From assembly GCF_000426685.1 (NCBI RefSeq), contig NZ_AUFV01000001.1, positions 1-64,000 of the forward strand: a stretch of DNA of 64,000 nucleotides, written 5' to 3'. The notes under the pieces are model-generated. The model did not search any database. It was given only the letters and a program-made list of their open reading frames with translations, and had not been told where the DNA came from. The stretch is from Solimonas flava DSM 18980. Its GTDB lineage: Bacteria > Pseudomonadota > Gammaproteobacteria > Nevskiales > Nevskiaceae. The position numbers and the translations under genes are program-made. Below are positions 1 to 64,000 of the stretch, one piece after another (the first letter of the stretch is position 1; the number at the start of each line of letters is the position of its first letter).

Positions 1-261
1 CGCATCGGCGGACAAGGCTTCGAACACCCGCTGCCAGACACCGGATCGACTCCAGCGCGTGTGCCGCAGGTGGATCACGCGGAAGTCACCAAAGCGTTCG
101 GGAAGATCGCGCCAAGGAATCCCGGCGCGATACCGATACAGCACCGCTTCAACAAACCGCCGGTTGTCCTTGGCGGTCACCCCGACATGGCCCACACGGC
201 CCGGAAGCAGAGGCTCGATGCGAGCCCATTGATCGTCTCGTAGTCCGTAGCGGCGAGTCAT
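1..261 (-). CDS. IS5-family transposase, N-terminal part (cut by window edge)
   Basis: DNA transposase of the IS5 family, which moves its own element with a DDE active site. Only the N-terminal 87 residues are present. They start MTRRYGLRDDQWARIEPLLP and include the family pattern RRFVEAVLYRYRAGIPWRDLPERFG, given here in outline (residues about 33-57). This is the DUF4096-type N-terminal domain that precedes the catalytic domain in IS5/IS427 members, where the protein is often split over two frames. The catalytic DDE residues would lie beyond position 1. The ATG at 261 is the first start inside the element. Whether the whole copy is intact cannot be told. Confidence 0.85.
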   Translation of the reverse strand, partial: MTRRYGLRDDQWARIEPLLPGRVGHVGVTAKDNRRFVEAVLYRYRAGIPWRDLPERFGDFRVIHLRHTRWSRSGVWQRVFEALSADA

Positions 262-323
262 CGATGGTCAGCGGTGCCAAGAAGCAACAAGCTTCGCTGA
301 TTTAATCAATTGATGACAGGCCC
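1..323 (-). mobile_element. IS5-family insertion sequence, transposase-proximal end (partial)
   Basis: The left part of the window is the 5' end of an insertion sequence read on the minus strand. It holds the first 87 codons of an IS5-type transposase and a 62-base leader, and runs up to an end that begins GGGCCTGTCATCAATTGA on the minus strand, at position 323. The bases next to it are TA, the target preferred by the IS427-like branch of IS5. The other end lies outside the window, so the second inverted repeat and the target duplication cannot be checked. The exact boundary is an inference from the TA and the GGGCC start. Confidence 0.75.
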
Positions 324-919
324 TAGCCGAGCCCGACGTTCTCGGGCTTTTTCGCGGTGATGCCGCGGTAGAACGCGAACACCGGCGCCATGTCGGCGTC
401 CCAGTCGCCGCTCGGCCGGAACAGCGGCCCGGTGCCGACCACCTTGCGCCGGTAGTCGAGGTAGGCGGCGAGCACCGGCACCTGCGCGCTGGCGGCGAGG
501 TGGTAGAAGCCGCGCTTCCATTGCGCGACGTGCGCGCGCGTGCCTTCCGGCGCGAGACCGATCAGCAGGCGCTCGCTGTCGGCGAAGGTCTGTGCCGTCT
601 GACGCACGACGCCGCCCGCGGCGCTGCGGTCGATGGCGATGCCGCCGAGCGCGCGGAAGATCCGGCCCCAGGGGCCGCGGAACAGCGTGTGCTTGGCGAA
701 CCAGTGCAGTTCCAGATCGAGCGCGAGGATCGCGGCGAGGCCGTAGACGAAGTCCCAGTTCGACGTGTGCGGGGCGGCGATCACGACCAGCTTCGGTTCG
801 TCGGGCACGTGCACGTCCAGCGTCCAGCCGCCGGCGCGCAGCACGGCGCGGCCGAGCGCACGCAGCAGGGGACGGCGGCGGCGCGGCACGGCGGCGCCGA
901 TCTCGATACGGTCATTCAT
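323..919 (-). CDS. PlsC-like 1-acylglycerol-3-phosphate acyltransferase family protein
   Basis: Membrane-associated acyltransferase of the PlsC/LPLAT superfamily, which transfers an acyl group to a glycerophospholipid-type acceptor; the precise acceptor is unknown. At 198 residues it matches short PlsC-like proteins. The catalytic HX4D block is HTSNWD at residues 51-56 and the acceptor-binding block APEGTR is at 123-128. The ATG at 919 was chosen because the HX4D block then sits near residue 50 and the upstream residues are Arg-rich and non-conserved. The gene ends at a TAG whose last base appears to be the first base of the adjoining insertion sequence, so the original C-terminus may have been changed by a few residues or more. 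All core motifs are present, so function may be retained. Confidence 0.82.
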   Translation of the reverse strand: MNDRIEIGAAVPRRRRPLLRALGRAVLRAGGWTLDVHVPDEPKLVVIAAPHTSNWDFVYGLAAILALDLELHWFAKHTLFRGPWGRIFRALGGIAIDRSAAGGVVRQTAQTFADSERLLIGLAPEGTRAHVAQWKRGFYHLAASAQVPVLAAYLDYRRKVVGTGPLFRPSGDWDADMAPVFAFYRGITAKKPENVGLG

Positions 920-1054
920 GGGAAACGCCTGGCTCTTTCTCGCAACGGCCTTCGTCCGGCGAAGGCGCTTGTGATGTCGGGGCGCCGGTCTGGCGCCGGC
1001 GTGCCGCGCATTATCGGGCAAGCGCCGGCGGATTGCGTGGCGCGCCGGCGAGGC

Positions 1055-3037
1055 CTACGACAGACGCACGCCGCGCACGGCGCGATGCAGCGCCGCGAGC
1101 CGTGCCGCGTCGGGCGCTTCGAGATAGCGGTTGCGCAGGTAGAGCTCGGCGGCCGGCTGCAGCGTCGCCCGCCATTGCGGTCGGGCGGCGAGCACACGCG
1201 CGACGAAATCGCGCGGCCCCTCGTCGGCGCGCGGCCGGTAGCCGCGCCGCGCGAGCTGGCGCAGCAGGCGCTGCCATTCGCGCTGCGCGGCGTCGTGCGC
1301 CCGCGCCGGCGCGGCGCGGCGCAGCAGCACGAAGCCGAGGATCGCCATCGTCGCGGTCAGCAGCGCGGTCAGGGTCAGGATCATCGTGCGCAGATCGTCG
1401 ATGCCGAAGCGCTGCAGGAACTGCTGCTGCAGCTCGGGGCCGTAGCCGAGCACCAGTCCGTTCCAGCGCGCGTTGACCCAGTCCCAGCGCGCCTTCAGCG
1501 CGTCGCGCCAGGCGGTGCGGCGGACGAGGTAGTCGGGCAGGCCCTCGCCGGCGCCGATCGCCGAGCCGAGGCCGCGCTCGATGCGCGAGGGTGCGATCGC
1601 GGCAGTCGGATCGATGCGCTGCCAGCGTCCGTCGAGCCAGACCTCGCTCCAGGCGTGCGCGTCGGCCTGGGTGATGACGTAGTAGCCGCCGGGCTCGTTG
1701 AGGGTGCCGCCCTGATAGCCGGTGACGACGCGCGCCGGAATGCCGGCGGCGCGCATCAGCACCGTGAAGGCGCTGCTGTAGTGCTCGCAGAAACCGCGTC
1801 GCGTGTCGAACAGGAAGCCGTCGACGCTGTCGCGTGCCAGCGGCGGCGGGCGCAGCGTGTAGACGAAGTTCTCGTCGCGGATCATGCGCAGCGCGCGGGC
1901 GGCGATCGCGGCGTCGGCCAGGCCCTGGTCGCGCCACTGCCGCGCCAGCGCCAGCGTGCGCGGGTTGTAGCCGTTCGGCAGGCGCGTGAGCCGCTGGCGC
2001 TGGCGTGCGTCGAGCGCCGGCGCGAAGGCGAAGTCCGGATTCGACAGCAGGGTGTAGCGGCGACGCTCGATGATCGGACGGCGCGCGAGCAGCTCGCCGT
2101 TGCCGTTGAGGCGCGCGTCCGGCGGCAGATCGACCGCCTGCGGCAGTTCGAGCGCGAGCAGCCAGGGCATGCGACCGGGCTCGAGGGTCAGCTCGTAGCG
2201 CACCGGCGTGCCGAGATAGCGGATGTCGCCGTCCAGCAGCGGCGGCGGCGCGCTCCAGCCCTTGCTCCAGGTGCGGCCGTCGAAGCTTTCCAGCACCGGG
2301 CCGCGCCAATAACGCTGGGCCGGCGGCGGCGCCGGACCGTCGAAACGCACGCGAAAGGCGACGTCGTCGGATTCGATCAGCGCGGCGATGTCGCCGGGCG
2401 CCATCGAATCGCTCAAGCCGCTGCGCGCCGCGCCGGCGTCGGCCGGCAGGCCCCAGATCGGCCCCGGGATGCGCGGGAACAGCACGAACAGCAGCAGCAT
2501 CAGCGGCAGCGCCTGCGCGACCATCGCGCCGGCGCGGCGCAGCGTCTGCCGCGGCGGCAGCTGGCCGAGATGCTGGCACTCGATCAGCAGCGCCGTGATC
2601 GCCAGGCAGCTGAGCAGCAGGTACAGCGAGGTCCAGATTTCCTGCGAGTACAGGAAATGCGTGATGAGCATGAAGTACATCAGGAAGATCATCACCATCA
2701 CGTCGCGGCGGCCGCGCAGCTCGACCAGCTTGAGCGCCGCCATCACGCACAGCAGCGCGGTGCCGGCGGTCTGGCCGCTGACGCGGCCGAAGCTGGCGTA
2801 GACGCCGCCGAGCGCGGCGAACACCAGCGCCGCGCGCAGCAGCTTCGGCGGCATGCGCCACTGCCGGCGCGCGGCGAGCGCGCGCCACAGCAGCAGGGCG
2901 GCGATGAAGCCCGATTCCCAGACCGGCAGGCGCATCGCATGCGGCGCGAACACCAGCAGCAGTACCGCGAGCAGGCGCAGCAGCGTGGCGACCGGCAGAT
3001 AGTCGCCGAGGCCGGCGGGCGCGGCGGGCGCGCTCAT
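1055..3037 (-). CDS. tgpA: TgpA-type membrane transglutaminase-like protein (DUF3488 plus transglutaminase core)
   Basis: Integral inner-membrane protein of 660 residues with several N-terminal membrane helices (about residues 10-190, DUF3488), a transglutaminase-like domain facing the periplasm, one further helix near residue 530 and a small C-terminal tail. The catalytic triad of the papain-like fold is visible: Cys417 in GFCEHYSSAF, His461 in ADAHAWSEVW and Asp476 in RIDPTA. TgpA of Pseudomonas aeruginosa is essential there, but its substrate is not settled. The ATG at 3037 overlaps the stop of the upstream DUF58 gene (ATGA), so the two are probably translationally coupled. MoxR, DUF58 and TgpA in this order is a widely conserved operon. 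Confidence 0.92.
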   Translation of the reverse strand: MSAPAAPAGLGDYLPVATLLRLLAVLLLVFAPHAMRLPVWESGFIAALLLWRALAARRQWRMPPKLLRAALVFAALGGVYASFGRVSGQTAGTALLCVMAALKLVELRGRRDVMVMIFLMYFMLITHFLYSQEIWTSLYLLLSCLAITALLIECQHLGQLPPRQTLRRAGAMVAQALPLMLLLFVLFPRIPGPIWGLPADAGAARSGLSDSMAPGDIAALIESDDVAFRVRFDGPAPPPAQRYWRGPVLESFDGRTWSKGWSAPPPLLDGDIRYLGTPVRYELTLEPGRMPWLLALELPQAVDLPPDARLNGNGELLARRPIIERRRYTLLSNPDFAFAPALDARQRQRLTRLPNGYNPRTLALARQWRDQGLADAAIAARALRMIRDENFVYTLRPPPLARDSVDGFLFDTRRGFCEHYSSAFTVLMRAAGIPARVVTGYQGGTLNEPGGYYVITQADAHAWSEVWLDGRWQRIDPTAAIAPSRIERGLGSAIGAGEGLPDYLVRRTAWRDALKARWDWVNARWNGLVLGYGPELQQQFLQRFGIDDLRTMILTLTALLTATMAILGFVLLRRAAPARAHDAAQREWQRLLRQLARRGYRPRADEGPRDFVARVLAARPQWRATLQPAAELYLRNRYLEAPDAARLAALHRAVRGVRLS

Positions 3038-4044
3038 GCCTCGGCTCCGTGCAGCGCCAGCGCCTTCAGGCACTGGAAGCGGTGCGCATCGCCGAGACCG
3101 GGCGCGATGACGTGCCCGGGCAGGCGCAGGCCGTAGCGCTGCTGCAGGGTCTCGGCGTCGAGCACCCAGCGCGTCAGCTGCGACAGGCGCGCCTCGGTGT
3201 CGAGCTGCGGCAGCGCCGACCAGTCGAGCCAGAGATCCTGATCGAGCGTTTCGTGAAACTGCTTGACCAGCGGCTGCGGCGATTTCGGCAGGCTCTTCCA
3301 GTGGATCGCGCGCGCGGTGTCGCCGCGCTGGTAAGCGCGCAGGCCGCTGAATTCGTCCTGGCCGGGGCGCTGGCCAGCGTCGAGGCTGCCGTGCCCGGCG
3401 GTGCCGGGCGGCAGGCGCCCCGGCGGCGCCGGCTGCGGGAACACCAGCAGCGCGGTGTCGAGTTCGGCCCAGGTCCAGGCGTGGAACAGGCCGAGCGGAT
3501 ATTCGGTCGAGACGCCGAACACGCCGGCGCGCAGCCAGCCGCGGCGCGGCGCCGGCAGCGTCAGCGTCAGCAGCGCGCCGTCCTGCGCCGGCAGGTCGGC
3601 GACCGCTTCCGGCGTCGCCGCCGCGCGCGGCCAGGCCAGCGCGATCGACAGTCGCGGCTGCAGCGAGGGGTTGTCGATGCGCACTTCGACCTGCGCGGTC
3701 TCGCCGGCGAACAGCGGACGCGCGACGCCGGCGCGCAGTTGCAGGTTGACCAGATTGGCGTGCGTATGATGCATGCCGACCAGGCCCAGGCCGGCGAGCA
3801 GGAAGGTCAGCAGGAAGGCCATGCTGTTGCTGTAGTTCATCGCCCCGAGCAGCATCACCAGCAGCATCAGCGTGAAGCCGGCGCCGAAGCGCGTCGGCAG
3901 GATGTAGACGCGGTGCCGCGGTATCGCGATCGGGCCCGGCTGGCGTTTGACGCGCGCCATCACCCAGGCGTCGATGCGCGCCTGCGCGGCGCGCAGCGGA
4001 TGCAGCAACGTCGCCGCGATGCGCCGGATCGGCATCGCGCTCAA
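3034..4044 (-). CDS. DUF58 domain-containing membrane protein
   Basis: A 336-residue protein with two hydrophobic segments near residues 50-95 and a C-terminal DUF58 domain. The DUF58 hallmark is the GLRAYQRGDTARAIHWKSLP block around residues 235-255, in which the Arg-Asp and His-Trp-Lys residues are conserved in the family. DUF58 proteins resemble von Willebrand A-type domains and are thought to work with MoxR ATPases in membrane-complex maturation; the role of this one is inferred from context only. It lies between the MoxR gene (52-base gap) and tgpA (4-base overlap). A second possible ATG lies three codons downstream at 4035; neither has a strong ribosome-binding site. Confidence 0.88.
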   Translation of the reverse strand: MSAMPIRRIAATLLHPLRAAQARIDAWVMARVKRQPGPIAIPRHRVYILPTRFGAGFTLMLLVMLLGAMNYSNSMAFLLTFLLAGLGLVGMHHTHANLVNLQLRAGVARPLFAGETAQVEVRIDNPSLQPRLSIALAWPRAAATPEAVADLPAQDGALLTLTLPAPRRGWLRAGVFGVSTEYPLGLFHAWTWAELDTALLVFPQPAPPGRLPPGTAGHGSLDAGQRPGQDEFSGLRAYQRGDTARAIHWKSLPKSPQPLVKQFHETLDQDLWLDWSALPQLDTEARLSQLTRWVLDAETLQQRYGLRLPGHVIAPGLGDAHRFQCLKALALHGAEA

Positions 4045-4096
4045 GCCGCGCCGGCCCGGCGCCGCGCTGCGGCGGGCCGACGCTGCGCCGCCGGCG

Positions 4097-5008
4097 TCAC
4101 GGGATCGCGACCTGGGCGAGGATCGCGGCGGCGCTCGTCGCCGCGCCGTCGCGCTCGGCGGCGGCGACCAGGCGATGGCCGACGACCGCGGCGAATACTG
4201 CCTGCACGTCTTCCGGGATCACGCCGCTGCGGCCGTCGATGAAGGCCCAGGCCTGCGCGGCGCGGCGCAGCGCCAGCCCCGCGCGCGGCGACAGGCCCTG
4301 GCGCAGGCCCGGCAGCTCGCGCGTGCGCTGCACCAGCGCCAGCAGATAGTCGATCAGCGCCGGCGCGGTGCGCACTGCGCGCACCTGGTCCTGCAGGCCG
4401 AGCAGCTGCGCCGGCGTCAGCACCGGCTGCAGCTCGCCGAGCAGGTCGCGGCGTTCGCGCTCCATCAGCAGCTGGCGCTCGGCCTCGGCCGGCGGATAGC
4501 CGAGCGAGATGCGCATCAGGAAGCGATCGAGCTGCGATTCCGGCAACGGAAAGGTGCCGAGCTGGTACGAAGGGTTCTGCGTCGCGATCACGAAGAACGG
4601 CTCGGGCAGCGCGCGCGTCTCGCCTTCGGCGGTGACCTGGCGCTCTTCCATCGCCTCGAGCAGCGCCGACTGCGTCTTCGGACTGGCGCGATTGACCTCG
4701 TCGGCGAGCACCAGCTGCGAAAAGATCGGGCCGGGCACGAAGCGGAAGCCGCCGGTCGCCGTCTCGTACACCGACACGCCGATGATGTCGGCCGGCAGCA
4801 GGTCGCTGGTGAACTGCACGCGCTGGAAGTGCAGGCCGAGCACGCGCGCCAGCGCCAGCGCCAGCGTGGTCTTGCCCATGCCGGGCACGTCCTCGATCAG
4901 CAGGTGGCCGCGCGCCAGCAGGCAGGCGAGCACTAGACGCAGCTGCGCGTCCTTGCCGAGGATGATCTGGTTGAGGCTGTGCAGGACCGGCGCGACGGGC
5001 GAACTCAT
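4097..5008 (-). CDS. MoxR-family AAA+ ATPase
   Basis: AAA+ ATPase of the MoxR (AAA_3) family, 303 residues, thought to act as a chaperone-like partner of DUF58/VWA proteins. Walker A is GMGKTT at about residues 43-48 and Walker B is LVLADEVNRA at about 99-108, followed by sensor-1 (FVIATQNP) and the arginine-containing LDRFLMR segment typical of MoxR. The start at 5008 (MSSPVAPVLH) puts the ATPase core at the usual distance; the reading frame stays open upstream, but that part is low-complexity and unlike family members. It is first in the three-gene minus-strand operon with DUF58 and tgpA and is transcribed away from the patatin gene at 5193. Confidence 0.92.
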   Translation of the reverse strand: MSSPVAPVLHSLNQIILGKDAQLRLVLACLLARGHLLIEDVPGMGKTTLALALARVLGLHFQRVQFTSDLLPADIIGVSVYETATGGFRFVPGPIFSQLVLADEVNRASPKTQSALLEAMEERQVTAEGETRALPEPFFVIATQNPSYQLGTFPLPESQLDRFLMRISLGYPPAEAERQLLMERERRDLLGELQPVLTPAQLLGLQDQVRAVRTAPALIDYLLALVQRTRELPGLRQGLSPRAGLALRRAAQAWAFIDGRSGVIPEDVQAVFAAVVGHRLVAAAERDGAATSAAAILAQVAIP

Positions 5009-5192
5009 GCGGCGACTCGACGAATGGCGGGATTTGAACGGCGTTGCGGCAGTGTACCCGCAGGCGCGCGCCGGCTTCGGACGAACGGCAGCACGGACCC
5101 GTACGGGTGACCGGCGGCGCGCCGCGGCGTGCTTGCGGTACCCCCAGCCTGCGCCCACCATACGCGCCATCGATCCGGCACCGGAGCCGCCA

Positions 5193-6695
5193 TTGGATTC
5201 ACGAAACCGCCAGCTGCTGCGCGAAATGCGCGAGGCGACGAGCTACGCGCAGTGGCGTCAGGCCGCCGAGGAGCTCGATCGCCGGCAGGGCTACGAGGAC
5301 TGGAAGGCCGACGAAGCCTCCGACGATTACGACTGGCGCCTGATCCGTTCGCGCCTGCGGCAGATCCGCCGCTACCGCGAGCAGCACGACGTCGCCAAGC
5401 TGGTCCATCACCTGCGCCAGGGCCTGCACTGGAACCTCGGCAATCTCGGCAGCCCGAGCCTCTACGCGCACGCGCACGTCGGCACCAAGCATCTGGTCGG
5501 CGAGTACGCGCGCGAGGTGGCGTCGGCCCTGCAATGGGTCTGCGAGACCGAGCTGCCGGAACTGCCGCACGCCGCCAAGCTCAAATTCTTCAACGACATC
5601 GCGCTCAGCTACGGACGTTCTGCGCTGATGCTGTCGGGCGGCGCGACGCTCGGCCTGTTCCACGTCGGCGTGGTCAAGGCGCTGTACCGCGAGAACCTGG
5701 TGCCGCCGATCATGTCCGGCTCGTCGGCCGGCTCGGTGGTCTGCGCCACGGTCGGCACGCGCGCCGCGCACGAGGTCGAGGACCTGCTCGATCCGGATGC
5801 CGCGTACTACCACTTCTGGCGCATCCTGCCGATGCGCGACATCCTGCGCCGCCGCGCGCTGATGGATCAGGACCAGCTGCGCAGCGCGATCGCCGCCAAC
5901 GTCCGCGACCTGACCTTCGAGCAGGCCCAGCAGCTGTCGGGCCGCACGATCAACATCACGGTGTCGCCGGCCGGTACGCACCAGCAGCCGCGCCTGCTGA
6001 ACTACCTCACGTTCCCGTACCTGTACGTGCGCGAGGCGGTGCTGGCCTCTTGCGCGGTGCCGCTGCTGTTCCCGCCGGTCATGCTGATGACGCAGGACGA
6101 GCACAACGAGCGCGTGCCGTACATGCCGCTGCTGCGCTGGAACGACGGCTCGCTGAAGTCGGACCTGCCGATCCTGCGCATGCGCCGCCTGCACAACGTC
6201 AATCACTTCATCGTCAGCCAGACCAATCCGCACGTGCTGCCGTTCGTGTCCGCGCAGCGCGAACCCGGCGAGCGCGGCCTGCGCAACTCGGCGCGCGACT
6301 ACCTGTATTCGACGGTGCGCGCGCAGAGCAAGAGCCTCGTCGATCTGGCGCGCCAGAATCTGCCGCTCGGCGGCGGCGTGCGGCGCACGCTCGACACCGC
6401 CTCGTCGATCCTCGATCAGGACTACCGCGGCAACATCAACATCCTGCCGGAGGTCAGCCTCTGGCGTTATGCCAACGTGACCTCGAATCCGTCGATGGAA
6501 GCGGTCAAGCGCTTCATGCTCGAAGGCGAGCGCGCGACCTGGCCGCGCATCGAGATGATCCGCAACCAGACGCTGATCAGCCAGACGCTCGACCAGTGCG
6601 TGCGCCTGCTCGAACAGGTGCAGCCGCTGCCGGGCAGCGGCGAACGGCTCGGGCGCCGGCCCGGGCTGCGCGTGGTGCGCACGCGCGAGCAGTAA
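5193..6695 (+). CDS. Patatin-like phospholipase/lipase with DUF3336 N-terminal domain
   Basis: Lipid acyl hydrolase of the patatin family (500 residues) with an N-terminal DUF3336 region (about residues 1-135), as in fungal and plant triacylglycerol lipases of the Tgl3/4/5 and SDP1 type. The Ser-Asp dyad is visible: nucleophile Ser178 in GSSAG and Asp318 in NDGS, with the oxyanion-hole motif GGATLG at 149-154. No signal peptide is seen, so it should act at membranes or lipid bodies from the cytoplasm. The start is a TTG at 5193, preceded six bases upstream by GGAG; the next in-frame ATG (5226) would remove eleven residues and lacks such a site. Its stop lies only nine bases from the convergent hydrolase gene. 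Confidence 0.88.
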   Translation: MDSRNRQLLREMREATSYAQWRQAAEELDRRQGYEDWKADEASDDYDWRLIRSRLRQIRRYREQHDVAKLVHHLRQGLHWNLGNLGSPSLYAHAHVGTKHLVGEYAREVASALQWVCETELPELPHAAKLKFFNDIALSYGRSALMLSGGATLGLFHVGVVKALYRENLVPPIMSGSSAGSVVCATVGTRAAHEVEDLLDPDAAYYHFWRILPMRDILRRRALMDQDQLRSAIAANVRDLTFEQAQQLSGRTINITVSPAGTHQQPRLLNYLTFPYLYVREAVLASCAVPLLFPPVMLMTQDEHNERVPYMPLLRWNDGSLKSDLPILRMRRLHNVNHFIVSQTNPHVLPFVSAQREPGERGLRNSARDYLYSTVRAQSKSLVDLARQNLPLGGGVRRTLDTASSILDQDYRGNINILPEVSLWRYANVTSNPSMEAVKRFMLEGERATWPRIEMIRNQTLISQTLDQCVRLLEQVQPLPGSGERLGRRPGLRVVRTREQ

Positions 6696-6704
6696 CCAAC
6701 GCGC

Positions 6705-8693
6705 TCATTCGGCGCCGGCCGCGTTCCAGCGGCTGGCGCCGTAGACGCCCGGCTTGAACACCGGCAGGGCGACGTCCTCCAGCACGATGCCGTACGGATT
6801 CGGATTCGTCAGCACGCCGGCGATCGGCGTCAGCGCGTCGCCGAGCGGCGTCGGCAGCGGCGTGTCGGCCAGATAGCGGATCAGTCCGCCGGGCAGCAGC
6901 TGGGTCAGCGAGCTCAGCGACAGCAGCACCGAATACTCGACATGCTGTTCGTAGAACAGCAGGCCGATCTCGTCGCCGGCCTGCAGGACCTCGCCGACCG
7001 CCGGCAGCATGAACGGATCGGCCGCGTCGAGGAAGGCGTTGTGCGTGCGCGTGCCCTCGCCGATGCCGAGTACCTGATCGTCGATCAGGTAGACGCGGTC
7101 GCCGCGGCGCAGGCCGAGGCCGACGATCGCGATCGGCGCGTGCGTGGCGCCGCTGCCCGCCGTCACCGTCACGCGGCCGACGGTCGGCACGCCGGCGAGT
7201 ACGTAGCCGTCCTCGTCGATGCGCGTCAGGACCTCGAAGTGCGCACGCGCCTGCGCGGCCGGCACGTCGACTGCGATGCGCGCGGCGCCGACCGCCAGCG
7301 CGCCGCGTCCGGACAGGCTGCCGACCGGCATCGAGTCGAGCGCGACGCCGATTTCCGGGCCGGCCGGCGCGTCCGGCGAGGCCTGCACCGACAGGCAGAC
7401 GCGCGGGATCGCATCGAGCGCCGCGCTCGGCCAGCCCTTCAGATAGCGGTCGTACCAGGCCAGCAAGGCGTACACGCCCTGCACGCCGCCGCAGTTGGCG
7501 GTGCCGTCGACCTGCTGCGCGAACGGCGACAGGTGGCCGCTTTCCATCGACACCAGGCGCGCGTCGCCGCCGGCCTCGCGGAAATAGCGCCAGTTCAGAT
7601 AGCCCTCGGTGAGATTGAACAGGCCGTCGCGATTGCCTTGCAGGAACAGCGCCGGCACCGGCCGCAGCCGCGCCGCGCTTTCGCCGTAGCCCCAGGGCTG
7701 GCCGGCCTGCTGCCGGCTGCGGAAGTAGTGCATGCCGCGGCCGAGCAGGGCGGTGATCTCGCTTTCGTCGACCGGCCGCGGCCGCGCCGTCGCCCGCGCC
7801 GCGCGCGCGACGAGCTCGTCGTAGGTGCGCGCCGTGAACGAAGTCGGATTGCGGGCGCCGGCCTGGTTGCACAGCGTGTCGATGGCCGGCGTGTTGATCG
7901 TGCCGATCAGCGCGCCGTCCGAAGGCACCGCCGCGAACAGGCAGAGCAGCTGCATCCACGACTGCTTGAGAGCGCCTTCGGCGGCGACGCTGTGCTGCAG
8001 CTCGTACCAGGTCGCGACCGGCGCGATCGCGTCGATGCGGCGATCGAGTGCGGCGAGCGGCATCTGCGCGCCGCCGCCGTAGCTGTAGCCCATGGTGCCG
8101 ACGTGCAGATCCTTGGCGATGCCGCTGCGCGGCTGGGTCCACAGCTGCAGCTCGTCGGCGTGGTCGTAAAGCCAGTCGAGCAGGGCGCGCGCGTCCCGGG
8201 TTTCGAAGTCGGGATCGTTGAGGCGCGCGTAGCCGCCGCCGTTGCGCGGCTGGCTTTCGCCATGGCCGCGCTGGTCCCAGCTGACGACGACGTAGTTGTG
8301 ATAGGCGAGCGCGGTCGCCATCTCGTCGATCGCGTCGAGGCCGTTGTGCTGCGGATACAGCGTGCCGTCGGCGGCGAGCGCCGTCTGCCGCGAGCCGCCG
8401 TAGCCGTGCGTGTGCAGCACGACGGGGAAGCGCTCGTCCGCGCAGCGCGGCGGCAGCATCACGGTGAAGTAGATCTGCGTGCTCGGCAGCGGATCGCGCA
8501 GCGGGTCCGAATCCTGCGCGACCGGACTGGTGAACTGGTAGTCGCGCGCCTCGGCCGGCAGCGGCTGCGCGCAATCGAGGTCGACGAAGACCTCGTCCGA
8601 CGTGTCCGGCGATGGTGAACGGCCGCAGGCCTGCAGCAACGCGACCAGCAGCAGCGCGCCGAGCGCGCGCGCCGCAATGAAATGGACGGACAT
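6705..8693 (-). CDS. Lipoprotein alpha/beta hydrolase (CocE/NonD or X-Pro dipeptidyl-peptidase-like)
   Basis: Predicted exported lipoprotein of 662 residues. The signal sequence ends in a lipobox LLQAC with Cys23 as the lipidated residue. The alpha/beta-hydrolase domain has the oxyanion segment HTHGYGG near residue 95, the WDQRGHGES strand near 139-147 and the nucleophile elbow GYSYGG with Ser204. This pattern is like CocE/NonD and S15 peptidase-family hydrolases, and the C-terminal beta-rich part (about 430-660) suits their jelly-roll domain. The substrate cannot be predicted. A GGGGGA ribosome-binding site stands close to the ATG. The gene is convergent with the patatin gene, leaving no room for a dedicated terminator. 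Confidence 0.8.
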   Translation of the reverse strand: MSVHFIAARALGALLLVALLQACGRSPSPDTSDEVFVDLDCAQPLPAEARDYQFTSPVAQDSDPLRDPLPSTQIYFTVMLPPRCADERFPVVLHTHGYGGSRQTALAADGTLYPQHNGLDAIDEMATALAYHNYVVVSWDQRGHGESQPRNGGGYARLNDPDFETRDARALLDWLYDHADELQLWTQPRSGIAKDLHVGTMGYSYGGGAQMPLAALDRRIDAIAPVATWYELQHSVAAEGALKQSWMQLLCLFAAVPSDGALIGTINTPAIDTLCNQAGARNPTSFTARTYDELVARAARATARPRPVDESEITALLGRGMHYFRSRQQAGQPWGYGESAARLRPVPALFLQGNRDGLFNLTEGYLNWRYFREAGGDARLVSMESGHLSPFAQQVDGTANCGGVQGVYALLAWYDRYLKGWPSAALDAIPRVCLSVQASPDAPAGPEIGVALDSMPVGSLSGRGALAVGAARIAVDVPAAQARAHFEVLTRIDEDGYVLAGVPTVGRVTVTAGSGATHAPIAIVGLGLRRGDRVYLIDDQVLGIGEGTRTHNAFLDAADPFMLPAVGEVLQAGDEIGLLFYEQHVEYSVLLSLSSLTQLLPGGLIRYLADTPLPTPLGDALTPIAGVLTNPNPYGIVLEDVALPVFKPGVYGASRWNAAGAE

Positions 8694-8829
8694 CGATTTC
8701 CCCCGGTCTGGTGTCTGCGGACACGACGCGCTGCTGCGCGCACCGGCCCGTCTATCGCCGGGATCAGCAGAAAGCGGGCCACGAACACCGGGCCCGCGCA
8801 GGGAAAATCAGCCTATTGGCAAGCTGCTC

Positions 8830-8849
8830 GGCCGCCTGTTGAGGCGGCC
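8830..8849 (-). terminator. Second hairpin in tandem after valS
   Basis: GGCCGCC-TGTTGA-GGCGGCC forms a 7-bp stem with a 6-base loop directly beyond the first hairpin. Two tandem hairpins between valS and the hydrolase gene suggest a terminator pair. No T-tract is seen. Confidence 0.45.
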
Positions 8850-8850
8850 T

Positions 8851-8883
8851 GCCGGCCCCGCCGGTCGCATCGGCGGGGCCGGC
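8851..8883 (-). terminator. Strong GC hairpin after valS
   Basis: A perfect 13-bp stem, GCCGGCCCCGCCG, closes a 7-base loop eight bases after the valS stop codon. There is no T-run on the minus strand, so it may stop transcription with Rho or protect the 3' end rather than act as a textbook intrinsic terminator. Confidence 0.6.
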
Positions 8884-8890
8884 GGGCGCG

Positions 8891-11767
8891 CTACAGCGCG
8901 CGAATGCGTGCTTCCTGATCCTTCAGCGCGGCGATGTCGGCCTGCTGCTTGGCGTTGAGTTCGCGGGCCTGCTGCTGCACCGCTTCCGGCGCCTTGCCGA
9001 AGCTCGGGTTGGCGATGCGCGCGCTGGTTTTCTCGAAATCGCTCTCGAGCTTGGCGATCTGCTTGGCGAGGCGCGCCAGTTCGGCGTCCTTGTCGATCAG
9101 GCCGGCCATCGGCACCAGCAGCTTGGCGCTGCCGAGCAGGGCGGTCGCCGACTGCGGCGCCGCCTCGCCGGGACCGAGCACGCGCGGCGTCTCGACGCGG
9201 GCGAGGAATTCGATCGCCTTTTCCATCTTCGCGAGCCGCGCGAGATCGTCGGCGCCGGCGTCCTGCACCAGCAGCGGCAGCGGCTTGCCCGGCGCGATAT
9301 TCATCTCGCCGCGGATCTGGCGCACGCCGAGGATCAGTGCCTTCAGCCACTCGATGTCGACCTCGGCGGCCTCGTCGATCTTCGCCGCGTCGGCGAGCGG
9401 GTAGGGCCGGTGCATGATGGTCGTCTGGTCCGCCGGCACGCCGGCCAGTGGCGCGACGCGCTGCCAGATTTCCTCGGTAATGAACGGCATCAGCGGATGC
9501 AGCAGGCGCAGCCAGGCTTCGAGCACGCGCACCAGCGTGCGTCGCGTGCCGCGCTGCTGGGCCTCGCTGCCCTGCTGCAGCGCCGGCTTGCTCAGCTCCA
9601 GATACCAGTCGCAGTACTCGTTCCAGATGAACTGGTAGAGCGCGGTCGCGAGCAGATCGAAGCGATAAGTCGCGAAGTGCTCGGCGGCTTCGGCTTCGAG
9701 CTTCTGCAGCCGCGAGACGATCCAGCGGTCGGCGTCGGACAGCTCGACCGGCAGCGTGGCGTCGAGCCCGCAATCGCGGCTTGCGCCTTGCGCCGACGCC
9801 CCTTCTGGCGTCGTGCCTTCCGGCGCGTCCGGCGCGATGTTCATCAGCACGTAGCGCGCCGCGTTCCAGATCTTGTTGCAGAAGTTGCGGTAGCCGGCGG
9901 CGCGGCCGGCGTCGAAGCGGATGTCGCGACCCTGCGTGGCCAGCGCCGCGAAGGTGAAGCGCAGCGCGTCGACGCCGACCGCCTCGATGCCCTTCGGATA
10001 ATCCTTGCGCGTCTTGGCTTCGATCTTCGGCGCGGTCTCCGGCTTCATCAGGCCGGTCGTGCGCTTCTTGACGAGTTCATCGAGCGAGATGCCGTCCACC
10101 ACATCCAGCGGGTCGAGGACATTGCCCTTCGACTTCGACATCTTGTTGCCTTCCGGATCGCGGACCAGGCCGGTGATGTAGACCTCGCGGAACGGCACGT
10201 CCTTCAGGAAGTACTGGCCCATCATCACCATGCGCGCGACCCAGAAGAAGATGATGTCGAAGCCGGTGACGAGCACGCTCGACGGGTACCACTTCTTCAG
10301 CGCTTCGGTCTGCTCCGGCCAGCCGAGCGTCGCCATCGGCCAGATGTCGGAGCTGAACCAGGTGTCGAAGACGTCTTCGTCCTGGCGCAGCTTCAGGTCC
10401 GCGGCGAGCCGGTGTTTGGCGCGCACCTCGGCCTCGTCGCGGCCGACGTAGACATTGCCAGCCTCGTCATACCAGGCCGGGATGCGGTGGCCCCACCACA
10501 GCTGGCGGCTGATGCACCAGTCCTGGATGTTGTGCAGCCAGTGGAAGTAGGTGCTCTTCCAGTTGTCCGGCACGAAGCGGATGCGGCCGGATTCGACCGC
10601 GTCGATCGCCGGCTTGGTGATCGCCGCATAGCCGCCCGGCCGGCCGTCGGCGAGGGTTTCGCGCGTCAGGTCGACGAACCACTGATCCGTCAGGTACGGC
10701 TCGACGACGGCGCCGCTGCGGTCGCCGCGCGGCACCTTGAGCTTGTGGTCCTCGATCTTGTCGACGAGGCCGAGCGCTTCGAGGTCGGCGACGATCTGTT
10801 TGCGCGCGACGTAGCGGTCGAGGCCGCGGTAGGTCGCCGGCGCCTCGTCGTTGATCGTCGCGGTCGGCGTGAAGATATTGATCAGCGGCAGCTGGTGACG
10901 TTGGCCGAGCGCATAGTCGTTGAAGTCGTGCGCCGGCGTGATCTTCACGCAGCCGGTGCCGAACTCGCGGTCGACGTAATCGTCGGCGATGATCGGGATC
11001 TCGCGATGGGTCAGCGGCAGCCGCACGGTCTTGCCGACCAGATGCCGGTAGCGCTCGTCTTCCGGATGCACGGCGACGGCGGTGTCGCCGAGCATCGTTT
11101 CCGGACGCGTGGTGGCGACGACGATGTAATCCTTGCCGTCGGCGGTTTGCGCGCCGTGCGCGAGCGGATAGCGGAAATGCCAGAGCTTGCCGTTTTCTTC
11201 CTCGCTGACGACTTCGAGGTCGGAGATCGCGGTCAGCAGCACCGGGTCCCAGTTGACGAGGCGCTTGCCGCGATAGATCAGGCCGGCCTCGTGCAGCCGC
11301 ACGAAGTGCTCGACGACGGCCTTGGAGTACGACGGGTCCATCGTGAACGCTTCGCGCGACCAGTCGACCGAGCTGCCCATGCGGCGGATCTGGCTGCCGA
11401 TCGTGCCGGCCGAGTACTTCTTCCACTCCCAGACCTTGTCGACAAACTTCTCGCGGCCGAGTTCGAGGCGCGGCGGCTCGCCGGCGAGCTTGAGATTGCG
11501 CTCGACGACCATTTGCGTGGCGATGCCGGCGTGATCGGTGCCCGGCTGCCACAGCGTGTCGCGGCCCTGCATGCGGGCATGGCGGATCAGCGCGTCCATC
11601 ACCGTGTGCTGGAAGGCGTGGCCCATGTGCAGCGTGCCGGTGACGTTCGGCGGCGGGATCATGATGCTGTACGGCTCGCCGTGGCCGGACGGGGCGTAGC
11701 AGCCGTTCTGTTCCCAGAACTCGCGCCAGCGCGCTTCGACATCGCGCGGTTCGAAAGTCTTGTCCAT
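8891..11767 (-). CDS. valS: Valine--tRNA ligase
   Basis: Class Ia aminoacyl-tRNA synthetase that charges tRNA-Val and edits misactivated threonine; cytoplasmic and essential. The 958-residue length is normal for bacterial ValRS. The HIGH signature is HMGH at residues 47-50 within [13 protein letters not shown], and KMSKS is at about 542-546. The C-terminal 70 residues are Lys/Ala/Leu-rich and coiled-coil-like, as in ValRS. A short Ala/Gly-rich insertion near residue 660 looks lineage-specific. The ATG at 11767 gives the usual short N-terminus ([10 protein letters not shown]). It follows holC and a small lipoprotein gene on the same strand; holC-valS linkage is common in Proteobacteria. Confidence 0.97.
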
Positions 11768-11859
11768 GGAGCGTCTTGAAGTCGTGGGCGGCGCGCGCGA
11801 ACGGATCGCGCGCAAAAAAGGGGCGTTATTCTAGGGCTTGCGGGCGTGGCCCGCGCAGC

Positions 11860-12249
11860 TCAGCGCGACTGGCAGTCGGGCCCGCGCGTGACCTCGACGC
11901 CGGCGACCGTGCCGCCGGCACCCGGCAGCAGTACGACCTGGTCGCGGTTCTCGCAGGCGAAGCTGATCTTGGCCGGGCGCTTCGTGCACTGCATGAAGCG
12001 GGCGTCCTCGTGGTCGCGGCCGCTCTCGTCGGTGTAGGCGCCGCGCTTGAACGGGCCGCAAGAGAAATTGAGGCTGGACAGGCGCGCCGTGGCTTCCTCG
12101 AAGTCGAGACCGATCGGCACCTCGCGGTGCACGCGGCTGACGACGTCCGGCTCCGGCGTCTGGCTGAAATAGCTGCAGGCGGCGAGCAGGCCGGCGAGCG
12201 CCAGCAGCGGCAGCCGGAGGATGGAAGCGGAGAGCGGGCGTGTGATCAC
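11860..12249 (-). CDS. Small predicted lipoprotein between holC and valS
   Basis: A 129-residue protein of unknown function with a lipoprotein signal (hydrophobic stretch residues 10-22, lipobox LLAAC, Cys25). The mature part has four cysteines (in FSCGPF, QCTKR, FACEN and PDCQS), which could form two disulfides in the periplasm. It starts with GTG at 12249, and the overlap GTGA with the holC stop argues for translational coupling. I do not recognise a family. Gene order holC, this gene, valS is unusual, because holC is normally next to valS. Reading frame and lipobox support a real gene. Confidence 0.7.
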   Translation of the reverse strand: MITRPLSASILRLPLLALAGLLAACSYFSQTPEPDVVSRVHREVPIGLDFEEATARLSSLNFSCGPFKRGAYTDESGRDHEDARFMQCTKRPAKISFACENRDQVVLLPGAGGTVAGVEVTRGPDCQSR

Positions 12250-12683
12250 AGGTTGTGGGTGGCCAGTTCGTAGCCACGGTCGCGGTAGAACTTGTAGCGC
12301 TCGCGGGATTTCGCGCGACCCTGCGGGTCGGCGGCGACGATCTCGAGTACGCGCTCGAAGCGGCTGAAGAAATCCGGCACGTCCAGGCCCAGGTTGAGCA
12401 TCACGCCGTGGTGGCTGTCCGGCGGTTCGCTGTCGCCGATCAGTACCGTCGGCAGCGGGGCGTCCGGCGCGCGCCCGGCGTGGCGCTCGTGGGCGATGAA
12501 GCCGCCCTGGCGATAGGTCCACAGGGCGATGTCGAGATCCTCGGCCAGCGCCGGATCGGGGACGCGCGCGTAAATGCGATGACCGCCGGCGCTGGCTTTC
12601 TCGCACAGCTTGCAGGCGGTCAGCACCGGACCGCCGGTCTCGGCCGCGCCTTCCCGGAGGATGTAGAAATCGATCCGCGTCAT
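12246..12683 (-). CDS. holC: DNA polymerase III subunit chi
   Basis: Chi subunit of the clamp-loader-associated chi-psi pair, which links the replicase to single-strand binding protein. The 145 residues follow the family pattern: N-terminal RIDFYIL strand, CKLCEKA around residues 24-30, an LWTYRQGGFIAHE segment near 54-66, PTVLIGDSEPP near 77-87, and a C-terminal RFERVLEIV helix. The ATG at 12683 is the only good start. It overlaps the following lipoprotein gene by four bases and sits downstream of a phosphoethanolamine transferase gene rather than directly after pepA, the more usual neighbour. Confidence 0.93.
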   Translation of the reverse strand: MTRIDFYILREGAAETGGPVLTACKLCEKASAGGHRIYARVPDPALAEDLDIALWTYRQGGFIAHERHAGRAPDAPLPTVLIGDSEPPDSHHGVMLNLGLDVPDFFSRFERVLEIVAADPQGRAKSRERYKFYRDRGYELATHNL

Positions 12684-12711
12684 GCGCCCATTCTATGCGA
12701 ACGGGCGAGGC

Positions 12712-14337
12712 TCAATCGTGGCGGCGCCGCGACGGCGTGTAGGGGCGATCGCCGACGAAGCGGGCCTGCGGCCGGAACTGCTCGCCGAGCAGCGCCAGCT
12801 GCGGGAGGTCGAAACGGGTGCGGATGCGGGCCAGGTCGAGGACGGTCCAGTCGAGCAGGTCGGTCTGGAACGGCCGGCCTTCGAGCTGGGCGTCGGTCCG
12901 GGCATCGGGCGTTTTCGACAGCCAGACGAAGAACGGTACGGTGACGCCCGGTTCGCTCAAGGTGTGGCCGGCGAAATCGCGCGTGTGGCCGACTTCCTGG
13001 GCGTGGTCGGAGGTATAGAGGAAGGCGCCGGAGCGGCTGTCGTCGTCGGCTTTGAAGCTGCGCAGCAGGCGCGCGATGACGGCGTCCTGGTAGAGCATGG
13101 CGTTGTCGTAGCTGTTGCGTTGCAGGCGCACCCAGGGCGAGCGTGCGTCCTTGCGCATCTGCTCGATCACCGCGTCATCGACGCCGGAGAAGTGCTTGTA
13201 CTCGGGCGGCGAACGCATTTCGTAGTGCGGATGCGCGCCGAGCAGGTGGACGACGATCAGCTTGCGCGGCGCGTCGTCGCGCAGCGCCTCTTCCCACGGC
13301 GGCAACACGCCTTCGTCGAGCTTGCGATCGCCGCGCGAGCCGCCGCTGTTGACGATGCGCACGACGTCGGCCTCGGCCGCGAAGCGCGGGTTGATGTAGC
13401 GGTCATGCTGGTTGGAGATCCAGTAGGTCTTGTAGCCGGCCGCCTTGGCGAGCAGCAGCACGCTCGGTTCGGCCTCATCGTCGAGCGGGTGGTCGACCTC
13501 GGCCGGCGTCAGCATCAGCCGGAACGAGGCGACCGTGCCGGAGGCGCCGGAGATCACGTCCTGGAACACCACGGCGTCGGCGGTTTCGCGCAGCAGCTGC
13601 GGCGTGGTCGCGCGCGGATAGCCGTAGAGCTGCCAGTTCCAGCGGTTGGTGCTTTCGCCGATCACCAGGACGACGGTATTGCGCGCCGGGCCGACGTAGG
13701 TCGGCTGCCACTCCGGCAGCTTGCGCTCGGCGAGCAGGCGCTTCTCGTCGATCTGTTCGATCTTGTCCTGGAAGCGCTGATACTGCGCCAGCTGGCTGGG
13801 CCAGAACAGCAGCGGATTGGCGCGGCGGAAAGTGGGGTTGGCGTGCAGGCCGACGAAGATCACCAACAGGCCGACCGCCCATCGGGCCCGGGCGTGGCGC
13901 AACCTTTCGCCGTCGGCGCGCAGATAGAGCAGCGCGGCGAACAGCAGCAGGCCGGCGAGCAGGAACTGCGCGATCTGCGCCCCGTATTGGCTGAAGAATT
14001 CGAGACTCTCGTCGACCGAGGTGTTGCCGATCGCATCGAGCACCAGCACCGTGTCCGGCTTGGTCTGATAGAGAGCGATCAGGAAGCCCTTGAGCGCGAG
14101 GTCGACGGCGAAGGCGGCGCACCAGAGGCGGTAGCCGATGCGCTGCGCCGCCGGATGGGCGAGGCGCAGCAGCGGGTAGCCGCCGAGCAGGAAGACGAGC
14201 GCCGCCTTGGCCGCTTCGCGCCAGCCGGCGTCGAGCAGCAGGTAGGCACACAGGACCACCGCGCCGGCGAGCGGCAGGCCGTAGCGTCGTGCCCAAGTGG
14301 CACCGCGCGGCCAGGCCGCGATCAAGGCCGCATTCAT
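12712..14337 (-). CDS. Phosphoethanolamine transferase (CptA/EptA-like, alkaline phosphatase superfamily)
   Basis: Inner-membrane enzyme of 541 residues predicted to move phosphoethanolamine from phosphatidylethanolamine to a lipopolysaccharide acceptor (core sugar or lipid A) on the periplasmic face. Five hydrophobic segments lie in the first 165 residues. The soluble domain begins with VVLVIGESTNRWNWQLYGYP (Glu228 a metal ligand in the family). The presumed nucleophile is Thr268 in SGASGTVAS, and YTSDHAQEVG carries the Asp-His metal site. GESTNRWN and the short linker are closer to CptA/YhbX than to EptA. Acceptor specificity is inferred, not shown. The gene is inserted between pepA and holC, 28 bases before holC. 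Confidence 0.85.
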   Translation of the reverse strand: MNAALIAAWPRGATWARRYGLPLAGAVVLCAYLLLDAGWREAAKAALVFLLGGYPLLRLAHPAAQRIGYRLWCAAFAVDLALKGFLIALYQTKPDTVLVLDAIGNTSVDESLEFFSQYGAQIAQFLLAGLLLFAALLYLRADGERLRHARARWAVGLLVIFVGLHANPTFRRANPLLFWPSQLAQYQRFQDKIEQIDEKRLLAERKLPEWQPTYVGPARNTVVLVIGESTNRWNWQLYGYPRATTPQLLRETADAVVFQDVISGASGTVASFRLMLTPAEVDHPLDDEAEPSVLLLAKAAGYKTYWISNQHDRYINPRFAAEADVVRIVNSGGSRGDRKLDEGVLPPWEEALRDDAPRKLIVVHLLGAHPHYEMRSPPEYKHFSGVDDAVIEQMRKDARSPWVRLQRNSYDNAMLYQDAVIARLLRSFKADDDSRSGAFLYTSDHAQEVGHTRDFAGHTLSEPGVTVPFFVWLSKTPDARTDAQLEGRPFQTDLLDWTVLDLARIRTRFDLPQLALLGEQFRPQARFVGDRPYTPSRRRHD

Positions 14338-14406
14338 CGAATCACTTCCCCGAACCCCATGCGATCGTATTGCAGTTTGCGTGCCGTCCGCTGATGGAGG
14401 CGCGAG

Positions 14407-14428
14407 GGCGCCGGGCCGTACCGGCGCC
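14407..14428 (-). terminator. Hairpin downstream of pepA
   Basis: GGCGCCGG-GCCGTA-CCGGCGCC is a perfect 8-bp stem with a 6-base loop in the gap between pepA and the phosphoethanolamine transferase gene. It is the second of two hairpins there. No T-run follows on the minus strand. Confidence 0.4.
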
Positions 14429-14446
14429 GCCGTGCGCCGTGGTCCG

Positions 14447-14472
14447 AGGGCCTGTCAGCGTTAACGGGCCCT
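14447..14472 (-). terminator. Hairpin overlapping the pepA stop codon
   Basis: AGGGCCTGT and ACGGGCCCT (one G-U type mismatch) pair around an 8-base loop; the right arm overlaps the pepA TAG. The arm GGGCCTGTCA is identical to the first ten bases of the insertion-sequence end at position 323, and both sit against a CTAG at a gene end. It may be a terminator, an insertion-sequence remnant, or a preferred insertion target. Confidence 0.45.
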
Positions 14473-15985
14473 AGTCCTGTTCCTTCTTGGCGGCGACGTT
14501 GACCAGATACTGCGTCAGCAGCGGCACCGGCCGTCCCGTCGACTTCTTGCCGATCGAGGCGGTGCCGGCGACGTCGAGATGCGCCCACTTCATCTTCTTG
14601 GTGAAGCGGTGCAGGAAGGTCGCGCCGATGATCGCGCCGGCTTCGCGGGCGCCGCGCGTGGCGATGTTGGCGACGTCGGCGAACTCGCTCTTGATGTTTT
14701 CGTCGTATTCCGGCCACAGCGGCAGTTCCCAGGCGCGGTCGCCGACCTGCTCGCCGGCGTTCAGCAGCGCGCGGCCCAGCGCCGGCGTATTGCTGAACAG
14801 GCCCGAGGCGACGCTGCCGAGTGCGACCACGCAGGCGCCGGTCAGCGTCGCCATGTCGATGCAGGTGACCGGCTCGTACTCCTTCTCGACGTAGCTGAGC
14901 GCGTCGCAGAGGATCAGGCGGCCTTCGGCGTCGGTGTTGAGCACCTCGATCGTGATGCCGGCCATGCTGGTGACGATGTCGCCCGGCTTGTTGGCGTCGC
15001 CGTTGATGAGGTTCTCGCTTGCGGCGACCACGCCGACGACGTTGATCGGCAGCTTGAGTTCGGCGATCGCGGTCAGCGTGCCGAACACTGCGGCGCCGCC
15101 GCACATGTCGAATTTCATCTCGTCCATCTGCGCCGCCGGCTTGATCGAGATGCCGCCGGCGTCGAAGGTCAGACCCTTGCCGACCAGCGCGATCGGCCGC
15201 TCGCCCTTGGGCCCCTTCAGGTATTCCATGACGATCAGCTTCGGCGGCTGGCTGGAGCCCTTGGCGACCGACAGCAGCGCGCCCATGCCGAGCTTTTCCA
15301 TCTCGGGCTTGTCGAGGATCTTGGTCTTGATCGGGTACTGCGTCGCCAGCTGTTTGGCGCGCTCGGCGAGATAGGTCGGCGTGCAGATGTTGCCCGGCAG
15401 GTTGCCGAGATCCTTGGCCAGCGCCACGCCCTTGGCGATCGCCAGCGCCTCGGCGAGGCCGCGCTCGCCGGCCGGCAGGTCGGAGCGGCGCGGCACGTCG
15501 AAGGTATAGCGTTCGAGCTTCGGCGGCTGAACCTCTTCGCGCGCGCGCGCGCCGCGGCATTCGTCGAAGCTGTAGAAGACGTCCTCGGTGGCGGTCAGCG
15601 CGTGGGCGACGTTCCACTGGAAGTCGCGATTCTTGATCGTCAGGTGCGTCAGGTAGGACACCGCATCGATCGCGCCGGTCTGGCGCAGCGCGCGGGCGAC
15701 GGCCGCCTGAACCTTGCGGAACGCGGTTTCGTCAAAGTTGCGTTCCTTGCCGAGACCGACGAGCATCACGCGATCCGCGAAAGTGCCCGCGACGTTGTGC
15801 AGGATCAGCGTCGAGCCGAGCTTGCCGTCCATGTCGCCGCGGCGCATCACCGTGGCGATCGCGCCGTCGCTGACGCGGTCGATCGTCTCGGCGGCCTCGG
15901 TCGGCGAACGGCGATCAAAAATGCCGACGATGACGCACGCGACGCGCTGTTTTTCGGGATTTCCGCTTTTTACAAAGTATTCCAT
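14471..15985 (-). CDS. pepA: Leucyl aminopeptidase (M17)
   Basis: Cytosolic hexameric metallo-aminopeptidase that removes N-terminal residues from peptides; in E. coli PepA also binds DNA at pyrimidine-biosynthesis and Xer recombination sites. The 504-residue length is standard. The M17 signature NTDAEGRL is at about residues 347-354, and the metal-binding segment VGKGLTFDAGGISIKP precedes it at about 264-279, with the conserved Lys and Asp residues. The ATG at 15985 gives MEYFVKSGNP, the usual M17 N-terminus. Divergent from lptF, as in E. coli. A perfect 26-bp dyad lies about 100 bases upstream, over the predicted promoter. Confidence 0.96.
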   Translation of the reverse strand: MEYFVKSGNPEKQRVACVIVGIFDRRSPTEAAETIDRVSDGAIATVMRRGDMDGKLGSTLILHNVAGTFADRVMLVGLGKERNFDETAFRKVQAAVARALRQTGAIDAVSYLTHLTIKNRDFQWNVAHALTATEDVFYSFDECRGARAREEVQPPKLERYTFDVPRRSDLPAGERGLAEALAIAKGVALAKDLGNLPGNICTPTYLAERAKQLATQYPIKTKILDKPEMEKLGMGALLSVAKGSSQPPKLIVMEYLKGPKGERPIALVGKGLTFDAGGISIKPAAQMDEMKFDMCGGAAVFGTLTAIAELKLPINVVGVVAASENLINGDANKPGDIVTSMAGITIEVLNTDAEGRLILCDALSYVEKEYEPVTCIDMATLTGACVVALGSVASGLFSNTPALGRALLNAGEQVGDRAWELPLWPEYDENIKSEFADVANIATRGAREAGAIIGATFLHRFTKKMKWAHLDVAGTASIGKKSTGRPVPLLTQYLVNVAAKKEQD

Positions 15986-16084
15986 GGACGGACTCGGCTC
16001 TTTGAGGCTCTTCAGGTTTCACGCGACTCCGGGCCGACCTGCCCTCGATACTGGGGCAGCGGCAGCCAGGGCCGAAAAACCTTT

Positions 16085-16110
16085 TAGAATGTGAGAAGTT
16101 TCACATTCTA
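16085..16110. promoter_or_regulatory. Perfect 26-bp dyad with CRP-like core between pepA and lptF
   Basis: TAGAATGTGA-GAAGTT-TCACATTCTA has two perfectly matching 10-base arms around six bases. The core TGTGA-N6-TCACA equals the CRP/Vfr consensus half-sites. It overlaps the -10 of the predicted pepA promoter, where binding would repress rather than activate, and could also influence lptF about 160 bases away. The identity of the binding protein is inferred. Confidence 0.75.
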
Positions 16111-16132
16111 GCGCTTGAATCCGCCGGAACAA
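16105..16132 (-). promoter_or_regulatory. Predicted pepA promoter
   Basis: On the minus strand TTGTTC (16132-16127) and TAGAAT (16110-16105) are 16 bases apart, a reasonable sigma70 promoter. Transcription would start near 16098, giving a leader of about 110 bases before the pepA ATG. The -10 is part of the dyad. Confidence 0.5.
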
Positions 16133-16271
16133 GCAGGGGAATTCCCGATTTACCGTTTTCCGGCGGTCGAATTTGAATGATCCGCCTGCGCGGGGTGAGG
16201 TGACGGCAGGGCGCGTGGGCCGCGCCGGCGGTCATCCTCCTGGCGCGGGCGGGAACGACGTTTGGAGAGAG

Positions 16272-17366
16272 ATGAAAGGCGTACTCGGACGCTATCTGCT
16301 GCGTGAGGCGGGCAGTGCCTGGCTCGGCGTGACGCTGGTGCTGCTGGCGATCATGCTGTCGACACGATTCGCCCGCTATCTGGCGCAGGCGGCTGCCGGC
16401 GAGCTGCCGCAGAACCTGCTGCTGCAGGTGGCGGCGCTGTCGAGCCTGCAATATCTGGTGCTGCTGATTCCGGTATCGCTGCTGCTCGCCGTGATGATGG
16501 CGCTCGGACGCCTGTACCAGGACAACGAGATCGCGGCGATGACGGGCTGCGGCGTGGGACTGTGGCCGCTGTACCGGCCGTTTCTGCTGCTCGGCGCCGG
16601 CCTGGCGGTGCTGACCGCGCTGCTCGCGTTCCAGGTCGGGCCCTGGGCGGGCCGCACCTCGGATTACCTCGTCAAGGACGCGGTGCGCTTCATCAAGTTC
16701 AATCCGTTCGAGGAAGGCCATTTCAAGTCGATCGCCGACGGCCGCGCCGTGGTCTTCACCGAGCGGATGAGCGCCGACGGCAGTCAGCTCGACAATGTCA
16801 TCGCCGAAGTGCGCGAGGCGCACGGCGCCAGCTTCGTCACGGCGCGCAGCGGCTCGCAGTCCGTCGATGCCGCCACGGGTGCGCGCGAAGTCGTGCTCGA
16901 GCAGGGCTACCGCTACGTCGGCGAGCCGGGCACGACCCGCTTCGATGTCATGCACTTCGATCGGCTGACGACCCATATCAACCCGCCGGCGTTTCTCTAC
17001 AGCAGTTCCAAGCGCAAGATCCAGCCGACCGGCGAACTGCTCGGCACCGGTGATCCGCGCGACCGTGCGGAACTCGAATGGCGCATCGGTGCGCCGATTG
17101 CGGTGTTCGTGCTGGCCCTGCTGGCGGTACCGCTGTCGTACGTGCGGCCGCGCCAGGGGCGCTACGGCAAGCTGGTGCTCGGCATCGTCGCCTACCTGAT
17201 TTATTCGCAGCTGATGGGCATCGCGCAGTCCTGGGTCGCCAAGGACAAGCCGATCGGCGCGCTCGGCCTGTGGTGGGTGCACGGGCTGATGCTGGCGCTC
17301 GCGCTGTTCCTGATCGCGCGACAGCAGAACTGGCTGCGCCTGCGTGGCCGCCGGAGCCGCGCATGA
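16272..17366 (+). CDS. lptF: LPS export ABC transporter permease LptF
   Basis: One of the two membrane subunits of the LptB2FG ATP-driven extractor that pulls lipopolysaccharide from the inner membrane into the Lpt bridge. The 364 residues show the LptF/LptG (YjgP/YjgQ) layout: three membrane helices in the first 125 residues, a periplasmic beta-jellyroll domain (about 130-270), then three helices at the C-terminus. The motif LGRLYQDNEIAAMTGCG around residues 77-93 is the coupling-helix region that contacts LptB. A GGAGAGAG site directly before the ATG at 16272 fixes the start. Four-base overlap with lptG. Confidence 0.95.
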   Translation: MKGVLGRYLLREAGSAWLGVTLVLLAIMLSTRFARYLAQAAAGELPQNLLLQVAALSSLQYLVLLIPVSLLLAVMMALGRLYQDNEIAAMTGCGVGLWPLYRPFLLLGAGLAVLTALLAFQVGPWAGRTSDYLVKDAVRFIKFNPFEEGHFKSIADGRAVVFTERMSADGSQLDNVIAEVREAHGASFVTARSGSQSVDAATGAREVVLEQGYRYVGEPGTTRFDVMHFDRLTTHINPPAFLYSSSKRKIQPTGELLGTGDPRDRAELEWRIGAPIAVFVLALLAVPLSYVRPRQGRYGKLVLGIVAYLIYSQLMGIAQSWVAKDKPIGALGLWWVHGLMLALALFLIARQQNWLRLRGRRSRA

Positions 17367-18430
17367 CCCGGCGCCTGACGCAGCATCTGGTCACGCACAT
17401 CGCCAGCTTCTCGGCGATCGTCGCGCTGGCGCTGGTGGCGATCTACACCTTCATCAGCTTCGTCTCCGAGATCGACCAGGCCGGGCAGGGCGGCTTCGGC
17501 GTGGTCCAGCTGCTGTACTACACGGTCATGATGGTGCCGACCGGCCTGTATACGCTGATGCCGGTCATCGCCCTGCTCGGCACCCTGATGGGGCTCGGCA
17601 CGCTGGCGGCGCAGAACGAGATCACGGCGATGCGCGCGGCCGGCATGACGGTGATGCAGATCGGCGCGGCGGCGCTGCTGGCCGGCGTGCTGTTCGGCGG
17701 ACTCGAAGTGCTGCTCGGCGACGTGCTCGCGCCGGCCGGCACGCAGGCGGCGCGCGATTTTCGCGACCAGGCCAAGGACGGTGCGCCGGCCGGTCTGGCG
17801 ACGCGCCCGGTCTGGCTGCGCGACGGCTCCGCCGTCATGCACATCGGCACGCTGATCTCGGAGCGCGAAGTCGCCGAGCTGGAGATCTACCAGCTCGGCG
17901 ACGATCTTTCCCTGCAGTCCGTGCTGCGCGCCGAGCACGGCGAGTACGTCGACGGGCATTGGCGCCTGACCGGCATTGCCCGCACGCGCTTCGAGGGCGA
18001 GCACGCGGTCGCCGAGCACCTCGATCAGCTCGACAGCCAGGGGCACCTGTCGCCCGACGTCCTGCGCCTGTTCGTGCTCGAGGCCGACAGCCTGACGACG
18101 CCGGGCCTGATGCGGCTGATCGCCTATCTCGACCGCAACGGTCTCGACACGCGCAGCTACCGGCTGTCGCTGTGGCGCAAGATCGTCACGCCGTTGACCG
18201 TGGTGGCGATGATGCTGTTCGCGGTGCCATTCGTGATCGGCTCGCAGCGCGGCGGTGGCGCCGGTCAGCGACTGCTGGTCGGCATCGTCGTCGGCCTAGT
18301 GTTCTACGTCGTCAATGAGGTCACCGCGAGCATCGGGCAGATCCTCGGCTGGCCGCCCTTGCTCGCGGCCGGCCTGCCGACGCTGGCGCTGGCCGGCCTC
18401 GCGGCCTGGCGTCTGCAGCGCGCGCGTTGA
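17363..18430 (+). CDS. lptG: LPS export ABC transporter permease LptG
   Basis: Second membrane subunit of the LptB2FG lipopolysaccharide extractor, 355 residues. It has the same six-helix plus periplasmic domain arrangement as LptF, with the coupling-region sequence LGTLAAQNEITAMRAAGM around residues 76-93 and conserved C-terminal helices with WRKIVTPLTVVAMMLFAVPFV. The ATG at 17363 overlaps the lptF stop codon (ATGA), so the subunits are made by coupled translation, as expected for a 1:1 complex. The lptB partner gene is not in the window. Confidence 0.95.
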   Translation: MTRRLTQHLVTHIASFSAIVALALVAIYTFISFVSEIDQAGQGGFGVVQLLYYTVMMVPTGLYTLMPVIALLGTLMGLGTLAAQNEITAMRAAGMTVMQIGAAALLAGVLFGGLEVLLGDVLAPAGTQAARDFRDQAKDGAPAGLATRPVWLRDGSAVMHIGTLISEREVAELEIYQLGDDLSLQSVLRAEHGEYVDGHWRLTGIARTRFEGEHAVAEHLDQLDSQGHLSPDVLRLFVLEADSLTTPGLMRLIAYLDRNGLDTRSYRLSLWRKIVTPLTVVAMMLFAVPFVIGSQRGGGAGQRLLVGIVVGLVFYVVNEVTASIGQILGWPPLLAAGLPTLALAGLAAWRLQRAR

Positions 18431-18541
18431 CTTCGGTCAATACACTTTGTTACGCCGGACGGCGCGCGCGGATTCATAATGTGTTCAGTGCCGCACGGCA
18501 ATGCTGCGTAATGCCCGCGGTGGTTTATCAGGAGCATGACC

Positions 18542-19069
18542 ATGGTGGCTTTCCCCCTTCGTTCCGCGCCGCGGCCGCGGCTGCTGATGCTCGCGGCGGT
18601 CGCCACGCTCGCCGCCTGTGCGACGGCGACGCCCTACCAGCCTGCCGAACGCGGTTACGGCTACAGCGAGCAGCGCATCGAGCAGAACCGCTACCGCGTG
18701 ACCTTCACGGGCAACTCCGATACGCCGAAGCAGACCGTCGAGAACTATCTGCTGTACCGCGCCGCCGAGCTGACGCTGCAGTCGGGGTACGATTACTTCG
18801 TGCTCGTCACCGACAGCACCGAGGCCAACACGCGCTATCTGCAGAGCTTCAGCGGCTACTACGGCTGGGGCAGCTACTACTGGTATCCGCGCGGCATGTA
18901 CGGCGGCCTCGGCACGACGACGGCCACGCCGATCACCGAGTACGAGGCGCAAGCCAACGTCGTGATGTTCGCCGGCAAGAAGAAGGACGACGACGTCAAA
19001 GCCTTTGACGCCCGCCAGGTGCGGACCAATCTCGAGCCGCAGGTCGTGCGGCCGAAGCCGAAGCCGTAA
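18542..19069 (+). CDS. CC0125/CC1285-type lipoprotein
   Basis: Predicted lipoprotein of 175 residues. The signal peptide ends in LAAC (Cys at about residue 27), followed by a Tyr-rich domain with the RYRVTFTGNSDTPKQTVENYLLYRAAELT segment (in outline, residues about 53-82), a pattern found in the CC0125/CC1285 family of unknown function. A Tyr/Gly/Trp-rich stretch follows and then a Pro/Lys tail. AGGAG lies seven bases before the ATG at 18542; the earlier in-frame ATG at 18536 is only one base from it and is less likely. The 110 bases between it and lptG suggest an independent promoter. Confidence 0.85.
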   Translation: MVAFPLRSAPRPRLLMLAAVATLAACATATPYQPAERGYGYSEQRIEQNRYRVTFTGNSDTPKQTVENYLLYRAAELTLQSGYDYFVLVTDSTEANTRYLQSFSGYYGWGSYYWYPRGMYGGLGTTTATPITEYEAQANVVMFAGKKKDDDVKAFDARQVRTNLEPQVVRPKPKP

Positions 19070-19122
19070 CGCGCGCCGTCACCTCGGGCGGGCGCGGCCG
19101 GCAGGCGTGGCCGGCGTGTTCA

Positions 19123-19647
19123 TCAGCCGGCGGAGCGGCCGGCTTTCGGCAGCGTGACGACGTGCGTGCCGCTGATCCAGTCCTGCGGTGCGCGCCGGTG
19201 CCGGTCGGCGAGCATGGCGAGCAGCGCGAGCGCACTCAGCGCCGCGCCGGCCAGGCTGGCCAGTCCGGCATGCGGCAGTTCGCGCAGATGCGGCAGCCGC
19301 GCCAGCGGCGGCGTCAGAACCACGCCCCAGACCGCGAGCATGACGGCATAGCGCACGCCGGCCTGCAGCCATGACGGCGGCCGGTCGTCGCCGGCGCGCA
19401 ATTGCAGGCGCCAGGCGCGCATGCCCAGGGTCTGGCCGCCGTGCGTCCAGAACCAGACGAAGAACACCAGGCCGACAACGAACAGGTAGGCGCGCAGGAC
19501 GGCCCAGTGGCGCTCCGTGCCGAGCGCATCACGCACCAGCATTTCGGCCAGCAAAGCCGCCATCCACAGACCGACCAGCAGCAGGCTGTCGTAGACCGCG
19601 GCGAGCAGGCGGCGCCAGAGCGGAGCGGGCGAGAGGAAGTCGGGCAT
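19123..19647 (-). CDS. RDD family membrane protein
   Basis: Integral membrane protein of 174 residues with the RDD domain: RRLLAAVYDSLLLVGLW at residues 9-25 (the Arg and Asp that name the family), a second helix around 50-75 that ends in WTHGGQTLGMRAWRLQL, and more helices to residue 150. Members are of unknown or varied transport function. The start at 19647 (MPDFLSPAP) places the RDD helix at the usual position; an in-frame ATG at 19680 would add eleven residues that overlap the terminator area. No clear ribosome-binding site is seen for either. Convergent with the lipoprotein gene. Confidence 0.82.
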   Translation of the reverse strand: MPDFLSPAPLWRRLLAAVYDSLLLVGLWMAALLAEMLVRDALGTERHWAVLRAYLFVVGLVFFVWFWTHGGQTLGMRAWRLQLRAGDDRPPSWLQAGVRYAVMLAVWGVVLTPPLARLPHLRELPHAGLASLAGAALSALALLAMLADRHRRAPQDWISGTHVVTLPKAGRSAG

Positions 19648-19693
19648 CGACGGGGTTGAAGACGGGAAAGGCGTCAGCATAGCCGCGGACCGA

Positions 19694-19722
19694 CAAAAGA
19701 AAAGCCGCGGCGGGCGCGGCTT
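19694..19722 (-). terminator. Intrinsic terminator of the MHYT gene
   Basis: On the minus strand AAGCCGCG-CCCGC-CGCGGCTT forms an 8-bp stem with a 5-base loop, followed by TTTTCTTTT. It stands about 20 bases after the stop codon at 19743 and is a classic Rho-independent terminator. Confidence 0.85.
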
Positions 19723-19742
19723 CTGGCAAGCGATGGACGTTC

Positions 19743-21020
19743 TCAGGCTGCGACCGGACGCTGCGCGCCGGCGCCCTTGCCCTGGGTGGGGCCGGCCTGC
19801 GGGTCGACGCTGCGGGCCGCGGCCATCAGCAGTTGTCGCGAGTTCTGGCCGTGGTCGGGAAAAGTTCCGCAACCGACGTGCGCTTGCGGGACCAGGCGTT
19901 GCGCACCGACCTCGATCGGCATCGTGCAGGCCGACAGCAGCTGGTCGCGCAACAGGATCGGCGCGCCTTCCATCGGGTCGCGCATGCGCAGCAGCGCGAA
20001 CTCGGCCTTGCCGTAGCGGGCGAGGAAATCCTGCGGGCGCGCCAGCGGCCGGATCCGGTCGGCGATGATCTTCATCGCCAAGCTTTCGTCGCCGCCCTCG
20101 GGAAAGCGCAATGCGCCGTAGAACAGGTCGAACTTGGCGCCGCTGCGGCTGCAGCGCTGGATGAATCCGACGGCTTCCTGCTGGAACGACGCGCGGTTGC
20201 GCAGCATCGTTTCCGGATCGTGCAGGGCGAGAATGCGGGCGCGCTCCTCCTGCGCCTGCCGCAGGCGCTCTTCGCGCAGGCGGACCTGCTTGCGGGCATC
20301 GAGCGCGGCCAGGATCATGATCATCGTCGTCAGCAACACCGTGAAGGCAGCGACCGGCGTCGCCGTCCAGGCCCCGGTGAGACTGTTGGCGGCGCCGCAG
20401 ATCGAGCCGACCGGAAAGCTGGCTGCAGCCATGCCGGTGTAGTGCATGCCGACGACCGCGAGACCCATGATCAGCGCGGCGCCGAGGCGCGCCGGCATTT
20501 GCAGCCTGTCCTTGATCCGGCGCAGGTTGAAGACGATCCACAGCGCCGCGCCGGACGCGGCGACGGCGATCATGACCGATGCAGCGAACAGCAGCGGATT
20601 CCAGGCGATGCCGGGACGCATCTGCATCGCGTACATGCCGCTGTAGTGCATGACGCTGATGCCCAGACCCATCAATGCGGCGCCGACGACCACGGCTTTC
20701 GGGCCCATCTCACGGCGGCTCGACACGTACAAGGCCAGTGCCGACGCGACGATGGCGGCGGCCAGCGAGCCCAGCGTCAGCGCCAGGTCATAGCCGAGCG
20801 AGATCGGCAGCGAGAATGCCTGCATGCCGATGAAGTGCATCGACCAGATGCCGGTGCCCATCGCCATCGCGCCGAGGCCGATCCACAGCCATTGCCGCTC
20901 GGGGTTGCGGAAGATGCGATGGGCCAGATCGATCGCCGAGTACGAAGCGAACGCCGCCACCAGATACGACAGCACCACGAGGCCGGTGTCGTACTGGCCT
21001 GCGAGATAAATCGGATTCAC
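19743..21020 (-). CDS. MHYT-domain sensor with degenerate GGDEF-like C-terminal domain
   Basis: Membrane sensor of 425 residues. Seven hydrophobic helices hold three MHYT-type motifs: MHFIGM (61-66), MHYSGM (124-129) and MHYTGM (192-197), which in this family are proposed to bind metal and sense a gas such as O2, CO or NO. A short coiled coil (about 242-265) leads to a diguanylate-cyclase-like domain starting HDPETMLRNRASF. The catalytic loop, which should read R-x-GGDEF, is RYGKAEFAL at 335-343, so cyclase activity is very unlikely; the domain may bind a partner or nucleotide. Single gene with its own terminator, divergent from rdgC. The family calls are firm and the role is inferred. Confidence 0.88.
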   Translation of the reverse strand: MNPIYLAGQYDTGLVVLSYLVAAFASYSAIDLAHRIFRNPERQWLWIGLGAMAMGTGIWSMHFIGMQAFSLPISLGYDLALTLGSLAAAIVASALALYVSSRREMGPKAVVVGAALMGLGISVMHYSGMYAMQMRPGIAWNPLLFAASVMIAVAASGAALWIVFNLRRIKDRLQMPARLGAALIMGLAVVGMHYTGMAAASFPVGSICGAANSLTGAWTATPVAAFTVLLTTMIMILAALDARKQVRLREERLRQAQEERARILALHDPETMLRNRASFQQEAVGFIQRCSRSGAKFDLFYGALRFPEGGDESLAMKIIADRIRPLARPQDFLARYGKAEFALLRMRDPMEGAPILLRDQLLSACTMPIEVGAQRLVPQAHVGCGTFPDHGQNSRQLLMAAARSVDPQAGPTQGKGAGAQRPVAA

Positions 21021-21280
21021 TCATTCCCCCTGGAATGTCCCTGTTCCGGTCGCAACAAGATTGCTTGAAGCGGCGCGATGTCCGCTTGCCGCTATTCCGC
21101 CCGGCGGCTCCGGTTGTCGGAAACCCATTCCGTCGCTGCCGCCGGTCGGCACCCCTGCGCCGCCCGGCCCGTGCGGGCACACGGCACAGTCGCGGGTCAT
21201 GACTTGCTAAACTCGCGCTCTTTTCCCGATTCCCTGCGTGGTGCCGACCGGTGCCGCGCCCAGCCGGTCCCCGTATCGCC

Positions 21281-22189
21281 ATGTGGTTCAAGAATCTGCA
21301 GACCTATCGTCTGGCCGGCGAGTGGACGCTCGCGCCCGGCGCGCTCGAAGAGCGTCTCGCCAAGCATCCCCTGCAGCCTTGCATGGGCCTCAATCCGCAG
21401 AGCCGCGGCTGGGTCGCGCCAGCGACCAGCCCGCAACTCGTCTACGCGCAGGGCCGGCAGATGCTGATCGCGCTCGGCGTCGAGCAGAAGCTGCTGCCGT
21501 CGGCGGTCGTCAAGCAGACGGTCGACGAGCGCGCCGAGGAGCTGGCGTCCCGACAGGGCTTCAAGCCGGGCCGCAAGCAATTGCGCGACCTCAAGGACCA
21601 GGTGATCGCCGAACTGATGCCGCGCGCCTTCGCCAAGCGGCGTAGCACGCGCGCGTGGCTCGATCCGGTGTCGGGCTGGGTCGTCGTCGATGCCGCCTCG
21701 CCGGCGCGCGCCGAGGAGCTGCTCGAAGTGCTGCGCGATGCGGTCGAAGGTTTGAGCCTGGAGTTGCCGGAGCTGGCGCAGTCGCCCGGTGCGGCGATGA
21801 CCGCCTGGCTGGCCGGCGGCAATGCGCCGGGCACATTCGATCTCGATCAGGAATGCGAACTGCGCGGCAACGACCAGACCAAGCCCACCGTTCGCTACTT
21901 GCGCCACACGCTCGACGGCGAAGAAGTGCGCAAGCACATCAGCGAGGGCAAGCTGGCGACGCGCCTCGGGCTGCGCTGGAACAATCGCGCCAGCTTCGTG
22001 CTGACCGACAAGTTCGAGGTCAAGAAGCTGCGCTTCGAGGACATCGAGAAAGCGCGCGAGGACGCGGCGACGCAAAGCCCGGAAGAGCAGTTCGACGCCG
22101 AGTTCGCGCTGATGTCCGGCGAACTGGTGGCGCTGCTCAAGGACCTGGAGCAGGCGCTCGGCGGCGCGCCGGTGCAGGCGGCGGCCTGA
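21281..22189 (+). CDS. rdgC: Recombination-associated protein RdgC
   Basis: Nucleoid-associated ring-shaped DNA-binding protein that limits RecA filament formation; 302 residues, the normal length. The sequence follows RdgC throughout: MWFKNLQTYRL start, GLNPQSRGWV near 45-54, the LLPSAVVKQ segment near 80-88, GRKQLRDLKD near 105, and RLGLRWNNRASFVL near 228-241. The ATG at 21281 is set by the invariant MWFKNL start. A possible extended -10 (TGCTAAACT at 21205-21213) lies upstream, and a long hairpin follows the stop. Confidence 0.95.
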   Translation: MWFKNLQTYRLAGEWTLAPGALEERLAKHPLQPCMGLNPQSRGWVAPATSPQLVYAQGRQMLIALGVEQKLLPSAVVKQTVDERAEELASRQGFKPGRKQLRDLKDQVIAELMPRAFAKRRSTRAWLDPVSGWVVVDAASPARAEELLEVLRDAVEGLSLELPELAQSPGAAMTAWLAGGNAPGTFDLDQECELRGNDQTKPTVRYLRHTLDGEEVRKHISEGKLATRLGLRWNNRASFVLTDKFEVKKLRFEDIEKAREDAATQSPEEQFDAEFALMSGELVALLKDLEQALGGAPVQAAA

Positions 22190-22208
22190 GCCCTGCCCTC
22201 TGATCGAC

Positions 22209-22244
22209 CGGACCGGACGGCGGCACGGCCCAGCGTCCGGTCCG
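22209..22244 (+). terminator. Hairpin after rdgC
   Basis: An 11-bp perfect stem built on GGACCGGACG and CGTCCGGTCC with a 14-base loop lies 20 bases after the rdgC stop; only a short TTT follows shortly after. Probable terminator. Confidence 0.5.
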
Positions 22245-22617
22245 CGGTTTGAGGGCGACCCTTGGCTCAAGGGCTCAGCCGTTTTCGTTCCGCCCGCGCT
22301 TGCTGCTGCTGCTGCGCGCCGGTCGGTTCGCGGCCGCCGGGGCGGCAGCCCTTCTTCAATTTGCGCTGGGCTGCACGCGCATCGGTCCGACGCCTCTGTC
22401 CGTCGTTGCGCTGTCGCGCCTTCTCGGGCTTGCGGCGGGCGATGCAGCGGCTGCCGCTTGCTGCGGCGTCCGTGGCGTGGACCGGCGTCGGCATGCCCGG
22501 TAACGGCTGCGTTCGGAGAGCCGCGGTCCCCGCCGTCCCTGTGGTGCCCTGCGCTGCCGGCAGCCGCGATGCCGGGGCTGGAACGCACGGCCTGGCAAGG
22601 CTGAAGATCCGGCGCCG
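22245..22617. other. Region without a supported gene; possible small basic reading frame
   Basis: About 370 bases lie between the rdgC hairpin and the tRNA terminator. I see no recognisable protein or RNA. A 75-codon frame on the minus strand (22494-22267, start MPTPVHATDA, end AERKRLSP) has coding-like GC at third positions and an Arg/Gln/Lys-rich composition with a run of five Gln, but no ribosome-binding site and no family resemblance. It is noted as a possibility only. Confidence 0.25.
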
Positions 22618-22648
22618 GAAACGAAAAGCCCCGCACATGGCGGGGCTT
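22618..22648 (-). terminator. Intrinsic terminator of tRNA-Glu
   Basis: On the minus strand AAGCCCCGC-CATGT-GCGGGGCTT forms a 9-bp stem followed by TTCGTTT. It begins eight bases after the CCA end of the tRNA gene and would end the tRNA transcript. Confidence 0.8.
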
Positions 22649-22655
22649 GCGCACT

Positions 22656-22731
22656 TGGCGCTCCTACCCGGATTCGAACCGGGGTTTAAGCCTTGAGAGG
22701 GCTCCGTCCTAGGCCTCTAGACGATAGGAGC
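22656..22731 (-). tRNA. tRNA-Glu (anticodon CUC)
   Basis: A 76-nt cloverleaf on the minus strand. The acceptor stem pairs GCTCCTA with TAGGAGC, followed by G and an encoded CCA. The D-arm CGTCTAGAGG is typical for tRNA-Glu, the anticodon loop is CTCTCAA with anticodon CUC at positions 34-36 (reads GAG), and the T-arm has GGTTCGAATCC. It has its own promoter and terminator. GAG is a heavily used codon in this GC-rich genome, which fits a dedicated CUC isoacceptor. Confidence 0.97.
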
Positions 22732-22779
22732 TTGAAACTGGATTCTCTTTACGCCTTTTGGCGCTGCAAGAGGCCGCGT

Positions 22780-22807
22780 ATTATACGCGCCTCATGAATT
22801 GGCTCAA
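22780..22807 (-). promoter_or_regulatory. tRNA-Glu promoter, overlapping the pcnB start
   Basis: On the minus strand TTGAGC (22807-22802) and a perfect TATAAT (22785-22780) are 16 bases apart. The discriminator that follows is GC-rich (ACGCGGCC), typical of stable-RNA promoters under stringent control. The -35 lies inside the pcnB coding sequence and the pcnB ATG is in the spacer. Confidence 0.75.
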
Positions 22808-24131
22808 GACCTTGTTTCCGCGCAACAAGAAAATTCCCGCCCCGAAACGGGTGCCGCGCGCGGAACATCCGATATCGCGCTCCCTCCTGCCGCCCGGCAC
22901 GCTCAAGGTCCTTTATGGACTGAAGGACGCCGGCTACGAGGCCTACGTCGTCGGCGGCGGTGTCCGCGACCTGCTGGCCGGCATGGAGCCCAAGGATTTC
23001 GATATCGCCACCAATGCTCGACCGGAGGAGGTGCGGCAGATCTTCCGCTCGTGCCGCCTCGTCGGCCGGCGCTTCGTGATTGCGCACGTGCGCTTCGGGG
23101 ACGAGATCTCCGAGGTGACGACGTTCCGCGGGCCGATCACCGAAAGCCACGAGCGCGACGAGACCGGCCGCATCCTCGCCGACAACGAATACGGCACGCT
23201 GGAGAGCGATGCGTTCCGCCGCGACTTCACCGTCAACGCCCTGTACTACGACATCCGCGATTTCTCGATCGTCGATTTCGCCGGCGGACTCGACGATATC
23301 AAGGCGGGTGTGATCCGCCTGATCGGCGATCCGGAATTGCGCTATCGCGAGGACCCGGTGCGCATGCTGCGGGCGGTGCGCATCGCCAACAAGCTGAAGT
23401 TCCACATCGAGAAGCGTACGGCGGCGCCGATCCGCAAGCTCGCGCCGCTGCTGCGCGAGATTCCGGCTGCGCGCCTGTTCGACGAGGTCGTCAAGCTGTT
23501 GCAGTGCCGCGACGCGGTGGCCAATCTGCGCGGCCTGCGCGAGTACGGCCTGCTGCCGCATCTGCTGCCGCACACCGATGCGGCGATGGAAACGGCGCAG
23601 GCCTGTGATTTCATCGAACGCGCACTCGAGAACACCGCCGAGCGGATCGCCGCCGACCAGACCGTCAGTGCGGCGTTCCTCTATGCGGCGCTGCTGTGGC
23701 CGGCGGTGCAGGTCCGCACGCAGAAGCTGTGCAATGGCGATGATGCGCACACCAACGTCGCGATCGCCCAGGCATCGGACGAGATCCTCTTCGAGTCCCA
23801 ACGGCACATCGTGATTCCGAAGCGATTCTCGGTGCCGATGCGCGAAATCTGGGCGCTGCAGCCGCGTTTCGACATGCGGCGTGGCGGGCGCGCGCAGCGT
23901 CTGCTGACCCATCCGCGCTTTCGTGCCGCCTACGATTTCCTCTTGCTGCGTGCGCAGTCCGGCGAAGCGTCGCAGGAGCTGGCCGATTGGTGGACACAAG
24001 CGCAGACCGGCGGCGGTCTGCCGCCGCTGACGCAGGCTGCGGAGCCCGAGGACGGCGGCGCGCCGCGCAAGCGCCGGCGCCGCGGCGGGCGAGGGCGGCG
24101 GCGTCCGGGCGCTCCGCCTGTCGCGGAGTGA
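22794..24131 (+). CDS. pcnB: Poly(A) polymerase I
   Basis: Adds 3' poly(A) tails to RNAs and marks them for decay; class II nucleotidyltransferase related to the CCA-adding enzyme. The 445 residues show VVGGGVRDLLAGMEPKDFDIAT around 50-71 (the GG and D-x-D catalytic motif), RRDFTVNALYYDI near 143-155 and EDPVRMLRAVRIANKL near 186-201. The C-terminus is Arg-rich with many RRRRGGRGRRR-type residues, likely for RNA binding. The ATG at 22794 follows no strong ribosome-binding site, and the TATTAT element just upstream may allow a very short leader. Its stop overlaps the folK GTG. Confidence 0.94.
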   Translation: MNWLKTLFPRNKKIPAPKRVPRAEHPISRSLLPPGTLKVLYGLKDAGYEAYVVGGGVRDLLAGMEPKDFDIATNARPEEVRQIFRSCRLVGRRFVIAHVRFGDEISEVTTFRGPITESHERDETGRILADNEYGTLESDAFRRDFTVNALYYDIRDFSIVDFAGGLDDIKAGVIRLIGDPELRYREDPVRMLRAVRIANKLKFHIEKRTAAPIRKLAPLLREIPAARLFDEVVKLLQCRDAVANLRGLREYGLLPHLLPHTDAAMETAQACDFIERALENTAERIAADQTVSAAFLYAALLWPAVQVRTQKLCNGDDAHTNVAIAQASDEILFESQRHIVIPKRFSVPMREIWALQPRFDMRRGGRAQRLLTHPRFRAAYDFLLLRAQSGEASQELADWWTQAQTGGGLPPLTQAAEPEDGGAPRKRRRRGGRGRRRPGAPPVAE

Positions 24132-24613
24132 AGCGTCGTGCCTACATCGGGCTCGGCGCCAATCTCGGCGACCCGCCGGCGCGGCTGCGCTGGGCCTTGA
24201 CCCGTCTGCGTGAACTCGGCGAGGTCGTCGCGCATTCGTCCCTGTACCGCAGCGCGCCGATGGGGCCGCGCGAGCAGCCCGAGTTCTGCAATGCGGTGGC
24301 GCAGCTCGACACCGCGCTGCAGCCCACCGAGCTGATGCAGGCACTGCTCGCGATCGAACGTGATGCCGGCCGTATCCGCGACATCAAGTGGGGGCCGCGC
24401 ACGCTCGATCTCGACCTGCTGCACGTCGAGGGATTCGTCCACGACACGCCCGCGCTGCGCCTGCCGCATCCGGGGATTGCCGAGCGCAACTTCGTTCTGG
24501 TGCCCTGGGCGGAGATCGCACCGGCGCTCGAAGTGCCGGGTCTCGGCTGTGTCGGCGAGCGCGCCGCGCGGATCGGGAACGAAGGTCTCGCGCTGTGGGA
24601 TTCCGGCAATTGA
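24128..24613 (+). CDS. folK: 2-amino-4-hydroxy-6-hydroxymethyldihydropteridine pyrophosphokinase
   Basis: Folate-pathway enzyme that transfers pyrophosphate from ATP to 6-hydroxymethyl-7,8-dihydropterin. The 161 residues have the family order: AYIGLGANLGDP (4-15), SSLYRSAPMG (37-46), QPEFCNAVAQLDT (50-62), and the signature GPRTLDLDLLHVEG at about 92-105 with the Asp-Leu-Asp that binds Mg-ATP. Start GTG at 24128 overlaps the pcnB TGA (GTGA). pcnB-folK pairing is common in Gammaproteobacteria, and panB-panC often follow, as here. The stop overlaps the -35 of the panB promoter. Confidence 0.95.
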   Translation: MKRRAYIGLGANLGDPPARLRWALTRLRELGEVVAHSSLYRSAPMGPREQPEFCNAVAQLDTALQPTELMQALLAIERDAGRIRDIKWGPRTLDLDLLHVEGFVHDTPALRLPHPGIAERNFVLVPWAEIAPALEVPGLGCVGERAARIGNEGLALWDSGN

Positions 24614-24637
24614 CCGCGCGTTCGAATGGGCTACACT
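24610..24637 (+). promoter_or_regulatory. Predicted panB promoter
   Basis: TTGACC (24610-24615) and TACACT (24632-24637) are 16 bases apart; the -35 overlaps the folK stop. Transcription would start near 24644, giving a leader of about 190 bases that contains two copies of the pan leader hairpin. The sequence before the -10, GAATGGGCTA, resembles that at the panD promoter. Confidence 0.7.
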
Positions 24638-24682
24638 GCGCCCGCTTCGCACTCGGTCGCCAGGCCGCGGGCGGCGCGCATC

Positions 24683-24756
24683 GGGTGTCTGCCTTAGTGG
24701 GCCGCCCTTTTCACAAAGCCCGTAAACGCCGCGCGTATGTCTTTTTGGGCCGCGCG
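24683..24756 (+). promoter_or_regulatory. Tandem structured leader hairpins upstream of panB (copies A and B)
   Basis: Copy A (24683-24707): stem GGGTG/CGCCC, 3-base bulge TCT, inner stem GCCT/GGGC, loop TAGT. Copy B (24730-24756): stem CGCGCG/CGCGCG, bulge TAT, inner stem GTCT/GGGC (with two G-U pairs), loop TTTT. The starts are 48 bases apart. Both copies match the two upstream of panD in plan: variable outer stem with compensating changes, unpaired UNU on the 5' side, constant GGGC. This is consistent with a cis-acting RNA regulating pantothenate synthesis. The ligand or binding factor is unknown, and identity with the published pan motif is not shown. Confidence 0.72.
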
Positions 24757-24833
24757 CGTTTCCCCATCGAAGCCGCGTGCCCGCCTCGACACTGACGACG
24801 AGGCGCGACGCCGAGTCTTCCGGGAGCCCTCAC

Positions 24834-25745
24834 ATGGAAGTTGCCAAGCCCGTCAACGTCGCCGAGCTGCGCCGCATGCGCGCGGCCGGCGAGAAGATTG
24901 CCAGCCTCACCTGCTACGACGCGAGTTTCGCGCTCGTCGAGGACCGAGCCGGAGTCGACGTCATCCTCGTCGGCGACTCGCTCGGCATGGTCATGCAGGG
25001 CGGCACGACGACCACGCCGGTCACCGTCGATCATGTCGTCTATCACAGCAAATGCGTCGCCCCGCAGCTCAAGCGCGCGTTCCTGGTCGCCGATCTGCCG
25101 TTCCTGTCATACGCCACGCTCGAGCGTGCGCTCGATGCCTCGCAGCGCCTGATGCAGGAGGGCGGGGCCAAGATGGTCAAGCTCGAGGGCGGCCGCGAGC
25201 AGGCGGCGATCGTCGAGTATCTCGCTATCCGCGGCGTGCCGGTCTGCGCGCATCTGGGCCTGCAGCCGCAGTTCGTCCACAAGATGGGTGCGTTCAAGGT
25301 CCAGGGTCGCGACGACGCCGCGGCCGAGGCGATGTTGCACGACGCCAAGGTGCTGGCCGATGCCGGTGCCGATCTGCTGGTGCTCGAGTGCATTCCGTCC
25401 GAGCTCGGCCGTCGCATCACCGAGATCTCGCCGGTTCCCGTGATCGGCATCGGCGCCGGCCCGGCGACCGACGGCCAGATTCTGGTGTTGCAGGACATCC
25501 TCAATATTTCGCCGCTGGTCACGCTGGGGCGGCGTCCGCGCTTCGTGAAGAACTATATGGATGGGGCATCGAGCATCGAGGCCGCGATTCGCGCGTACGT
25601 CGGCGAGGTCAAGTCCGGCGCCTATCCGGATGCCGAGCACAGCTTCGCCGAGGTTTCCAGGGCCCTGCCAACAACGACCGCTGCGCTGACGTCGCCGTCG
25701 GTCGGCGCGACGGACGAGGTCGTGACGAAGGTGCCGCGCGCGTGA
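24834..25745 (+). CDS. panB: 3-methyl-2-oxobutanoate hydroxymethyltransferase
   Basis: First committed enzyme of pantothenate synthesis: transfers a hydroxymethyl group from methylene-tetrahydrofolate to ketoisovalerate, giving ketopantoate. The 303 residues show the TIM-barrel landmarks LTCYDASFA (23-31), VILVGDSLGMVMQG near 41-54 with the Mg-binding Asp, GGAKMVKLEGG near 108-118, and GIGAGPATDGQILV near 203-216. The C-terminal 35 residues are an extra Ala/Thr/Ser/Val-rich tail compared with the E. coli protein of 264. GGGAG lies seven bases before the ATG at 24834, which is preferred over the upstream in-frame ATG at 24777. The stop overlaps the panC start. Confidence 0.96.
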   Translation: MEVAKPVNVAELRRMRAAGEKIASLTCYDASFALVEDRAGVDVILVGDSLGMVMQGGTTTTPVTVDHVVYHSKCVAPQLKRAFLVADLPFLSYATLERALDASQRLMQEGGAKMVKLEGGREQAAIVEYLAIRGVPVCAHLGLQPQFVHKMGAFKVQGRDDAAAEAMLHDAKVLADAGADLLVLECIPSELGRRITEISPVPVIGIGAGPATDGQILVLQDILNISPLVTLGRRPRFVKNYMDGASSIEAAIRAYVGEVKSGAYPDAEHSFAEVSRALPTTTAALTSPSVGATDEVVTKVPRA

Positions 25746-26599
25746 TGGACACCGTTCACCATATCGATGCGCTGCGCGCGCAATTGCAGGTCTGGCGGCG
25801 CGAAGGGGCGCGTATTGCCCTGACGCCGACGATGGGCAATCTGCATGCCGGTCACCTGCGTCTCGTCGAGGCCGCGCGCCGCCGCGCCGACCGCGTCGTC
25901 GCCAGCGTCTTCGTCAATCCGCTGCAGTTCGGGCCGAACGAGGATTTCGACCGCTATCCGCGCACACTGGATGCCGATGCCGACAAGCTCGCCGGGGCCG
26001 GGTGCGACCTGCTGTTCGCGCCGAGCGTCGCCGAGATGTATCCGCACGGCCGCGACGGCTTCACGGTGATCAGCGTACCGCGCTATGCCGATCTGCTCGA
26101 AGGCGCGTTCCGGCCGGGGCATTTCGATGGCGTCGCCACGGTCGTCAACATTCTGCTGACGCTGGTGGCGCCCGATGTCGCGCTGTTCGGCGAAAAGGAT
26201 TACCAGCAACTGCTGGTCATCCGGCAGATGGCGCGCGATCTGCACATGCCGGTGGAAATCGTCGGCGTGCCGACCGAGCGTGAGGCGGACGGGCTGGCGC
26301 TGTCGTCCCGCAACCAGTACCTGCTGCCGGCCGAGCGGGCGCAGGCGGCGATGCTGTATGCCGCCCTGCAGCGCGTCGGCGAGGCCCTGCGCGCCGGCCG
26401 GCGCGATTACGCTGCCCTGTGTGCGACCGAGATCGAACGGCTCGGCAACGCAGGATTTCGTCCGCAATATCTGACCGTCCGGCGGCCCGACTTGAGCGAG
26501 CCTGATGCAGCCGACCGCGAATTTCGCATCCTTTTGGCGGCTTTTCTGGGCAAAACGCGGCTGATTGACAACATCGGTCTTATAACGGAAACGGTTTGA
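25745..26599 (+). CDS. panC: Pantothenate synthetase (pantoate--beta-alanine ligase)
   Basis: Joins pantoate and beta-alanine with ATP hydrolysis to AMP; cytosolic dimer. The 284 residues carry the synthetase signatures: TPTMGNLHAGHLRLV at about 28-42 (HIGH-like motif HAGH), SVFVNPLQFGPNEDF at 56-70, FGEKDYQQLLVI at 149-160, and LALSSRNQYL at 185-194 (KMSKS-like loop). The ATG at 25745 shares its A with the panB stop (TGATG), implying coupling; a GTG one codon earlier is also in frame. The frame is normal to the end, and panD follows under its own promoter after 160 bases. Confidence 0.97.
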   Translation: MDTVHHIDALRAQLQVWRREGARIALTPTMGNLHAGHLRLVEAARRRADRVVASVFVNPLQFGPNEDFDRYPRTLDADADKLAGAGCDLLFAPSVAEMYPHGRDGFTVISVPRYADLLEGAFRPGHFDGVATVVNILLTLVAPDVALFGEKDYQQLLVIRQMARDLHMPVEIVGVPTEREADGLALSSRNQYLLPAERAQAAMLYAALQRVGEALRAGRRDYAALCATEIERLGNAGFRPQYLTVRRPDLSEPDAADREFRILLAAFLGKTRLIDNIGLITETV

Positions 26600-26623
26600 T
26601 CATAGAGCGAAATGGGCTAGAAT
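26596..26623 (+). promoter_or_regulatory. Predicted panD promoter
   Basis: TTGATC (26596-26601) and TAGAAT (26618-26623) are 16 bases apart, the same spacing as at panB, with a similar AAATGGGCTA before the -10. Transcription would begin near 26630 and give a leader of about 130 bases with two hairpin copies. The -35 overlaps the end of panC. Confidence 0.7.
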
Positions 26624-26659
26624 CGCGGCCCAGAGCTTTGTGACCACCATCACAGGCAC

Positions 26660-26734
26660 CGGGCGTATGTCTTTGTGGGCCGCCCGCCTTTATCGAGATC
26701 CGCGAGCGCCGGCGTATGTCTTTTTGGGCCGCCG
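26660..26734 (+). promoter_or_regulatory. Tandem structured leader hairpins upstream of panD (copies C and D)
   Basis: Copy C (26660-26686): outer stem CGGGCG/CGCCCG, bulge TAT, inner stem GTCT/GGGC, loop TTGT. Copy D (26710-26734): outer stem CGGCG/CGCCG, bulge TAT, inner stem GTCT/GGGC, loop TTTT. The linker is 23 bases, against 22 at panB. Compared with copies A and B the outer stems differ in sequence on both sides yet stay paired, which is covariation within one window. Copy D ends 27 bases before the panD ATG, so folding could affect ribosome access. Promoter, hairpin pair and gene form a unit parallel to that at panB. Confidence 0.75.
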
Positions 26735-26761
26735 ACGCAGCAACAATTCCTGAGGCCCTCC

Positions 26762-27151
26762 ATGCAACTGCAACTGCTGAAATGCAAGCTGCATCGCGCT
26801 TGCGTGACGCACGCCGAGTTGGACTACGACGGTTCCTGCGCGATCGATGCCAAGCTCCTCGAACTGGCCAATATCCTCGAGTTCGAGCAGATCCAGATCT
26901 ACAACATCACGAACGGCGAGCGTTTCACGACTTACGCCATCAAGGCCGAGCCGGGGTCGGGCATCATCTCGGTGAACGGGGCCGCCGCGCACAAGGCCGG
27001 CGTCGGTGACCGCGTCATCATCTGCGCGTTCGCGTCGATGGATGCTGCCGCGGCGCGCGTCTACAAGCCGAGCCTGGTCTATCTCGACGAGAAGAACCGC
27101 GTCGTCCGCACCGCGAACACGATCCCGGTTCAGCCCGCCGCCAGCGCGTGA
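26762..27151 (+). CDS. panD: Aspartate 1-decarboxylase (pyruvoyl enzyme)
   Basis: Makes beta-alanine from L-aspartate for pantothenate synthesis. The pro-enzyme cleaves itself at Gly24-Ser25 to form the pyruvoyl group; both residues are present in YDGSC, with Lys9, His11, Tyr22 and the later segments [12 protein letters not shown] and [16 protein letters not shown]. Length 129 residues, as expected. The ATG at 26762 puts Gly24-Ser25 at the exact canonical positions. In enterobacteria maturation needs PanZ; no panZ is in the window. Downstream, a 2OG-oxygenase-like gene overlaps the stop by four bases. Confidence 0.97.
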
Positions 27152-27765
27152 AGCGCGCCGAGGCGTGGTTTCCCACGCTGATCTACTGCGAACGCCTGCA
27201 GGCGCAAGGCCTGCGGGCGTTCAATGCGGAATTGCTCGACGAGTGCTATCGCATCCGCGAGCACGACGCGGCCGGACGCAAATGGTCGGAGCCGAACTAT
27301 CCGCTCGGCTACACGAGCTACGGATCGCTCGACCGGCTGCACCAGTTTTCCTCGACCTTCGACACCTTGCGCCGACAGGTCGATGCGCACGTGCGACGTT
27401 ACTCGAACGCGTTGCAATGGAATCTGCGCGGCGGCCGGCTGCTGATGACCGACTGCTGGATCAACATCATGCCGCGCGGTTGCGCGCATAGCTTTCACAT
27501 CCACCCGCAGGCCGTGCTCAGCGGTACGTACTACGTGCGGACGCCGCGTGGCAGCAGCGGCCTGAAGTTCGAGGATCCGCGCCTGTCGAAGCTGATGGCG
27601 GCGCCGCCGCGCAAGCCCGGCGCGAAGTCGCAACAGCCGCACATCGTCTATCCGGCCAAGGCCGGGCAGCTCATCCTGTTCGAAAGCTGGCTGCGGCACG
27701 AGGTGCCGGCGAGTCGCATCGACAGCGAACGCGTCAGCATCAGCTTCAACTACCACTGGCTCTGA
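27148..27765 (+). CDS. TIGR02466-type putative 2OG-Fe(II) oxygenase
   Basis: A 205-residue protein resembling the TIGR02466 group of putative 2-oxoglutarate/Fe(II)-dependent oxygenases. Visible features are WFPTLIY near the N-terminus, the [20 protein letters not shown] segment (about 103-122) with the likely Fe-binding His pair, [21 protein letters not shown] (about 175-188) with the distal His, and a terminal Arg-Val-Ser-Ile-Ser-Phe-Asn strand where Arg would bind 2-oxoglutarate. The substrate is unknown. The GTG start overlaps the panD TGA (GTGA), so its synthesis is tied to panD; a link with pantothenate is only suggested by position. Confidence 0.78.
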
Positions 27766-27845
27766 CCCGCGTTCGGGACCTGGCGCAGGTTTCCCTCGTT
27801 TCGGGAGTTTTCGCGGACCCCGCAAGCCGCTAGTCTTGGGCGCAG

Positions 27846-29486
27846 ATGAACGCTCCGACTCCCAAGACTGCAAGTGCGACGCCGGCCTGGCGCGCGCTGG
27901 CCACCCACGCCGCCGCGATGCGCGACGTGCGCATTCAAGATCTGTTCGAGCGCGATCCGGCTCGGGCGCAACACTTCGTTTGCGAGGATGTCGGGTTCTA
28001 TCTCGACTACTCCAAGCAGCGCGCCAATCGCGAGACGCTGGGACTGCTGTTCGGACTGGCGCGTCAGCAGCAGCTCGAAGCCTGGCGCGCGCGACTGTTC
28101 GCCGGCGATCACATCAACAGCACCGAGAACCGCGCCGCGCTGCACATGGCGCTGCGTGCGCCGCGCGGTGCTGATTTCCGCGACGCCGGACGCCGCGTCG
28201 GCGATGAGGTGCACGCCGTGCTCGATCGCATGCGGCATTTCGCCGAGCGGGTGCGCGATGGCGACTGGCGCGGCGCGACCGGCAAGCGCATCACCGACAT
28301 CGTCAACATCGGCATCGGCGGTTCGGATCTCGGCCCGCGCCTGGTCTGCCATGCGCTGGGTCCGATGATCGATGGCCCGCGGCCGCACTTCGTCGCCAAC
28401 GTTGACGGCGCCGAGCTGCACACGGTGCTGTCGCGGCTGCGGCCGGAGACGACCTTGTTCATCGTCGTCAGCAAGACTTTCAACACGCAGGAGACGCTGG
28501 CCAACGCGCTGCACGCGCGCGCGTGGCTGGCGTCATCGCTCGACATCGAATCGGTCAGCAAGCATTTCGTGGCGGTCTCGACCAATCGCGAGGCGGTCGA
28601 GGCTTTTGGCATCAATGCCGACCACATGTTCGGCTTCTGGGACTGGGTCGGTGGCCGCTATTCGCTGTGGAGTGCCGTGGGCCTGAGCGCGATGCTGGCA
28701 CTTGGCCCGGCGCGCTTTTCGGAGTTGCTGCGCGGCGCGCACAGCATGGACGTGCATTTCCGGCGCGCGCCGCTCGATCACAACCTGCCGGTGCTGATGG
28801 GACTGCTGTCGGTCTGGAACAGCAATTTCCTGGGCACGACCAGCCACGTGCTGGCGCCGTACGCACAGCGCCTGTCGCTGTTCCCATCATGGGCGCAGCA
28901 GCTGGAGATGGAGTCGAACGGCAAGCGCGTCACGCGCGACGGCGTTGCCGTCGACTATGCGACGACCCCGGTGCTCTGGGGCAGCATCGGCACCAACGCC
29001 CAGCACGCCTATTTCCAGATGTTGCATCAGGGGCCGGCGGTGCATCCCGTCGATTTCATCCTGCCGGTTTTCGTCGATCACCCGTTCCGCGACATGCACC
29101 GCAAGCTGATGGCCAACTGCCTGGCGCAGGCTTCGGCGCTGATGCGCGGCAAGAACGCCGACGAGGTGCGCGTCGAGCTGCGAGCCAAGGGCCTCGACGG
29201 CGCGGCGCTGGAGGCGGCTGTTCCGCATCGCGTGTTTCCGGGCAACCGGCCGAGCAACACGCTGCTGATGCCGCGGCTGGATCCTTTTCATCTCGGTGCC
29301 CTGCTGGCGCTCTACGAGCACCGCACTTTCGTGCAGAGCGTGCTGTGGGGCATCAACGCCTTCGATCAGTGGGGCGTCGAATTCGGCAAGCAGTTGGCGA
29401 ACCGCATTCTCGACGGGCAGGCGGAGGGTCCGCTCGATCCGTCGACGGAAGAGCTGATGCGCAAGCTGCGCCTCAACGCGAGCTGA
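27846..29486 (+). CDS. pgi: Glucose-6-phosphate isomerase
   Basis: Interconverts glucose 6-phosphate and fructose 6-phosphate; cytosolic. The 546-residue length fits the long bacterial form. Both Pgi signatures are present: FGFWDWVGGRYSLWSAVG around residues 262-279 and GSIGTNAQHAYFQMLHQG around 379-396, plus NIGIGGSDLGP near 156-166 and ESNGKRV near 355. Catalytic Glu (MESNG), His (AQHAYF) and the C-terminal Lys (FGKQLANRI) are intact. The start at 27846 lacks a strong ribosome-binding site but gives a usual N-terminus. It is monocistronic and convergent with queG. Confidence 0.97.
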   Translation: MNAPTPKTASATPAWRALATHAAAMRDVRIQDLFERDPARAQHFVCEDVGFYLDYSKQRANRETLGLLFGLARQQQLEAWRARLFAGDHINSTENRAALHMALRAPRGADFRDAGRRVGDEVHAVLDRMRHFAERVRDGDWRGATGKRITDIVNIGIGGSDLGPRLVCHALGPMIDGPRPHFVANVDGAELHTVLSRLRPETTLFIVVSKTFNTQETLANALHARAWLASSLDIESVSKHFVAVSTNREAVEAFGINADHMFGFWDWVGGRYSLWSAVGLSAMLALGPARFSELLRGAHSMDVHFRRAPLDHNLPVLMGLLSVWNSNFLGTTSHVLAPYAQRLSLFPSWAQQLEMESNGKRVTRDGVAVDYATTPVLWGSIGTNAQHAYFQMLHQGPAVHPVDFILPVFVDHPFRDMHRKLMANCLAQASALMRGKNADEVRVELRAKGLDGAALEAAVPHRVFPGNRPSNTLLMPRLDPFHLGALLALYEHRTFVQSVLWGINAFDQWGVEFGKQLANRILDGQAEGPLDPSTEELMRKLRLNAS

Positions 29487-29531
29487 TCCCCCGTTCACTC
29501 AGGTGCGACGGCGGCCGGTTCGGCGGCGATC

Positions 29532-30602
29532 TCAAGGGGCCGCCGCGGATCGCTGGCGCTCGAGCGCCCATGCGACGTGCTCGCGCACGGTTTCGTCGGG
29601 GTCGTCGAGGCGACCCCGCAGGGCGGCGACCACTTCCTCTGCAGCCGGGGCATTGCCGAGTGCGACCGCCAGATTGCGCAGCCAGCGGGCATAGCCGGCA
29701 CGACGCAAGGCCATGCCCTCGGTGCGGCGCAGCCATTCGGTCTCGTCCCAGGCGAACAGTGCGACGAGCTGTGGCGCATCGAGTCCGTGGCGCGGCGCGA
29801 AATCGACTTCGGGACTGCGCTGCGCGTAGCGGTTCCACGGGCAGACCAGCTGGCAATCGTCGCAGCCGAAGATGCGGTTGCCGATCAGCGGCCGCAGGTC
29901 CGGCGGGATCGAGCCGTGATGCTCGATCGTCAGGTAGGAGATGCAGCGTCGCGCGTCGAGCCGGTACGGCGCGACGATGGCCTGGGTCGGGCAGATCCGA
30001 AGGCAGGCCGTGCAGCGGCCGCAGAGATTGTCGGCTGCCGGCGCTGCGTCGGGCGGCAGTTCGAGGTCGGTGTAGATCTCGCCGAGGAAGAACCATGAAC
30101 CGGCTGTGCGGCTGAGCACGAGCGTATTCTTGCCGATCCAGCCGAGCCCGGCGTTGCGTGCGTATGCCTTCTCGAGCGCCGGCGCGCTGTCGGCGAGTAC
30201 GCGATAGCCATGCGGCCCGACTGCGGCCTCGATGCGGCGGCCCAGCTTGAGCAGGCGGCTTCGTACCAGCTTGTGGTAGTCGCGCCCGAGTGCGTAGCGT
30301 GAGATGTAGGCCTTGCTCGCATCGCCAAGCACCGCGTCGGCGTCGGCGGCATCGCCTCGATAGTTCATGCGAACCGAGATCACGCTCAGCGTGCCTGGGC
30401 GGAGACGCTGTGGATGCTCGCGCAGCGGCAGGTCACGGGCGAGCCACTCCATCTGACCGTGAAAGCCTTCGGCCAGCCAGTCGCGCAGGTGCTGGAGGTC
30501 GGCGTCGAGTTCGAGGCGCGCGATGCCGGCGTCGGCGAAGCCGCATTCCTTTGCCCAGGACCGGATGTCGGTCACGAGTCGCTGCGGGTCGGGAGCGGGC
30601 AT
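29532..30602 (-). CDS. queG: Epoxyqueuosine reductase
   Basis: Last step of queuosine tRNA modification: reduces epoxyqueuosine using a cobalamin cofactor and two [4Fe-4S] clusters. The 356 residues include the substrate-binding N-terminal domain, DSAPALEKAYARNAGLGWIGKN in outline (about 137-158) with the conserved Asp, cluster ligands CGRCTACLRICPTQA (about 194-208) and CDDCQLVCPWN (about 247-257), and C-terminal HEAT-like helices. The ATG at 30602 is chosen over one at 30689 because the extra 29 residues are not family-like and would overlap the divergent gene. queG, nnr and tsaE are commonly grouped in Gammaproteobacteria. Confidence 0.94.
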   Translation of the reverse strand: MPAPDPQRLVTDIRSWAKECGFADAGIARLELDADLQHLRDWLAEGFHGQMEWLARDLPLREHPQRLRPGTLSVISVRMNYRGDAADADAVLGDASKAYISRYALGRDYHKLVRSRLLKLGRRIEAAVGPHGYRVLADSAPALEKAYARNAGLGWIGKNTLVLSRTAGSWFFLGEIYTDLELPPDAAPAADNLCGRCTACLRICPTQAIVAPYRLDARRCISYLTIEHHGSIPPDLRPLIGNRIFGCDDCQLVCPWNRYAQRSPEVDFAPRHGLDAPQLVALFAWDETEWLRRTEGMALRRAGYARWLRNLAVALGNAPAAEEVVAALRGRLDDPDETVREHVAWALERQRSAAAP

Positions 30603-30678
30603 CGGCACGGCGGGCGGCAGGCAGGGAAGAGCGCAATTGTATGCGGGCGGTGCGCGGGCGGCTTCTATACTGTTCGCC

Positions 30679-32178
30679 ATGGACGACATCGCACAGCGGC
30701 TCTATACCGCGGCCCAGGCGCGCGAACTGGATCGGCGCGCGATCCAGGATTTCGGGATTCCCGGATACACCCTGATGCAGCGCGCGGCGCGTGCCTGCTG
30801 GGTCGCTGCCCGGGAGCGCTGGCCGCATGCGCGATCGCTGGTCGTGGTCTGCGGCAACGGCAACAACGGTGGCGATGGCTATGAGCTTGCACGCCTGGCG
30901 CGCGCGGCCGGCTGGAGCGTGCAGCTCTATGCGGTCGGCGGTGAGCCTCGCCAGGGTGACGCGGTTCTGGCTTGCTCGGCCTGGAAAGGTGATGGCGGAA
31001 CGATCCTGCCGATGCCCAGGCAACTGCCCGCCGGCGAGGTCGTGGCTGATGCGTTGTTCGGAACCGGATTGAGCCGGGCGCTGGACGATGCGTCGAGGGC
31101 TGCGATCGCCGCGATCACGCAGGCGCGCACCGCGGGCGCGGGCGTGGTGGCGGTCGACATTCCCTCCGGGCTCGATGCGACGCGCGGCGCGGCCGACTAC
31201 GGTGCCGTGGTGCAGGCCGATCTGACGGTCACCTTCATCGGCCGCAAGCTGGGCATGCATACCGGGCAGGGTCCGGCCGTCTGCGGGGCGGTGCAATTCG
31301 CCGGGCTCGAACTCGGCCCCGAAGTTCATGAAGGCGTGGCGCCAGCCGCGCGCCTGCAGGCCGCGACCGATCTCGAAGCCGTGCTGCCACTGCGTTCTCC
31401 GACCGCGCACAAGGGCGACCACGGGCATGTCCTCCTGGTCGGCGGCAATCACGGCATGACAGGGGCGATCCTGCTGGCGGGGCGCGCCGCGCTGCATGCC
31501 GGTGCCGGGCTGGTCAGCGTCGCCACGCGCCACGAGCACGCGGCGATGCTGACGGCGGCGCAGCCGGAACTGATGTGCCATGGCGTCGAGGATGTCGACA
31601 CCTTGCGGCGCCTGATGGCGCGCGCGACGGTCGTGGCGATCGGTCCGGGGCTGGGCACCGATGATTGGGCGCGCCTGCTGTGGGGCGAGGTCATGCGCTT
31701 GGACAAGCCGCGTGTGCTCGACGCCGACGCGCTGAATCTGCTGGCGGCCGCGCCGTCGACCGTGCTCGGCGACGCCGTGCTCACGCCGCATCCCGGCGAG
31801 GCGGCGCGCCTGCTGGGCACGACGACCGGGGCCGTGCAGTCCGATCGTGCCGCGGCGCTGCACGCCCTGCAGGCGCGCTACGGCGCGGCCGTCGTGCTCA
31901 AGGGCGCCGGCACGATGGTCGGCGGTGTTCCGCCGGTCGTCTGCCCGTTCGGCAATCCCGGCATGGCCGTCGGCGGCATGGGTGATGCACTGACCGGCAT
32001 CATCGCGGCGCTGCGGGCGCAGGGCCTCGCCGCGCCGGCTGCGGCGCAAGCCGGCGTGCTTGCGCACGCGCTGGCCGGGGACGCGGCGGCGTCGGCCGGT
32101 GAACGCGGCCTGTTGCCGAGCGATCTGATCGATCGTCTGCGCGCGATCGTCAATCCCGTGCGCCGGGGAACGTCGTGA
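30679..32178 (+). CDS. nnr: Bifunctional NAD(P)H-hydrate epimerase/dehydratase
   Basis: Repairs hydrated NADH and NADPH. The N-terminal YjeF_N epimerase domain (about residues 1-210) has VVCGNGNNGGDGYELARL near 53-70 and VDIPSGLDATRG near 156-167. The C-terminal carbohydrate-kinase-like ADP-dependent dehydratase (about 225-495) has HKGDHGHVLLVGGNHGMTGA near 244-263 and FGNPGMAVGGMGDALTGII near 425-443. Length 499 matches the fused E. coli YjeF. The ATG at 30679 follows a TATACT box by only seven bases, so the mRNA may be leaderless; no ribosome-binding site is seen. Its stop overlaps the tsaE start. Confidence 0.95.
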   Translation: MDDIAQRLYTAAQARELDRRAIQDFGIPGYTLMQRAARACWVAARERWPHARSLVVVCGNGNNGGDGYELARLARAAGWSVQLYAVGGEPRQGDAVLACSAWKGDGGTILPMPRQLPAGEVVADALFGTGLSRALDDASRAAIAAITQARTAGAGVVAVDIPSGLDATRGAADYGAVVQADLTVTFIGRKLGMHTGQGPAVCGAVQFAGLELGPEVHEGVAPAARLQAATDLEAVLPLRSPTAHKGDHGHVLLVGGNHGMTGAILLAGRAALHAGAGLVSVATRHEHAAMLTAAQPELMCHGVEDVDTLRRLMARATVVAIGPGLGTDDWARLLWGEVMRLDKPRVLDADALNLLAAAPSTVLGDAVLTPHPGEAARLLGTTTGAVQSDRAAALHALQARYGAAVVLKGAGTMVGGVPPVVCPFGNPGMAVGGMGDALTGIIAALRAQGLAAPAAAQAGVLAHALAGDAAASAGERGLLPSDLIDRLRAIVNPVRRGTS

Positions 32179-32666
32179 GAATCGAGCAGGCACTGGTCGA
32201 TAGCGCTGCGACCGAAGCGCTGGGGGGCGTCTTGGCGCGCGTGCTGGCGGGTGGTGGCGTCCTGTACCTGCGCGGCGATCTCGGCGCCGGCAAGACGACG
32301 CTGGCGCGCGGTCTGCTGCGGGCGCTGGGCGTTGCCGGCGCGGTACGCAGTCCGACGTATACCTTGCTGGAGATCTATGAAATCAGCGGACGCCCGCCGG
32401 TCCTGCACATGGACCTCTATCGCCTGCAGGATCCCGAAGAACTGGTCGCGATCGGCGTGCGCGATTTTTCGCCGGAGCGCAGCCTCTGGCTCGTCGAATG
32501 GCCGGAGCGCGGCGAGGGCTTCCTGCCGGCTCCGAGTCTGTGTATCGACCTGTCCACCGCCGGCCATGGGCGCCGGGCTTGCCTGCAGAGCGATGACGCC
32601 GGCTTGATGGCCGAACTGCGCGAGCAGTTGGGCGCGAGTGCTAGCGCAGATTCACACCCTTCATGA
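32175..32666 (+). CDS. tsaE: tRNA threonylcarbamoyladenosine biosynthesis protein TsaE
   Basis: P-loop ATPase that works with TsaB and TsaD to make the t6A37 modification of ANN-decoding tRNAs. The 163 residues contain Walker A GDLGAGKTTLARG at about 34-46, the SPTYTLLEIYE segment near 59-69, HMDLYRLQDPEEL near 78-90 and LVEWPERGEGFLP near 107-119, all TsaE hallmarks. GTG start at 32175 overlaps the nnr stop (GTGA). amiC follows after about 95 bases with its own likely promoter, an order shared with E. coli (nnr-tsaE-amiB). Confidence 0.95.
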   Translation: MRIEQALVDSAATEALGGVLARVLAGGGVLYLRGDLGAGKTTLARGLLRALGVAGAVRSPTYTLLEIYEISGRPPVLHMDLYRLQDPEELVAIGVRDFSPERSLWLVEWPERGEGFLPAPSLCIDLSTAGHGRRACLQSDDAGLMAELREQLGASASADSHPS

Positions 32667-32687
32667 AGAATGATCGCTATCTTCATG
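32662..32687 (+). promoter_or_regulatory. Hairpin at the tsaE 3' end / amiC upstream region
   Basis: CATGAAGA and TCTTCATG pair perfectly over a 10-base loop; the left arm overlaps the tsaE stop, and TTT follows. It sits in an AT-richer stretch, upstream of a TTGACG-containing region before amiC. It could be a weak terminator or an operator; evidence is only the symmetry. Confidence 0.35.
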
Positions 32688-32761
32688 TTTAGGCGGACTA
32701 AAATTTGCGGTTGACGAAAAATTAGGCTACTGTTCCGGCCAAATCCGCGAGGAAGGGATGT

Positions 32762-33991
32762 ATGCGTTGGGGGATCGGACTGGCGCTCCTGTTCGCTGCG
32801 CCGCTGCTGCAGGCGGCGGAGCTGAAGGATTTGCGCGTCTGGGACGGCCCGGATTCGACGCGCGTCGTCTTCGATATCAGTGTGGCGAGCCGGCCGACGG
32901 TCTTCACGCTCGCCAACCCGGATCGCGTGGTTGTCGATCTGTCCGACCTCGATGCCGCCAGTATCAAGCGTGCTTCGCGGGCGGCCCCCAAAGGCCTCGT
33001 CAAGAAAATCCGCAGCGGTCCGCGTGACGGCGGCATTCGCGTCGTGCTCGACGTGGCCGCCGCCGTCGACGCCAAGAGCTTCGAACTGGCGCCGAACGAT
33101 GAGTACGGCCATCGTGTCGTCATCGATCTCATGCGCAACGACGCGGCTGCATCTGCCGCAGCTGAACCCGTAGCGACTGTGCCGGCGCCGGCGATGCCGT
33201 CGCCGCCGGCAAACCCGAGCGGCACGACCCGACTGCAGGACAAGCCGATCGTGGTCGCGATCGACGCGGGACACGGCGGCGAAGATCCCGGCGCGCGTGG
33301 CGCTTCAGGCCTTCAGGAGAAAGATGTCTCGCTGGCGATCGCGCGCAAGCTGGCCTTGCTGATCAACACGCAGCCGAACATGCGCGCTGTGCTGACGCGC
33401 GACGGAGACTATTACGTGGGCCTGCGCCAGCGCGTCGAGATTGCGCGCAAGCATCAGGCCGACATGTTCGTGTCGATCCACTGCAACGCGTTCACAAAGC
33501 GGGAGATGCAGGGCACGGCGGTTTACGTGCTGAGCGATCGCGGCGTCACCAACGAACAGGCGCGCTGGCTTGCGAACAAGGAAAACGCGGCCGATCTGGT
33601 CGGCGGCGTCGAATTGCACGGCAAGGACAACGATCTCGCCGCGGTCCTGATCGACCTGTCGCAAAGCGCGACCATGGAAGCCAGCTTCGACGTCGGTTCG
33701 CGCATCCTGCGCTCGATGGGGCAGGTCAACAATCTGCAGAAATCGGATGTCCAGCAGGCCGCTTTCGTCGTGCTCAAGGCGCCGGACATTCCGTCCGTGC
33801 TGGTCGAGACCGCCTTTATCACCAATCCGCGCGAGGAAAAGCTGTTGGCCAGCGAGGATTATCAGGGCAAGCTGGCGGCCAGCATCTTCACCGGCGTCAA
33901 GGGCTATTTCCAGACCTACCGACCGAAGCAACAGCTGGTCGAAGCTTCGCCGCGCTTCACGAAGGTCAGCGCGATTTCAGACAAGAACTAG
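32762..33991 (+). CDS. amiC: N-acetylmuramoyl-L-alanine amidase with AMIN domain
   Basis: Periplasmic zinc amidase that cuts the amide between MurNAc and the stem peptide during cell separation. The 409 residues consist of a signal peptide (residues 1-19), an AMIN domain (about 20-125) that targets septal peptidoglycan, a Pro/Ala-rich linker (128-160) and an Amidase_3 domain starting VVAIDAGHGGEDPG. Zinc ligands are His171 and Glu186-region residues, with the later His in SIHCNAF, and the catalytic Glu in VLVETAFITN. No LysM domain is present, so it is closer to AmiC than to AmiB. GAGGAAGGG precedes the ATG; an overlapping ATG at 32758 is out of frame. Confidence 0.93.
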   Translation: MRWGIGLALLFAAPLLQAAELKDLRVWDGPDSTRVVFDISVASRPTVFTLANPDRVVVDLSDLDAASIKRASRAAPKGLVKKIRSGPRDGGIRVVLDVAAAVDAKSFELAPNDEYGHRVVIDLMRNDAAASAAAEPVATVPAPAMPSPPANPSGTTRLQDKPIVVAIDAGHGGEDPGARGASGLQEKDVSLAIARKLALLINTQPNMRAVLTRDGDYYVGLRQRVEIARKHQADMFVSIHCNAFTKREMQGTAVYVLSDRGVTNEQARWLANKENAADLVGGVELHGKDNDLAAVLIDLSQSATMEASFDVGSRILRSMGQVNNLQKSDVQQAAFVVLKAPDIPSVLVETAFITNPREEKLLASEDYQGKLAASIFTGVKGYFQTYRPKQQLVEASPRFTKVSAISDKN

Positions 33992-34102
33992 CGTGCCGAA
34001 GCCGAGACGGGGCGGCGGTGCTGGAAAACAAGTTCCGTAGCCCTCAGCTTCGGTGGCAGCTGTCGACGGCTTGTTCCACCCGGCCTTTCATGGATTAAGA
34101 AG

Positions 34103-34134
34103 CAAAAAAAATACCCCCTCAATCGAGGGGGTAT
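34103..34134 (-). terminator. Intrinsic terminator of the small-protein/barrel operon
   Basis: On the minus strand a perfect 10-bp stem (ATACCCCCTC with GAGGGGGTAT) with a 4-base loop is followed by TTTTTTTT, a strong Rho-independent terminator 27 bases after the stop at 34161. It lacks a T-run in the plus direction, so it does not obviously serve amiC. Confidence 0.93.
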
Positions 34135-34160
34135 CGATAGGCTGCAGTCGCTGAAACGTT

Positions 34161-34424
34161 TTAGCGATTGCGCTTGTTCTTCGAGAAGTGCTTCGCGAGC
34201 CCCGCGATCGGACCGCCCATCGTGCCTTCCGACGAGGAGCCGGGGATGCACGTGCTCGGATTGCCTGAGCAGCCGGACACGGCAAGCGCCGCGTAGTCAA
34301 TGCCCAGGCCGGCACTGCCGCTGGTACCGCTCGATCCACTGGTGCCGCTGCCTGCAATCGCCGGAAGCGAAGCGCTGGCCACGATCGCCGCGAGGGCCAT
34401 CTTGATGAGAGTGTGCTTGCGCAT
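34161..34424 (-). CDS. Small secreted Gly/Ser-rich protein of unknown function
   Basis: An 87-residue protein with a clear signal peptide (MRKHTLIKMALAAIVASASLPAIAG in outline, cleavage near residue 24). The mature 60-residue part begins with a Gly-Ser-Thr repeat (GSGTSGSSGTSGSAG), has two cysteines nine residues apart (GCSGNPSTCIPG, possible disulfide), and ends in a basic tail SKNKRNR. I recognise no family. It has a consensus AAGGAGG ribosome-binding site, lies 11 bases after the barrel gene, and is followed by a strong terminator, so a real, well-expressed gene is likely. Confidence 0.72.
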   Translation of the reverse strand: MRKHTLIKMALAAIVASASLPAIAGSGTSGSSGTSGSAGLGIDYAALAVSGCSGNPSTCIPGSSSEGTMGGPIAGLAKHFSKNKRNR

Positions 34425-34435
34425 TGTGTGCCTCC

Positions 34436-35212
34436 TTAGTTGAACGCGAAGCCGACGCCAACGGAACCGGCGAACTCGACGTTGCCGCCGTAGCGTTCGC
34501 CCAGATTGGTGGCGCCGAGGGTGACGGTCAGCGGGAACGAGCGGAACGGCGCGACCGAAACCGCGGCATTGGTGAAGCGGCCGGTGTACTCGGCCAGTAC
34601 CGAAATCTGCTGCGTGAAGTAGAACGCCGCCGATCCGAACACGTTGGCGCCGCTCTTGTTCGGTTCGTTATAGAGCTCGTCGCCGATACCGATGTTCAGA
34701 ATCGTCGCGAACTGGCCGACCGGCAGCATCTTGGTGGCGACCGCGTAGACGCTCGACTTGTTCGCATTCTTGAACGCGTCGCTGCCCCAGCGGCCGGTGC
34801 CGTTGACGCCGACGGCGAACGAGGCGAAACCCGGCAGATTGGTATGCAGCTTCAGGCCAACCGAACCCGATTCACCGAAGCTGTCGCCGCTGCCGGTGTC
34901 ACCGAACAGCGATGAGGAGGCAACCGCCACTTCGAGTGCCGCGTACTTGTCCGGATCGCCGAGGCCGAAGGCGACACCCAGCGAACCGTCGGCGTCCTGA
35001 TCATTGCAATCACAGGTTTGGCCATAGCCGCCCACACCGAAGGTTCCCCAACGTGCGCCGAAAGCAACCGGGGCCTGCAGGGCCGGTGCGGCGAAACCCT
35101 TGAGTTCGCTGGCGGCAGCGCTGGCGGCTTCAGAGCCGCTCTGGGCCCACGCCGGCGTGCTTGCGAGCATCAGGGCGCCCGTAACCAGAACCGTCTTATT
35201 CTTCACCTTCAT
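34436..35212 (-). CDS. Predicted outer-membrane beta-barrel-like protein
   Basis: A 258-residue exported protein: signal peptide MKVKNKTVLVTGALMLAS... cleaved after AWA (about residue 23). The rest alternates polar and hydrophobic residues in strand-like segments rich in Gly, Ala, Val and Phe, and ends in VGVGFAFN with an aromatic residue near the C-terminus, as in outer-membrane barrels. NDQDADGS (about 72-79) resembles a calcium-binding Asp loop. No specific family is recognised. The ATG at 35212 has AGGGGAA upstream; longer in-frame starts lack a signal-peptide context. It is the first gene of an operon with the small secreted protein, preceded by a palindrome. Confidence 0.68.
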   Translation of the reverse strand: MKVKNKTVLVTGALMLASTPAWAQSGSEAASAAASELKGFAAPALQAPVAFGARWGTFGVGGYGQTCDCNDQDADGSLGVAFGLGDPDKYAALEVAVASSSLFGDTGSGDSFGESGSVGLKLHTNLPGFASFAVGVNGTGRWGSDAFKNANKSSVYAVATKMLPVGQFATILNIGIGDELYNEPNKSGANVFGSAAFYFTQQISVLAEYTGRFTNAAVSVAPFRSFPLTVTLGATNLGERYGGNVEFAGSVGVGFAFN

Positions 35213-35274
35213 AACCGTGATTCCCCTGTGGTTGGCTCGTACGGCACGCTTTGATGCGTTTGTTGCGCCGCCGC

Positions 35275-35292
35275 GAAACACTCTAGTGTTTC
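35275..35292. promoter_or_regulatory. Palindromic operator candidate upstream of the barrel gene
   Basis: GAAACACT-CT-AGTGTTTC is a perfect palindrome with 8-base arms, 63 bases upstream of the barrel gene's ATG. Its size and symmetry suit a dimeric repressor or activator. No regulator gene is adjacent, so the binding protein is unknown. Confidence 0.55.
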
Positions 35293-35392
35293 AGATATCC
35301 AAATACAAGGCCTGAATCGGGGGTGGAGCGCAGCGCAGTAAAGCCACAAATCTTCGTTAAGGCAGAGGCTTACGCGGCACTGACCGGATTCA

Positions 35393-35407
35393 TCTTGCAT
35401 TGCAAGA
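35393..35407. promoter_or_regulatory. Short palindrome in the gap between the barrel and sulfite reductase operons
   Basis: TCTTGCA-T-TGCAAGA has 7-base arms around one base. It lies about 180 bases upstream of the barrel gene and 45 bases beyond the DUF934 stop. Function unknown; only the symmetry supports it. Confidence 0.3.
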
Positions 35408-35420
35408 AAGCCGGACCCCG

Positions 35421-35442
35421 AACTGTGCTGCGAAGCACAGTT
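35421..35442 (-). terminator. Hairpin after the cysI-DUF934 operon
   Basis: AACTGTGCT and AGCACAGTT form a perfect 9-bp stem with a 4-base loop, nine bases after the DUF934 stop codon at 35451. There is no T-run on the minus strand; it may act with Rho or stabilise the 3' end. Confidence 0.55.
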
Positions 35443-35450
35443 TGCGTTCT

Positions 35451-35963
35451 TCAGCGGGTCGCGGAAGTGGAGCGTCGCAATTGCCGCACCCTCGGCAGGG
35501 TATCGCACGCCCCTTGATAAGCGAGGTCGAAGCCATGCAGGGCGCGCGCCGCGGTCTCGGGATTCTGATCCTCGCGCAGGACGAACGCATCGATGCCGAC
35601 GCGCGCCATGCCCTGCAGTTGATCGGCGACCACAGCCGAACCGCGTGCGCGAATCTGGCCGTGATAGCCGAGCCGCTCGCGCAGCAGGCGCGCTTGACTA
35701 TAGGCGCGCCCATCGGCGAACGCGGGGAACAGCAGTTCGATCATCGGGCATGCCAGCAGCGAGTCCGGCAAGGTCGTGATGTCGACCGTATTGGCCAGCC
35801 GGACCGCAACCTTCGATCCGCTGGCTGCGAGCGCGTTGGCCTCGTGCTGCCAGCGCTGCAACGAGACTGTGACTGCGACCGGCGACGCCGGCAGCGGTGC
35901 GTCGTCAGCAAGTTCCAGATACTCATCCGCGGCCACGCGGCCGTCGAGCAGCAAAATGGTCAC
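35451..35963 (-). CDS. DUF934 domain-containing protein (sulfite reductase associated)
   Basis: A 170-residue protein of the DUF934 family, typically encoded beside ferredoxin-type sulfite or nitrite reductase genes in Proteobacteria. Recognisable parts are the N-terminal LLLDGRV strand, LANTVDITTLPDSL near 64-77, LLRERLGYHGQIRARGSAVVADQLQGMARVGIDAF in outline (about 99-133), and a C-terminal Arg-rich tail. It probably helps assemble or feed the reductase, but no activity is established. The GTG start overlaps the cysI stop (GTGA), so it is coupled to cysI. Confidence 0.88.
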   Translation of the reverse strand: MTILLLDGRVAADEYLELADDAPLPASPVAVTVSLQRWQHEANALAASGSKVAVRLANTVDITTLPDSLLACPMIELLFPAFADGRAYSQARLLRERLGYHGQIRARGSAVVADQLQGMARVGIDAFVLREDQNPETAARALHGFDLAYQGACDTLPRVRQLRRSTSATR

Positions 35964-37630
35964 GCGCTCACCCCGTCTTCCGCATAGATGCGTGCCTTGA
36001 ACGGCGCCATGCCGACGCGGCGATAGCACTGCAGGAACGATTCATCTTCCGAGTGCCGTTGCTGCATGTAGACGGCGATGATGCGCTCGACCGCTTCGGC
36101 GATGTCGGCGCGACTGATCGCCGGACCGGTGCGGTCGCCGAGGCTGGCGTCATCCTCAGCCGAGCCGCCGAGCGTGACCTGGTACCACTCCTCGCCATGC
36201 TTGTCGACGCCGAGGATGCCGATGTGGCCGACGGTGTGGTGGCCGCAACCGTTCATGCAGCCGGACATCTTGATCTTGATGTCGCCGATGTCGTACAGGT
36301 AATCGAGCGACTCGAAGCGGTCGGTGATGTCCTGTGCGACGCCGATCGAGCCGGCGTTGGCGAGCGAGCAGTAGTCGAGGCCGGGGCAGCAGATCATATC
36401 GGTCAGCAGGCCGATATTCGGGGTCGCCAGATCGTACTGGCGCAGCGCCTGCCAGACGGCGTAGACGTCGCTCTGGCGGACTTCGGCGAGCACGAGGTTC
36501 TGATCGTGCGTGGCGCGCGCTTCACCGAAGCTGTAGCGCTCGGCCAGATCGGCGAGGATGTCGAGCTGCTCGGCCGAGGCATCGCCGGGCACGCCGTTAC
36601 GCGGCTTCAGCGACACGAACACGATCTTGTAGCCGTCGACGCGATGATCTTTGACGTTGCGCTTGGCGAAGGCGGCGAAGGCGCTGTCCTGGCGCAGATG
36701 CGCGGCGAAACTCGTGTCGTCCGCAGCGCCCGGCTCGTACGGGTGCTCGTCGAAGTGCGACTTCATGCTCTCGATGTCTTGCGCGTCGAGGCGCAGCTCA
36801 CTGTCGCGGATCTGCGTCCACTCGGCCTCGACGAGTTCGGTGAACTTCGCCGGCCCCATCTCCTTGACGAGAATCTTGATGCGGGCGCGGTGGATATTGT
36901 CGCGGCGGCCCAGGCGGTTGTACACGCGCAGCACCGCTTCGAGGTACGACAGCAGATCGAGTTCCGGCAGGAATTCGCGGATCGGATGGCCGAGCATCGG
37001 CATGCGGCCGAGGCCGCCGCCGACGTAGATCGTGTAGCCGAGCTCGCCGGCCGCGTTGCGGACGATGTGCACGCCGATGTCGTGCACCTGCGTTGCGGCG
37101 CGGTCGGTCGTGGTCGCCGAGAAGGCGATCTTGAACTTGCGCGGCAGCCAGTTGAACTCGGGGTGGAACGTCGCCCATTGCCGCGTCAGCTCGCAGTACG
37201 GGCGCGGGTCGACGAGCTCATCGCGGGCGGCACCGGCGAGATGGTCGGAGGTGATGTTGCGGATGCAGTTGCCGGAGGTCTGGATCGCGTGCATCTGCAC
37301 GCTGGCCAGATCGGCGAGGATGTCCGGCACGCGCTCGAGCTGCGGCCAGTTGTACTGGATGTTCTGGCGCGTCGTGAAATGGCCAAAACCCTTGTCGTAC
37401 TCGCGCGCGATGTGCGCCAGCATGCGCAGCTGCCGGCTGGCGAGCAGGCCGTACGGGATCGCCACGCGCAGCATCGGCGCGAAGCGCTGGATGTACAGGC
37501 CGTTGCGCAGGCGCAGGGCCCGGAATTCTTCATCCGGGATCTGTCCAGCCAGAAAGCGGCGGGTCTGGTCGCGAAACTGCGCGACGCGTTCGTCGACGAG
37601 CTTCTGGTCGTAGGAGTCGTAGCGGTACAT
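35960..37630 (-). CDS. cysI: Nitrite/sulfite reductase, hemoprotein type (CysI-like)
   Basis: Siroheme- and [4Fe-4S]-containing reductase of 556 residues, most likely the assimilatory sulfite reductase reducing sulfite to sulfide by six electrons. Two ferredoxin-like and two 4Fe-4S/siroheme domains are seen; the cluster ligands are in CCPGLDYCSLANA (about 400-412) and SGCMNGCGHH (about 440-449), and RLRNGLYIQR and HFTTRQNIQYNW lie in the N-terminal half. Sulfite rather than nitrite is favoured by the DUF934, cysB, sulfite-exporter and siroheme-synthase neighbours. The predicted -10 (GATAAT, 37660-37655) has no good -35, as expected for an activator-dependent promoter. Confidence 0.92.
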   Translation of the reverse strand: MYRYDSYDQKLVDERVAQFRDQTRRFLAGQIPDEEFRALRLRNGLYIQRFAPMLRVAIPYGLLASRQLRMLAHIAREYDKGFGHFTTRQNIQYNWPQLERVPDILADLASVQMHAIQTSGNCIRNITSDHLAGAARDELVDPRPYCELTRQWATFHPEFNWLPRKFKIAFSATTTDRAATQVHDIGVHIVRNAAGELGYTIYVGGGLGRMPMLGHPIREFLPELDLLSYLEAVLRVYNRLGRRDNIHRARIKILVKEMGPAKFTELVEAEWTQIRDSELRLDAQDIESMKSHFDEHPYEPGAADDTSFAAHLRQDSAFAAFAKRNVKDHRVDGYKIVFVSLKPRNGVPGDASAEQLDILADLAERYSFGEARATHDQNLVLAEVRQSDVYAVWQALRQYDLATPNIGLLTDMICCPGLDYCSLANAGSIGVAQDITDRFESLDYLYDIGDIKIKMSGCMNGCGHHTVGHIGILGVDKHGEEWYQVTLGGSAEDDASLGDRTGPAISRADIAEAVERIIAVYMQQRHSEDESFLQCYRRVGMAPFKARIYAEDGVSA

Positions 37631-37720
37631 GGCGGTGTCCTGCGCGGGACGCGCATTATCCGGGTTCCCATCCGGCTCGGCGGAATTCCGGGCTTGAAGT
37701 TATAAGCTCATGCCGAACGG

Positions 37721-38756
<1,036 letters not shown>

Positions 38757-38794
38757 CTTCGATAGCTCGCGCGCCCTTAGACCCAAAAAATCAA

Positions 38795-39592
38795 ATGCAA
38801 GAACTCGGTTTCATATTGGCGGGACTGGTGGTGGGCACGGCGGTCGGCGCGACCGGCGTTGGCGGCGGCTCGTTGATGACCCCGATCCTGATCCTGTTCT
38901 GCGGCATCAAGCCGGCGATCGCCGTCGGCACCGATCTGCTCTACGCGAGTCTCAGCAAGGCATTCGGCGTGGTCCTGCATCGCCGCAACGGCACGGTCAA
39001 CTGGCGGCTGGTCGGAGTGCTGTCGGCCGGCAGCGTGCCGGCGACGATCGTCACGCTCGTGGTGCTGCGCCAGGTTCCGGCCGGGCCCGGGCTCGACCAT
39101 CTGATCAAGCTGGTGCTGTCGGCGGCGATCATCGTGACCGCGACTTTCACCCTGCTGCAGGAGCCGCTGTTGCGCTGGATGCAGCGCAGCGGTCTGGCCA
39201 TGAGCGCGGCGATGCTCGAGCGTCTGCAGGCACCGCTGACGCTGCTCTCCGGTGCGCTGATCGGTACGCTGGTGACAATCTCCTCGGTCGGCGCCGGGGT
39301 GATCGGCATGATGCTGCTGCTGTTGCTGTATCCCAAGGAGCGGCCGATCGTGCTGATCGGTTCCGACCTTGCGCATGCGGTTCTGATCACCGGCATCGCC
39401 GGCCTGGGGCATGCCGGCATCGGCTCGGTGGACTACCGCATGCTGGGCCTGTTGCTGGTGGGGGCCTTGCCCGGCATCTGGCTCGGCACGCGGCTGGGTT
39501 TTCGCCTGCCGCCGCGCCTGCTCAAGCGGCTCGTCGCCGCCTTTCTGATCTTCATCGGCGGCACGATGGCAGCCAAGGCGATCGCCGGCTGA
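38795..39592 (+). CDS. TSUP (TauE/SafE) family permease, probable sulfite exporter
   Basis: Inner-membrane permease of 265 residues with about eight hydrophobic helices and the TSUP pattern VGATGVGGGSLMTPIL at the N-terminus (about 17-32), repeated in degenerate form as ISSVGAGVIGMMLL near 161-174 (two-repeat architecture). The family moves sulfite, sulfoacetate or other small sulfur anions. Placement divergent from cysB, with shared CysB-like dyads, and before cysG points to sulfite. The exact substrate is inferred. cysG starts 26 bases later on the same strand. Confidence 0.85.
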   Translation: MQELGFILAGLVVGTAVGATGVGGGSLMTPILILFCGIKPAIAVGTDLLYASLSKAFGVVLHRRNGTVNWRLVGVLSAGSVPATIVTLVVLRQVPAGPGLDHLIKLVLSAAIIVTATFTLLQEPLLRWMQRSGLAMSAAMLERLQAPLTLLSGALIGTLVTISSVGAGVIGMMLLLLLYPKERPIVLIGSDLAHAVLITGIAGLGHAGIGSVDYRMLGLLLVGALPGIWLGTRLGFRLPPRLLKRLVAAFLIFIGGTMAAKAIAG

Positions 39593-39618
39593 ACGCGCCG
39601 ACACGCTAAGCTTCGCGC

Positions 39619-41019
39619 ATGTCCGCCGATTCCGATGCCTGGCCATACTTTCCTGTTTTCATCCGTCTGCGGGGCGAGCCGGTGCTGCTGGTCGGCGGCG
39701 GCGCGGTCGCCGCGCGCAAGCTGCAGGCCTTGCTGCGTGCGCAGGCGCAGGTCGGAATCGTCGCCGCCGAGCTCGAAGCCGAGGTGCGCGCGATCGTCGA
39801 GGCGGGGCGGGCCCGCTGGCTGGCGCCGCGCTTCGAGGCCGATCAGGTCGAACGCCAGCGGCTCGTCATTGCCGCAACCGATGATCCGATGCTCAACGCC
39901 GCCGTTGCCGAGGCGGCCGAGCGTGCCCATGTGCCGGTCAACGTCGTCGACGACGAGGCGCGCAGCCGCTTCATCGTGCCGGCCGTCGTCGATCGCCGGC
40001 CGCTGCTGGTCGCGATCTCCAGCGGCGGCGCGGCGCCGGTGCTGGCGCGGCGCCTGCGCGAGCGCATCGAATCGCTGCTGCCGTCCGGCCTCGGCCGGCT
40101 CGCCCGCTATCTGCAGAGCCGGCGTCCCCGCGTGCGCGGCACGGCACACACGCAGAAACGTGCGATCTGGGAGCAGTTCCTGGACGGCGCCGGCGCCGAG
40201 GCCGCGCAGCGCGGCGACGAATCCGCCGCCGACGCCGCGCTCGAACGGCTGATCGATGGCGCGCCGGCGGCCGGCGAGGTCTATCTGGTCGGCGCCGGTC
40301 CGGGCGATCCCGACCTGCTGACCTTCCGGGCGCTGCGCCTGATGCAGCAGTGCGACATCGTGCTCTACGATCGCCTGGTATCGCCCGGCGTGCTCGACCT
40401 CGTGCGGCGCGATGCCGAGCGCCTCTTCGTCGGCAAGTCCCGCAACCGGCATACCGTGCCGCAGGAGGAGATCAACGCCGAGCTGGTCCGTCAGGCACGC
40501 GCCGGCCGGCGCGTGCTGCGCCTCAAGGGCGGCGACCCGTTCATCTTCGGACGCGGCGGCGAAGAGATCGAAACGCTGATGGCCGAAGGGATCGCCTTTC
40601 AGGTCGTGCCCGGCGTGACGGCCGCCGCCGGCTGCGCGGCCTACGCCGGCATTCCGCTGACGCATCGCGATTACGCGCAGTCCTGCGTATTCGTGACCGG
40701 ACACGCGCGCAAGGACGGCCGGCTGGATCTGCACTGGGACCAGCTCGCCCGTCGCGGGCAGACCGTGGTGTTCTACATGGGCCTGCAGACGCTGCCGCAG
40801 ATCTGCGCCGAGCTGCGCGCGCACGGCCTGCCGTCCGACTGGCCGGCCGCGGTGGTGTCCGACGGCACCTCGCCGGCGCAGCGCGTCATCGTCGGCTCGC
40901 TCGGCAGTCTGCCGGACGCGGTCGCCGCCACCGAGCTGCACGGGCCGACGCTGTTGATGGTCGGCGAAGTCGTGAAGCTGCGCGAAAAGCTCGACTGGTT
41001 CCGCGGCCAGCGCCGCTGA
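39619..41019 (+). CDS. cysG: Siroheme synthase (trifunctional CysG)
   Basis: Makes siroheme for sulfite reductase from uroporphyrinogen III: two SAM-dependent methylations, NAD-dependent oxidation and iron insertion. The 466 residues comprise an N-terminal Met8-like domain (about 1-200; LLVGGGAVAARKLQALL near 22-38, LVIAATDDPMLNAAV near 83-97) and a C-terminal SUMT domain (about 215-460; VYLVGAGPGDPDLLT, RLKGGDPFIFGRGGEE, VVPGVTAAAGCAAYAGIPLTHR in outline). Siroheme is the cofactor of the reductase at 36-37.6 kb, so this gene completes the local pathway. Convergent with dxs. Confidence 0.96.
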   Translation: MSADSDAWPYFPVFIRLRGEPVLLVGGGAVAARKLQALLRAQAQVGIVAAELEAEVRAIVEAGRARWLAPRFEADQVERQRLVIAATDDPMLNAAVAEAAERAHVPVNVVDDEARSRFIVPAVVDRRPLLVAISSGGAAPVLARRLRERIESLLPSGLGRLARYLQSRRPRVRGTAHTQKRAIWEQFLDGAGAEAAQRGDESAADAALERLIDGAPAAGEVYLVGAGPGDPDLLTFRALRLMQQCDIVLYDRLVSPGVLDLVRRDAERLFVGKSRNRHTVPQEEINAELVRQARAGRRVLRLKGGDPFIFGRGGEEIETLMAEGIAFQVVPGVTAAAGCAAYAGIPLTHRDYAQSCVFVTGHARKDGRLDLHWDQLARRGQTVVFYMGLQTLPQICAELRAHGLPSDWPAAVVSDGTSPAQRVIVGSLGSLPDAVAATELHGPTLLMVGEVVKLREKLDWFRGQRR

Positions 41020-41047
41020 CCGATTCGCCCTTGCCCCGGGCCGGCGT

Positions 41048-42928
41048 CTAGCCGCCGGCGCTGCCGCGCTTGGCTTCGTCGAGATCGCGCGAGCGCAGGC
41101 GCTTCTGGATCGCGCGCAGGATGCCGGCGGTGTCGAGGCCGGCCTGCGCCAGCAGCTCTTCGCGCGTACCGTGCTCGACGAACTGGTCCGGCAGGCCGAG
41201 GTTCAACACCGGCACCGTGTGATGCTGGGCGACCAGCACTTCGTTGACGCCGGAGCCGGCGCCGCCGAGACGGACGTTGTCCTCGATCGTCACCAGCAGG
41301 TCGTTCTCGTTGGCGAGTTCGAGGATCAGCTCGGCATCGAGTGGCTTGACGAAGCGCATGTCGGCGACCACGGCGTCGAGGATCTCGGCCGCTTCGAGTG
41401 CCGGTTGCACCATCGCGCCGAACGCCAGGATCGCGACGCGCGGACGGCGGCGGCCGTGCGCCTCGCGCACGATGCGGCCTTTGCCGACGGCGAGCGGCCG
41501 GGCCTCGTGCTCGGGGACCAGACCGATGCCATTGCCGCGCGGATAGCGCACGGCGCTGGGCTGCGCCAGCGTCAGGCCGGTCGACAGCATGCGCCGGCAC
41601 TCGTTCTCGTCCGACGGCGCCATCACCACCAGATTCGGGATGCAGCGCAGGTAGGACAGATCGAAGCTGCCGTGATGCGTGGCGCCGTCGGCGCCGACCA
41701 GGCCGCCGCGATCGATCGCGAACAGCACCGGCAGATTCTGGATCGCGACGTCGTGAATCAGCTGGTCGTAGCCGCGCTGCAGGAAGGTCGAGTAGATCGC
41801 GCAGACCGGCTTCATGCCCTCGCAGGCGAGGCCGGCGGCGAGCGTCACCGCATGCTGCTCGGCGATGCCGACGTCGAAGTAGCGCGCCGGGAAGCGCTGC
41901 GCGAACTGCACCAGGCCCGAGCCTTCGCGCATCGCCGGCGTGATGCCGACGACCAGGCGATCGCGCTCGGCGGCGCGGCACAGCCAGTCGCCGAACACCT
42001 GCGTGTAAGTCGGCGCGGACTCGCTCTTCTTGGCCGGGAACGCGCCGGTGACCGGGTCGAACTGGGTGATGCCGTGATACTTGATCGGGTCGGCCTCGGC
42101 CGGCTCGAAGCCCTTGCCCTTGACGGTGACGACGTGCAGCAGCTGCGGGCCGCGCGCGTCCTTCAGGCCGTCCAGCGCCTGCATCAGCGCCGGCAGGTCA
42201 TGGCCGTCGACCGGCCCCGAATAGCGGAAGCCGAAGGTCTCGAACATCGCGCCCGGATGGTCGAGGTGGGCTTCGTTGTGGGCGGCGCGCGGTGCGCGGG
42301 CCGCGTGCGGTGCCTTCATGCCGAGCTTCTGCATCAGGCGCGCCGAGTGGTCGCGCAGGGCGCCGACGTTCTCGGAGATCGACATGTCGTTGTCGTTGTA
42401 GATCACCAGCATGTCGAGGCCGAGATGACCGGCGTGGTTCAGGGCCTCGAAGGCCATGCCGGCGGTCATGCCGCCGTCGCCGATCACCGCGACCACGCGG
42501 CGCGTCTCTTCCTTCAGGCGCGCCGCGGCGGCCATGCCGGCGGCGGCCGAGATCGAAGTCGACGAGTGGCCGACGCCGAAGGTGTCGTACTCGCTTTCGG
42601 CGCGCAGGCAGAACGGCGCCAGGCCGCCGAGGCGGCGGATCGTCTCCAGGCGTGCGCGGCGGCCGGTCAGCATCTTGTGCGGATAGGCCTGGTGGCCGAC
42701 GTCCCAGACGATGCGGTCGTGCGGGGTGTCGAGGCAGTAGTGCAGGGCGAGCGAGAGCTCGACGGTGCCGAGGTTGGCGGCGAAATGGCCGCCGATCCGG
42801 CCGAGCGTCTCGATCAGGTAACGCCGCATCTCGACCGCGAGCGCCGGCAGTTCGTCGGCGGGCAGCTGGCGCAGTTCGTCCGGCGTCTGGATGCGCCCGA
42901 GCAGGGCGTATCCGGGAATATCGGTCAT
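41048..42928 (-). CDS. dxs: 1-deoxy-D-xylulose-5-phosphate synthase
   Basis: First enzyme of the MEP isoprenoid pathway: condenses pyruvate and glyceraldehyde 3-phosphate with thiamine diphosphate. The 626-residue length is standard. The ThDP motif [18 protein letters not shown] runs from about residue 153, ending in [12 protein letters not shown] lies near 122-130; the catalytic Glu is in [11 protein letters not shown] near 370; and [17 protein letters not shown] near 424-440. The ATG at 42928 ([10 protein letters not shown]) is chosen over an upstream one at 43063 because the Dxs N-terminus begins here. It follows ispA after about 100 bases. Confidence 0.97.
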
Positions 42929-43026
42929 GAAGTTTCTTATGTGCCCGAGGGCACCCTGTCCTGAAAGCAGTACGGGATTATCGGCCAAGGGGCTGCCCCG
43001 AACCAGTGCGTGAACGGCACTGTGTC

Positions 43027-43920
43027 TCAGTGGTCGCGGCCCTCGATATGGCGGGACAGCCACTGCAGCGGCTCCGCGCCGTCATTGAAGAGCGCCAGCG
43101 CCGCCCGCGCCGAGGCGAACAGTTCGGCGGCGCGGGCCTTGGCGGCCGGCAGGCCCATCACCGACGGGTACGTCGACTTGAGGCGGGCCTCGTCCTTGCC
43201 CGCCGTCTTGCCGAGCGCCGTCGAGCTGGCCTCGATGTCGAGCACGTCGTCCTGGATCTGGAAGGCCAGGCCGATGCACTTGCCGTAATGATCGAGCGCG
43301 TCGCGCGCCTCGGCGCGCAGCGCCGGCGCGGCGGCGCAGGCGAGCCGCAGGCAGGCGCGGATCATCGCGCCGGTCTTGTGGACGTGCAGGGCTTCGAGTT
43401 CGGCCAGCGTCAGCTGGCTGCCCTCGGAAGCGAGATCGACAGCCTGGCCGCCGACCATGCCGCGCGAGCCGGCGGCCTCGGCGAGCAGGTCGACCATCTG
43501 CAGGCGCTGCGCGGCGGACAGCCCGGCCTCGCGGTCGGATGCGAGCACCTGGAAGGCCAGCGCCTGCAGGCCGTCGCCGACCAGGATCGCGGTGGCTTCG
43601 TCGTAGGCCTTGTGCGTCGTCGGCCGGCCGCGGCGCAGATCGTCGTCATCCATCGCCGGCAGGTCGTCGTGGACCAGCGAGTAGACGTGGATCAGCTCGA
43701 TCGCGCAGGCCGGCGCGTCGAGCGCGCGCGGCGGCAGGCCGAGCACTTCGCCGGCCGCATATACCAGCAGCGGACGCAGGCGCTTGCCGCCGTCGACGGC
43801 GTAGCGCATCGCCTCGTGCAGGCGCGCCGGATAGCAGCCGGCCGGCGGCAGCGCGCGCTCGAAGGCGGCCTGCAGGCGTTGCCGGTAGTCCTCCACGCGT
43901 GCGGCGAACGGCGCGTTCAC
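43027..43920 (-). CDS. ispA: Farnesyl diphosphate synthase (short-chain polyprenyl synthase)
   Basis: Adds isopentenyl diphosphate to DMAPP and then GPP to make farnesyl diphosphate. The 297 residues carry the first Asp-rich motif [17 protein letters not shown] at about 84-100 and the second [13 protein letters not shown] at about 222-234, along with [15 protein letters not shown] near 44-58. The bulky residue pattern before the first Asp motif suits a C15 product. The start is GTG at 43920, overlapping the xseB stop (GTGA). It supplies the prenyl precursor downstream of dxs in the same operon. Confidence 0.95.
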
Positions 43921-44192
43921 GGGCCTGCGTCCTCGTCTGCATCGTCATCGCCGCCGCGGTCGCTGGCGAGCAGATCGTGCACTTTCAGTTCGGCGTGTTC
44001 GAGCGAGCCGCGGCACTGTCGGGCCAACGCCACGCCGCGTTCGAACAGGCGCAGCGACTCGTCGAGGCGCAGGTCGCCGCGCTCGAGCGTCTGCACGATG
44101 CTTTCGAGCTCCTTCATCGCCTCCTCGAACTGGCCGACCGGGTCGGCGGACGGAGCGGGGGCGGGCGGCGGAACCGGGTTTTTGGCGGGCAT
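43917..44192 (-). CDS. xseB: Exodeoxyribonuclease VII small subunit
   Basis: Small subunit of the single-strand-specific exonuclease VII. The 91 residues consist of a Pro-rich N-terminal leader (about 1-20), then the conserved FEEAMKELESIVQTLERGDLRLDESLRLFERGVALARQC core in outline (about 24-62), a two-helix hairpin, and an Asp/Glu-rich tail. The ATG at 44192 gives the usual size; the open frame upstream is not coding-like. xseB-ispA-dxs is a classic proteobacterial operon, and the GTGA overlap couples it to ispA. Divergent from parE. Confidence 0.95.
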   Translation of the reverse strand: MPAKNPVPPPAPAPSADPVGQFEEAMKELESIVQTLERGDLRLDESLRLFERGVALARQCRGSLEHAELKVHDLLASDRGGDDDADEDAGP

Positions 44193-44400
44193 GGCAGGCG
44201 CGGCTCGCGAGAGCCGGAGACGAAAGAGCCGTAGTGTAATCGCCGGACGGCACATCCAGAACGCCGGTGCCCCGCATCGCGGGTATCGGAACGGGCGGCG
44301 CAGGCGCGCGCCTGCGTGCCCGAGAACGGCGGCGAGGGCAATCTTGCCGAGGCGCGACGCATTGGCTACCTTCGCGCGTCCGCAACGCGACCCCCCTCCG

Positions 44401-46317
44401 ATGGCCAGCAACAATCAGTACAGCGCCGAAGCAATTGAAGTCCTTCAGGGTTTGGATCCGGTGCGCAAGCGCCCGGGCATGTATACGGATACCACGCGTC
44501 CGAACCATCTCGCCCAGGAAGTGATCGACAACGCGGTCGACGAGGCGCTCGCCGGCTACTGCAAGAACGTCACCGTCACGGTCCACGACGACGGCTCGCT
44601 CGAAGTTGCCGACGATGGCCGCGGCATGCCGGTCGACATTCACCCGGTGCACAAGGTCACCGGTGTCGAGCTGATCCTGACCAAGCTGCATTCGGGCGCC
44701 AAGTTCTCGAACAAGCAGTACCAGTTCTCGGGCGGCCTGCATGGCGTCGGCGTCTCGGTCGTCAACGCGCTGTCGAACCGTCTCGAAGTGCGCGTGTTCC
44801 GCGACGGCACCGAGCATCTGATCGTGTTCAAGGACGGCGAAGTCGCCGAGAAGCTGAAGCCGGTCGGCACGGTCGCCAGGAACAAGCGCGGCACCACGGT
44901 GCGCTTCTGGGCCGATCCGAAGTATTTCGACTCGCCGAAGTTCTCGATGCCGCGCCTCAAGCAGGTGCTGCGCGCCAAGGCCGTGCTGTGCCCGAACCTG
45001 CACGTCACGTTGATCGACAAGATCCACGGCGAGGAGCTGAGCTGGCAGTACGAGAACGGCCTGCCGGACTACCTGAAGGATGCGCTGCAGGGTGCCGAGA
45101 CCTTGCCGGGCGAGCCTTTCATCGGCCAGTTCAAGGCGGCGCGCGAGGAAGCCGAGTGGGCGCTGGTGTGGCTGAACCAGGAAGGCGCGCGCGGCGAGCC
45201 GGTCGCCGAAAGCTACGTCAATCTGATTCCGACTGCGCAGGGCGGCACGCACGTCAACGGCCTGCGCACCGGCCTGACCGAGGCGATCCGCGAGTTCTGC
45301 GAGTTCCGCAACCTGCTGCCGCGCGGCCTGAAGCTGACGCCGGAAGACGTCTGGAACGGCTGCGCCTACGTGCTCAGCGTCAAGATGCAGGACCCGCAAT
45401 TCGCCGGCCAGACCAAGGAGCGGCTCAGCTCGCGCGAGACGGCCGCCTTCGTGCAGGGCGTGGTGCACGATTCGTTCAGCCTCTGGCTGAACCAGCACAC
45501 CGATGCCGGCGAGCAGATCGCGCAGCTGGTGATCGCCAACGCCAATGCGCGCCTGAAGCTGTCGAAGCAGGTCGTCCGCAAGAAGGTCACCAGCGGGCCG
45601 GCGCTGCCCGGCAAGCTGGCCGATTGCGTGTCCAACGACCCGGCGCTGACCGAGCTGTTCCTCGTTGAAGGCGACTCGGCCGGCGGCTCCGCCAAGCAGG
45701 CGCGCGACCGCGAGTACCAGGCGGTGATGCCGCTGCGCGGCAAGATCCTCAACAGCTGGGAAGTCGATGCCAACGAGGCGCTCGCCTCCCAGGAGATCCA
45801 CGACATCTCGGTGGCGATCGGCGTCGATCCGGGCAGTGCCGACATCGCCAGCCTGCGCTACGGCAAGATCTGCGTGCTCGCCGACGCCGACTCCGACGGC
45901 CTGCACATCGCGACCTTGCTGTGCGCGCTGTTCCTCAAGCATTTCCGTCCGCTGGTCGCCGCCGGCAACATCTTCATCGCGATGCCGCCGCTGTTCCGCA
46001 TCGACGCCGGCAAGCAGGTCTATTACGCGCTCGACGAGGCCGAGAAGAACGGCGTGCTCGACCGCCTCGCCGCCGAGGGCAGCCGCGCCAAGCCGCAGGT
46101 CACGCGCTTCAAGGGTCTGGGCGAGATGAACCCCTTGCAGCTGCGCGAGACGACGATGGCGCGCGACACGCGCCGCCTCGTGCAGCTGACGCTCGACGAC
46201 GGCGTCGCCGACGCGGGCCTGTCGGCGGACAAGGTCATGGACATGCTGCTCGCCAAGAAGCGCGCTTCGGATCGCAAGGACTGGCTCGAGCGCGAAGGCA
46301 ACCGCGCCGAGGTCTGA
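44401..46317 (+). CDS. parE: DNA topoisomerase IV subunit B
   Basis: ATPase subunit of topoisomerase IV, which decatenates daughter chromosomes. The 638 residues start with YSAEAIEVLQGLDPVRKRPGMYT and include the GHKL ATP-binding motifs (EVIDNAVDEALAG near 40-52, DDGRGMPVD near 74-82, GGLHGVGVSVVNALS near 111-125) and the TOPRIM segment LVEGDSAGGSAKQARDREYQAVMPLRGKILN in outline (about 421-451). The shorter size and a missing insert distinguish it from GyrB. The ATG at 44401 is fixed by the family N-terminus; the frame remains open far upstream but is only antisense of ispA/xseB there. Confidence 0.96.
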   Translation: MASNNQYSAEAIEVLQGLDPVRKRPGMYTDTTRPNHLAQEVIDNAVDEALAGYCKNVTVTVHDDGSLEVADDGRGMPVDIHPVHKVTGVELILTKLHSGAKFSNKQYQFSGGLHGVGVSVVNALSNRLEVRVFRDGTEHLIVFKDGEVAEKLKPVGTVARNKRGTTVRFWADPKYFDSPKFSMPRLKQVLRAKAVLCPNLHVTLIDKIHGEELSWQYENGLPDYLKDALQGAETLPGEPFIGQFKAAREEAEWALVWLNQEGARGEPVAESYVNLIPTAQGGTHVNGLRTGLTEAIREFCEFRNLLPRGLKLTPEDVWNGCAYVLSVKMQDPQFAGQTKERLSSRETAAFVQGVVHDSFSLWLNQHTDAGEQIAQLVIANANARLKLSKQVVRKKVTSGPALPGKLADCVSNDPALTELFLVEGDSAGGSAKQARDREYQAVMPLRGKILNSWEVDANEALASQEIHDISVAIGVDPGSADIASLRYGKICVLADADSDGLHIATLLCALFLKHFRPLVAAGNIFIAMPPLFRIDAGKQVYYALDEAEKNGVLDRLAAEGSRAKPQVTRFKGLGEMNPLQLRETTMARDTRRLVQLTLDDGVADAGLSADKVMDMLLAKKRASDRKDWLEREGNRAEV

Positions 46318-46414
46318 GCGCGCGGGAACGATCTGTCGGGGAGGTCAGACGCGGAGGCGGCGTATTGCGTATCCTTGGAGACCGTCCCCCGGTTCCCTTC
46401 CTCGCGCCCGACGC

Positions 46415-48124
46415 ATGCATCATTCGACGCCCCTGATCGCGACCATCGTCGGCGGCCTCGTGCTTGCCTTCGTGTTCGGGGCGATCGCGCAGCGCCTGCG
46501 TCTGCCGCCGCTGGTCGGCTATCTGCTCGCCGGCGTGGCGATGGGCCCCAACACGCCGGGCTTCGTCGCCGACCAGAGCCTGGCCAGCGAGCTGGCCGAA
46601 CTCGGCGTGATCCTGCTGATGTTCGGCGTCGGCCTGCATTTCTCGCTCAAGGATCTGCTGTCGGTGCGCAAGATCGCCGTGCCCGGTGCGGTCGTGCAGA
46701 TCGCGGTCGCCACGGCGCTCGGCGTCGGCCTCGCGCTGCTGCTCGGCTGGCCGCTCGGCGGCGGCATCGTGTTCGGCCTGGCGCTGTCGGTGGCGAGCAC
46801 GGTCGTGCTGCTGCGCGCGCTGCAGGACCGTCGCCTGCTGGAGACCGATCGTGGCCGCATCGCGGTTGGCTGGCTGATCGTCGAGGATCTGGCGATGGTG
46901 CTGGCGCTGGTATTGATTCCGGCCCTGGCGGAAGCCTTCGGCGCTGCCGGCGGCGCCTCGGTCGGGGCGGGTGCGATCGCCGCGACGCTGGCGATCACGA
47001 TCGGCAAGGTGATGGCCTTCGTCGCCGTGATGCTGATCGGCGGCCGCCGCCTGATCCCGCGCATCCTCGACTGGGTCGCACGGACCGGTTCGCGCGAGCT
47101 GTTCACGCTGTCGGTGCTCGCCGTCGCGCTCGGCGTCGCGCTCGGCGCCGCGTACCTGTTCGACGTGTCGTTCGCGCTCGGCGCGTTCTTCGCCGGCATG
47201 ATCCTCGCCGAGTCGCCGCTGTCGCATCGCGCCGCCGAGGAGTCGCTGCCGCTGCGCGACGCCTTCGCCGTGCTGTTCTTCGTCTCGGTCGGCATGCTGT
47301 TCGACCCCAGCATCGTGCTGCGCGCGCCGCTGCAGCTGCTGGCGACGCTGGCCATCATCATTGTCGGCAAGTCGATCGCGGCGTTCGTGATCGTGCGTGC
47401 GTTCGGCTACACGCGGGCAACGGCGATGACGATCGCCGCCAGCCTGTCGCAGATCGGCGAGTTCTCGTTCATCCTCGCCGGCCTCGGGCTGGCGCTTGGC
47501 CTGATGCCGCAGCAGGGCCAGGACCTGATCCTCGCCGGCGCGATCCTGTCGATCCTGTTCAACCCGGTCGCCTTCGCGATCGCCGAGCGCGGCCTGCGCA
47601 AAGCCGACCCGCTGGTGGTGCCGGCGGCGACGGCAGCGGCGGCCGCGCCGGCGGCCGAGGCGCCGGCGCCGCTGCGCACGACAACGCTGCACGGCCACGC
47701 GATCGTGGTCGGCTACGGCCGCGTCGGCAGTCTGGTCGCGGCCGGTCTGCGCGACGCCGGCGCGCCGCATCTGGTGATCGAGGATCGCGAGAAGCCGGCC
47801 GCGGTCGCACGGGTCGACGGTGCCGAGCTGCTGATCGGCAATGCCGCCGAGCCGCGCGTGCTGCAGGCCGCCAACCTCGGCGGCGCCAGCCATCTGTTCG
47901 TGGCGATCCCGCAGAGTTTCGAGGCCGGGCAGGTCGTCAAGCAGGCGCGCAAGGCCAATGCCGAGCTGGTGATCGTCGCCCGCGCGCATTCCGATGCCGA
48001 AGTGAGCTATCTGCAGCAGTGCGGCGCCAACATGACGATCATGGGCGAGCGCGAGATCGCGCAAGCCATGCTCGGTCTCGCCGTGGTGCCGGCATCGCGC
48101 CCGCCGGACGCCTCGCTGCCGTGA
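46415..48124 (+). CDS. ybaL: YbaL/KefB-type cation:proton antiporter with TrkA-N domain
   Basis: Monovalent cation:proton antiporter-2 family protein of 569 residues, located in the inner membrane. Residues about 1-395 form a 12-13-helix CPA2 exchanger with LPPLVGYLLAGVAMGPNTPG near 30-49 and conserved acidic residues in VEDLAMVLAL and LGAFFAGMILAES. An Ala/Pro linker (about 405-425) leads to a cytosolic TrkA-N/RCK domain with the nucleotide-binding VVGYGRVGSLVAAGL at about 430-444. Likely K+ or Na+ efflux; the ion is not defined. Stop and recQ start overlap (GTGA). Confidence 0.88.
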   Translation: MHHSTPLIATIVGGLVLAFVFGAIAQRLRLPPLVGYLLAGVAMGPNTPGFVADQSLASELAELGVILLMFGVGLHFSLKDLLSVRKIAVPGAVVQIAVATALGVGLALLLGWPLGGGIVFGLALSVASTVVLLRALQDRRLLETDRGRIAVGWLIVEDLAMVLALVLIPALAEAFGAAGGASVGAGAIAATLAITIGKVMAFVAVMLIGGRRLIPRILDWVARTGSRELFTLSVLAVALGVALGAAYLFDVSFALGAFFAGMILAESPLSHRAAEESLPLRDAFAVLFFVSVGMLFDPSIVLRAPLQLLATLAIIIVGKSIAAFVIVRAFGYTRATAMTIAASLSQIGEFSFILAGLGLALGLMPQQGQDLILAGAILSILFNPVAFAIAERGLRKADPLVVPAATAAAAAPAAEAPAPLRTTTLHGHAIVVGYGRVGSLVAAGLRDAGAPHLVIEDREKPAAVARVDGAELLIGNAAEPRVLQAANLGGASHLFVAIPQSFEAGQVVKQARKANAELVIVARAHSDAEVSYLQQCGANMTIMGEREIAQAMLGLAVVPASRPPDASLP

Positions 48125-50013
48125 ATGCCATGGCGATGCCCGCCGGTGCGGACGATGCGCTGCACCGGGCGCTGAAGCGCTGGTTCGGCTTCGACCATTT
48201 CCGGCCCGGCCAGGAGGCCGTGGTCCGCGACGCACTGGCCGGCCGCGACCTGCTCGCGATCATGCCGACCGGCGGTGGCAAGTCGCTGTGCTTCCAGCTG
48301 CCCGCGCTGCTCAAGCCCGGCGTCATGCTCGTCGTCTCGCCGCTGATCGCGCTGATGCAGGATCAGGTGCGGCTGCTCGACGAAATGGGCGTGCCCGCCA
48401 CCTTCCTGAACTCGACGCTGGGCAGCGCCGAGGCGGCGTCGCGCATGGCCGGGCTGCTGCGCGGCGACTACCGGCTGCTGTACCTGGCGCCGGAGCGCCT
48501 GCTGCTGCCGGAATTCCGCGACGGCTTCCTCGCGCGGCTGGCGCAGGCGCAGGGGATTTCGGCGATCACCATCGACGAGGCTCACTGCGTTTCGGAGTGG
48601 GGTCATGACTTCCGGCCCGAGTACCGCCAGCTCGGCAGCCTGCGTGCGCAGTTCGCGGCGGTGCCGATGTTTGCGTTCACGGCAACGGCGACGCAGCGCG
48701 TGCGCGGCGACATCGTCGCGCAGCTGCAGCTGCGCGATCCGGCGGTGCACGTCGCCAGTTTCAACCGGCCGAATCTCTATTACGCGGTACGGCCGAAAAC
48801 GCAGCAGACCTATGCGCAGCTGCTGGCGCTGGTGCGCGACGGCGGCTCTGGCATCGTCTACTGCCTGTCGCGGCGGCGCGTCGATGAGCTTGCGGCGCGG
48901 CTCGGCGCCGACGGCATCGCCGTCGCGCCGTACCACGCCGGACTCGACGCCGAGACGCGGCGCGCCAATCAGGAACGCTTCATTCGCGACGATGCGCAGG
49001 TGATCGTCGCGACGATCGCGTTCGGCATGGGCATCAACAAGCCCGACGTGCGCTGGGTCGCGCACTACGACTTGCCGCGCACGATGGAGGGCTACTACCA
49101 GGAGGCGGGGCGCGCCGGCCGTGACGGCGAGCCTTCGCGCTGCATCCTGTTCTTCGGCCTCGGCGACATCCGCACCGCGGAATTCCTGATCGCGCAGAAG
49201 ACCGATCCGGAGTCCGGTGCGCCGCTCGAGCAGGAGCAGCGGGTCGCCCGCCAGCAGCTGCGCCAGGTGCTCGACTACGCCGAATCGCACGAATGCCGGC
49301 GTGCGATCCAGCTGCGCTACTTCGGCGAAGCGTTTGCGGGCAACTGCGGCGCCTGCGACAACTGCCTCGAGGCCAAGGTCACCGAGGACTGGACGCTCGA
49401 AGCGCAGCAGCTGCTGTCCTGCGTCGCCCGCCTCGCGCAGCGCGGCGAGCGCTACGGCGGCGCGCACGTGATCGACATCCTGCGCGGCTCCGAAAGCCAG
49501 AAATTGATCGACCGTGGCCACCAGCAGCTGTCGACCTACGGCATCGGCAAAGCACGCTCGCTCGACGAGTGGCGCACCTTGCTGCGCGCGTTGCTGCACC
49601 AGGGCCTGCTCGGCGAGACCACCGACGGTTATCCGGTGCTGCGCCTGACGCCGGAAAGCCGGGAGGTACTCAAGGGCGAGCGCCGCGTGCGCGTCGTGCC
49701 GCCGCCGCCGCGCGAGACGGCGGCGACGCGCAAGGCACGGCGCGCGTCCGCCGCGGCCGATCTGCCGCCGCAGGGGCAGTCGTTGTTCGAGCAGCTGCGC
49801 GCGCTGCGCAAGCGCCTCGCCGACGCCCAGAACGTGCCGCCGTACGTGGTCTTCAACGATGCCTCGCTGCGCGAGATGGCGGACGTGCAGCCGCAGGATC
49901 TCGACGCCTTCGCCGGCATCTCCGGCGTCGGCAGCCGCAAGCTCGAGCAGTACGGCGCGGCTTTCGTCGAGGCGATCCGCACGTTCCGCCGCGAGGCCGT
50001 CGACAGGCCGTAG
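48121..50013 (+). CDS. recQ: ATP-dependent DNA helicase RecQ
   Basis: 3'-5' helicase of the RecF recombination pathway. The 630 residues have Walker A MPTGGGKSLCFQ at 48-59, the DEAH box at 152-155, helicase motif VI in YYQEAGRAGRDG near 325, the RecQ zinc ligands (ECRRAIQLRYFGE, then CGACDNC near 410-416), a winged helix and one C-terminal HRDC domain (about 555-630). GTG at 48121 overlaps the antiporter stop and is in frame; ATGs at 48130 and 48136 are alternatives. It separates parE from parC, an uncommon arrangement. Confidence 0.95.
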   Translation: MNAMAMPAGADDALHRALKRWFGFDHFRPGQEAVVRDALAGRDLLAIMPTGGGKSLCFQLPALLKPGVMLVVSPLIALMQDQVRLLDEMGVPATFLNSTLGSAEAASRMAGLLRGDYRLLYLAPERLLLPEFRDGFLARLAQAQGISAITIDEAHCVSEWGHDFRPEYRQLGSLRAQFAAVPMFAFTATATQRVRGDIVAQLQLRDPAVHVASFNRPNLYYAVRPKTQQTYAQLLALVRDGGSGIVYCLSRRRVDELAARLGADGIAVAPYHAGLDAETRRANQERFIRDDAQVIVATIAFGMGINKPDVRWVAHYDLPRTMEGYYQEAGRAGRDGEPSRCILFFGLGDIRTAEFLIAQKTDPESGAPLEQEQRVARQQLRQVLDYAESHECRRAIQLRYFGEAFAGNCGACDNCLEAKVTEDWTLEAQQLLSCVARLAQRGERYGGAHVIDILRGSESQKLIDRGHQQLSTYGIGKARSLDEWRTLLRALLHQGLLGETTDGYPVLRLTPESREVLKGERRVRVVPPPPRETAATRKARRASAAADLPPQGQSLFEQLRALRKRLADAQNVPPYVVFNDASLREMADVQPQDLDAFAGISGVGSRKLEQYGAAFVEAIRTFRREAVDRP

Positions 50014-50064
50014 AATTCCGCTTCCAGACCGGGCCGCCGGCCCGAACCGATCCCGACCGACTCC

Positions 50065-52320
50065 ATGAGCCAGAACACCACCGACAACGGCGCCGACACC
50101 GAGCGCCTGCCGCTGCGCGTCTTCGCCGAGAAGGCCTATCTCGACTATTCGATGTACGTCGTGCTCGACCGCGCGCTGCCGCACGTCGCCGACGGTCTCA
50201 AGCCGGTGCAGCGCCGCATCGTTTTCGCGATGTCCGAACTCGGCATCAACGCCACCGCCAAGCCGCGCAAGTCGGCACTGACGGTCGGCGACGTCATCGG
50301 CAAATACCATCCGCACGGCGATTCGGCCTGCTACGAGGCGATGGTGACGATGGCGCAGCCGTTCTCCTACCGCTATCCGCTGGTCGACGGCCAGGGCAAC
50401 TGGGGCTCGCAGGACGACCCGAAATCCTTCGCCGCCTATCGCTACACCGAGTCGCGACTGACGCCGTACGCGCAGACGCTGCTCGCCGAGACCGACCAGG
50501 GCACGGTCGACTGGCTGCCGACTTTCGACGGTTCGCGCGACGAGCCGCGCCTGCTGCCGGCGCGCCTGCCGAACATCCTCGTCAACGGCACCACCGGCAT
50601 CGCGGTCGGCATGGCGACCGACATTCCGCCGCACAACATCCGCGAGCTGGTCGCCGCCTGCCTGCACCTGCTCAAGCATCCGAACGCGCACATCGAGAAG
50701 CTTTGCGAGTTCGTGCCGGCGCCGGACTATCCGACCGGCTGCGAAATCGTCTCCGAGCCGCACGATCTGCTGAAGATCTACCAGACCGGTTACGGCCAGA
50801 TCCGCGCGCGCGCGCGTTGGGAGCGTGACGACGACGGCAACATCATCGTCACGCATCTCGGGCACCAGGTCTCGCCGGCCAAGATCCTGGAGCAGATCGC
50901 CGAGCAGATGCGCGCCAAGAAACTGCCGCTGGTCGAGGACCTGCGCGACGAGTCCGACCACGAGAACCCGACGCGTCTGGTCATCGTGCCGCGCAGCAAC
51001 CGCGTCGACGCCGAGCAGCTGATGGCGCATCTGTTTGCCACCACCGATCTCGAGAAGAGCCACCGCGTCAATCTCAACATGATCGGCCTGGACGGCCGGC
51101 CGCGCGTCAAGAACCTGAAGGACATCCTGTCGGAGTGGCTGGACTACCGTTTCGCGACGGTGACCCGGCGCCTCAACCATCGTCTGGCCAAGCTCAACGA
51201 TCGCCTGCATATCCTCGAAGGCTTGCTGATCGCCTACCTCAACATCGACGAGGTGATCCGCATCATCCGCTTCGAGGACGATCCGAAGGCCAAGCTGATC
51301 AGCACCTTCGCGTTGTCCGACGCGCAGGCCGAGTGGATCCTCGACCTCAAGTTGCGTCACCTGCAGAAGCTCGAGGAAATGAAGATCCGCGGCGAGCAGG
51401 AGGAGCTGGCCGCCGAGCGTGCCCGCCTCGAGGAGCTGCTCGGCGACGACGACAAGATGAAGAAGCTGATCGGCGACGAATTGCGCGAGGACGCCAAGAA
51501 GTACGGCGACGAGCGGCGCTGTCCGATCAACGCCCGTCCGCCGGCGGCGGCGCTGGAAGCCACCGAGATCCTGCCGGTCGAACCGGTCACGGTGGTGCTG
51601 TCGAAGGCCGGCTGGATTCGCGCCGGCAAGGGCCACGAGCTCGATCCGACGGCGCTCAGCTACAAGTCCGGCGACGAGTTCGGTTACGCCGTGCAGGGCA
51701 GGACCAACCAGCTGCTGGTGCTGCTCGATCACAAGGGGCGCAGCTACACGCTCAATCCGCGCGAGCTGCCGAGCGCCCGTTCGCAGGGCGAGCCGGTGAC
51801 GACCAAGCTCGACCTGCAGGACGGCGGCCGCATCACGGCCCTGCTGATGGGCGACGCGAACGAGAAGCTCGTGCTCGGCAGCGACGAGGGTTACGGCTTC
51901 ATCGCCAAGCTCGGCGATCTCGAATCGCGCCTGAAGGCCGGCAAGGCCGTGATCAGTCTTTCGGCGACCGCCAGCGTGCTGGTGCCGGCGCGCGTCGGCG
52001 ACGCCAGCCAGGACCGCTACGCGGTGGCGACCGCCGAGGGCCGCCTGCTGGTCTTCCCGCTCGCCGAGCTGCCGGAGCTGGCCAAGGGCAAGGGCAACAA
52101 GCTGATCGCGCTCAAGGGCGAGGATCGCATCCTGGCTTCCTGCGTGGTGCCGGCTGACGCCAGCCTGACGCTGGTCTGTGGCAAGCGTACGCTGACCTTG
52201 AAACCGGCCGATCTGGCGCACTACAGTGGCTCGCGCGCCAGCCGCGGCAATCATCTGCCGCGGGGCTTCCAGCGCGTCGACAGCATGCAGGCGGAAGCGT
52301 CCGCGAAACCTTCGACTTGA
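50065..52320 (+). CDS. parC: DNA topoisomerase IV subunit A
   Basis: DNA-cleaving subunit of topoisomerase IV. The 751 residues show the active-site Tyr127 in AYRYTES, and the quinolone-determining region [12 protein letters not shown] with Ser87 and Glu91 (E. coli 80 and 84) in the susceptible, wild-type state. A coiled-coil and an acidic stretch (about 440-480) precede a shortened set of C-terminal beta-pinwheel blades typical of ParC rather than GyrA. ATG at 50065, 51 bases after recQ, so probably part of the parE-ybaL-recQ-parC transcript. Confidence 0.96.
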
Positions 52321-52366
52321 AAATCCGGTCCAAAGCCCGAATTTACGCAAGGTCGGGTCCGTTAAC

Positions 52367-52394
52367 AGATGCCTTCGCCGTGGCGAATGCATCT
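52367..52394 (+). terminator. Hairpin between parC and htpX
   Basis: AGATGC-C-TTCGCC and GGCGAA-T-GCATCT pair with one mismatch (C opposite T) around a tiny loop, 47 bases after the parC stop and 43 bases before the htpX ATG. It has no T-run. It may be a parC terminator or part of the htpX leader. Confidence 0.4.
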
Positions 52395-52436
52395 GACAAC
52401 CGATCCCGATTTCTCGACTGAAAGGCAGTCTTGTCC

Positions 52437-53324
52437 ATGAAAAGAGTGTTGCTGTTCCTGGCGACGAACCTCGCCGTGGTGCTCGTCCTGAGCGTCGTTA
52501 CCTCTCTGCTCGGCGTCAATCGCTGGCTGACGGCGAACGGGCTCAACTATCAGGCGCTGCTGGTGTTCTGCGCCGTGTTCGGCTTCGGCGGCGCGTTCAT
52601 CTCGCTGGCGATGTCGAAGATGGTCGCCAAGTGGTCGACCGGCGCGCAGATCCTCAAGGAGCCGCGCAATTCGTCGGAGATGTGGCTGCTGCAGACGGTC
52701 GAGCGCCAGGCGCGCGCCGCCGGCATCGGCATGCCGGAAGTCGCCGTCTACGATGCGCCGGAGCCCAACGCATTCGCCACCGGCATGAGCCGCAACAATG
52801 CGCTGGTCGCGGTGTCGACCGGTCTGCTGCGTTCGATGAGCCAGGACGAGGTCGAGGCCGTGCTCGGCCATGAGATCAGCCACGTCGCCAACGGCGACAT
52901 GGTCACGCTGACCCTGATCCAGGGCGTGGTCAACACCTTCGTGATGTTCCTCGCGCGCGTCATCGGCTACGCCATCGATCAGGCGCTGTTCCGGCGCAAT
53001 TCGGACGAGAACAGCGGCCCCGGCATCGGCTACATGTTCACGGTGATGATTCTCGAACTGCTGTTCGGCATCCTCGCCAGCATGATCGTCGCCTGGTTCT
53101 CGCGGCAGCGCGAGTTCCGCGCCGACGCCGGCGGTGCGCACCTCGCCGGCAAGCGCAAGATGATCGCGGCGCTGCAGCGCCTGAAGGCGGTGCACGAGCC
53201 GTCGACCTTGCCGGCCAACATGATGGCGATGGGCATCAGCGGCGGCCAGCTCGCCAAGCTGTTCTCGACGCACCCGCCACTCGAAGTACGCATCGAGGCG
53301 CTGCAGAAGGTGCAGGTCGCCTGA
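52437..53324 (+). CDS. htpX: Heat-shock-induced membrane zinc protease HtpX
   Basis: M48-family integral membrane metalloprotease for quality control of inner-membrane proteins. The 295 residues have N-terminal helices (about 5-25 and 40-57), the zinc-binding [10 protein letters not shown] motif at about 143-152 with catalytic Glu, a further helix pair (about 160-220) and the third zinc ligand Glu in [13 protein letters not shown] near 225-237. The ATG at 52437 ([11 protein letters not shown]) is the canonical start. It is followed by a strong terminator. Confidence 0.96.
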
Positions 53325-53344
53325 GACGGGCGGCGCGGCAGATG

Positions 53345-53373
53345 AAAAAAGGCGGCCTGCGGGCCGCCTTTTT
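53345..53373. terminator. Bidirectional intrinsic terminator between htpX and the FimX-like gene
   Basis: AAAAAA-GGCGGCC-TGCG-GGCCGCC-TTTTT: a 7-bp GC stem flanked by A- and T-runs, which gives a T-tract on both strands. It sits between convergent genes and can end both. Confidence 0.92.
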
Positions 53374-53390
53374 CGTGGGCTCCGGCCTGG

Positions 53391-55523
53391 TTAGCGCGCG
53401 CCCACCTCGGCGGACAGCAGCACCACTTCGGGCTCCTGCACGTGGTAGCCCTGGATGAAGTTGACGCCCATCTGCCAGAGGCGCGCCATGACGTTGGCGT
53501 CCTCGATGTGGCTGACAATGGTCTTGATCTGGCGCTGTTTGGCCAGCTCCATCAGCGCCGACATGCGCCGATGCGTTTCCTTGTCGCCGAAGTTCTTCGC
53601 GTACGACTGGTGGAACTTCAGGAACTGCACCGGAATGTGCTCGATCATCTGCGCCGAGTTCGAGCCGACGCCGAAGTGCTCGATCGCGAACTGGGCGCCG
53701 AGGTCGATCAGCGCCTTGCTCAGCAGCTTGGCCTTGCGGATGTGGTTCTGCAGCACCAGTTCCTGCAGTTCGAACACCATTTCGCCCGGCCGCAGCGGCC
53801 GGCTGCGCAGCTGTTCCTGCAGCCAGCCGACGAAGGCCTCGCTGTCCTTGAGCGTGTCTTCCGACAGCTTGACGAACAGGCTCGAGGCTTCCTGCGCGCC
53901 ATCGCGTTTGGCCTGCATCTTCAGCGTGCGCTGCACGACCCAGCGGTCGAGCGCGCGCATCTGGCCGGATTTCGCGGCGGACTCGATGAATTCCGACGCG
54001 TGCAGTTCGCGGCCGTCCTCGTCGATGAGGCGCATCAGCACGTCGAAGTGCTGGCGCGTGTCGCCTTCGAGGCTGGCGATCGACTGATAGGCGAGCTTGA
54101 GGCGATTGGCTTCGAGCGCCTTGCGGATCACCGCCGCCTTGCGTTCGAGCTCGCGCTCCTGCAGCGAGCTCTGCGCGGTCGGACCGAGGTTGGCGAACTG
54201 GCGCCCGCCCTTGGCGGACAGCTGGCGGGCGTGGCGCGCCAGCTCGGCGACGACGGCGCTGGCCTGCTCGCTGCCGCTGAACGGATAGGCGGTCACGCTC
54301 AACGACAGCTGCGCTTCGTGACCGGAGGTGTTGAAGATCTGGCGGGTGACTTCGCGGACCAGCGACTCGCCGAGCTGCTGGATCGCCGCGGCGTCGTTCT
54401 GCGTGGTCAGCGCCGCGAGTTCGTGCGTCGAGAAGCGGAAAACCTGGTCGCTGTTGCCGAGGCGCTCCTTGATCCAGGCGAGCAGCTGCAGCACGGCCTG
54501 TTCGACGTCGTGCAGGCCGAGCTGCTCTTCGAGCGCGGCGAAAGCGTCGATCGTGAACAGCAGCGCCGCGCGTTGCTGCTTCTGCTGGCCGGCGCCGGCG
54601 ACCGCCGCCGCCAGCGTCTCGAAGAACTGCACGCGGCCGCTCGGTGCAGCGGCGGCACCGGCCGGTGCGAGCTGCGCCGCCTCGGCGCGGATCAGCATCT
54701 CGATCAGCTGCTCGCCGTCCTGCTCGCTGACGGTGAGGCGCGCGCTGATCGCGACGCGGCGGCCCTGCTCGTCGAGCAGGCAGCAGTCGAGCGTGCGGTT
54801 GTCGGTCTTGCCGCGCAGCAGCAGCTTGAGCTGTTCCTTGACCTTCGGCACGAAGTCGGGCGCGACCAGATCCATCAGCGGTACGCCGGCCAGGGTGCTG
54901 GCGTCGGCGTGGCCGAGCAGCTGCGCGAACGCCGGGTTGGCGTTCGACAGAATGCCTTCCTGAATGTAGGCGACGGCGTCGTTGGTGCCGCTGATCAGCT
55001 CCTCGTGACGCGACTCGAACGTCGCCAGACGCTTCTGCGTGGCGCGCAGCTCGCGGCGGTGCTGGTGCGAGGCGATCTCGCGCAGCACGACCAGTTCCAG
55101 ATGGCGCAGGTCGCGCTGGTCTTCATAGGCCACGTGATCGCGCGCGCCGACCGCCATCGCCGCGACCGTGTCATCCGCCGTCGCGCGTGCGCTCAGCAGC
55201 AGCACCGGCAGGTCCGGCGCGAGGCGGCGGCACAGTTCGACGACATCGCGCAGCGGGGCCTGGGCCAGTGCGTCGGCGCACAGCACGAGATCCGGCGCGC
55301 CGCGGCGCAGCGCTTCCTCGACGTCTTCGAGATCGGTGACCCAGGCGCTGCGCACCGGGTGGCCGGCGTTGCGCAGATAGCTCTCGATGCGCTTGGCGAT
55401 GCTCTCGGAATCGCTGACGACCAGCGCGACGTGGCTGCTCGCCTGGTTGGCGGCGGCGGCAGCATGGACGAGCTGGGCTCTGGGATCGATCGGCATGGGA
55501 GAGGCTAGGGCACCGGCGGCCAT
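53391..55523 (-). CDS. FimX-like REC-PAS-GGDEF-EAL protein with degenerate GGDEF and EAL motifs
   Basis: A 710-residue cytosolic signalling protein with the FimX domain order: receiver-like (about 30-145), PAS (about 165-285), GGDEF-like (about 297-445) and EAL-like (about 460-705). The GGDEF slot reads STHEL (365-369), and the EAL slot reads DVL (494-496); the DDFG-type metal motif is EHFG (615-618). So neither cyclase nor phosphodiesterase activity is expected. FimX of Pseudomonas binds c-di-GMP with its EAL domain and controls type IV pilus assembly at the pole; the same is inferred here. Start at 55523 gives FimX-like length; an ATG at 55496 is an alternative. No pilus genes are adjacent. 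Confidence 0.85.
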   Translation of the reverse strand: MAAGALASPMPIDPRAQLVHAAAAANQASSHVALVVSDSESIAKRIESYLRNAGHPVRSAWVTDLEDVEEALRRGAPDLVLCADALAQAPLRDVVELCRRLAPDLPVLLLSARATADDTVAAMAVGARDHVAYEDQRDLRHLELVVLREIASHQHRRELRATQKRLATFESRHEELISGTNDAVAYIQEGILSNANPAFAQLLGHADASTLAGVPLMDLVAPDFVPKVKEQLKLLLRGKTDNRTLDCCLLDEQGRRVAISARLTVSEQDGEQLIEMLIRAEAAQLAPAGAAAAPSGRVQFFETLAAAVAGAGQQKQQRAALLFTIDAFAALEEQLGLHDVEQAVLQLLAWIKERLGNSDQVFRFSTHELAALTTQNDAAAIQQLGESLVREVTRQIFNTSGHEAQLSLSVTAYPFSGSEQASAVVAELARHARQLSAKGGRQFANLGPTAQSSLQERELERKAAVIRKALEANRLKLAYQSIASLEGDTRQHFDVLMRLIDEDGRELHASEFIESAAKSGQMRALDRWVVQRTLKMQAKRDGAQEASSLFVKLSEDTLKDSEAFVGWLQEQLRSRPLRPGEMVFELQELVLQNHIRKAKLLSKALIDLGAQFAIEHFGVGSNSAQMIEHIPVQFLKFHQSYAKNFGDKETHRRMSALMELAKQRQIKTIVSHIEDANVMARLWQMGVNFIQGYHVQEPEVVLLSAEVGAR

Positions 55524-55732
55524 TGGGGAATTTCCATGGATGACAGGCTTAGTAACGGGGTGCGCAGGCCCGCGCATCGCACAGGCGACGAGCGGCGGGC
55601 CGCACCGCGCGAACGGCAGCTTGACAAGCAGCGGACGCGCCGCAACGGCGGCGCGCGCAACCTCGGTACCCTCATCGATGCCCCCAACCCGATTTGTCGT
55701 TTTCGCCTCGCTCCCACGAGTGCGCGCCGGGT

Positions 55733-56785
55733 CTAGTCGGCTTGCGGCGAGATCCCGTCCTGCCAGTTGATCCAGGTCTTGGCGGGCTCGCCGGCAATCT
55801 CGCGTACCAGTTTCGGTACCAGATAGCCCGGCAGCCGCGACGATAGCATGCGCATCAGCTCCTGCGCGCGGGGCTCGGGCAGATCGAAATGGGCCGCGCC
55901 CTGGACGCGGTCGAGCAGGTGCAGGTAGTAGGGCAGAACCCCGCATTCGAACAGCCGCTCCGACAGCGTCGCCAGGCTTTCGACGTCGTCGTTGACGCCA
56001 CGCAGCAGCACCGCCTGATTGAGCAGCGGGATGCCGCGCCGGCGCAGCGGCTGCAGGGCCTCGGCGACCGAGGCGTCGAGTTCGCGAGCGTGGTTGGCGT
56101 GCAGCACGAAGACGGTTTGCAGACGGGTCGTGTCGAGCCAGGCGAGCAGGCGCTCATCGATGCGCTCGGGCAGCACGACCGGCTGGCGCGTGTGGATGCG
56201 CAGGCGCTTGAGCTGCGGGATCGCATCGAGCGCACCGACCAGTTCGGCGAGCTTGTCGTCGGACAGCGACAGCGGGTCGCCGCCGGAGAGGATCACTTCC
56301 TCGATGCCCGGATCGGCAGCGATCTCGGCCAGCGCCGGCGCCCAGCGCTCGCGCGCCGCGAGCTGCTCGGAGTACGGGAAGTGGCGCCGGAAACAGTAGC
56401 GGCAATGCACGGCGCAGGCGCCGGTCGCCACCAGCAGCACGCGGCCGCGGTACTTGTGGATCAGTCCGGCGCCGCGCACCCGATGCAGGTCGCCGACCGC
56501 GTCGATCACGTAGCCCGGTGCCGTCTCGTCTTCCTGCGGCGCCGGCCAGACCTGCAGGAACAGCGGGTCGCGCGGGTCGCCCTTGCGCATGCGTGCCGCG
56601 AAGCCGCGCGGCACGCGCAGCGGAAAGTCGCGCAGCGATGCGGCGCGCAGCGCCGGCGTCGCCGGGTCGAGGCCGAGAAATGCCAGCAGCTCGTGCGGGC
56701 GCGTGAATGCCTGCCGCAGCTCGTGCTGCCAGACCGGAGCCCGGCCCGGCGCGCTCTGGTTGTTTTGGGGGTTGGACGGTATCAT
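55733..56785 (-). CDS. epmB: EF-P beta-lysylation protein EpmB (lysine 2,3-aminomutase-like)
   Basis: Radical-SAM enzyme that turns alpha-lysine into (R)-beta-lysine for attachment to elongation factor P. The 350 residues contain the cluster motif with Cys124, Cys128 and Cys131 in GACAVHCRYCFRRHFPY, the SAM-binding VILSGGDPLSLSD near 163-175, and RIHTRQPVVLPERI near 195-208. It lacks the C-terminal zinc-binding extension of catabolic lysine 2,3-aminomutases, as expected for EpmB. Divergent from efp with 89 bases between, and epmA follows efp, so all three parts of the EF-P modification system are here. Confidence 0.95.
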   Translation of the reverse strand: MIPSNPQNNQSAPGRAPVWQHELRQAFTRPHELLAFLGLDPATPALRAASLRDFPLRVPRGFAARMRKGDPRDPLFLQVWPAPQEDETAPGYVIDAVGDLHRVRGAGLIHKYRGRVLLVATGACAVHCRYCFRRHFPYSEQLAARERWAPALAEIAADPGIEEVILSGGDPLSLSDDKLAELVGALDAIPQLKRLRIHTRQPVVLPERIDERLLAWLDTTRLQTVFVLHANHARELDASVAEALQPLRRRGIPLLNQAVLLRGVNDDVESLATLSERLFECGVLPYYLHLLDRVQGAAHFDLPEPRAQELMRMLSSRLPGYLVPKLVREIAGEPAKTWINWQDGISPQAD

Positions 56786-56874
56786 TCGCGCTCATTTTAT
56801 GCCGTCCACGGCGCCGCCGCGGCCCTGGGCACGGCTCTCAAAACTAAAGCGAACGAAACACGCAAGCGACCGAT

Positions 56875-57444
56875 ATGGCCACCGTCAGCACCAACGAAAT
56901 GAAGGCCGGCACCAAAGTTCTGATCGACGGCGATCCGTACTCGATCATCGACAACGAGTACCGCAAGCCGGGCAAGGGCCAGGCGACCAACACGCTGAAG
57001 ATCCGCAACCTGAAGACCGGCCGTGTTCTCGAGAAGACGCTGAAGTCGGGCGACAGCTGGGAAGTTGCCGACGTCGAGGATGCCGAGATGCAGTACCTCT
57101 ACAACGACGGCGAGTTCTGGACCTTCATGGATCCGACGAGCTTCGAGCAGATCCAGGCCGGCAAGGCCGCGATGGCGGACGCCGCGCAGTGGATCAAGGG
57201 CGAGGAAACCGTGCGCATCACGCTGTGGAACGGCGTGCCGCTGCTGGTGACGGCGCCGAACACCGTCGAGCTGACGATCGTCGAAACCGATCCGGGCCTG
57301 CGCGGCGACACCGCGACCGGCGGCACCAAGCCGGCCAAGCTCGAGACCGGCGCGGTCGTCAAGGTTCCGCTCTTCATCACCGAAGGCGAGAAGATCAAGG
57401 TCGACACCCGCACCGGCGAATACCTGAGCCGCGTCGGCAAGTAA
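56875..57444 (+). CDS. efp: Translation elongation factor P
   Basis: tRNA-shaped factor that rescues ribosomes stalled at polyproline. The 189 residues form three beta-barrel domains; the modified residue Lys34 lies in RKPGKGQAT with the flanking Pro-Gly and Gly needed by EpmA. The C-terminal [21 protein letters not shown] is the EF-P signature. The ATG at 56875 places Lys exactly at position 34. Flanked by epmB (divergent) and epmA (downstream), which argues that the lysine carries beta-lysine rather than rhamnose or another group. Confidence 0.97.
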
Positions 57445-57465
57445 GCCGCGAGGCTTGCCGCTGTC

Positions 57466-57493
57466 GCAAAGGCCGCCGCGAGGCGGCCTTTGC
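57466..57493 (+). terminator. Hairpin between efp and epmA
   Basis: A perfect 12-bp stem built from GCAAAGGCCGCC and GGCGGCCTTTGC with a GCGA tetraloop lies 22 bases after the efp stop. No long T-run follows (CGTTTC). It may lower expression of epmA relative to the abundant EF-P. Confidence 0.65.
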
Positions 57494-57525
57494 CGTTTCG
57501 GAAGACCCGTCAACGGAGCATGGCC

Positions 57526-58479
57526 ATGAACTGGCAGCCGAGCGCCACGATCGAGTCGCTGCGGGCCCGCGCCGCACTGCTCGCCGCGATCCGCGCCTTC
57601 TTCGCCGCGCGCGAGGTGCTGGAAGTGGCGACGCCGCTGCTGTCCCGGCACGCGACCGTCGATCGCCACATCGACAGCTTCGTCACGCAGGACGGCCGCT
57701 GGCTGCAGACCTCGCCGGAGTTCGCGATGAAGCGGCTGCTGGCCGCCGGCAGCGGGCCGATCTGGCAGATCGCGCCGGTGTTCCGCTACGAGGAGCAGGG
57801 GCGCCACCACAACCCCGAGTTCACGATGCTGGAGTGGTACCGGCCGGGCTTCGATCATCACCGGCTGATGGACGAGGTCGAGGCGCTGCTGCGCCACTGC
57901 GGCGCGCCGGCTGGCGGCTGGCGGCGCTACAGCTATCGCCAGGCCTTCGGTGAGCACGCCGGCTTCGATCCGTTCGCGCTCGACGCCGCGGCCCTGCGCG
58001 AGCGGCTGGCGGCGCGCGGCGTCGCCGAGCCGGACGGCCTCGGTGACGCGGACTGCGCCAGCCGCGATTTCTGGCTCGACCTGTGGATGTCCTACGTCGT
58101 CGGCCCGCAGCTGGGGCGCGAGGCGCCCGCCTTCCTCTACGACTTTCCCGCTTCGCAGGCGGCGCTGGCGCGCGTGCGCGCCGGCGATCCGCCGGTCGCC
58201 GAACGCTTCGAGCTGTTCTGGCGCGGCCTTGAACTCGCCAACGGCTTTCACGAGTTGAGCGATGCGGCCGAGCAGCGGCGCCGCTTCGAAGCCGACCAGC
58301 AATGGCGCCGCGCCAACGGTCGCGTGGTGCCGCCGTACGACGCCGAGCTGATCGCCGCGCTGCAGGCCGGCCTGCCGGACTGCGCCGGGGTCGCGCTCGG
58401 CATCGACCGCCTGCTGCTGTTGCTGAGCGGCCGCGAGCGGCTCGACGAGGTCCTCGCGTTTCCGGCCGATCGCGCTTGA
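57526..58479 (+). CDS. epmA: EF-P lysyltransferase EpmA (GenX, PoxA)
   Basis: Paralogue of lysyl-tRNA synthetase lacking the anticodon-binding domain; it attaches beta-lysine to Lys34 of EF-P. The 317 residues contain class II motif 2 (IWQIAPVFRYEEQGRHHNPEFTMLEWYR in outline, about 83-110) and motif 3 (GVALGIDRLLLLL near 285-297). The N-terminal catalytic core starts almost at once, as in EpmA. CGGAG is seven bases before the ATG at 57526; the ATG two codons earlier is only one base from it and less likely. Confidence 0.95.
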   Translation: MNWQPSATIESLRARAALLAAIRAFFAAREVLEVATPLLSRHATVDRHIDSFVTQDGRWLQTSPEFAMKRLLAAGSGPIWQIAPVFRYEEQGRHHNPEFTMLEWYRPGFDHHRLMDEVEALLRHCGAPAGGWRRYSYRQAFGEHAGFDPFALDAAALRERLAARGVAEPDGLGDADCASRDFWLDLWMSYVVGPQLGREAPAFLYDFPASQAALARVRAGDPPVAERFELFWRGLELANGFHELSDAAEQRRRFEADQQWRRANGRVVPPYDAELIAALQAGLPDCAGVALGIDRLLLLLSGRERLDEVLAFPADRA

Positions 58480-58510
58480 AACGGCGGTTCGCACCGTCGC
58501 TGCGGCTGCC

Positions 58511-59293
58511 TCAGCGCGCGTGCAGGTGCGTGATGTCCCAGGCGTAACGGGCAATCAGGATCGTCACGATGACGACGAACAGCGCGCGCACGAAGCCGCT
58601 GCCGCGGCGGATCGCCAGACGCGCGCCGATGACGCTGCCGGCGACGTTGAAGACCGCCATCGGCAGCGCCAGCTCATAGCGCACGTGGTCGTGCGTGATG
58701 AAGTAGGCGAGCGCCGCGGCATTGGTGGTGACGTTGACGAGCTTGGCCGAGACCGATGCGGCCAGGAAGCTGAAGCCGAACAGGCCGACGAACGCGAAGA
58801 TCAGGAACGAGCCGGTGCCGGGGCCGAGGAAACCGTCGTAGAAGCCGATCAGGGTGCCGGTCGCCAGTCCCGCCCAGAGCGTGGCGCTGCGGCCGAGGCG
58901 CGGGGCATGCAGCGCGCCGAGGTCCTTTTTCCACAGCGTGTAGGCGAGCACACCGAGCAGCATCACCAGCACCAGCGGGCGAAAGCCGTCGGCCGGGATC
59001 AGTGCTGCGGCGCGCGCGCCGAGAAAGCCGGCCAGCAGCGCCGCGGCGACCGTCGGCAGCGTGGCGCGCCATTCGATGGAGGTGCGGCGCGCGTACTGCA
59101 CGGCCGCCGCCGCGGTGCCCCAGATGCTGACGAACTTGTTGGTGCCGAGCAGCGCGACGGGCGCGGTCTGCGGCAGCAGGACGAACAGCGCCGGGACTTG
59201 GATCAGGCCGCCGCCACCGACCACGGAATCGACGAAGCCGGCCAGGAAGGCGAAGCCGCACAGCGCGGCCAGCAATTCGGGCGCCAGCTCCAT
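58511..59293 (-). CDS. TSUP (TauE/SafE) family permease
   Basis: Integral membrane protein of 260 residues with about eight helices, of the TSUP family, distinct from the sulfite exporter at 38.8 kb. It has GFVDSVVGGGGLIQVPAL near 18-35 and the second repeat IGFYDGFLGPGTGSFLIFAFV near 146-166, a pattern close to the YfcA subgroup. The substrate is unknown; there is no sulfur gene nearby. The ATG at 59293 excludes an upstream Arg/Ser-rich frame that overlaps the MmcQ gene. It lies seven bases after that gene and probably shares its transcript. Convergent with epmA. Confidence 0.87.
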   Translation of the reverse strand: MELAPELLAALCGFAFLAGFVDSVVGGGGLIQVPALFVLLPQTAPVALLGTNKFVSIWGTAAAAVQYARRTSIEWRATLPTVAAALLAGFLGARAAALIPADGFRPLVLVMLLGVLAYTLWKKDLGALHAPRLGRSATLWAGLATGTLIGFYDGFLGPGTGSFLIFAFVGLFGFSFLAASVSAKLVNVTTNAAALAYFITHDHVRYELALPMAVFNVAGSVIGARLAIRRGSGFVRALFVVIVTILIARYAWDITHLHAR

Positions 59294-59300
59294 GTGCGGA

Positions 59301-59666
59301 TCAGGCGGACAGGCCGAGTTCGCGCTGGCGCTTCTTCGACAGGCGCGCCGCGACCAGTTCGTAGGCGCGGCGCAGGCGGGCGACGGTCCAGTCCTGCGGA
59401 TAGCGTCGCGGCTCGGTGACGGTGACCCAGCGTGCACGTGCCAGGTAAGGCGCCGGCATGATGCCCGGCTGTTCGGTCAGCGCCAGGAACAGATCGTCTT
59501 CGACCTTGAAATGCAGCCAGCCCGGATGTGCCGAGCGGGGCAGGTTCAGCATCGCGAACATGCGGCCGTCGACGCAGGCCACCAGATGATCCTGCCACTT
59601 CACGTCGAGCGCCACGCCCGGCCAGGCCGCGACGCAGCGGCGCAGGCCGGTCTCGTTCATCGCCAT
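59301..59666 (-). CDS. MmcQ/YjbR family DNA-binding-fold protein
   Basis: A 121-residue protein of the MmcQ/YjbR (DUF419) family, which has a CyaY-like fold. Characteristic parts are WPGVALDVKWQDHLVACVDGRMFAML in outline (about 15-40), HFKVEDDLFLALTEQPGIMPAPYLARARWVTV in outline (about 52-83) and a C-terminal LRRAYELVAARLSKK helix. The biochemical role is not established. The start could be 59666 or 59660. Gene spacing (15 bases after the small conserved gene, 7 bases before the permease) indicates an operon. Confidence 0.85.
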   Translation of the reverse strand: MAMNETGLRRCVAAWPGVALDVKWQDHLVACVDGRMFAMLNLPRSAHPGWLHFKVEDDLFLALTEQPGIMPAPYLARARWVTVTEPRRYPQDWTVARLRRAYELVAARLSKKRQRELGLSA

Positions 59667-59681
59667 GGCGCCGGCGAGCCT

Positions 59682-60014
59682 TTAGAGCAGCGAGGCCACC
59701 TTCGACGGGATCTTGAAGCGCTTGCCGGCCAGCAGCTGGTTGAGCAGCAGGGTGATCCACTCGCGCGAGGTCGAGAAGCTGCGCAGCTTCAGATAGACGT
59801 CCTCGCCTTCGTGCTCGATCTCGTAGCGATCGATCGAGGCGCTTGCCGGTTCCTTCTCGCCGCGCAGCAGTACGCGGAACGACAGTCGGCATTCGTTCGT
59901 GTCGACCTGCAGGTCGAGGATCTCGCCGTATTCCTTGTAGCGGTCGTTGATGTAGGCGCGCAGGGCGACGGCGAGCGCGCCCTCTTTCATTGATTTTCCT
60001 AAGCGTCCGAGCAT
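59682..60014 (-). CDS. Conserved small protein of unknown function
   Basis: A 110-residue cytosolic protein with no family I can name. It starts MLGRLGKSMKEGALAVALRA, an amphipathic helix, followed by alternating strands (YGEILDLQVDTNECRLSFRVLLRGE in outline, about 33-57; ASIDRYEIEHEGEDVYLKLRSF about 62-83) and a C-terminal helix WITLLLNQLLAGKRFKIP. The pattern suggests a small lipid- or ligand-binding-like beta sheet, but that is a guess. GGAG eight bases before the ATG at 60014 decides the start over an ATG at 60059. Between phoH and the MmcQ gene on the same strand. Confidence 0.75.
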   Translation of the reverse strand: MLGRLGKSMKEGALAVALRAYINDRYKEYGEILDLQVDTNECRLSFRVLLRGEKEPASASIDRYEIEHEGEDVYLKLRSFSTSREWITLLLNQLLAGKRFKIPSKVASLL

Positions 60015-60095
60015 GCCGGCGTCTCCGGGTACGGCTTCGTTCTGTGCGGATCTGTTCATGGCAGGGCGGCGCCGTTCGGGCGCCGCCCGCATCCG

Positions 60096-61538
60096 CTACA
60101 GGATATCCGATGCGTAGGCGGCGAGGCGCGAGCGTTCGCCGCGCGCCAGCGTGACGTGCCCGCCGTGCGGCCAGCCCTGGAAACGGTCGACGACGTAGGT
60201 CAGGCCGGAGGTGGTTTCCGACAGATACGGCGTGTCGATCTGGCCGAGATTGCCGAGGCAGATCATCTTCGAGCCGGGGCCGACGCGCGTGATCAGCGTC
60301 TTCATCTGCTTGGCGGTGAGATTCTGCGCCTCGTCGATGATGATGTAGCGGTTCAGGAAGGTGCGTCCGCGCATGAAGTTCAGCGAGCGGATCTTGATGC
60401 GCTTGGCCAAGATGTCGTTGGTCGCCTGACGCTCCCAGTCGCCGCCGGCGCCGTTCTGCGTCAGCACCTCGAGATTGTCCATCAGCGCGCCCATCCACGG
60501 CGCCATCTTTTCTTCCTCGGTGCCGGGCAAAAAGCCGATGTCCTCGCCGACCGGCACGGTGACGCGCGTCATGATGATTTCGCGGTAGCGCTGTTCGTCC
60601 ATGGTCTGCGCCAGGCCGGCGGCGAGCGTCAGCAGGGTCTTGCCGGTGCCGGCGGTGCCGAGCACCGTCACGAAGTCGACCTCCGGGTCGAGCAGCAGGT
60701 TGAGTGCGAAGTTCTGCTCGCGGTTCTTGGCGTGAATGCCCCAGACGCTGGTCTTGGCGGCGCGGTAGTCGCGCACCACGCGCAGCTCGGCGGTCGTGCC
60801 CTCGATGCGCGAAACGACCAGTTCCAGGCCCTTCTCGTCGTCGTCGTCGGGAATGTAGAGGAACTGGTTGACGTGCCAGTTGCGCACCAGCGGTCCCTTG
60901 ATCCGGTAGCAGGCGCGGCCGCGGCTGTCCTGCCAGCTTTCCATCTTCTCGCCGTGCGTCTGCCAGAAGTCGCGTGGCAGTTCCTTGTAGCCGGTGTACA
61001 GCAGATCGAGATCGTCGAGGACCTGGTCGTTGTGGTAGTCCTCGGTGTGGACGCCGACGATCGCCGCCTTGATGCGAAGATTGATGTCCTTGCTGACCAG
61101 CGCGACGTGGCGGCTCGGGTTCTTGGCCTGCAGGTCGAGGGCGTTGATCAGGATGCTGTTGTCCGGCTTGTTGCCGGGCATCAGGCCAGGCAGCACCGCC
61201 TCGCTCGGCCGCGTCTGGAAGAACAGCTTGCCGGACGCCGGTTCGCCGCCGCGGCCGCTGCCCTGGCTGCCGGCCGGGCCGCTGGCCGGGCCGCGCACGC
61301 CGGGCAGCGGCAGGCCTTTTTCGATCTGCGCGTGGTTCTTGTCGTGCATCAGCTCGTCGAGGAAGCGGCTGACCTGACGCGCGTTGCGGGCGATTTCGCT
61401 CGAACCCTTCTTGGCGGCGTCGAGTTCCTCGAGCACCACCATGGGGATGAAAAGATCGTGTTCTTCGAAGCGGTACAGCGAGGAAGGGTCGTGCAGCAGG
61501 ACGTTAGTGTCGAGGACGAAGATCTTGCGCTTGCTCAT
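60096..61538 (-). CDS. PIN-PhoH protein (PhoH2-type ribonuclease/helicase)
   Basis: Fusion of an N-terminal PIN nuclease domain and a C-terminal PhoH ATPase, 480 residues. The PIN domain has the acidic residues in FVLDTNVLLHDP (Asp10) and VVLEELDAAKKG, and later KPDNSILINAL. The PhoH domain has Walker A GTAGTGKTLL (about 292-301) and Walker B YIIIDEAQNLTAKQM (about 395-409). PhoH2 proteins of mycobacteria act as RNA helicase and RNase; the same is inferred here. A Gly/Pro/Ser-rich insert (about 78-103) links subregions of the PIN part. Translation starts at 61538 with MSKRKIFVLDTN. Confidence 0.92.
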   Translation of the reverse strand: MSKRKIFVLDTNVLLHDPSSLYRFEEHDLFIPMVVLEELDAAKKGSSEIARNARQVSRFLDELMHDKNHAQIEKGLPLPGVRGPASGPAGSQGSGRGGEPASGKLFFQTRPSEAVLPGLMPGNKPDNSILINALDLQAKNPSRHVALVSKDINLRIKAAIVGVHTEDYHNDQVLDDLDLLYTGYKELPRDFWQTHGEKMESWQDSRGRACYRIKGPLVRNWHVNQFLYIPDDDDEKGLELVVSRIEGTTAELRVVRDYRAAKTSVWGIHAKNREQNFALNLLLDPEVDFVTVLGTAGTGKTLLTLAAGLAQTMDEQRYREIIMTRVTVPVGEDIGFLPGTEEEKMAPWMGALMDNLEVLTQNGAGGDWERQATNDILAKRIKIRSLNFMRGRTFLNRYIIIDEAQNLTAKQMKTLITRVGPGSKMICLGNLGQIDTPYLSETTSGLTYVVDRFQGWPHGGHVTLARGERSRLAAYASDIL

Positions 61539-61831
61539 CGGGTAGGAAGCACCTCGCGCGCGCGAAGCGGGTTCGCGGCGCCGTCTGGAGTCGTCAGGGG
61601 AAGAAGAGGCCCGCGTCCGTCGCTCAGGACCTGGCGGGTTCGGCTGCGCTTGAAGCGATGCGTGTGAATTTTCTTGTGCCGCTGGCTTGGTGTCGCCGCG
61701 CCGGAATCTCCGGCGGCCGAGGTCAGACTAGCCCATGCGGTTTGCAGAAAAAAGTGCTTTTCAGCGCGGGGCTTTGCCGTTACTGTGAGAATCCCGCGAG
61801 GTGGCCGCCGCCATCATTCCGGCGTGCCGAG

Positions 61832-62296
61832 CTACAGCGTGCGCAGCGCGGCGAGCACCTCGGCAGCGTGGTTCTTGACCTTCACCGGGCGCCACTGCTG
61901 GCGCAGCGCGCCCTGGCTGTCGAACAGAAAGGTGCTGCGCTCGACGCCCAGGTACTTGCGGCCGTACAGGCTCTTTTCCTTGATGACGTCGAAGGCCTTG
62001 CACATCGTCTCGTCGGCATCCGACAGCAGGGCGAACGGAAACTCGAACTTGGCGGCGAAGCCGTCGTGCGATTTGACGCTGTCGCGCGACACGCCGAGCA
62101 CCTCGGCGCCGGCCTTGCGGAAATCCGCATACAGGTCACGGAAATCCTGGCCTTCCTGCGTGCAGCCCGGCGTGTTGTCCTTCGGATAGAAGTAGACGAT
62201 CAGCGCCTTGCCCTTGAACGAGCGCAGCGCGATGTTGCGGCCGCCATTGGCCGGCAGCGTGAGGTCGGGGATCTTGTCGCCAATCTGCAGGCTCAT
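61832..62296 (-). CDS. bcp: Thioredoxin-dependent peroxiredoxin, BCP/PrxQ type
   Basis: Thiol peroxidase that reduces hydrogen peroxide and organic peroxides. The 154 residues carry the peroxidatic Cys45 in YPKDNTPGCTQEGQDF. The resolving Cys five residues later, present in E. coli BCP, is absent here (Gly49/Gln50); Cys99 in ETMCKAF is the only other cysteine and may resolve instead, as in some PrxQ proteins. The ATG at 62296 gives the usual start MSLQIGDKIPD. Separate from phoH by about 290 bases, in which no further gene is seen. Confidence 0.94.
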   Translation of the reverse strand: MSLQIGDKIPDLTLPANGGRNIALRSFKGKALIVYFYPKDNTPGCTQEGQDFRDLYADFRKAGAEVLGVSRDSVKSHDGFAAKFEFPFALLSDADETMCKAFDVIKEKSLYGRKYLGVERSTFLFDSQGALRQQWRPVKVKNHAAEVLAALRTL

Positions 62297-62499
62297 GGTG
62301 TTCTTCGCCTATCGGGTCGTATCGGTGCGTGTCGGGTGCTGCAGGCCGCGCGCGACGGCGCGCGCGACGCGCGTTGCGCCGGTTTGCGGTCCGGGCTGGC
62401 CGGCCTTCGGGAACCGCGAGTATAGGGCGGCGCGGCTTGCCGGCAACGCTAGGTAGGGGATGTGCCGGCGGCTCTCGGTGCCGTCGCCGCGTCGCGCGC

Positions 62500-63195
62500 T
62501 CAGCGCGAACGGGGCGGGCGCGCCGCGCGCTGCTGCGCCCCGCGCCCCGCTGCAGCGGGCGTCGCTGGCGCGCGGCGCGCGGCGGCGTCGATCGCGGCAT
62601 CGATCCATTGCAGCCGCGCCTCGCAGGCGGCCGTGTCGCCGGTGGCGAGGAACTGCAGGATCAGGCCGTCCATCGCCGCCAGCGCCGCGCCGGCCAACCG
62701 GCGCAATTCATCCTGCGGCCACGTCGGCGCCACGCTGGCGAAGGCCTGCGCGAGCATCTCGATGTAGCCCTCGTACTGGCGGCGGGCGAGGCCGGTCTGG
62801 CCGCTCGCGGTCAGCGCATAAAGCGTCAGCTCGTAATGAACTTTCTGCAGCGCCGGATCGGCAACGACGTGCTGCCAATACGCGCGCGAGACTTGCCGTG
62901 CGGCGTCCGCCAGCGTCGCGGCGCCCTGCACGGCGGCGCCGATCACACGCCGCACGTCGGCGTGGATCGCCTCCAGTACCGCGATCAGCAGTTCGTCCTT
63001 GCCGGTGTAGGTGTAGTGCAGCATCGCCTGGTTCATGCCGGCTTCGGCGGCGACGGCGCGCGTCGAGGCGGCCGGCAGGCCGTCGCGGGCGATGACGCGG
63101 ATCGCGGCCTCGATCAGACGCCGATGGCGCTCCTCGGCGCTCATCGGGGTCCAGGCGCGGCGGCTGCGCCGGGTCCTGGGGGCGGTGCTGCTCAT
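62500..63195 (-). CDS. TetR-family transcriptional regulator
   Basis: A 231-residue regulator. The N-terminal TetR helix-turn-helix is RLIEAAIRVIARDGLPAASTRAVAAEAGMNQAMLHYTYTGKDELL in outline (about 25-69). The rest is an all-helical ligand-binding domain with no clue to ligand, and a Pro/Ala/Arg-rich tail of about 25 residues. It is divergent from an amidohydrolase gene, and a perfect 16-bp palindrome (63237-63252) lies between them over its promoter region, so it probably controls itself and that gene. The start at 63195 was chosen by position of the helix-turn-helix; an in-frame ATG at 63231 exists. Confidence 0.88.
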   Translation of the reverse strand: MSSTAPRTRRSRRAWTPMSAEERHRRLIEAAIRVIARDGLPAASTRAVAAEAGMNQAMLHYTYTGKDELLIAVLEAIHADVRRVIGAAVQGAATLADAARQVSRAYWQHVVADPALQKVHYELTLYALTASGQTGLARRQYEGYIEMLAQAFASVAPTWPQDELRRLAGAALAAMDGLILQFLATGDTAACEARLQWIDAAIDAAARRAPATPAAAGRGAQQRAARPPRSR

Positions 63196-63236
63196 GCGGA
63201 GGTTTCCATGGTCGGCGGCACTATAGAGCAATTGAC

Positions 63237-63252
63237 TTAGTCATTTGACTAA
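63237..63252. promoter_or_regulatory. TetR operator candidate
   Basis: TTAGTCA-TT-TGACTAA is a perfect palindrome with 7-base arms between the divergent TetR and amidohydrolase genes. On the minus strand a TATAGT (63225-63220) downstream of it makes a likely -10 for the tetR gene, so the palindrome lies at the -35 position. A flanking TTGACT repeats half of the motif. Confidence 0.72.
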
Positions 63253-63288
63253 TAGAGCATCGGCGGGTTCGGCAAAAAGGGGGCGTGC

Positions 63289-64000
63289 ATGCGGTTCGAC
63301 AACGCGACGGTGTGGGCGGGTGTGCGGGCGCGTCCGCTGCGCGCATCGCTGCGGCTCGACGGCGAGCGCATCGCCGCCATCGCGGCGGATGAGGCGCTGC
63401 CTGACGGCGGCGGGCGCGATCTCGCGGGCTGCCACATCGTGCCGGGATTCGTCGACGCGCATTCGCACCTGACGGTGAGCGCGTGGATTCCGGAATGGCT
63501 CGACGGCAGTGGCTGGCGCGATGCCGACGCCGCGCTCGCGGCGCTGCGGCAGCTGGCGGCGGCGCGGCCCGACGCGCCGTGGCTGATCGCGATGCAGGTC
63601 GATTTCGACGGCTGGCGCGGCGGCGTGCCGGCGCAGTCGCGGCTCGACGACGCCGTCGGCGGTCGGCCGGCGATCGTCATGGACGGCTCGCTGCATCGCT
63701 GCTGGGTTTCGTCGGCGGCGCTCGCGGCCAGCGGCGTGGCGACGCTCGCGCCGCGGATCGCCGACGACATCGAGCGCCGTCGCGGGCGGCCGACCGGATT
63801 CCTCTGGGAGGCGGTCAGCGCCATGGTGTTCCAGCGCGCGCTCGCCGATCTCGCCGCGCAACTCGGCGACGGCGGCTACGACGCGCTGTTGCGCGCCGAG
63901 GCCGAGCGCCACCTGTCGCTGGGCATCACCGCCTGCCACGATCCGCTGGTGCCGCCGTCGATGCAGGCCGCGATGCAGCGCCTGCGGCGCGCGACGCCGC
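63289..64000 (+). CDS. YtcJ-like amidohydrolase (family 3), C-terminally cut by window end
   Basis: Metal-dependent hydrolase of the amidohydrolase superfamily; 237 codons are visible. The metal-binding HxH is in PGFVDAHSHLT at about residues 53-63. WLIAMQVDFDGW and the SRLDDAVGGRPAIVMDGSLHRCWVSSAAL block (about 113-141, in outline) follow the YtcJ pattern, in which aligned residues read D-x-DGH-xxWVNS. Substrate unknown. AGGGGG stands a few bases before the ATG at 63289. Control by the divergent TetR protein is inferred from the shared operator. The frame is open to the window end. Confidence 0.85.
   Translation, partial: MRFDNATVWAGVRARPLRASLRLDGERIAAIAADEALPDGGGRDLAGCHIVPGFVDAHSHLTVSAWIPEWLDGSGWRDADAALAALRQLAAARPDAPWLIAMQVDFDGWRGGVPAQSRLDDAVGGRPAIVMDGSLHRCWVSSAALAASGVATLAPRIADDIERRRGRPTGFLWEAVSAMVFQRALADLAAQLGDGGYDALLRAEAERHLSLGITACHDPLVPPSMQAAMQRLRRATP

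Follow-up and report, generated by a model that had tools for sequence, protein, structure and literature searches.

The window is the whole 64,000-nucleotide stretch of Solimonas flava DSM 18980 that was analysed. In it, the first-pass annotation had placed two copies of one hairpin upstream of panB and two upstream of panD. The genes folK, panB, panC, and panD were borne out by matches to family models. A sequence check with alignment found the positions of the four copies to be exact and their stems, bulge, inner stem, and loop to be as claimed. The start of panC overlaps the panB stop. The features of the locus are as follows:

24610..24637, + strand, sigma-70-like promoter of the panB leader (TTGACC-16-TACACT, 9/12, consensus match only)
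24683..24707, + strand, P1 hairpin of the panB leader (core 24688-24702; 37.2 bits with model R1, of which it is a training sequence)
24730..24756, + strand, P2 hairpin of the panB leader (core 24736-24750; 47.1 bits with R1, a training sequence)
24766..24823, + strand, possible P3 hairpin between panB P2 and the ribosome-binding site (-21.8 kcal/mol, z -1.05; weak)
24834..25745, + strand, panB, ketopantoate hydroxymethyltransferase (TIGR00222)
25745..26599, + strand, panC (TIGR00018)
26596..26623, + strand, sigma-70-like promoter of the panD leader (TTGATC-16-TAGAAT, 9/12, consensus match only)
26639..26654, + strand, P0, possible hairpin of the panD leader (own z only -0.16)
26660..26686, + strand, P1 hairpin of the panD leader (core 26666-26680; 50.5 bits with R1, E 1.7e-9, a training sequence)
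26710..26734, + strand, P2 hairpin of the panD leader (core 26715-26729; 39.9 bits with R1, a training sequence)
26751..26755, + strand, probable Shine-Dalgarno sequence of panD, TGAGG, inferred from sequence
26762..27151, + strand, panD, aspartate 1-decarboxylase (TIGR00223)

The in-frame GTG at 24777 could also serve as the panB start. The promoter scan gave one site in the panB leader, against 0.1 expected in shuffles, and one in the panD leader, also against 0.1 expected. From these promoter matches, transcription is predicted to begin near 24644 and 26630.

All four hairpins follow one plan, which consists of an outer stem, a 5' NNU bulge, a G(U/C)CU/GGGC inner stem, and a U-rich loop. 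The claimed shape was reproduced for each copy folded alone (-12.8 to -19.0 kcal/mol, z -0.70 to -2.40), and the stem of panD P2 can be extended past one mismatch, to 26706-26738. The first panB copy was predicted to rearrange when folded in its 111-nt context, and the z-scores of the whole panB and panD leaders were unremarkable (-0.01 and -0.46, respectively). Therefore, the support for the structure comes from comparison rather than from folding energy. In the 4.46-Mb genome there are 11 instances of the core, TNTGYCTNNNNGGGC, four of these being the pan-leader copies, and the reversed pattern occurs four times; with the loop restricted to TNKT, only the four pan-leader copies are left. They are also the only exact core matches within the window, where 6.9 matches would be expected with one mismatch allowed and 11 were found, a total also attained in 5 of 100 shuffles.

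Covariance models were built and relatives were searched. R1 was trained on 32 of 33 distinct copies, the near-duplicate L033 being excluded; loci L012, L014, L020, L021, and L038-L040 had been excluded beforehand, as their arms did not fit. For training the pair model R2, 41 of the 57 panD leaders were hand-picked for diversity, that of the S. flava genome among them, and the model matches the panB pair, which was outside its training set, at 24680-24762 (E=4.8e-14). A hairpin pair lies directly upstream of panD in all 57 genomes with panD, from 13 genera (Nevskiaceae and the neighbouring lineage G040), and panB carries another pair upstream in 18 of 56 genomes. Named strains of the family are available, among them members of Solimonas, Fontimonas, and Sinimarinibacterium. 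The pair is likewise missing from the two members of the family that gave no panD match. In the 57 panD leaders the two cores are 46-53 nt apart, and the second core lies 44-53 nt from the panD start codon in 56 genomes and 60 nt in one. The paired positions are conserved in these relatives, as the first-pass annotation had proposed to check, and retention at panD across the genera strongly supports its reading of the hairpins, made from sequence, as a putative structured cis-regulator of pantothenate synthesis.

Outside this clade the element was hardly found. No copy was seen by eye upstream of panB and panD in 16 of the 26 other-family genomes of the order, or upstream of panD alone in three further ones, and R1 run on all 26 gave a single match, in G051 (E 0.0077). 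Beyond the clade, searches of 369 genomes of the class, that of S. flava included (R1 and R2), and of 398 genomes of the phylum (R2) turned up nothing but weak matches, the best being in G305 (E 3.1e-4); searches over more than 40 genomes use stricter filters that lose weak matches, by which diverged copies could be missed. None of the 10 outside R2 matches listed lies beside a pan gene, as judged by eye from the surroundings. R1 had one outside match in the class set (G230, E 0.0095), judged on its letters only. Within the 57 genomes, the R1 matches at E<=0.1 are all at pan loci, apart from a weak match in each of four genomes (E 0.018-0.071).

In all nine Nevskia-type (g3) panB leaders, the pair is followed by a short ORF whose stop (ATGA or GTGA) overlaps the panB start, and this arrangement points to translation initiation. 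These uORFs begin 44-48 nt past the P2 core, behind a purine-rich stretch resembling a Shine-Dalgarno sequence (9/9), and seven open with ATGCAA, as panD does. Each g3 leader has several start codons, from which the one 44-48 nt past the core was chosen; in G065, an ATG at 32 nt is in frame as well. A site at a fixed short distance from the start codon, as in a leader that binds a translational repressor, is thus found for panD and for the g3 uORFs. The window's own genus group has no conserved uORF in the panB leader, and the fixed short distance is not seen there, the panB P2 core of S. flava being 98 nt from the ATG. For these leaders, the fixed-distance argument would depend either on folding of P3, for which support is weak, or on use of a different start; the z-score of P3 ranged from -0.03 to -3.30 across the nine genomes of the group with a panB pair. 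Comparison of the genome sequences shows the structure, the tandem arrangement, the fixed start-codon distance, the restriction to pan genes, and the uORF overlap.

Evidence for pairing in RNA was sought in the relatives. The first-pass annotation had described both stem sides as changing together, which is true of the four copies and, in the relatives, of P2 and of pair 8/26. Among 147 pooled hairpins (three of 150 were omitted from the column table), pair 8/26 was CG in 71, UA in 40, UG in 33, CA in one, and another combination in two, where about 20 CA would be expected. By parsimony on the gene tree, this pair changed 23 times, and in 22 cases one standard pair replaced another. The single-stranded letters of the same hairpins are nearly invariant, with an NAU bulge (mostly T/C, A, T) and a UNKU loop. 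Perfect inner pairing in the pool arises partly by construction, since the collecting pattern demands G(C/T)CT...GGGC, a pattern that none of the 57 panD leaders fails. When the panD P2 arms were swapped between genera, the mean cost was 4.6 kcal/mol; cognate arms were better in 84% of swaps, and 12 of the 13 genus means favoured them (that of g4 by only 0.15). Cognate panB P2 arms were better in 83% of swaps between genomes. For P1, cognate arms had no advantage over swapped arms (47% in panD and 34% in panB leaders).

The statistical test for covariation that had been proposed gave a weaker result. In 56 panD leaders (G031, with its five-base loop, was omitted), the strict tree-based test found no significant pair, the best having E=0.92 and the best structural pair E=16. 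In 129 distinct pooled hairpins the outcome was marginal, in that one structural pair passed the structure-limited test (E=0.046) and none was significant across all pairs. This test was home-made, R-scape-like but not R-scape, and its ungapped register puts any P2 stem that contains a bulged base out of place. Swapping the arms is free of this problem and was positive for P2 only. On the shuffle measures least misled by relatedness, the pair alignment did not stand out (double-change pairs 89/500, further pair types 305/500), and the single-hairpin alignment stood out in part for double-change pairs (15/500) and not for further pair types (119/500).

Known systems were compared with the element. 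HIV-type TAR RNA, a classic protein-binding shape, has a lower stem, a 3-nt pyrimidine-rich 5' bulge, a 4-bp upper stem, and a loop. The likeness to it is one of shape only, as the pan-leader hairpins have a 4-nt loop, an NAU bulge, and U·G pairs and lie in bacterial mRNA leaders. The pan motif (RF01749) and every other Rfam family were rejected, with no match at E<=10 within 24400-27000, and RF01749 was found in none of 21 genomes of the order at E<=0.001, while the B. subtilis control was found. Pan motif RNAs are defined by a stem with two bulged A residues, and in the same paper a protein-binding role is only suggested (Weinberg et al. 2010; PMC2864571). The Nevskiaceae element shares tandem copies upstream of pan genes with that motif but differs in its 3-nt 5' bulge, U·G inner-stem pairs, UNKU tetraloop, and clade. 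The first-pass annotation had left two options, divergence from the pan motif and a new class; the absence of an Rfam match and the different architecture favour the second. The hairpin pair is apparently a new RNA element in one family of soil and water bacteria. It seems to work like the pan motif of other phyla and to have arrived at that plan independently. The open-access literature searched gave no account of the element in Nevskiaceae, with the 2017 survey of 224 motifs covered only via Rfam.

The nadA motif sits in the leader of a cofactor-synthesis gene. As an NAD+ riboswitch (NAD+-I), it is described as two similar tandem bulged stem-loops with the bulge ACANCCCC (PMC7297122), and the pan-leader hairpins differ from it in bulge and gene. 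The pan leaders have no Rfam match, and the likeness is an analogy of plan only. Control of PanD by PanZ/PanM is described in enterobacteria (PMC3496974). It resembles the pan-leader element in being aimed at PanD, the beta-alanine step, and differs in acting at the protein level. PanZ as an existing regulator was rejected for lack of a convincing homologue, the Pfam cut-off being passed in only 2 of 57 genomes, weakly and along just part of the model.

From the sequence comparisons, the pair probably controls the amounts of two pantothenate enzymes that are made. The explanation preferred here, with moderate confidence, is that the element is a clade-specific cis-acting RNA of the panD and panB leaders whose tandem hairpins are bound by a protein and give translational feedback, convergent with the pan motif. 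We infer regulation as such, translation as its step, the protein binder, and the feedback logic. The panD leader is probably the ancestral place, from which the panB pair would have arisen by copying. Each leader has its own predicted promoter followed by P1 and P2, bulged hairpins of one kind about 49 nt apart, and P2 ends shortly before the probable panD Shine-Dalgarno sequence. P1 and P2 would be binding sites of a putative RNA-binding protein, probably dimeric or two-headed, that would signal the status of the pantothenate/CoA pathway. Bound beside the ribosome-binding site, this protein would block (or set) the initiation of translation. The short uORF whose stop overlaps the panB start may relay the signal in panB leaders of the Nevskia type.

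A riboswitch is possible but rather unlikely. Here, the tandem hairpins themselves would be the receptor of a metabolite from the pathway (CoA, pantothenate, pantoate, beta-alanine, or a derivative), whose binding would alter access to the start site. At about 25-31 nt, including the 15-nt core, the units are small for a selective aptamer, no alternative fold hiding the Shine-Dalgarno sequence is in evidence, and the element is confined to one family, whereas most validated cofactor riboswitches are spread more widely. Pantothenate is the precursor of CoA. The near-invariant bulge and loop letters beside conserved helices are in keeping with a riboswitch, as are the specificity for metabolic genes, the conserved structured leader, and the like plan of the nadA riboswitch (PMC7297122). 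A 2022 review counts CoA as a notable blind spot among the known riboswitches and finds it puzzling that no CoA-binding one is known (PMC9971707). A CoA or pathway riboswitch, if true, would fill the missing class that this literature calls a blind spot. Its specific form, a tandem minimal riboswitch for CoA or a pathway intermediate that acts on panD translation and is relayed to panB by the coupled uORF, is unlikely. The element is a compact, highly conserved tandem RNA at vitamin B5 genes across a bacterial family, and its 25-nt units, fixed spacing, and uORF-coupled variant make the binder, the stoichiometry, and the control step directly testable.

A constitutive leader, whose hairpins would make the mRNA more stable or fix how efficiently it is translated and would sense nothing, is doubtful. 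The position of the hairpins near the 5' end and the Shine-Dalgarno sequence is compatible with it, and the possible P0 lies near the predicted transcription start, but stability alone could scarcely account for the conservation of the core letters, of both copies, and of the spacing between them in 13 genera, or for the limitation to pan genes. It is very unlikely that the element is a DNA operator, that is, a double-stranded site for a transcription factor with the arms as half-sites. Tandem, partly palindromic sites near a promoter would suit an operator, but the excess of U·G over C·A (33 against 1) is an asymmetry unexpected of DNA and points to the sense RNA strand. Moreover, the P2 arms vary yet stay complementary, and the position is fixed to the start codon, likewise before uORFs.

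Leader-peptide attenuation, or small ORFs read from the core AUG, is highly improbable. An AUG is present in 140 of the 147 cores but absent in seven, the frames of P1, P2, and panD are unrelated among the 57 genomes, and many core-AUG ORFs stop after two codons in the 14 genomes inspected; the core AUG as a leader peptide was rejected on the unrelated frames and the two-codon ORFs. Attenuation is disfavoured because the scan for intrinsic terminators, which covered the S. flava genome only, gave no terminator-like site in either leader. A mobile hairpin unlinked to pantothenate, which four copies within 2 kb might suggest and whose presence at many unrelated genes had been named as the refuting outcome, has a negligible chance, since genome-wide R1 searches place the element at no such range of loci and refute this reading unless copies too diverged for R1 exist.

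The hairpins proposed to be protein-bound in the preferred explanation are P1 and P2; P0 is a separate, possible element of the panD leader. A hairpin is predicted at its place in relatives of most genera, with a differing sequence, and none in genera g4 and g9. Its mean z-score over 13 genera was -1.35, against -0.27 and -0.53 in controls. P0 is also a TGTGA-N6-TCACA palindrome.

The window holds folK, panB, panC and panD, as determined by gene family matches. Two copies of one hairpin lie before panB and two more before panD, and each pair is preceded by a sigma-70-like promoter match. The first-pass annotation had placed four such hairpins in these leaders, and its coordinates were found to be exact on re-reading of the sequence. 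The features are as follows.

24683-24707, first hairpin (P1) of the panB leader
24730-24756, second hairpin (P2) of the panB leader
24777, in-frame GTG ahead of the panB ATG
26639-26654, TGTGACCACCATCACA, possible further hairpin (P0) downstream of the panD promoter match
26660-26686, P1 of the panD leader
26710-26734, P2 of the panD leader

Each hairpin has a 5-6 bp outer stem, a 5' bulge of three unpaired bases (UCU or UAU), an inner stem of G(U/C)CU with GGGC, and a four-base loop. The pattern of the core, the 15-nt part comprising bulge, inner stem and loop, occurs 11 times in the 4.46-Mb genome; four of these are the pan-leader copies, which alone are left when the loop is narrowed to TNKT. 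R1, a covariance model of the single hairpin built from 32 copies including the four of the window, recovered from the same genome the four pan-leader copies and one weak match (E=0.07), in which the 5' arm is present and the rest of the core is absent. In P1 of the panB leader, five members of the genus group of the window (the window at 24683-24707, L108, L109, L113 and L115) combine a UCU bulge with a GCCU inner stem. The bulge is N-A-U in nearly all other copies; the one further UCU bulge, in panD P1 of G061, is joined to an inner stem that is still GUCU.

No Rfam family matches the leaders of the window. RF01749, the Rfam pan motif family, found nothing over 21 genomes of the order, though the control works, and the two bulged A residues of that motif are absent from the hairpins described here. 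The element would work like the pan motif, but these tests do not place it in that family. Open-access literature searches, which leave a 2017 motif survey outside their range, found no description of such an element. PanZ is the enterobacterial partner of PanD; a PanZ match above the cut-off was obtained in 2 of 57 element-bearing genomes, and it was weak and covered only part of the model.

Among 85 genomes of the order, R1 matched at E<=0.1 in 58. In one of them, G051, there is a single weak match that lies at neither panB nor panD. The remaining 57 comprise G040, from another family, and 56 of the 58 members of the window's family, Nevskiaceae. Within the family and G040, the genomes with a panD match are exactly the 57 with the element, and the two family members without one (G067 and G035) carry no copy by R1. 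P1 and P2 stand directly ahead of panD in all 57 leaders, with a core-to-core spacing of 46-53 nt. The start codon follows 44-53 nt beyond the start of the second core in 56 of them and 60 nt in G066. The element is absent by R1 from the other 26 genomes of the order, save the match in G051, and no copy was seen by eye upstream of the pan genes in 19 of these. R2, the two-hairpin model, returned the two pairs of the window plus 4 weak matches over 369 genomes of the class and plus 6 over 398 of the phylum (own genome included in both), none of the weak ones beside a pan gene by eye; R1 over the class genomes gave a single outside match, a weak one.

Contigs with the strict pattern bear titles of Solimonas, Nevskia, Fontimonas, Sinimarinibacterium, Panacagrimonas, Stagnimonas, Stenotrophobium, Hydrocarboniphaga, Nevskiaceae, Nevskiales or Sinobacteraceae in 27 of 31 cases, all of them names of the Nevskiaceae group. 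The remaining four, under other titles, are assigned to G016, G069, G077 and G033, all of the window's family. Two contigs with the element, CAJCJI010000531.1 (L094) and CAJCJH010000085.1 (L098), are titled Verrucomicrobia and Rhodospirillales; these titles are probably wrong, the contigs being assigned to the family genomes G077 and G033. The pan genes of G040 group among those of the window's family in the panB/panD tree, and its panD pair may reflect either a transferred locus or a wrong family placement of that genome.

For pairing, 147 of 150 hairpins were pooled, after omission of two with five-base loops and one truncated at the edge of the sequence retrieved. The collecting pattern requires G(C/T)CT and GGGC, which builds in part of the inner pairing; none of the 57 panD leaders failed this pattern. 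At the second inner pair, 129 hairpins have U·G and 18 have C-G. Pair 8/26, the variable outer pair adjoining the closing pair, is CG in 71, UA in 40, UG in 33, CA in 1 and other in 2. About 20 CA would be expected under independence (Fisher p 3e-14, relatedness ignored). Parsimony on the gene tree of 56 genomes gave 10 changes at this pair in P1 and 13 in P2, all but one of which retain a standard pair. The asymmetry between U·G and C·A is a mark of sense-strand RNA. The outer arms of P2 are variable, with a bulged base in some. When P2 arms of panD leaders were swapped between genera in folding, the cognate arms were better by 4.6 kcal/mol and in 84% of swaps, and were ahead in 12 of 13 genus means, barely in genus group g4 and not in g2. 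P1 outer arms are almost invariant and gave no cognate advantage (cognate better in 47%; panB leaders 34%).

An R-scape-like test, in which substitutions were moved along the tree, found no significant pair in 56 panD leaders, which speaks against the fold. In 129 distinct pooled hairpins, stem pairs made up three of the top five column pairs; just one pair reached E<0.05 when the test was limited to the structure, and over all column pairs none did. Paired cells, double-change cells and the covariation score, measures inflated by relatedness, were in both alignments higher than in any of the 500 shuffles. Pairs with a double change (15/500 in the single-hairpin and 89/500 in the pair alignment) and further pair types (119/500 and 305/500) were not clearly distinct from shuffles. 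A +3 slide lowered the covariation score slightly, to 0.122 vs 0.139 and to 0.099 vs 0.130, respectively. Overall, the fold draws good support from the P2 arms, the retained pairs and the wobble asymmetry, and only moderate support from formal covariation.

A second pair is located before panB in 18 of 56 genomes, namely 9 of the 11 from the genus group of the window and 9 of the 17 from g3 (Nevskia and relatives). Like panD, a short upstream ORF (uORF) in all nine g3 leaders begins 44-48 nt past the P2 core; it follows a purine-rich, Shine-Dalgarno-like stretch and ends in an ATGA or GTGA where its stop and the inferred panB start overlap (L128, L130, L131, L136, L137, L139, L140, L142 and L143). 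In seven the uORF begins with the initial panD codons, ATGCAA, and in one more with GTGCAA; the stretch ahead of it resembles the panD leader in several genomes. The most economical interpretation is a copying of the panD leader, together with its start codon, to the front of panB, which in g3 would now be translated by coupling to a relic uORF, a translational relay. The panB leaders of the window's genus group lack a conserved uORF. There, a weakly supported extra hairpin, P3, may occupy the space between P2 and panB (folding z -0.03 to -3.30 across nine genomes). The in-frame GTG at 24777 lies 57 bases before the panB ATG and 41 nt past the P2 core; in this genome and in G007 it may be the true panB start. 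Elsewhere in G005, G011, G013, G014, G017, G025 and G072 there is another PanB-like match, a more distant one (E 1e-63 to 1e-81).

Sequence comparison establishes that there are two like hairpins at a set spacing, that they stand in a fixed position ahead of the start codon of panD or of a panB-overlapping uORF, and that they are restricted to pan genes. The controlled step would be translation initiation, because the distance to the initiation site is constant and neither leader of the window's genome has a terminator-like site. The binder would be a protein that has two RNA-binding sites, given that the units are of small size, come in pairs and keep an even spacing; the same argument has been made for the pan motif (PMC2864571). 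The signal sensed would be the status of the pantothenate/CoA pathway. The main rival is that the RNA itself binds a metabolite directly; tandem bulged stem-loops can be aptamers, as the nadA riboswitch shows (PMC7297122), and CoA has been called a blind spot of riboswitches (PMC9971707).

In relatives of most genera, a P0 hairpin of changing sequence can form between the panD promoter and P1, with a mean z over genera of -1.35 vs -0.27 and -0.53 in two controls; it was not seen in genera g4 and g9. The P0 of the window has a z of only -0.16, and its sequence at 26639-26654 also resembles a CRP-type palindrome.
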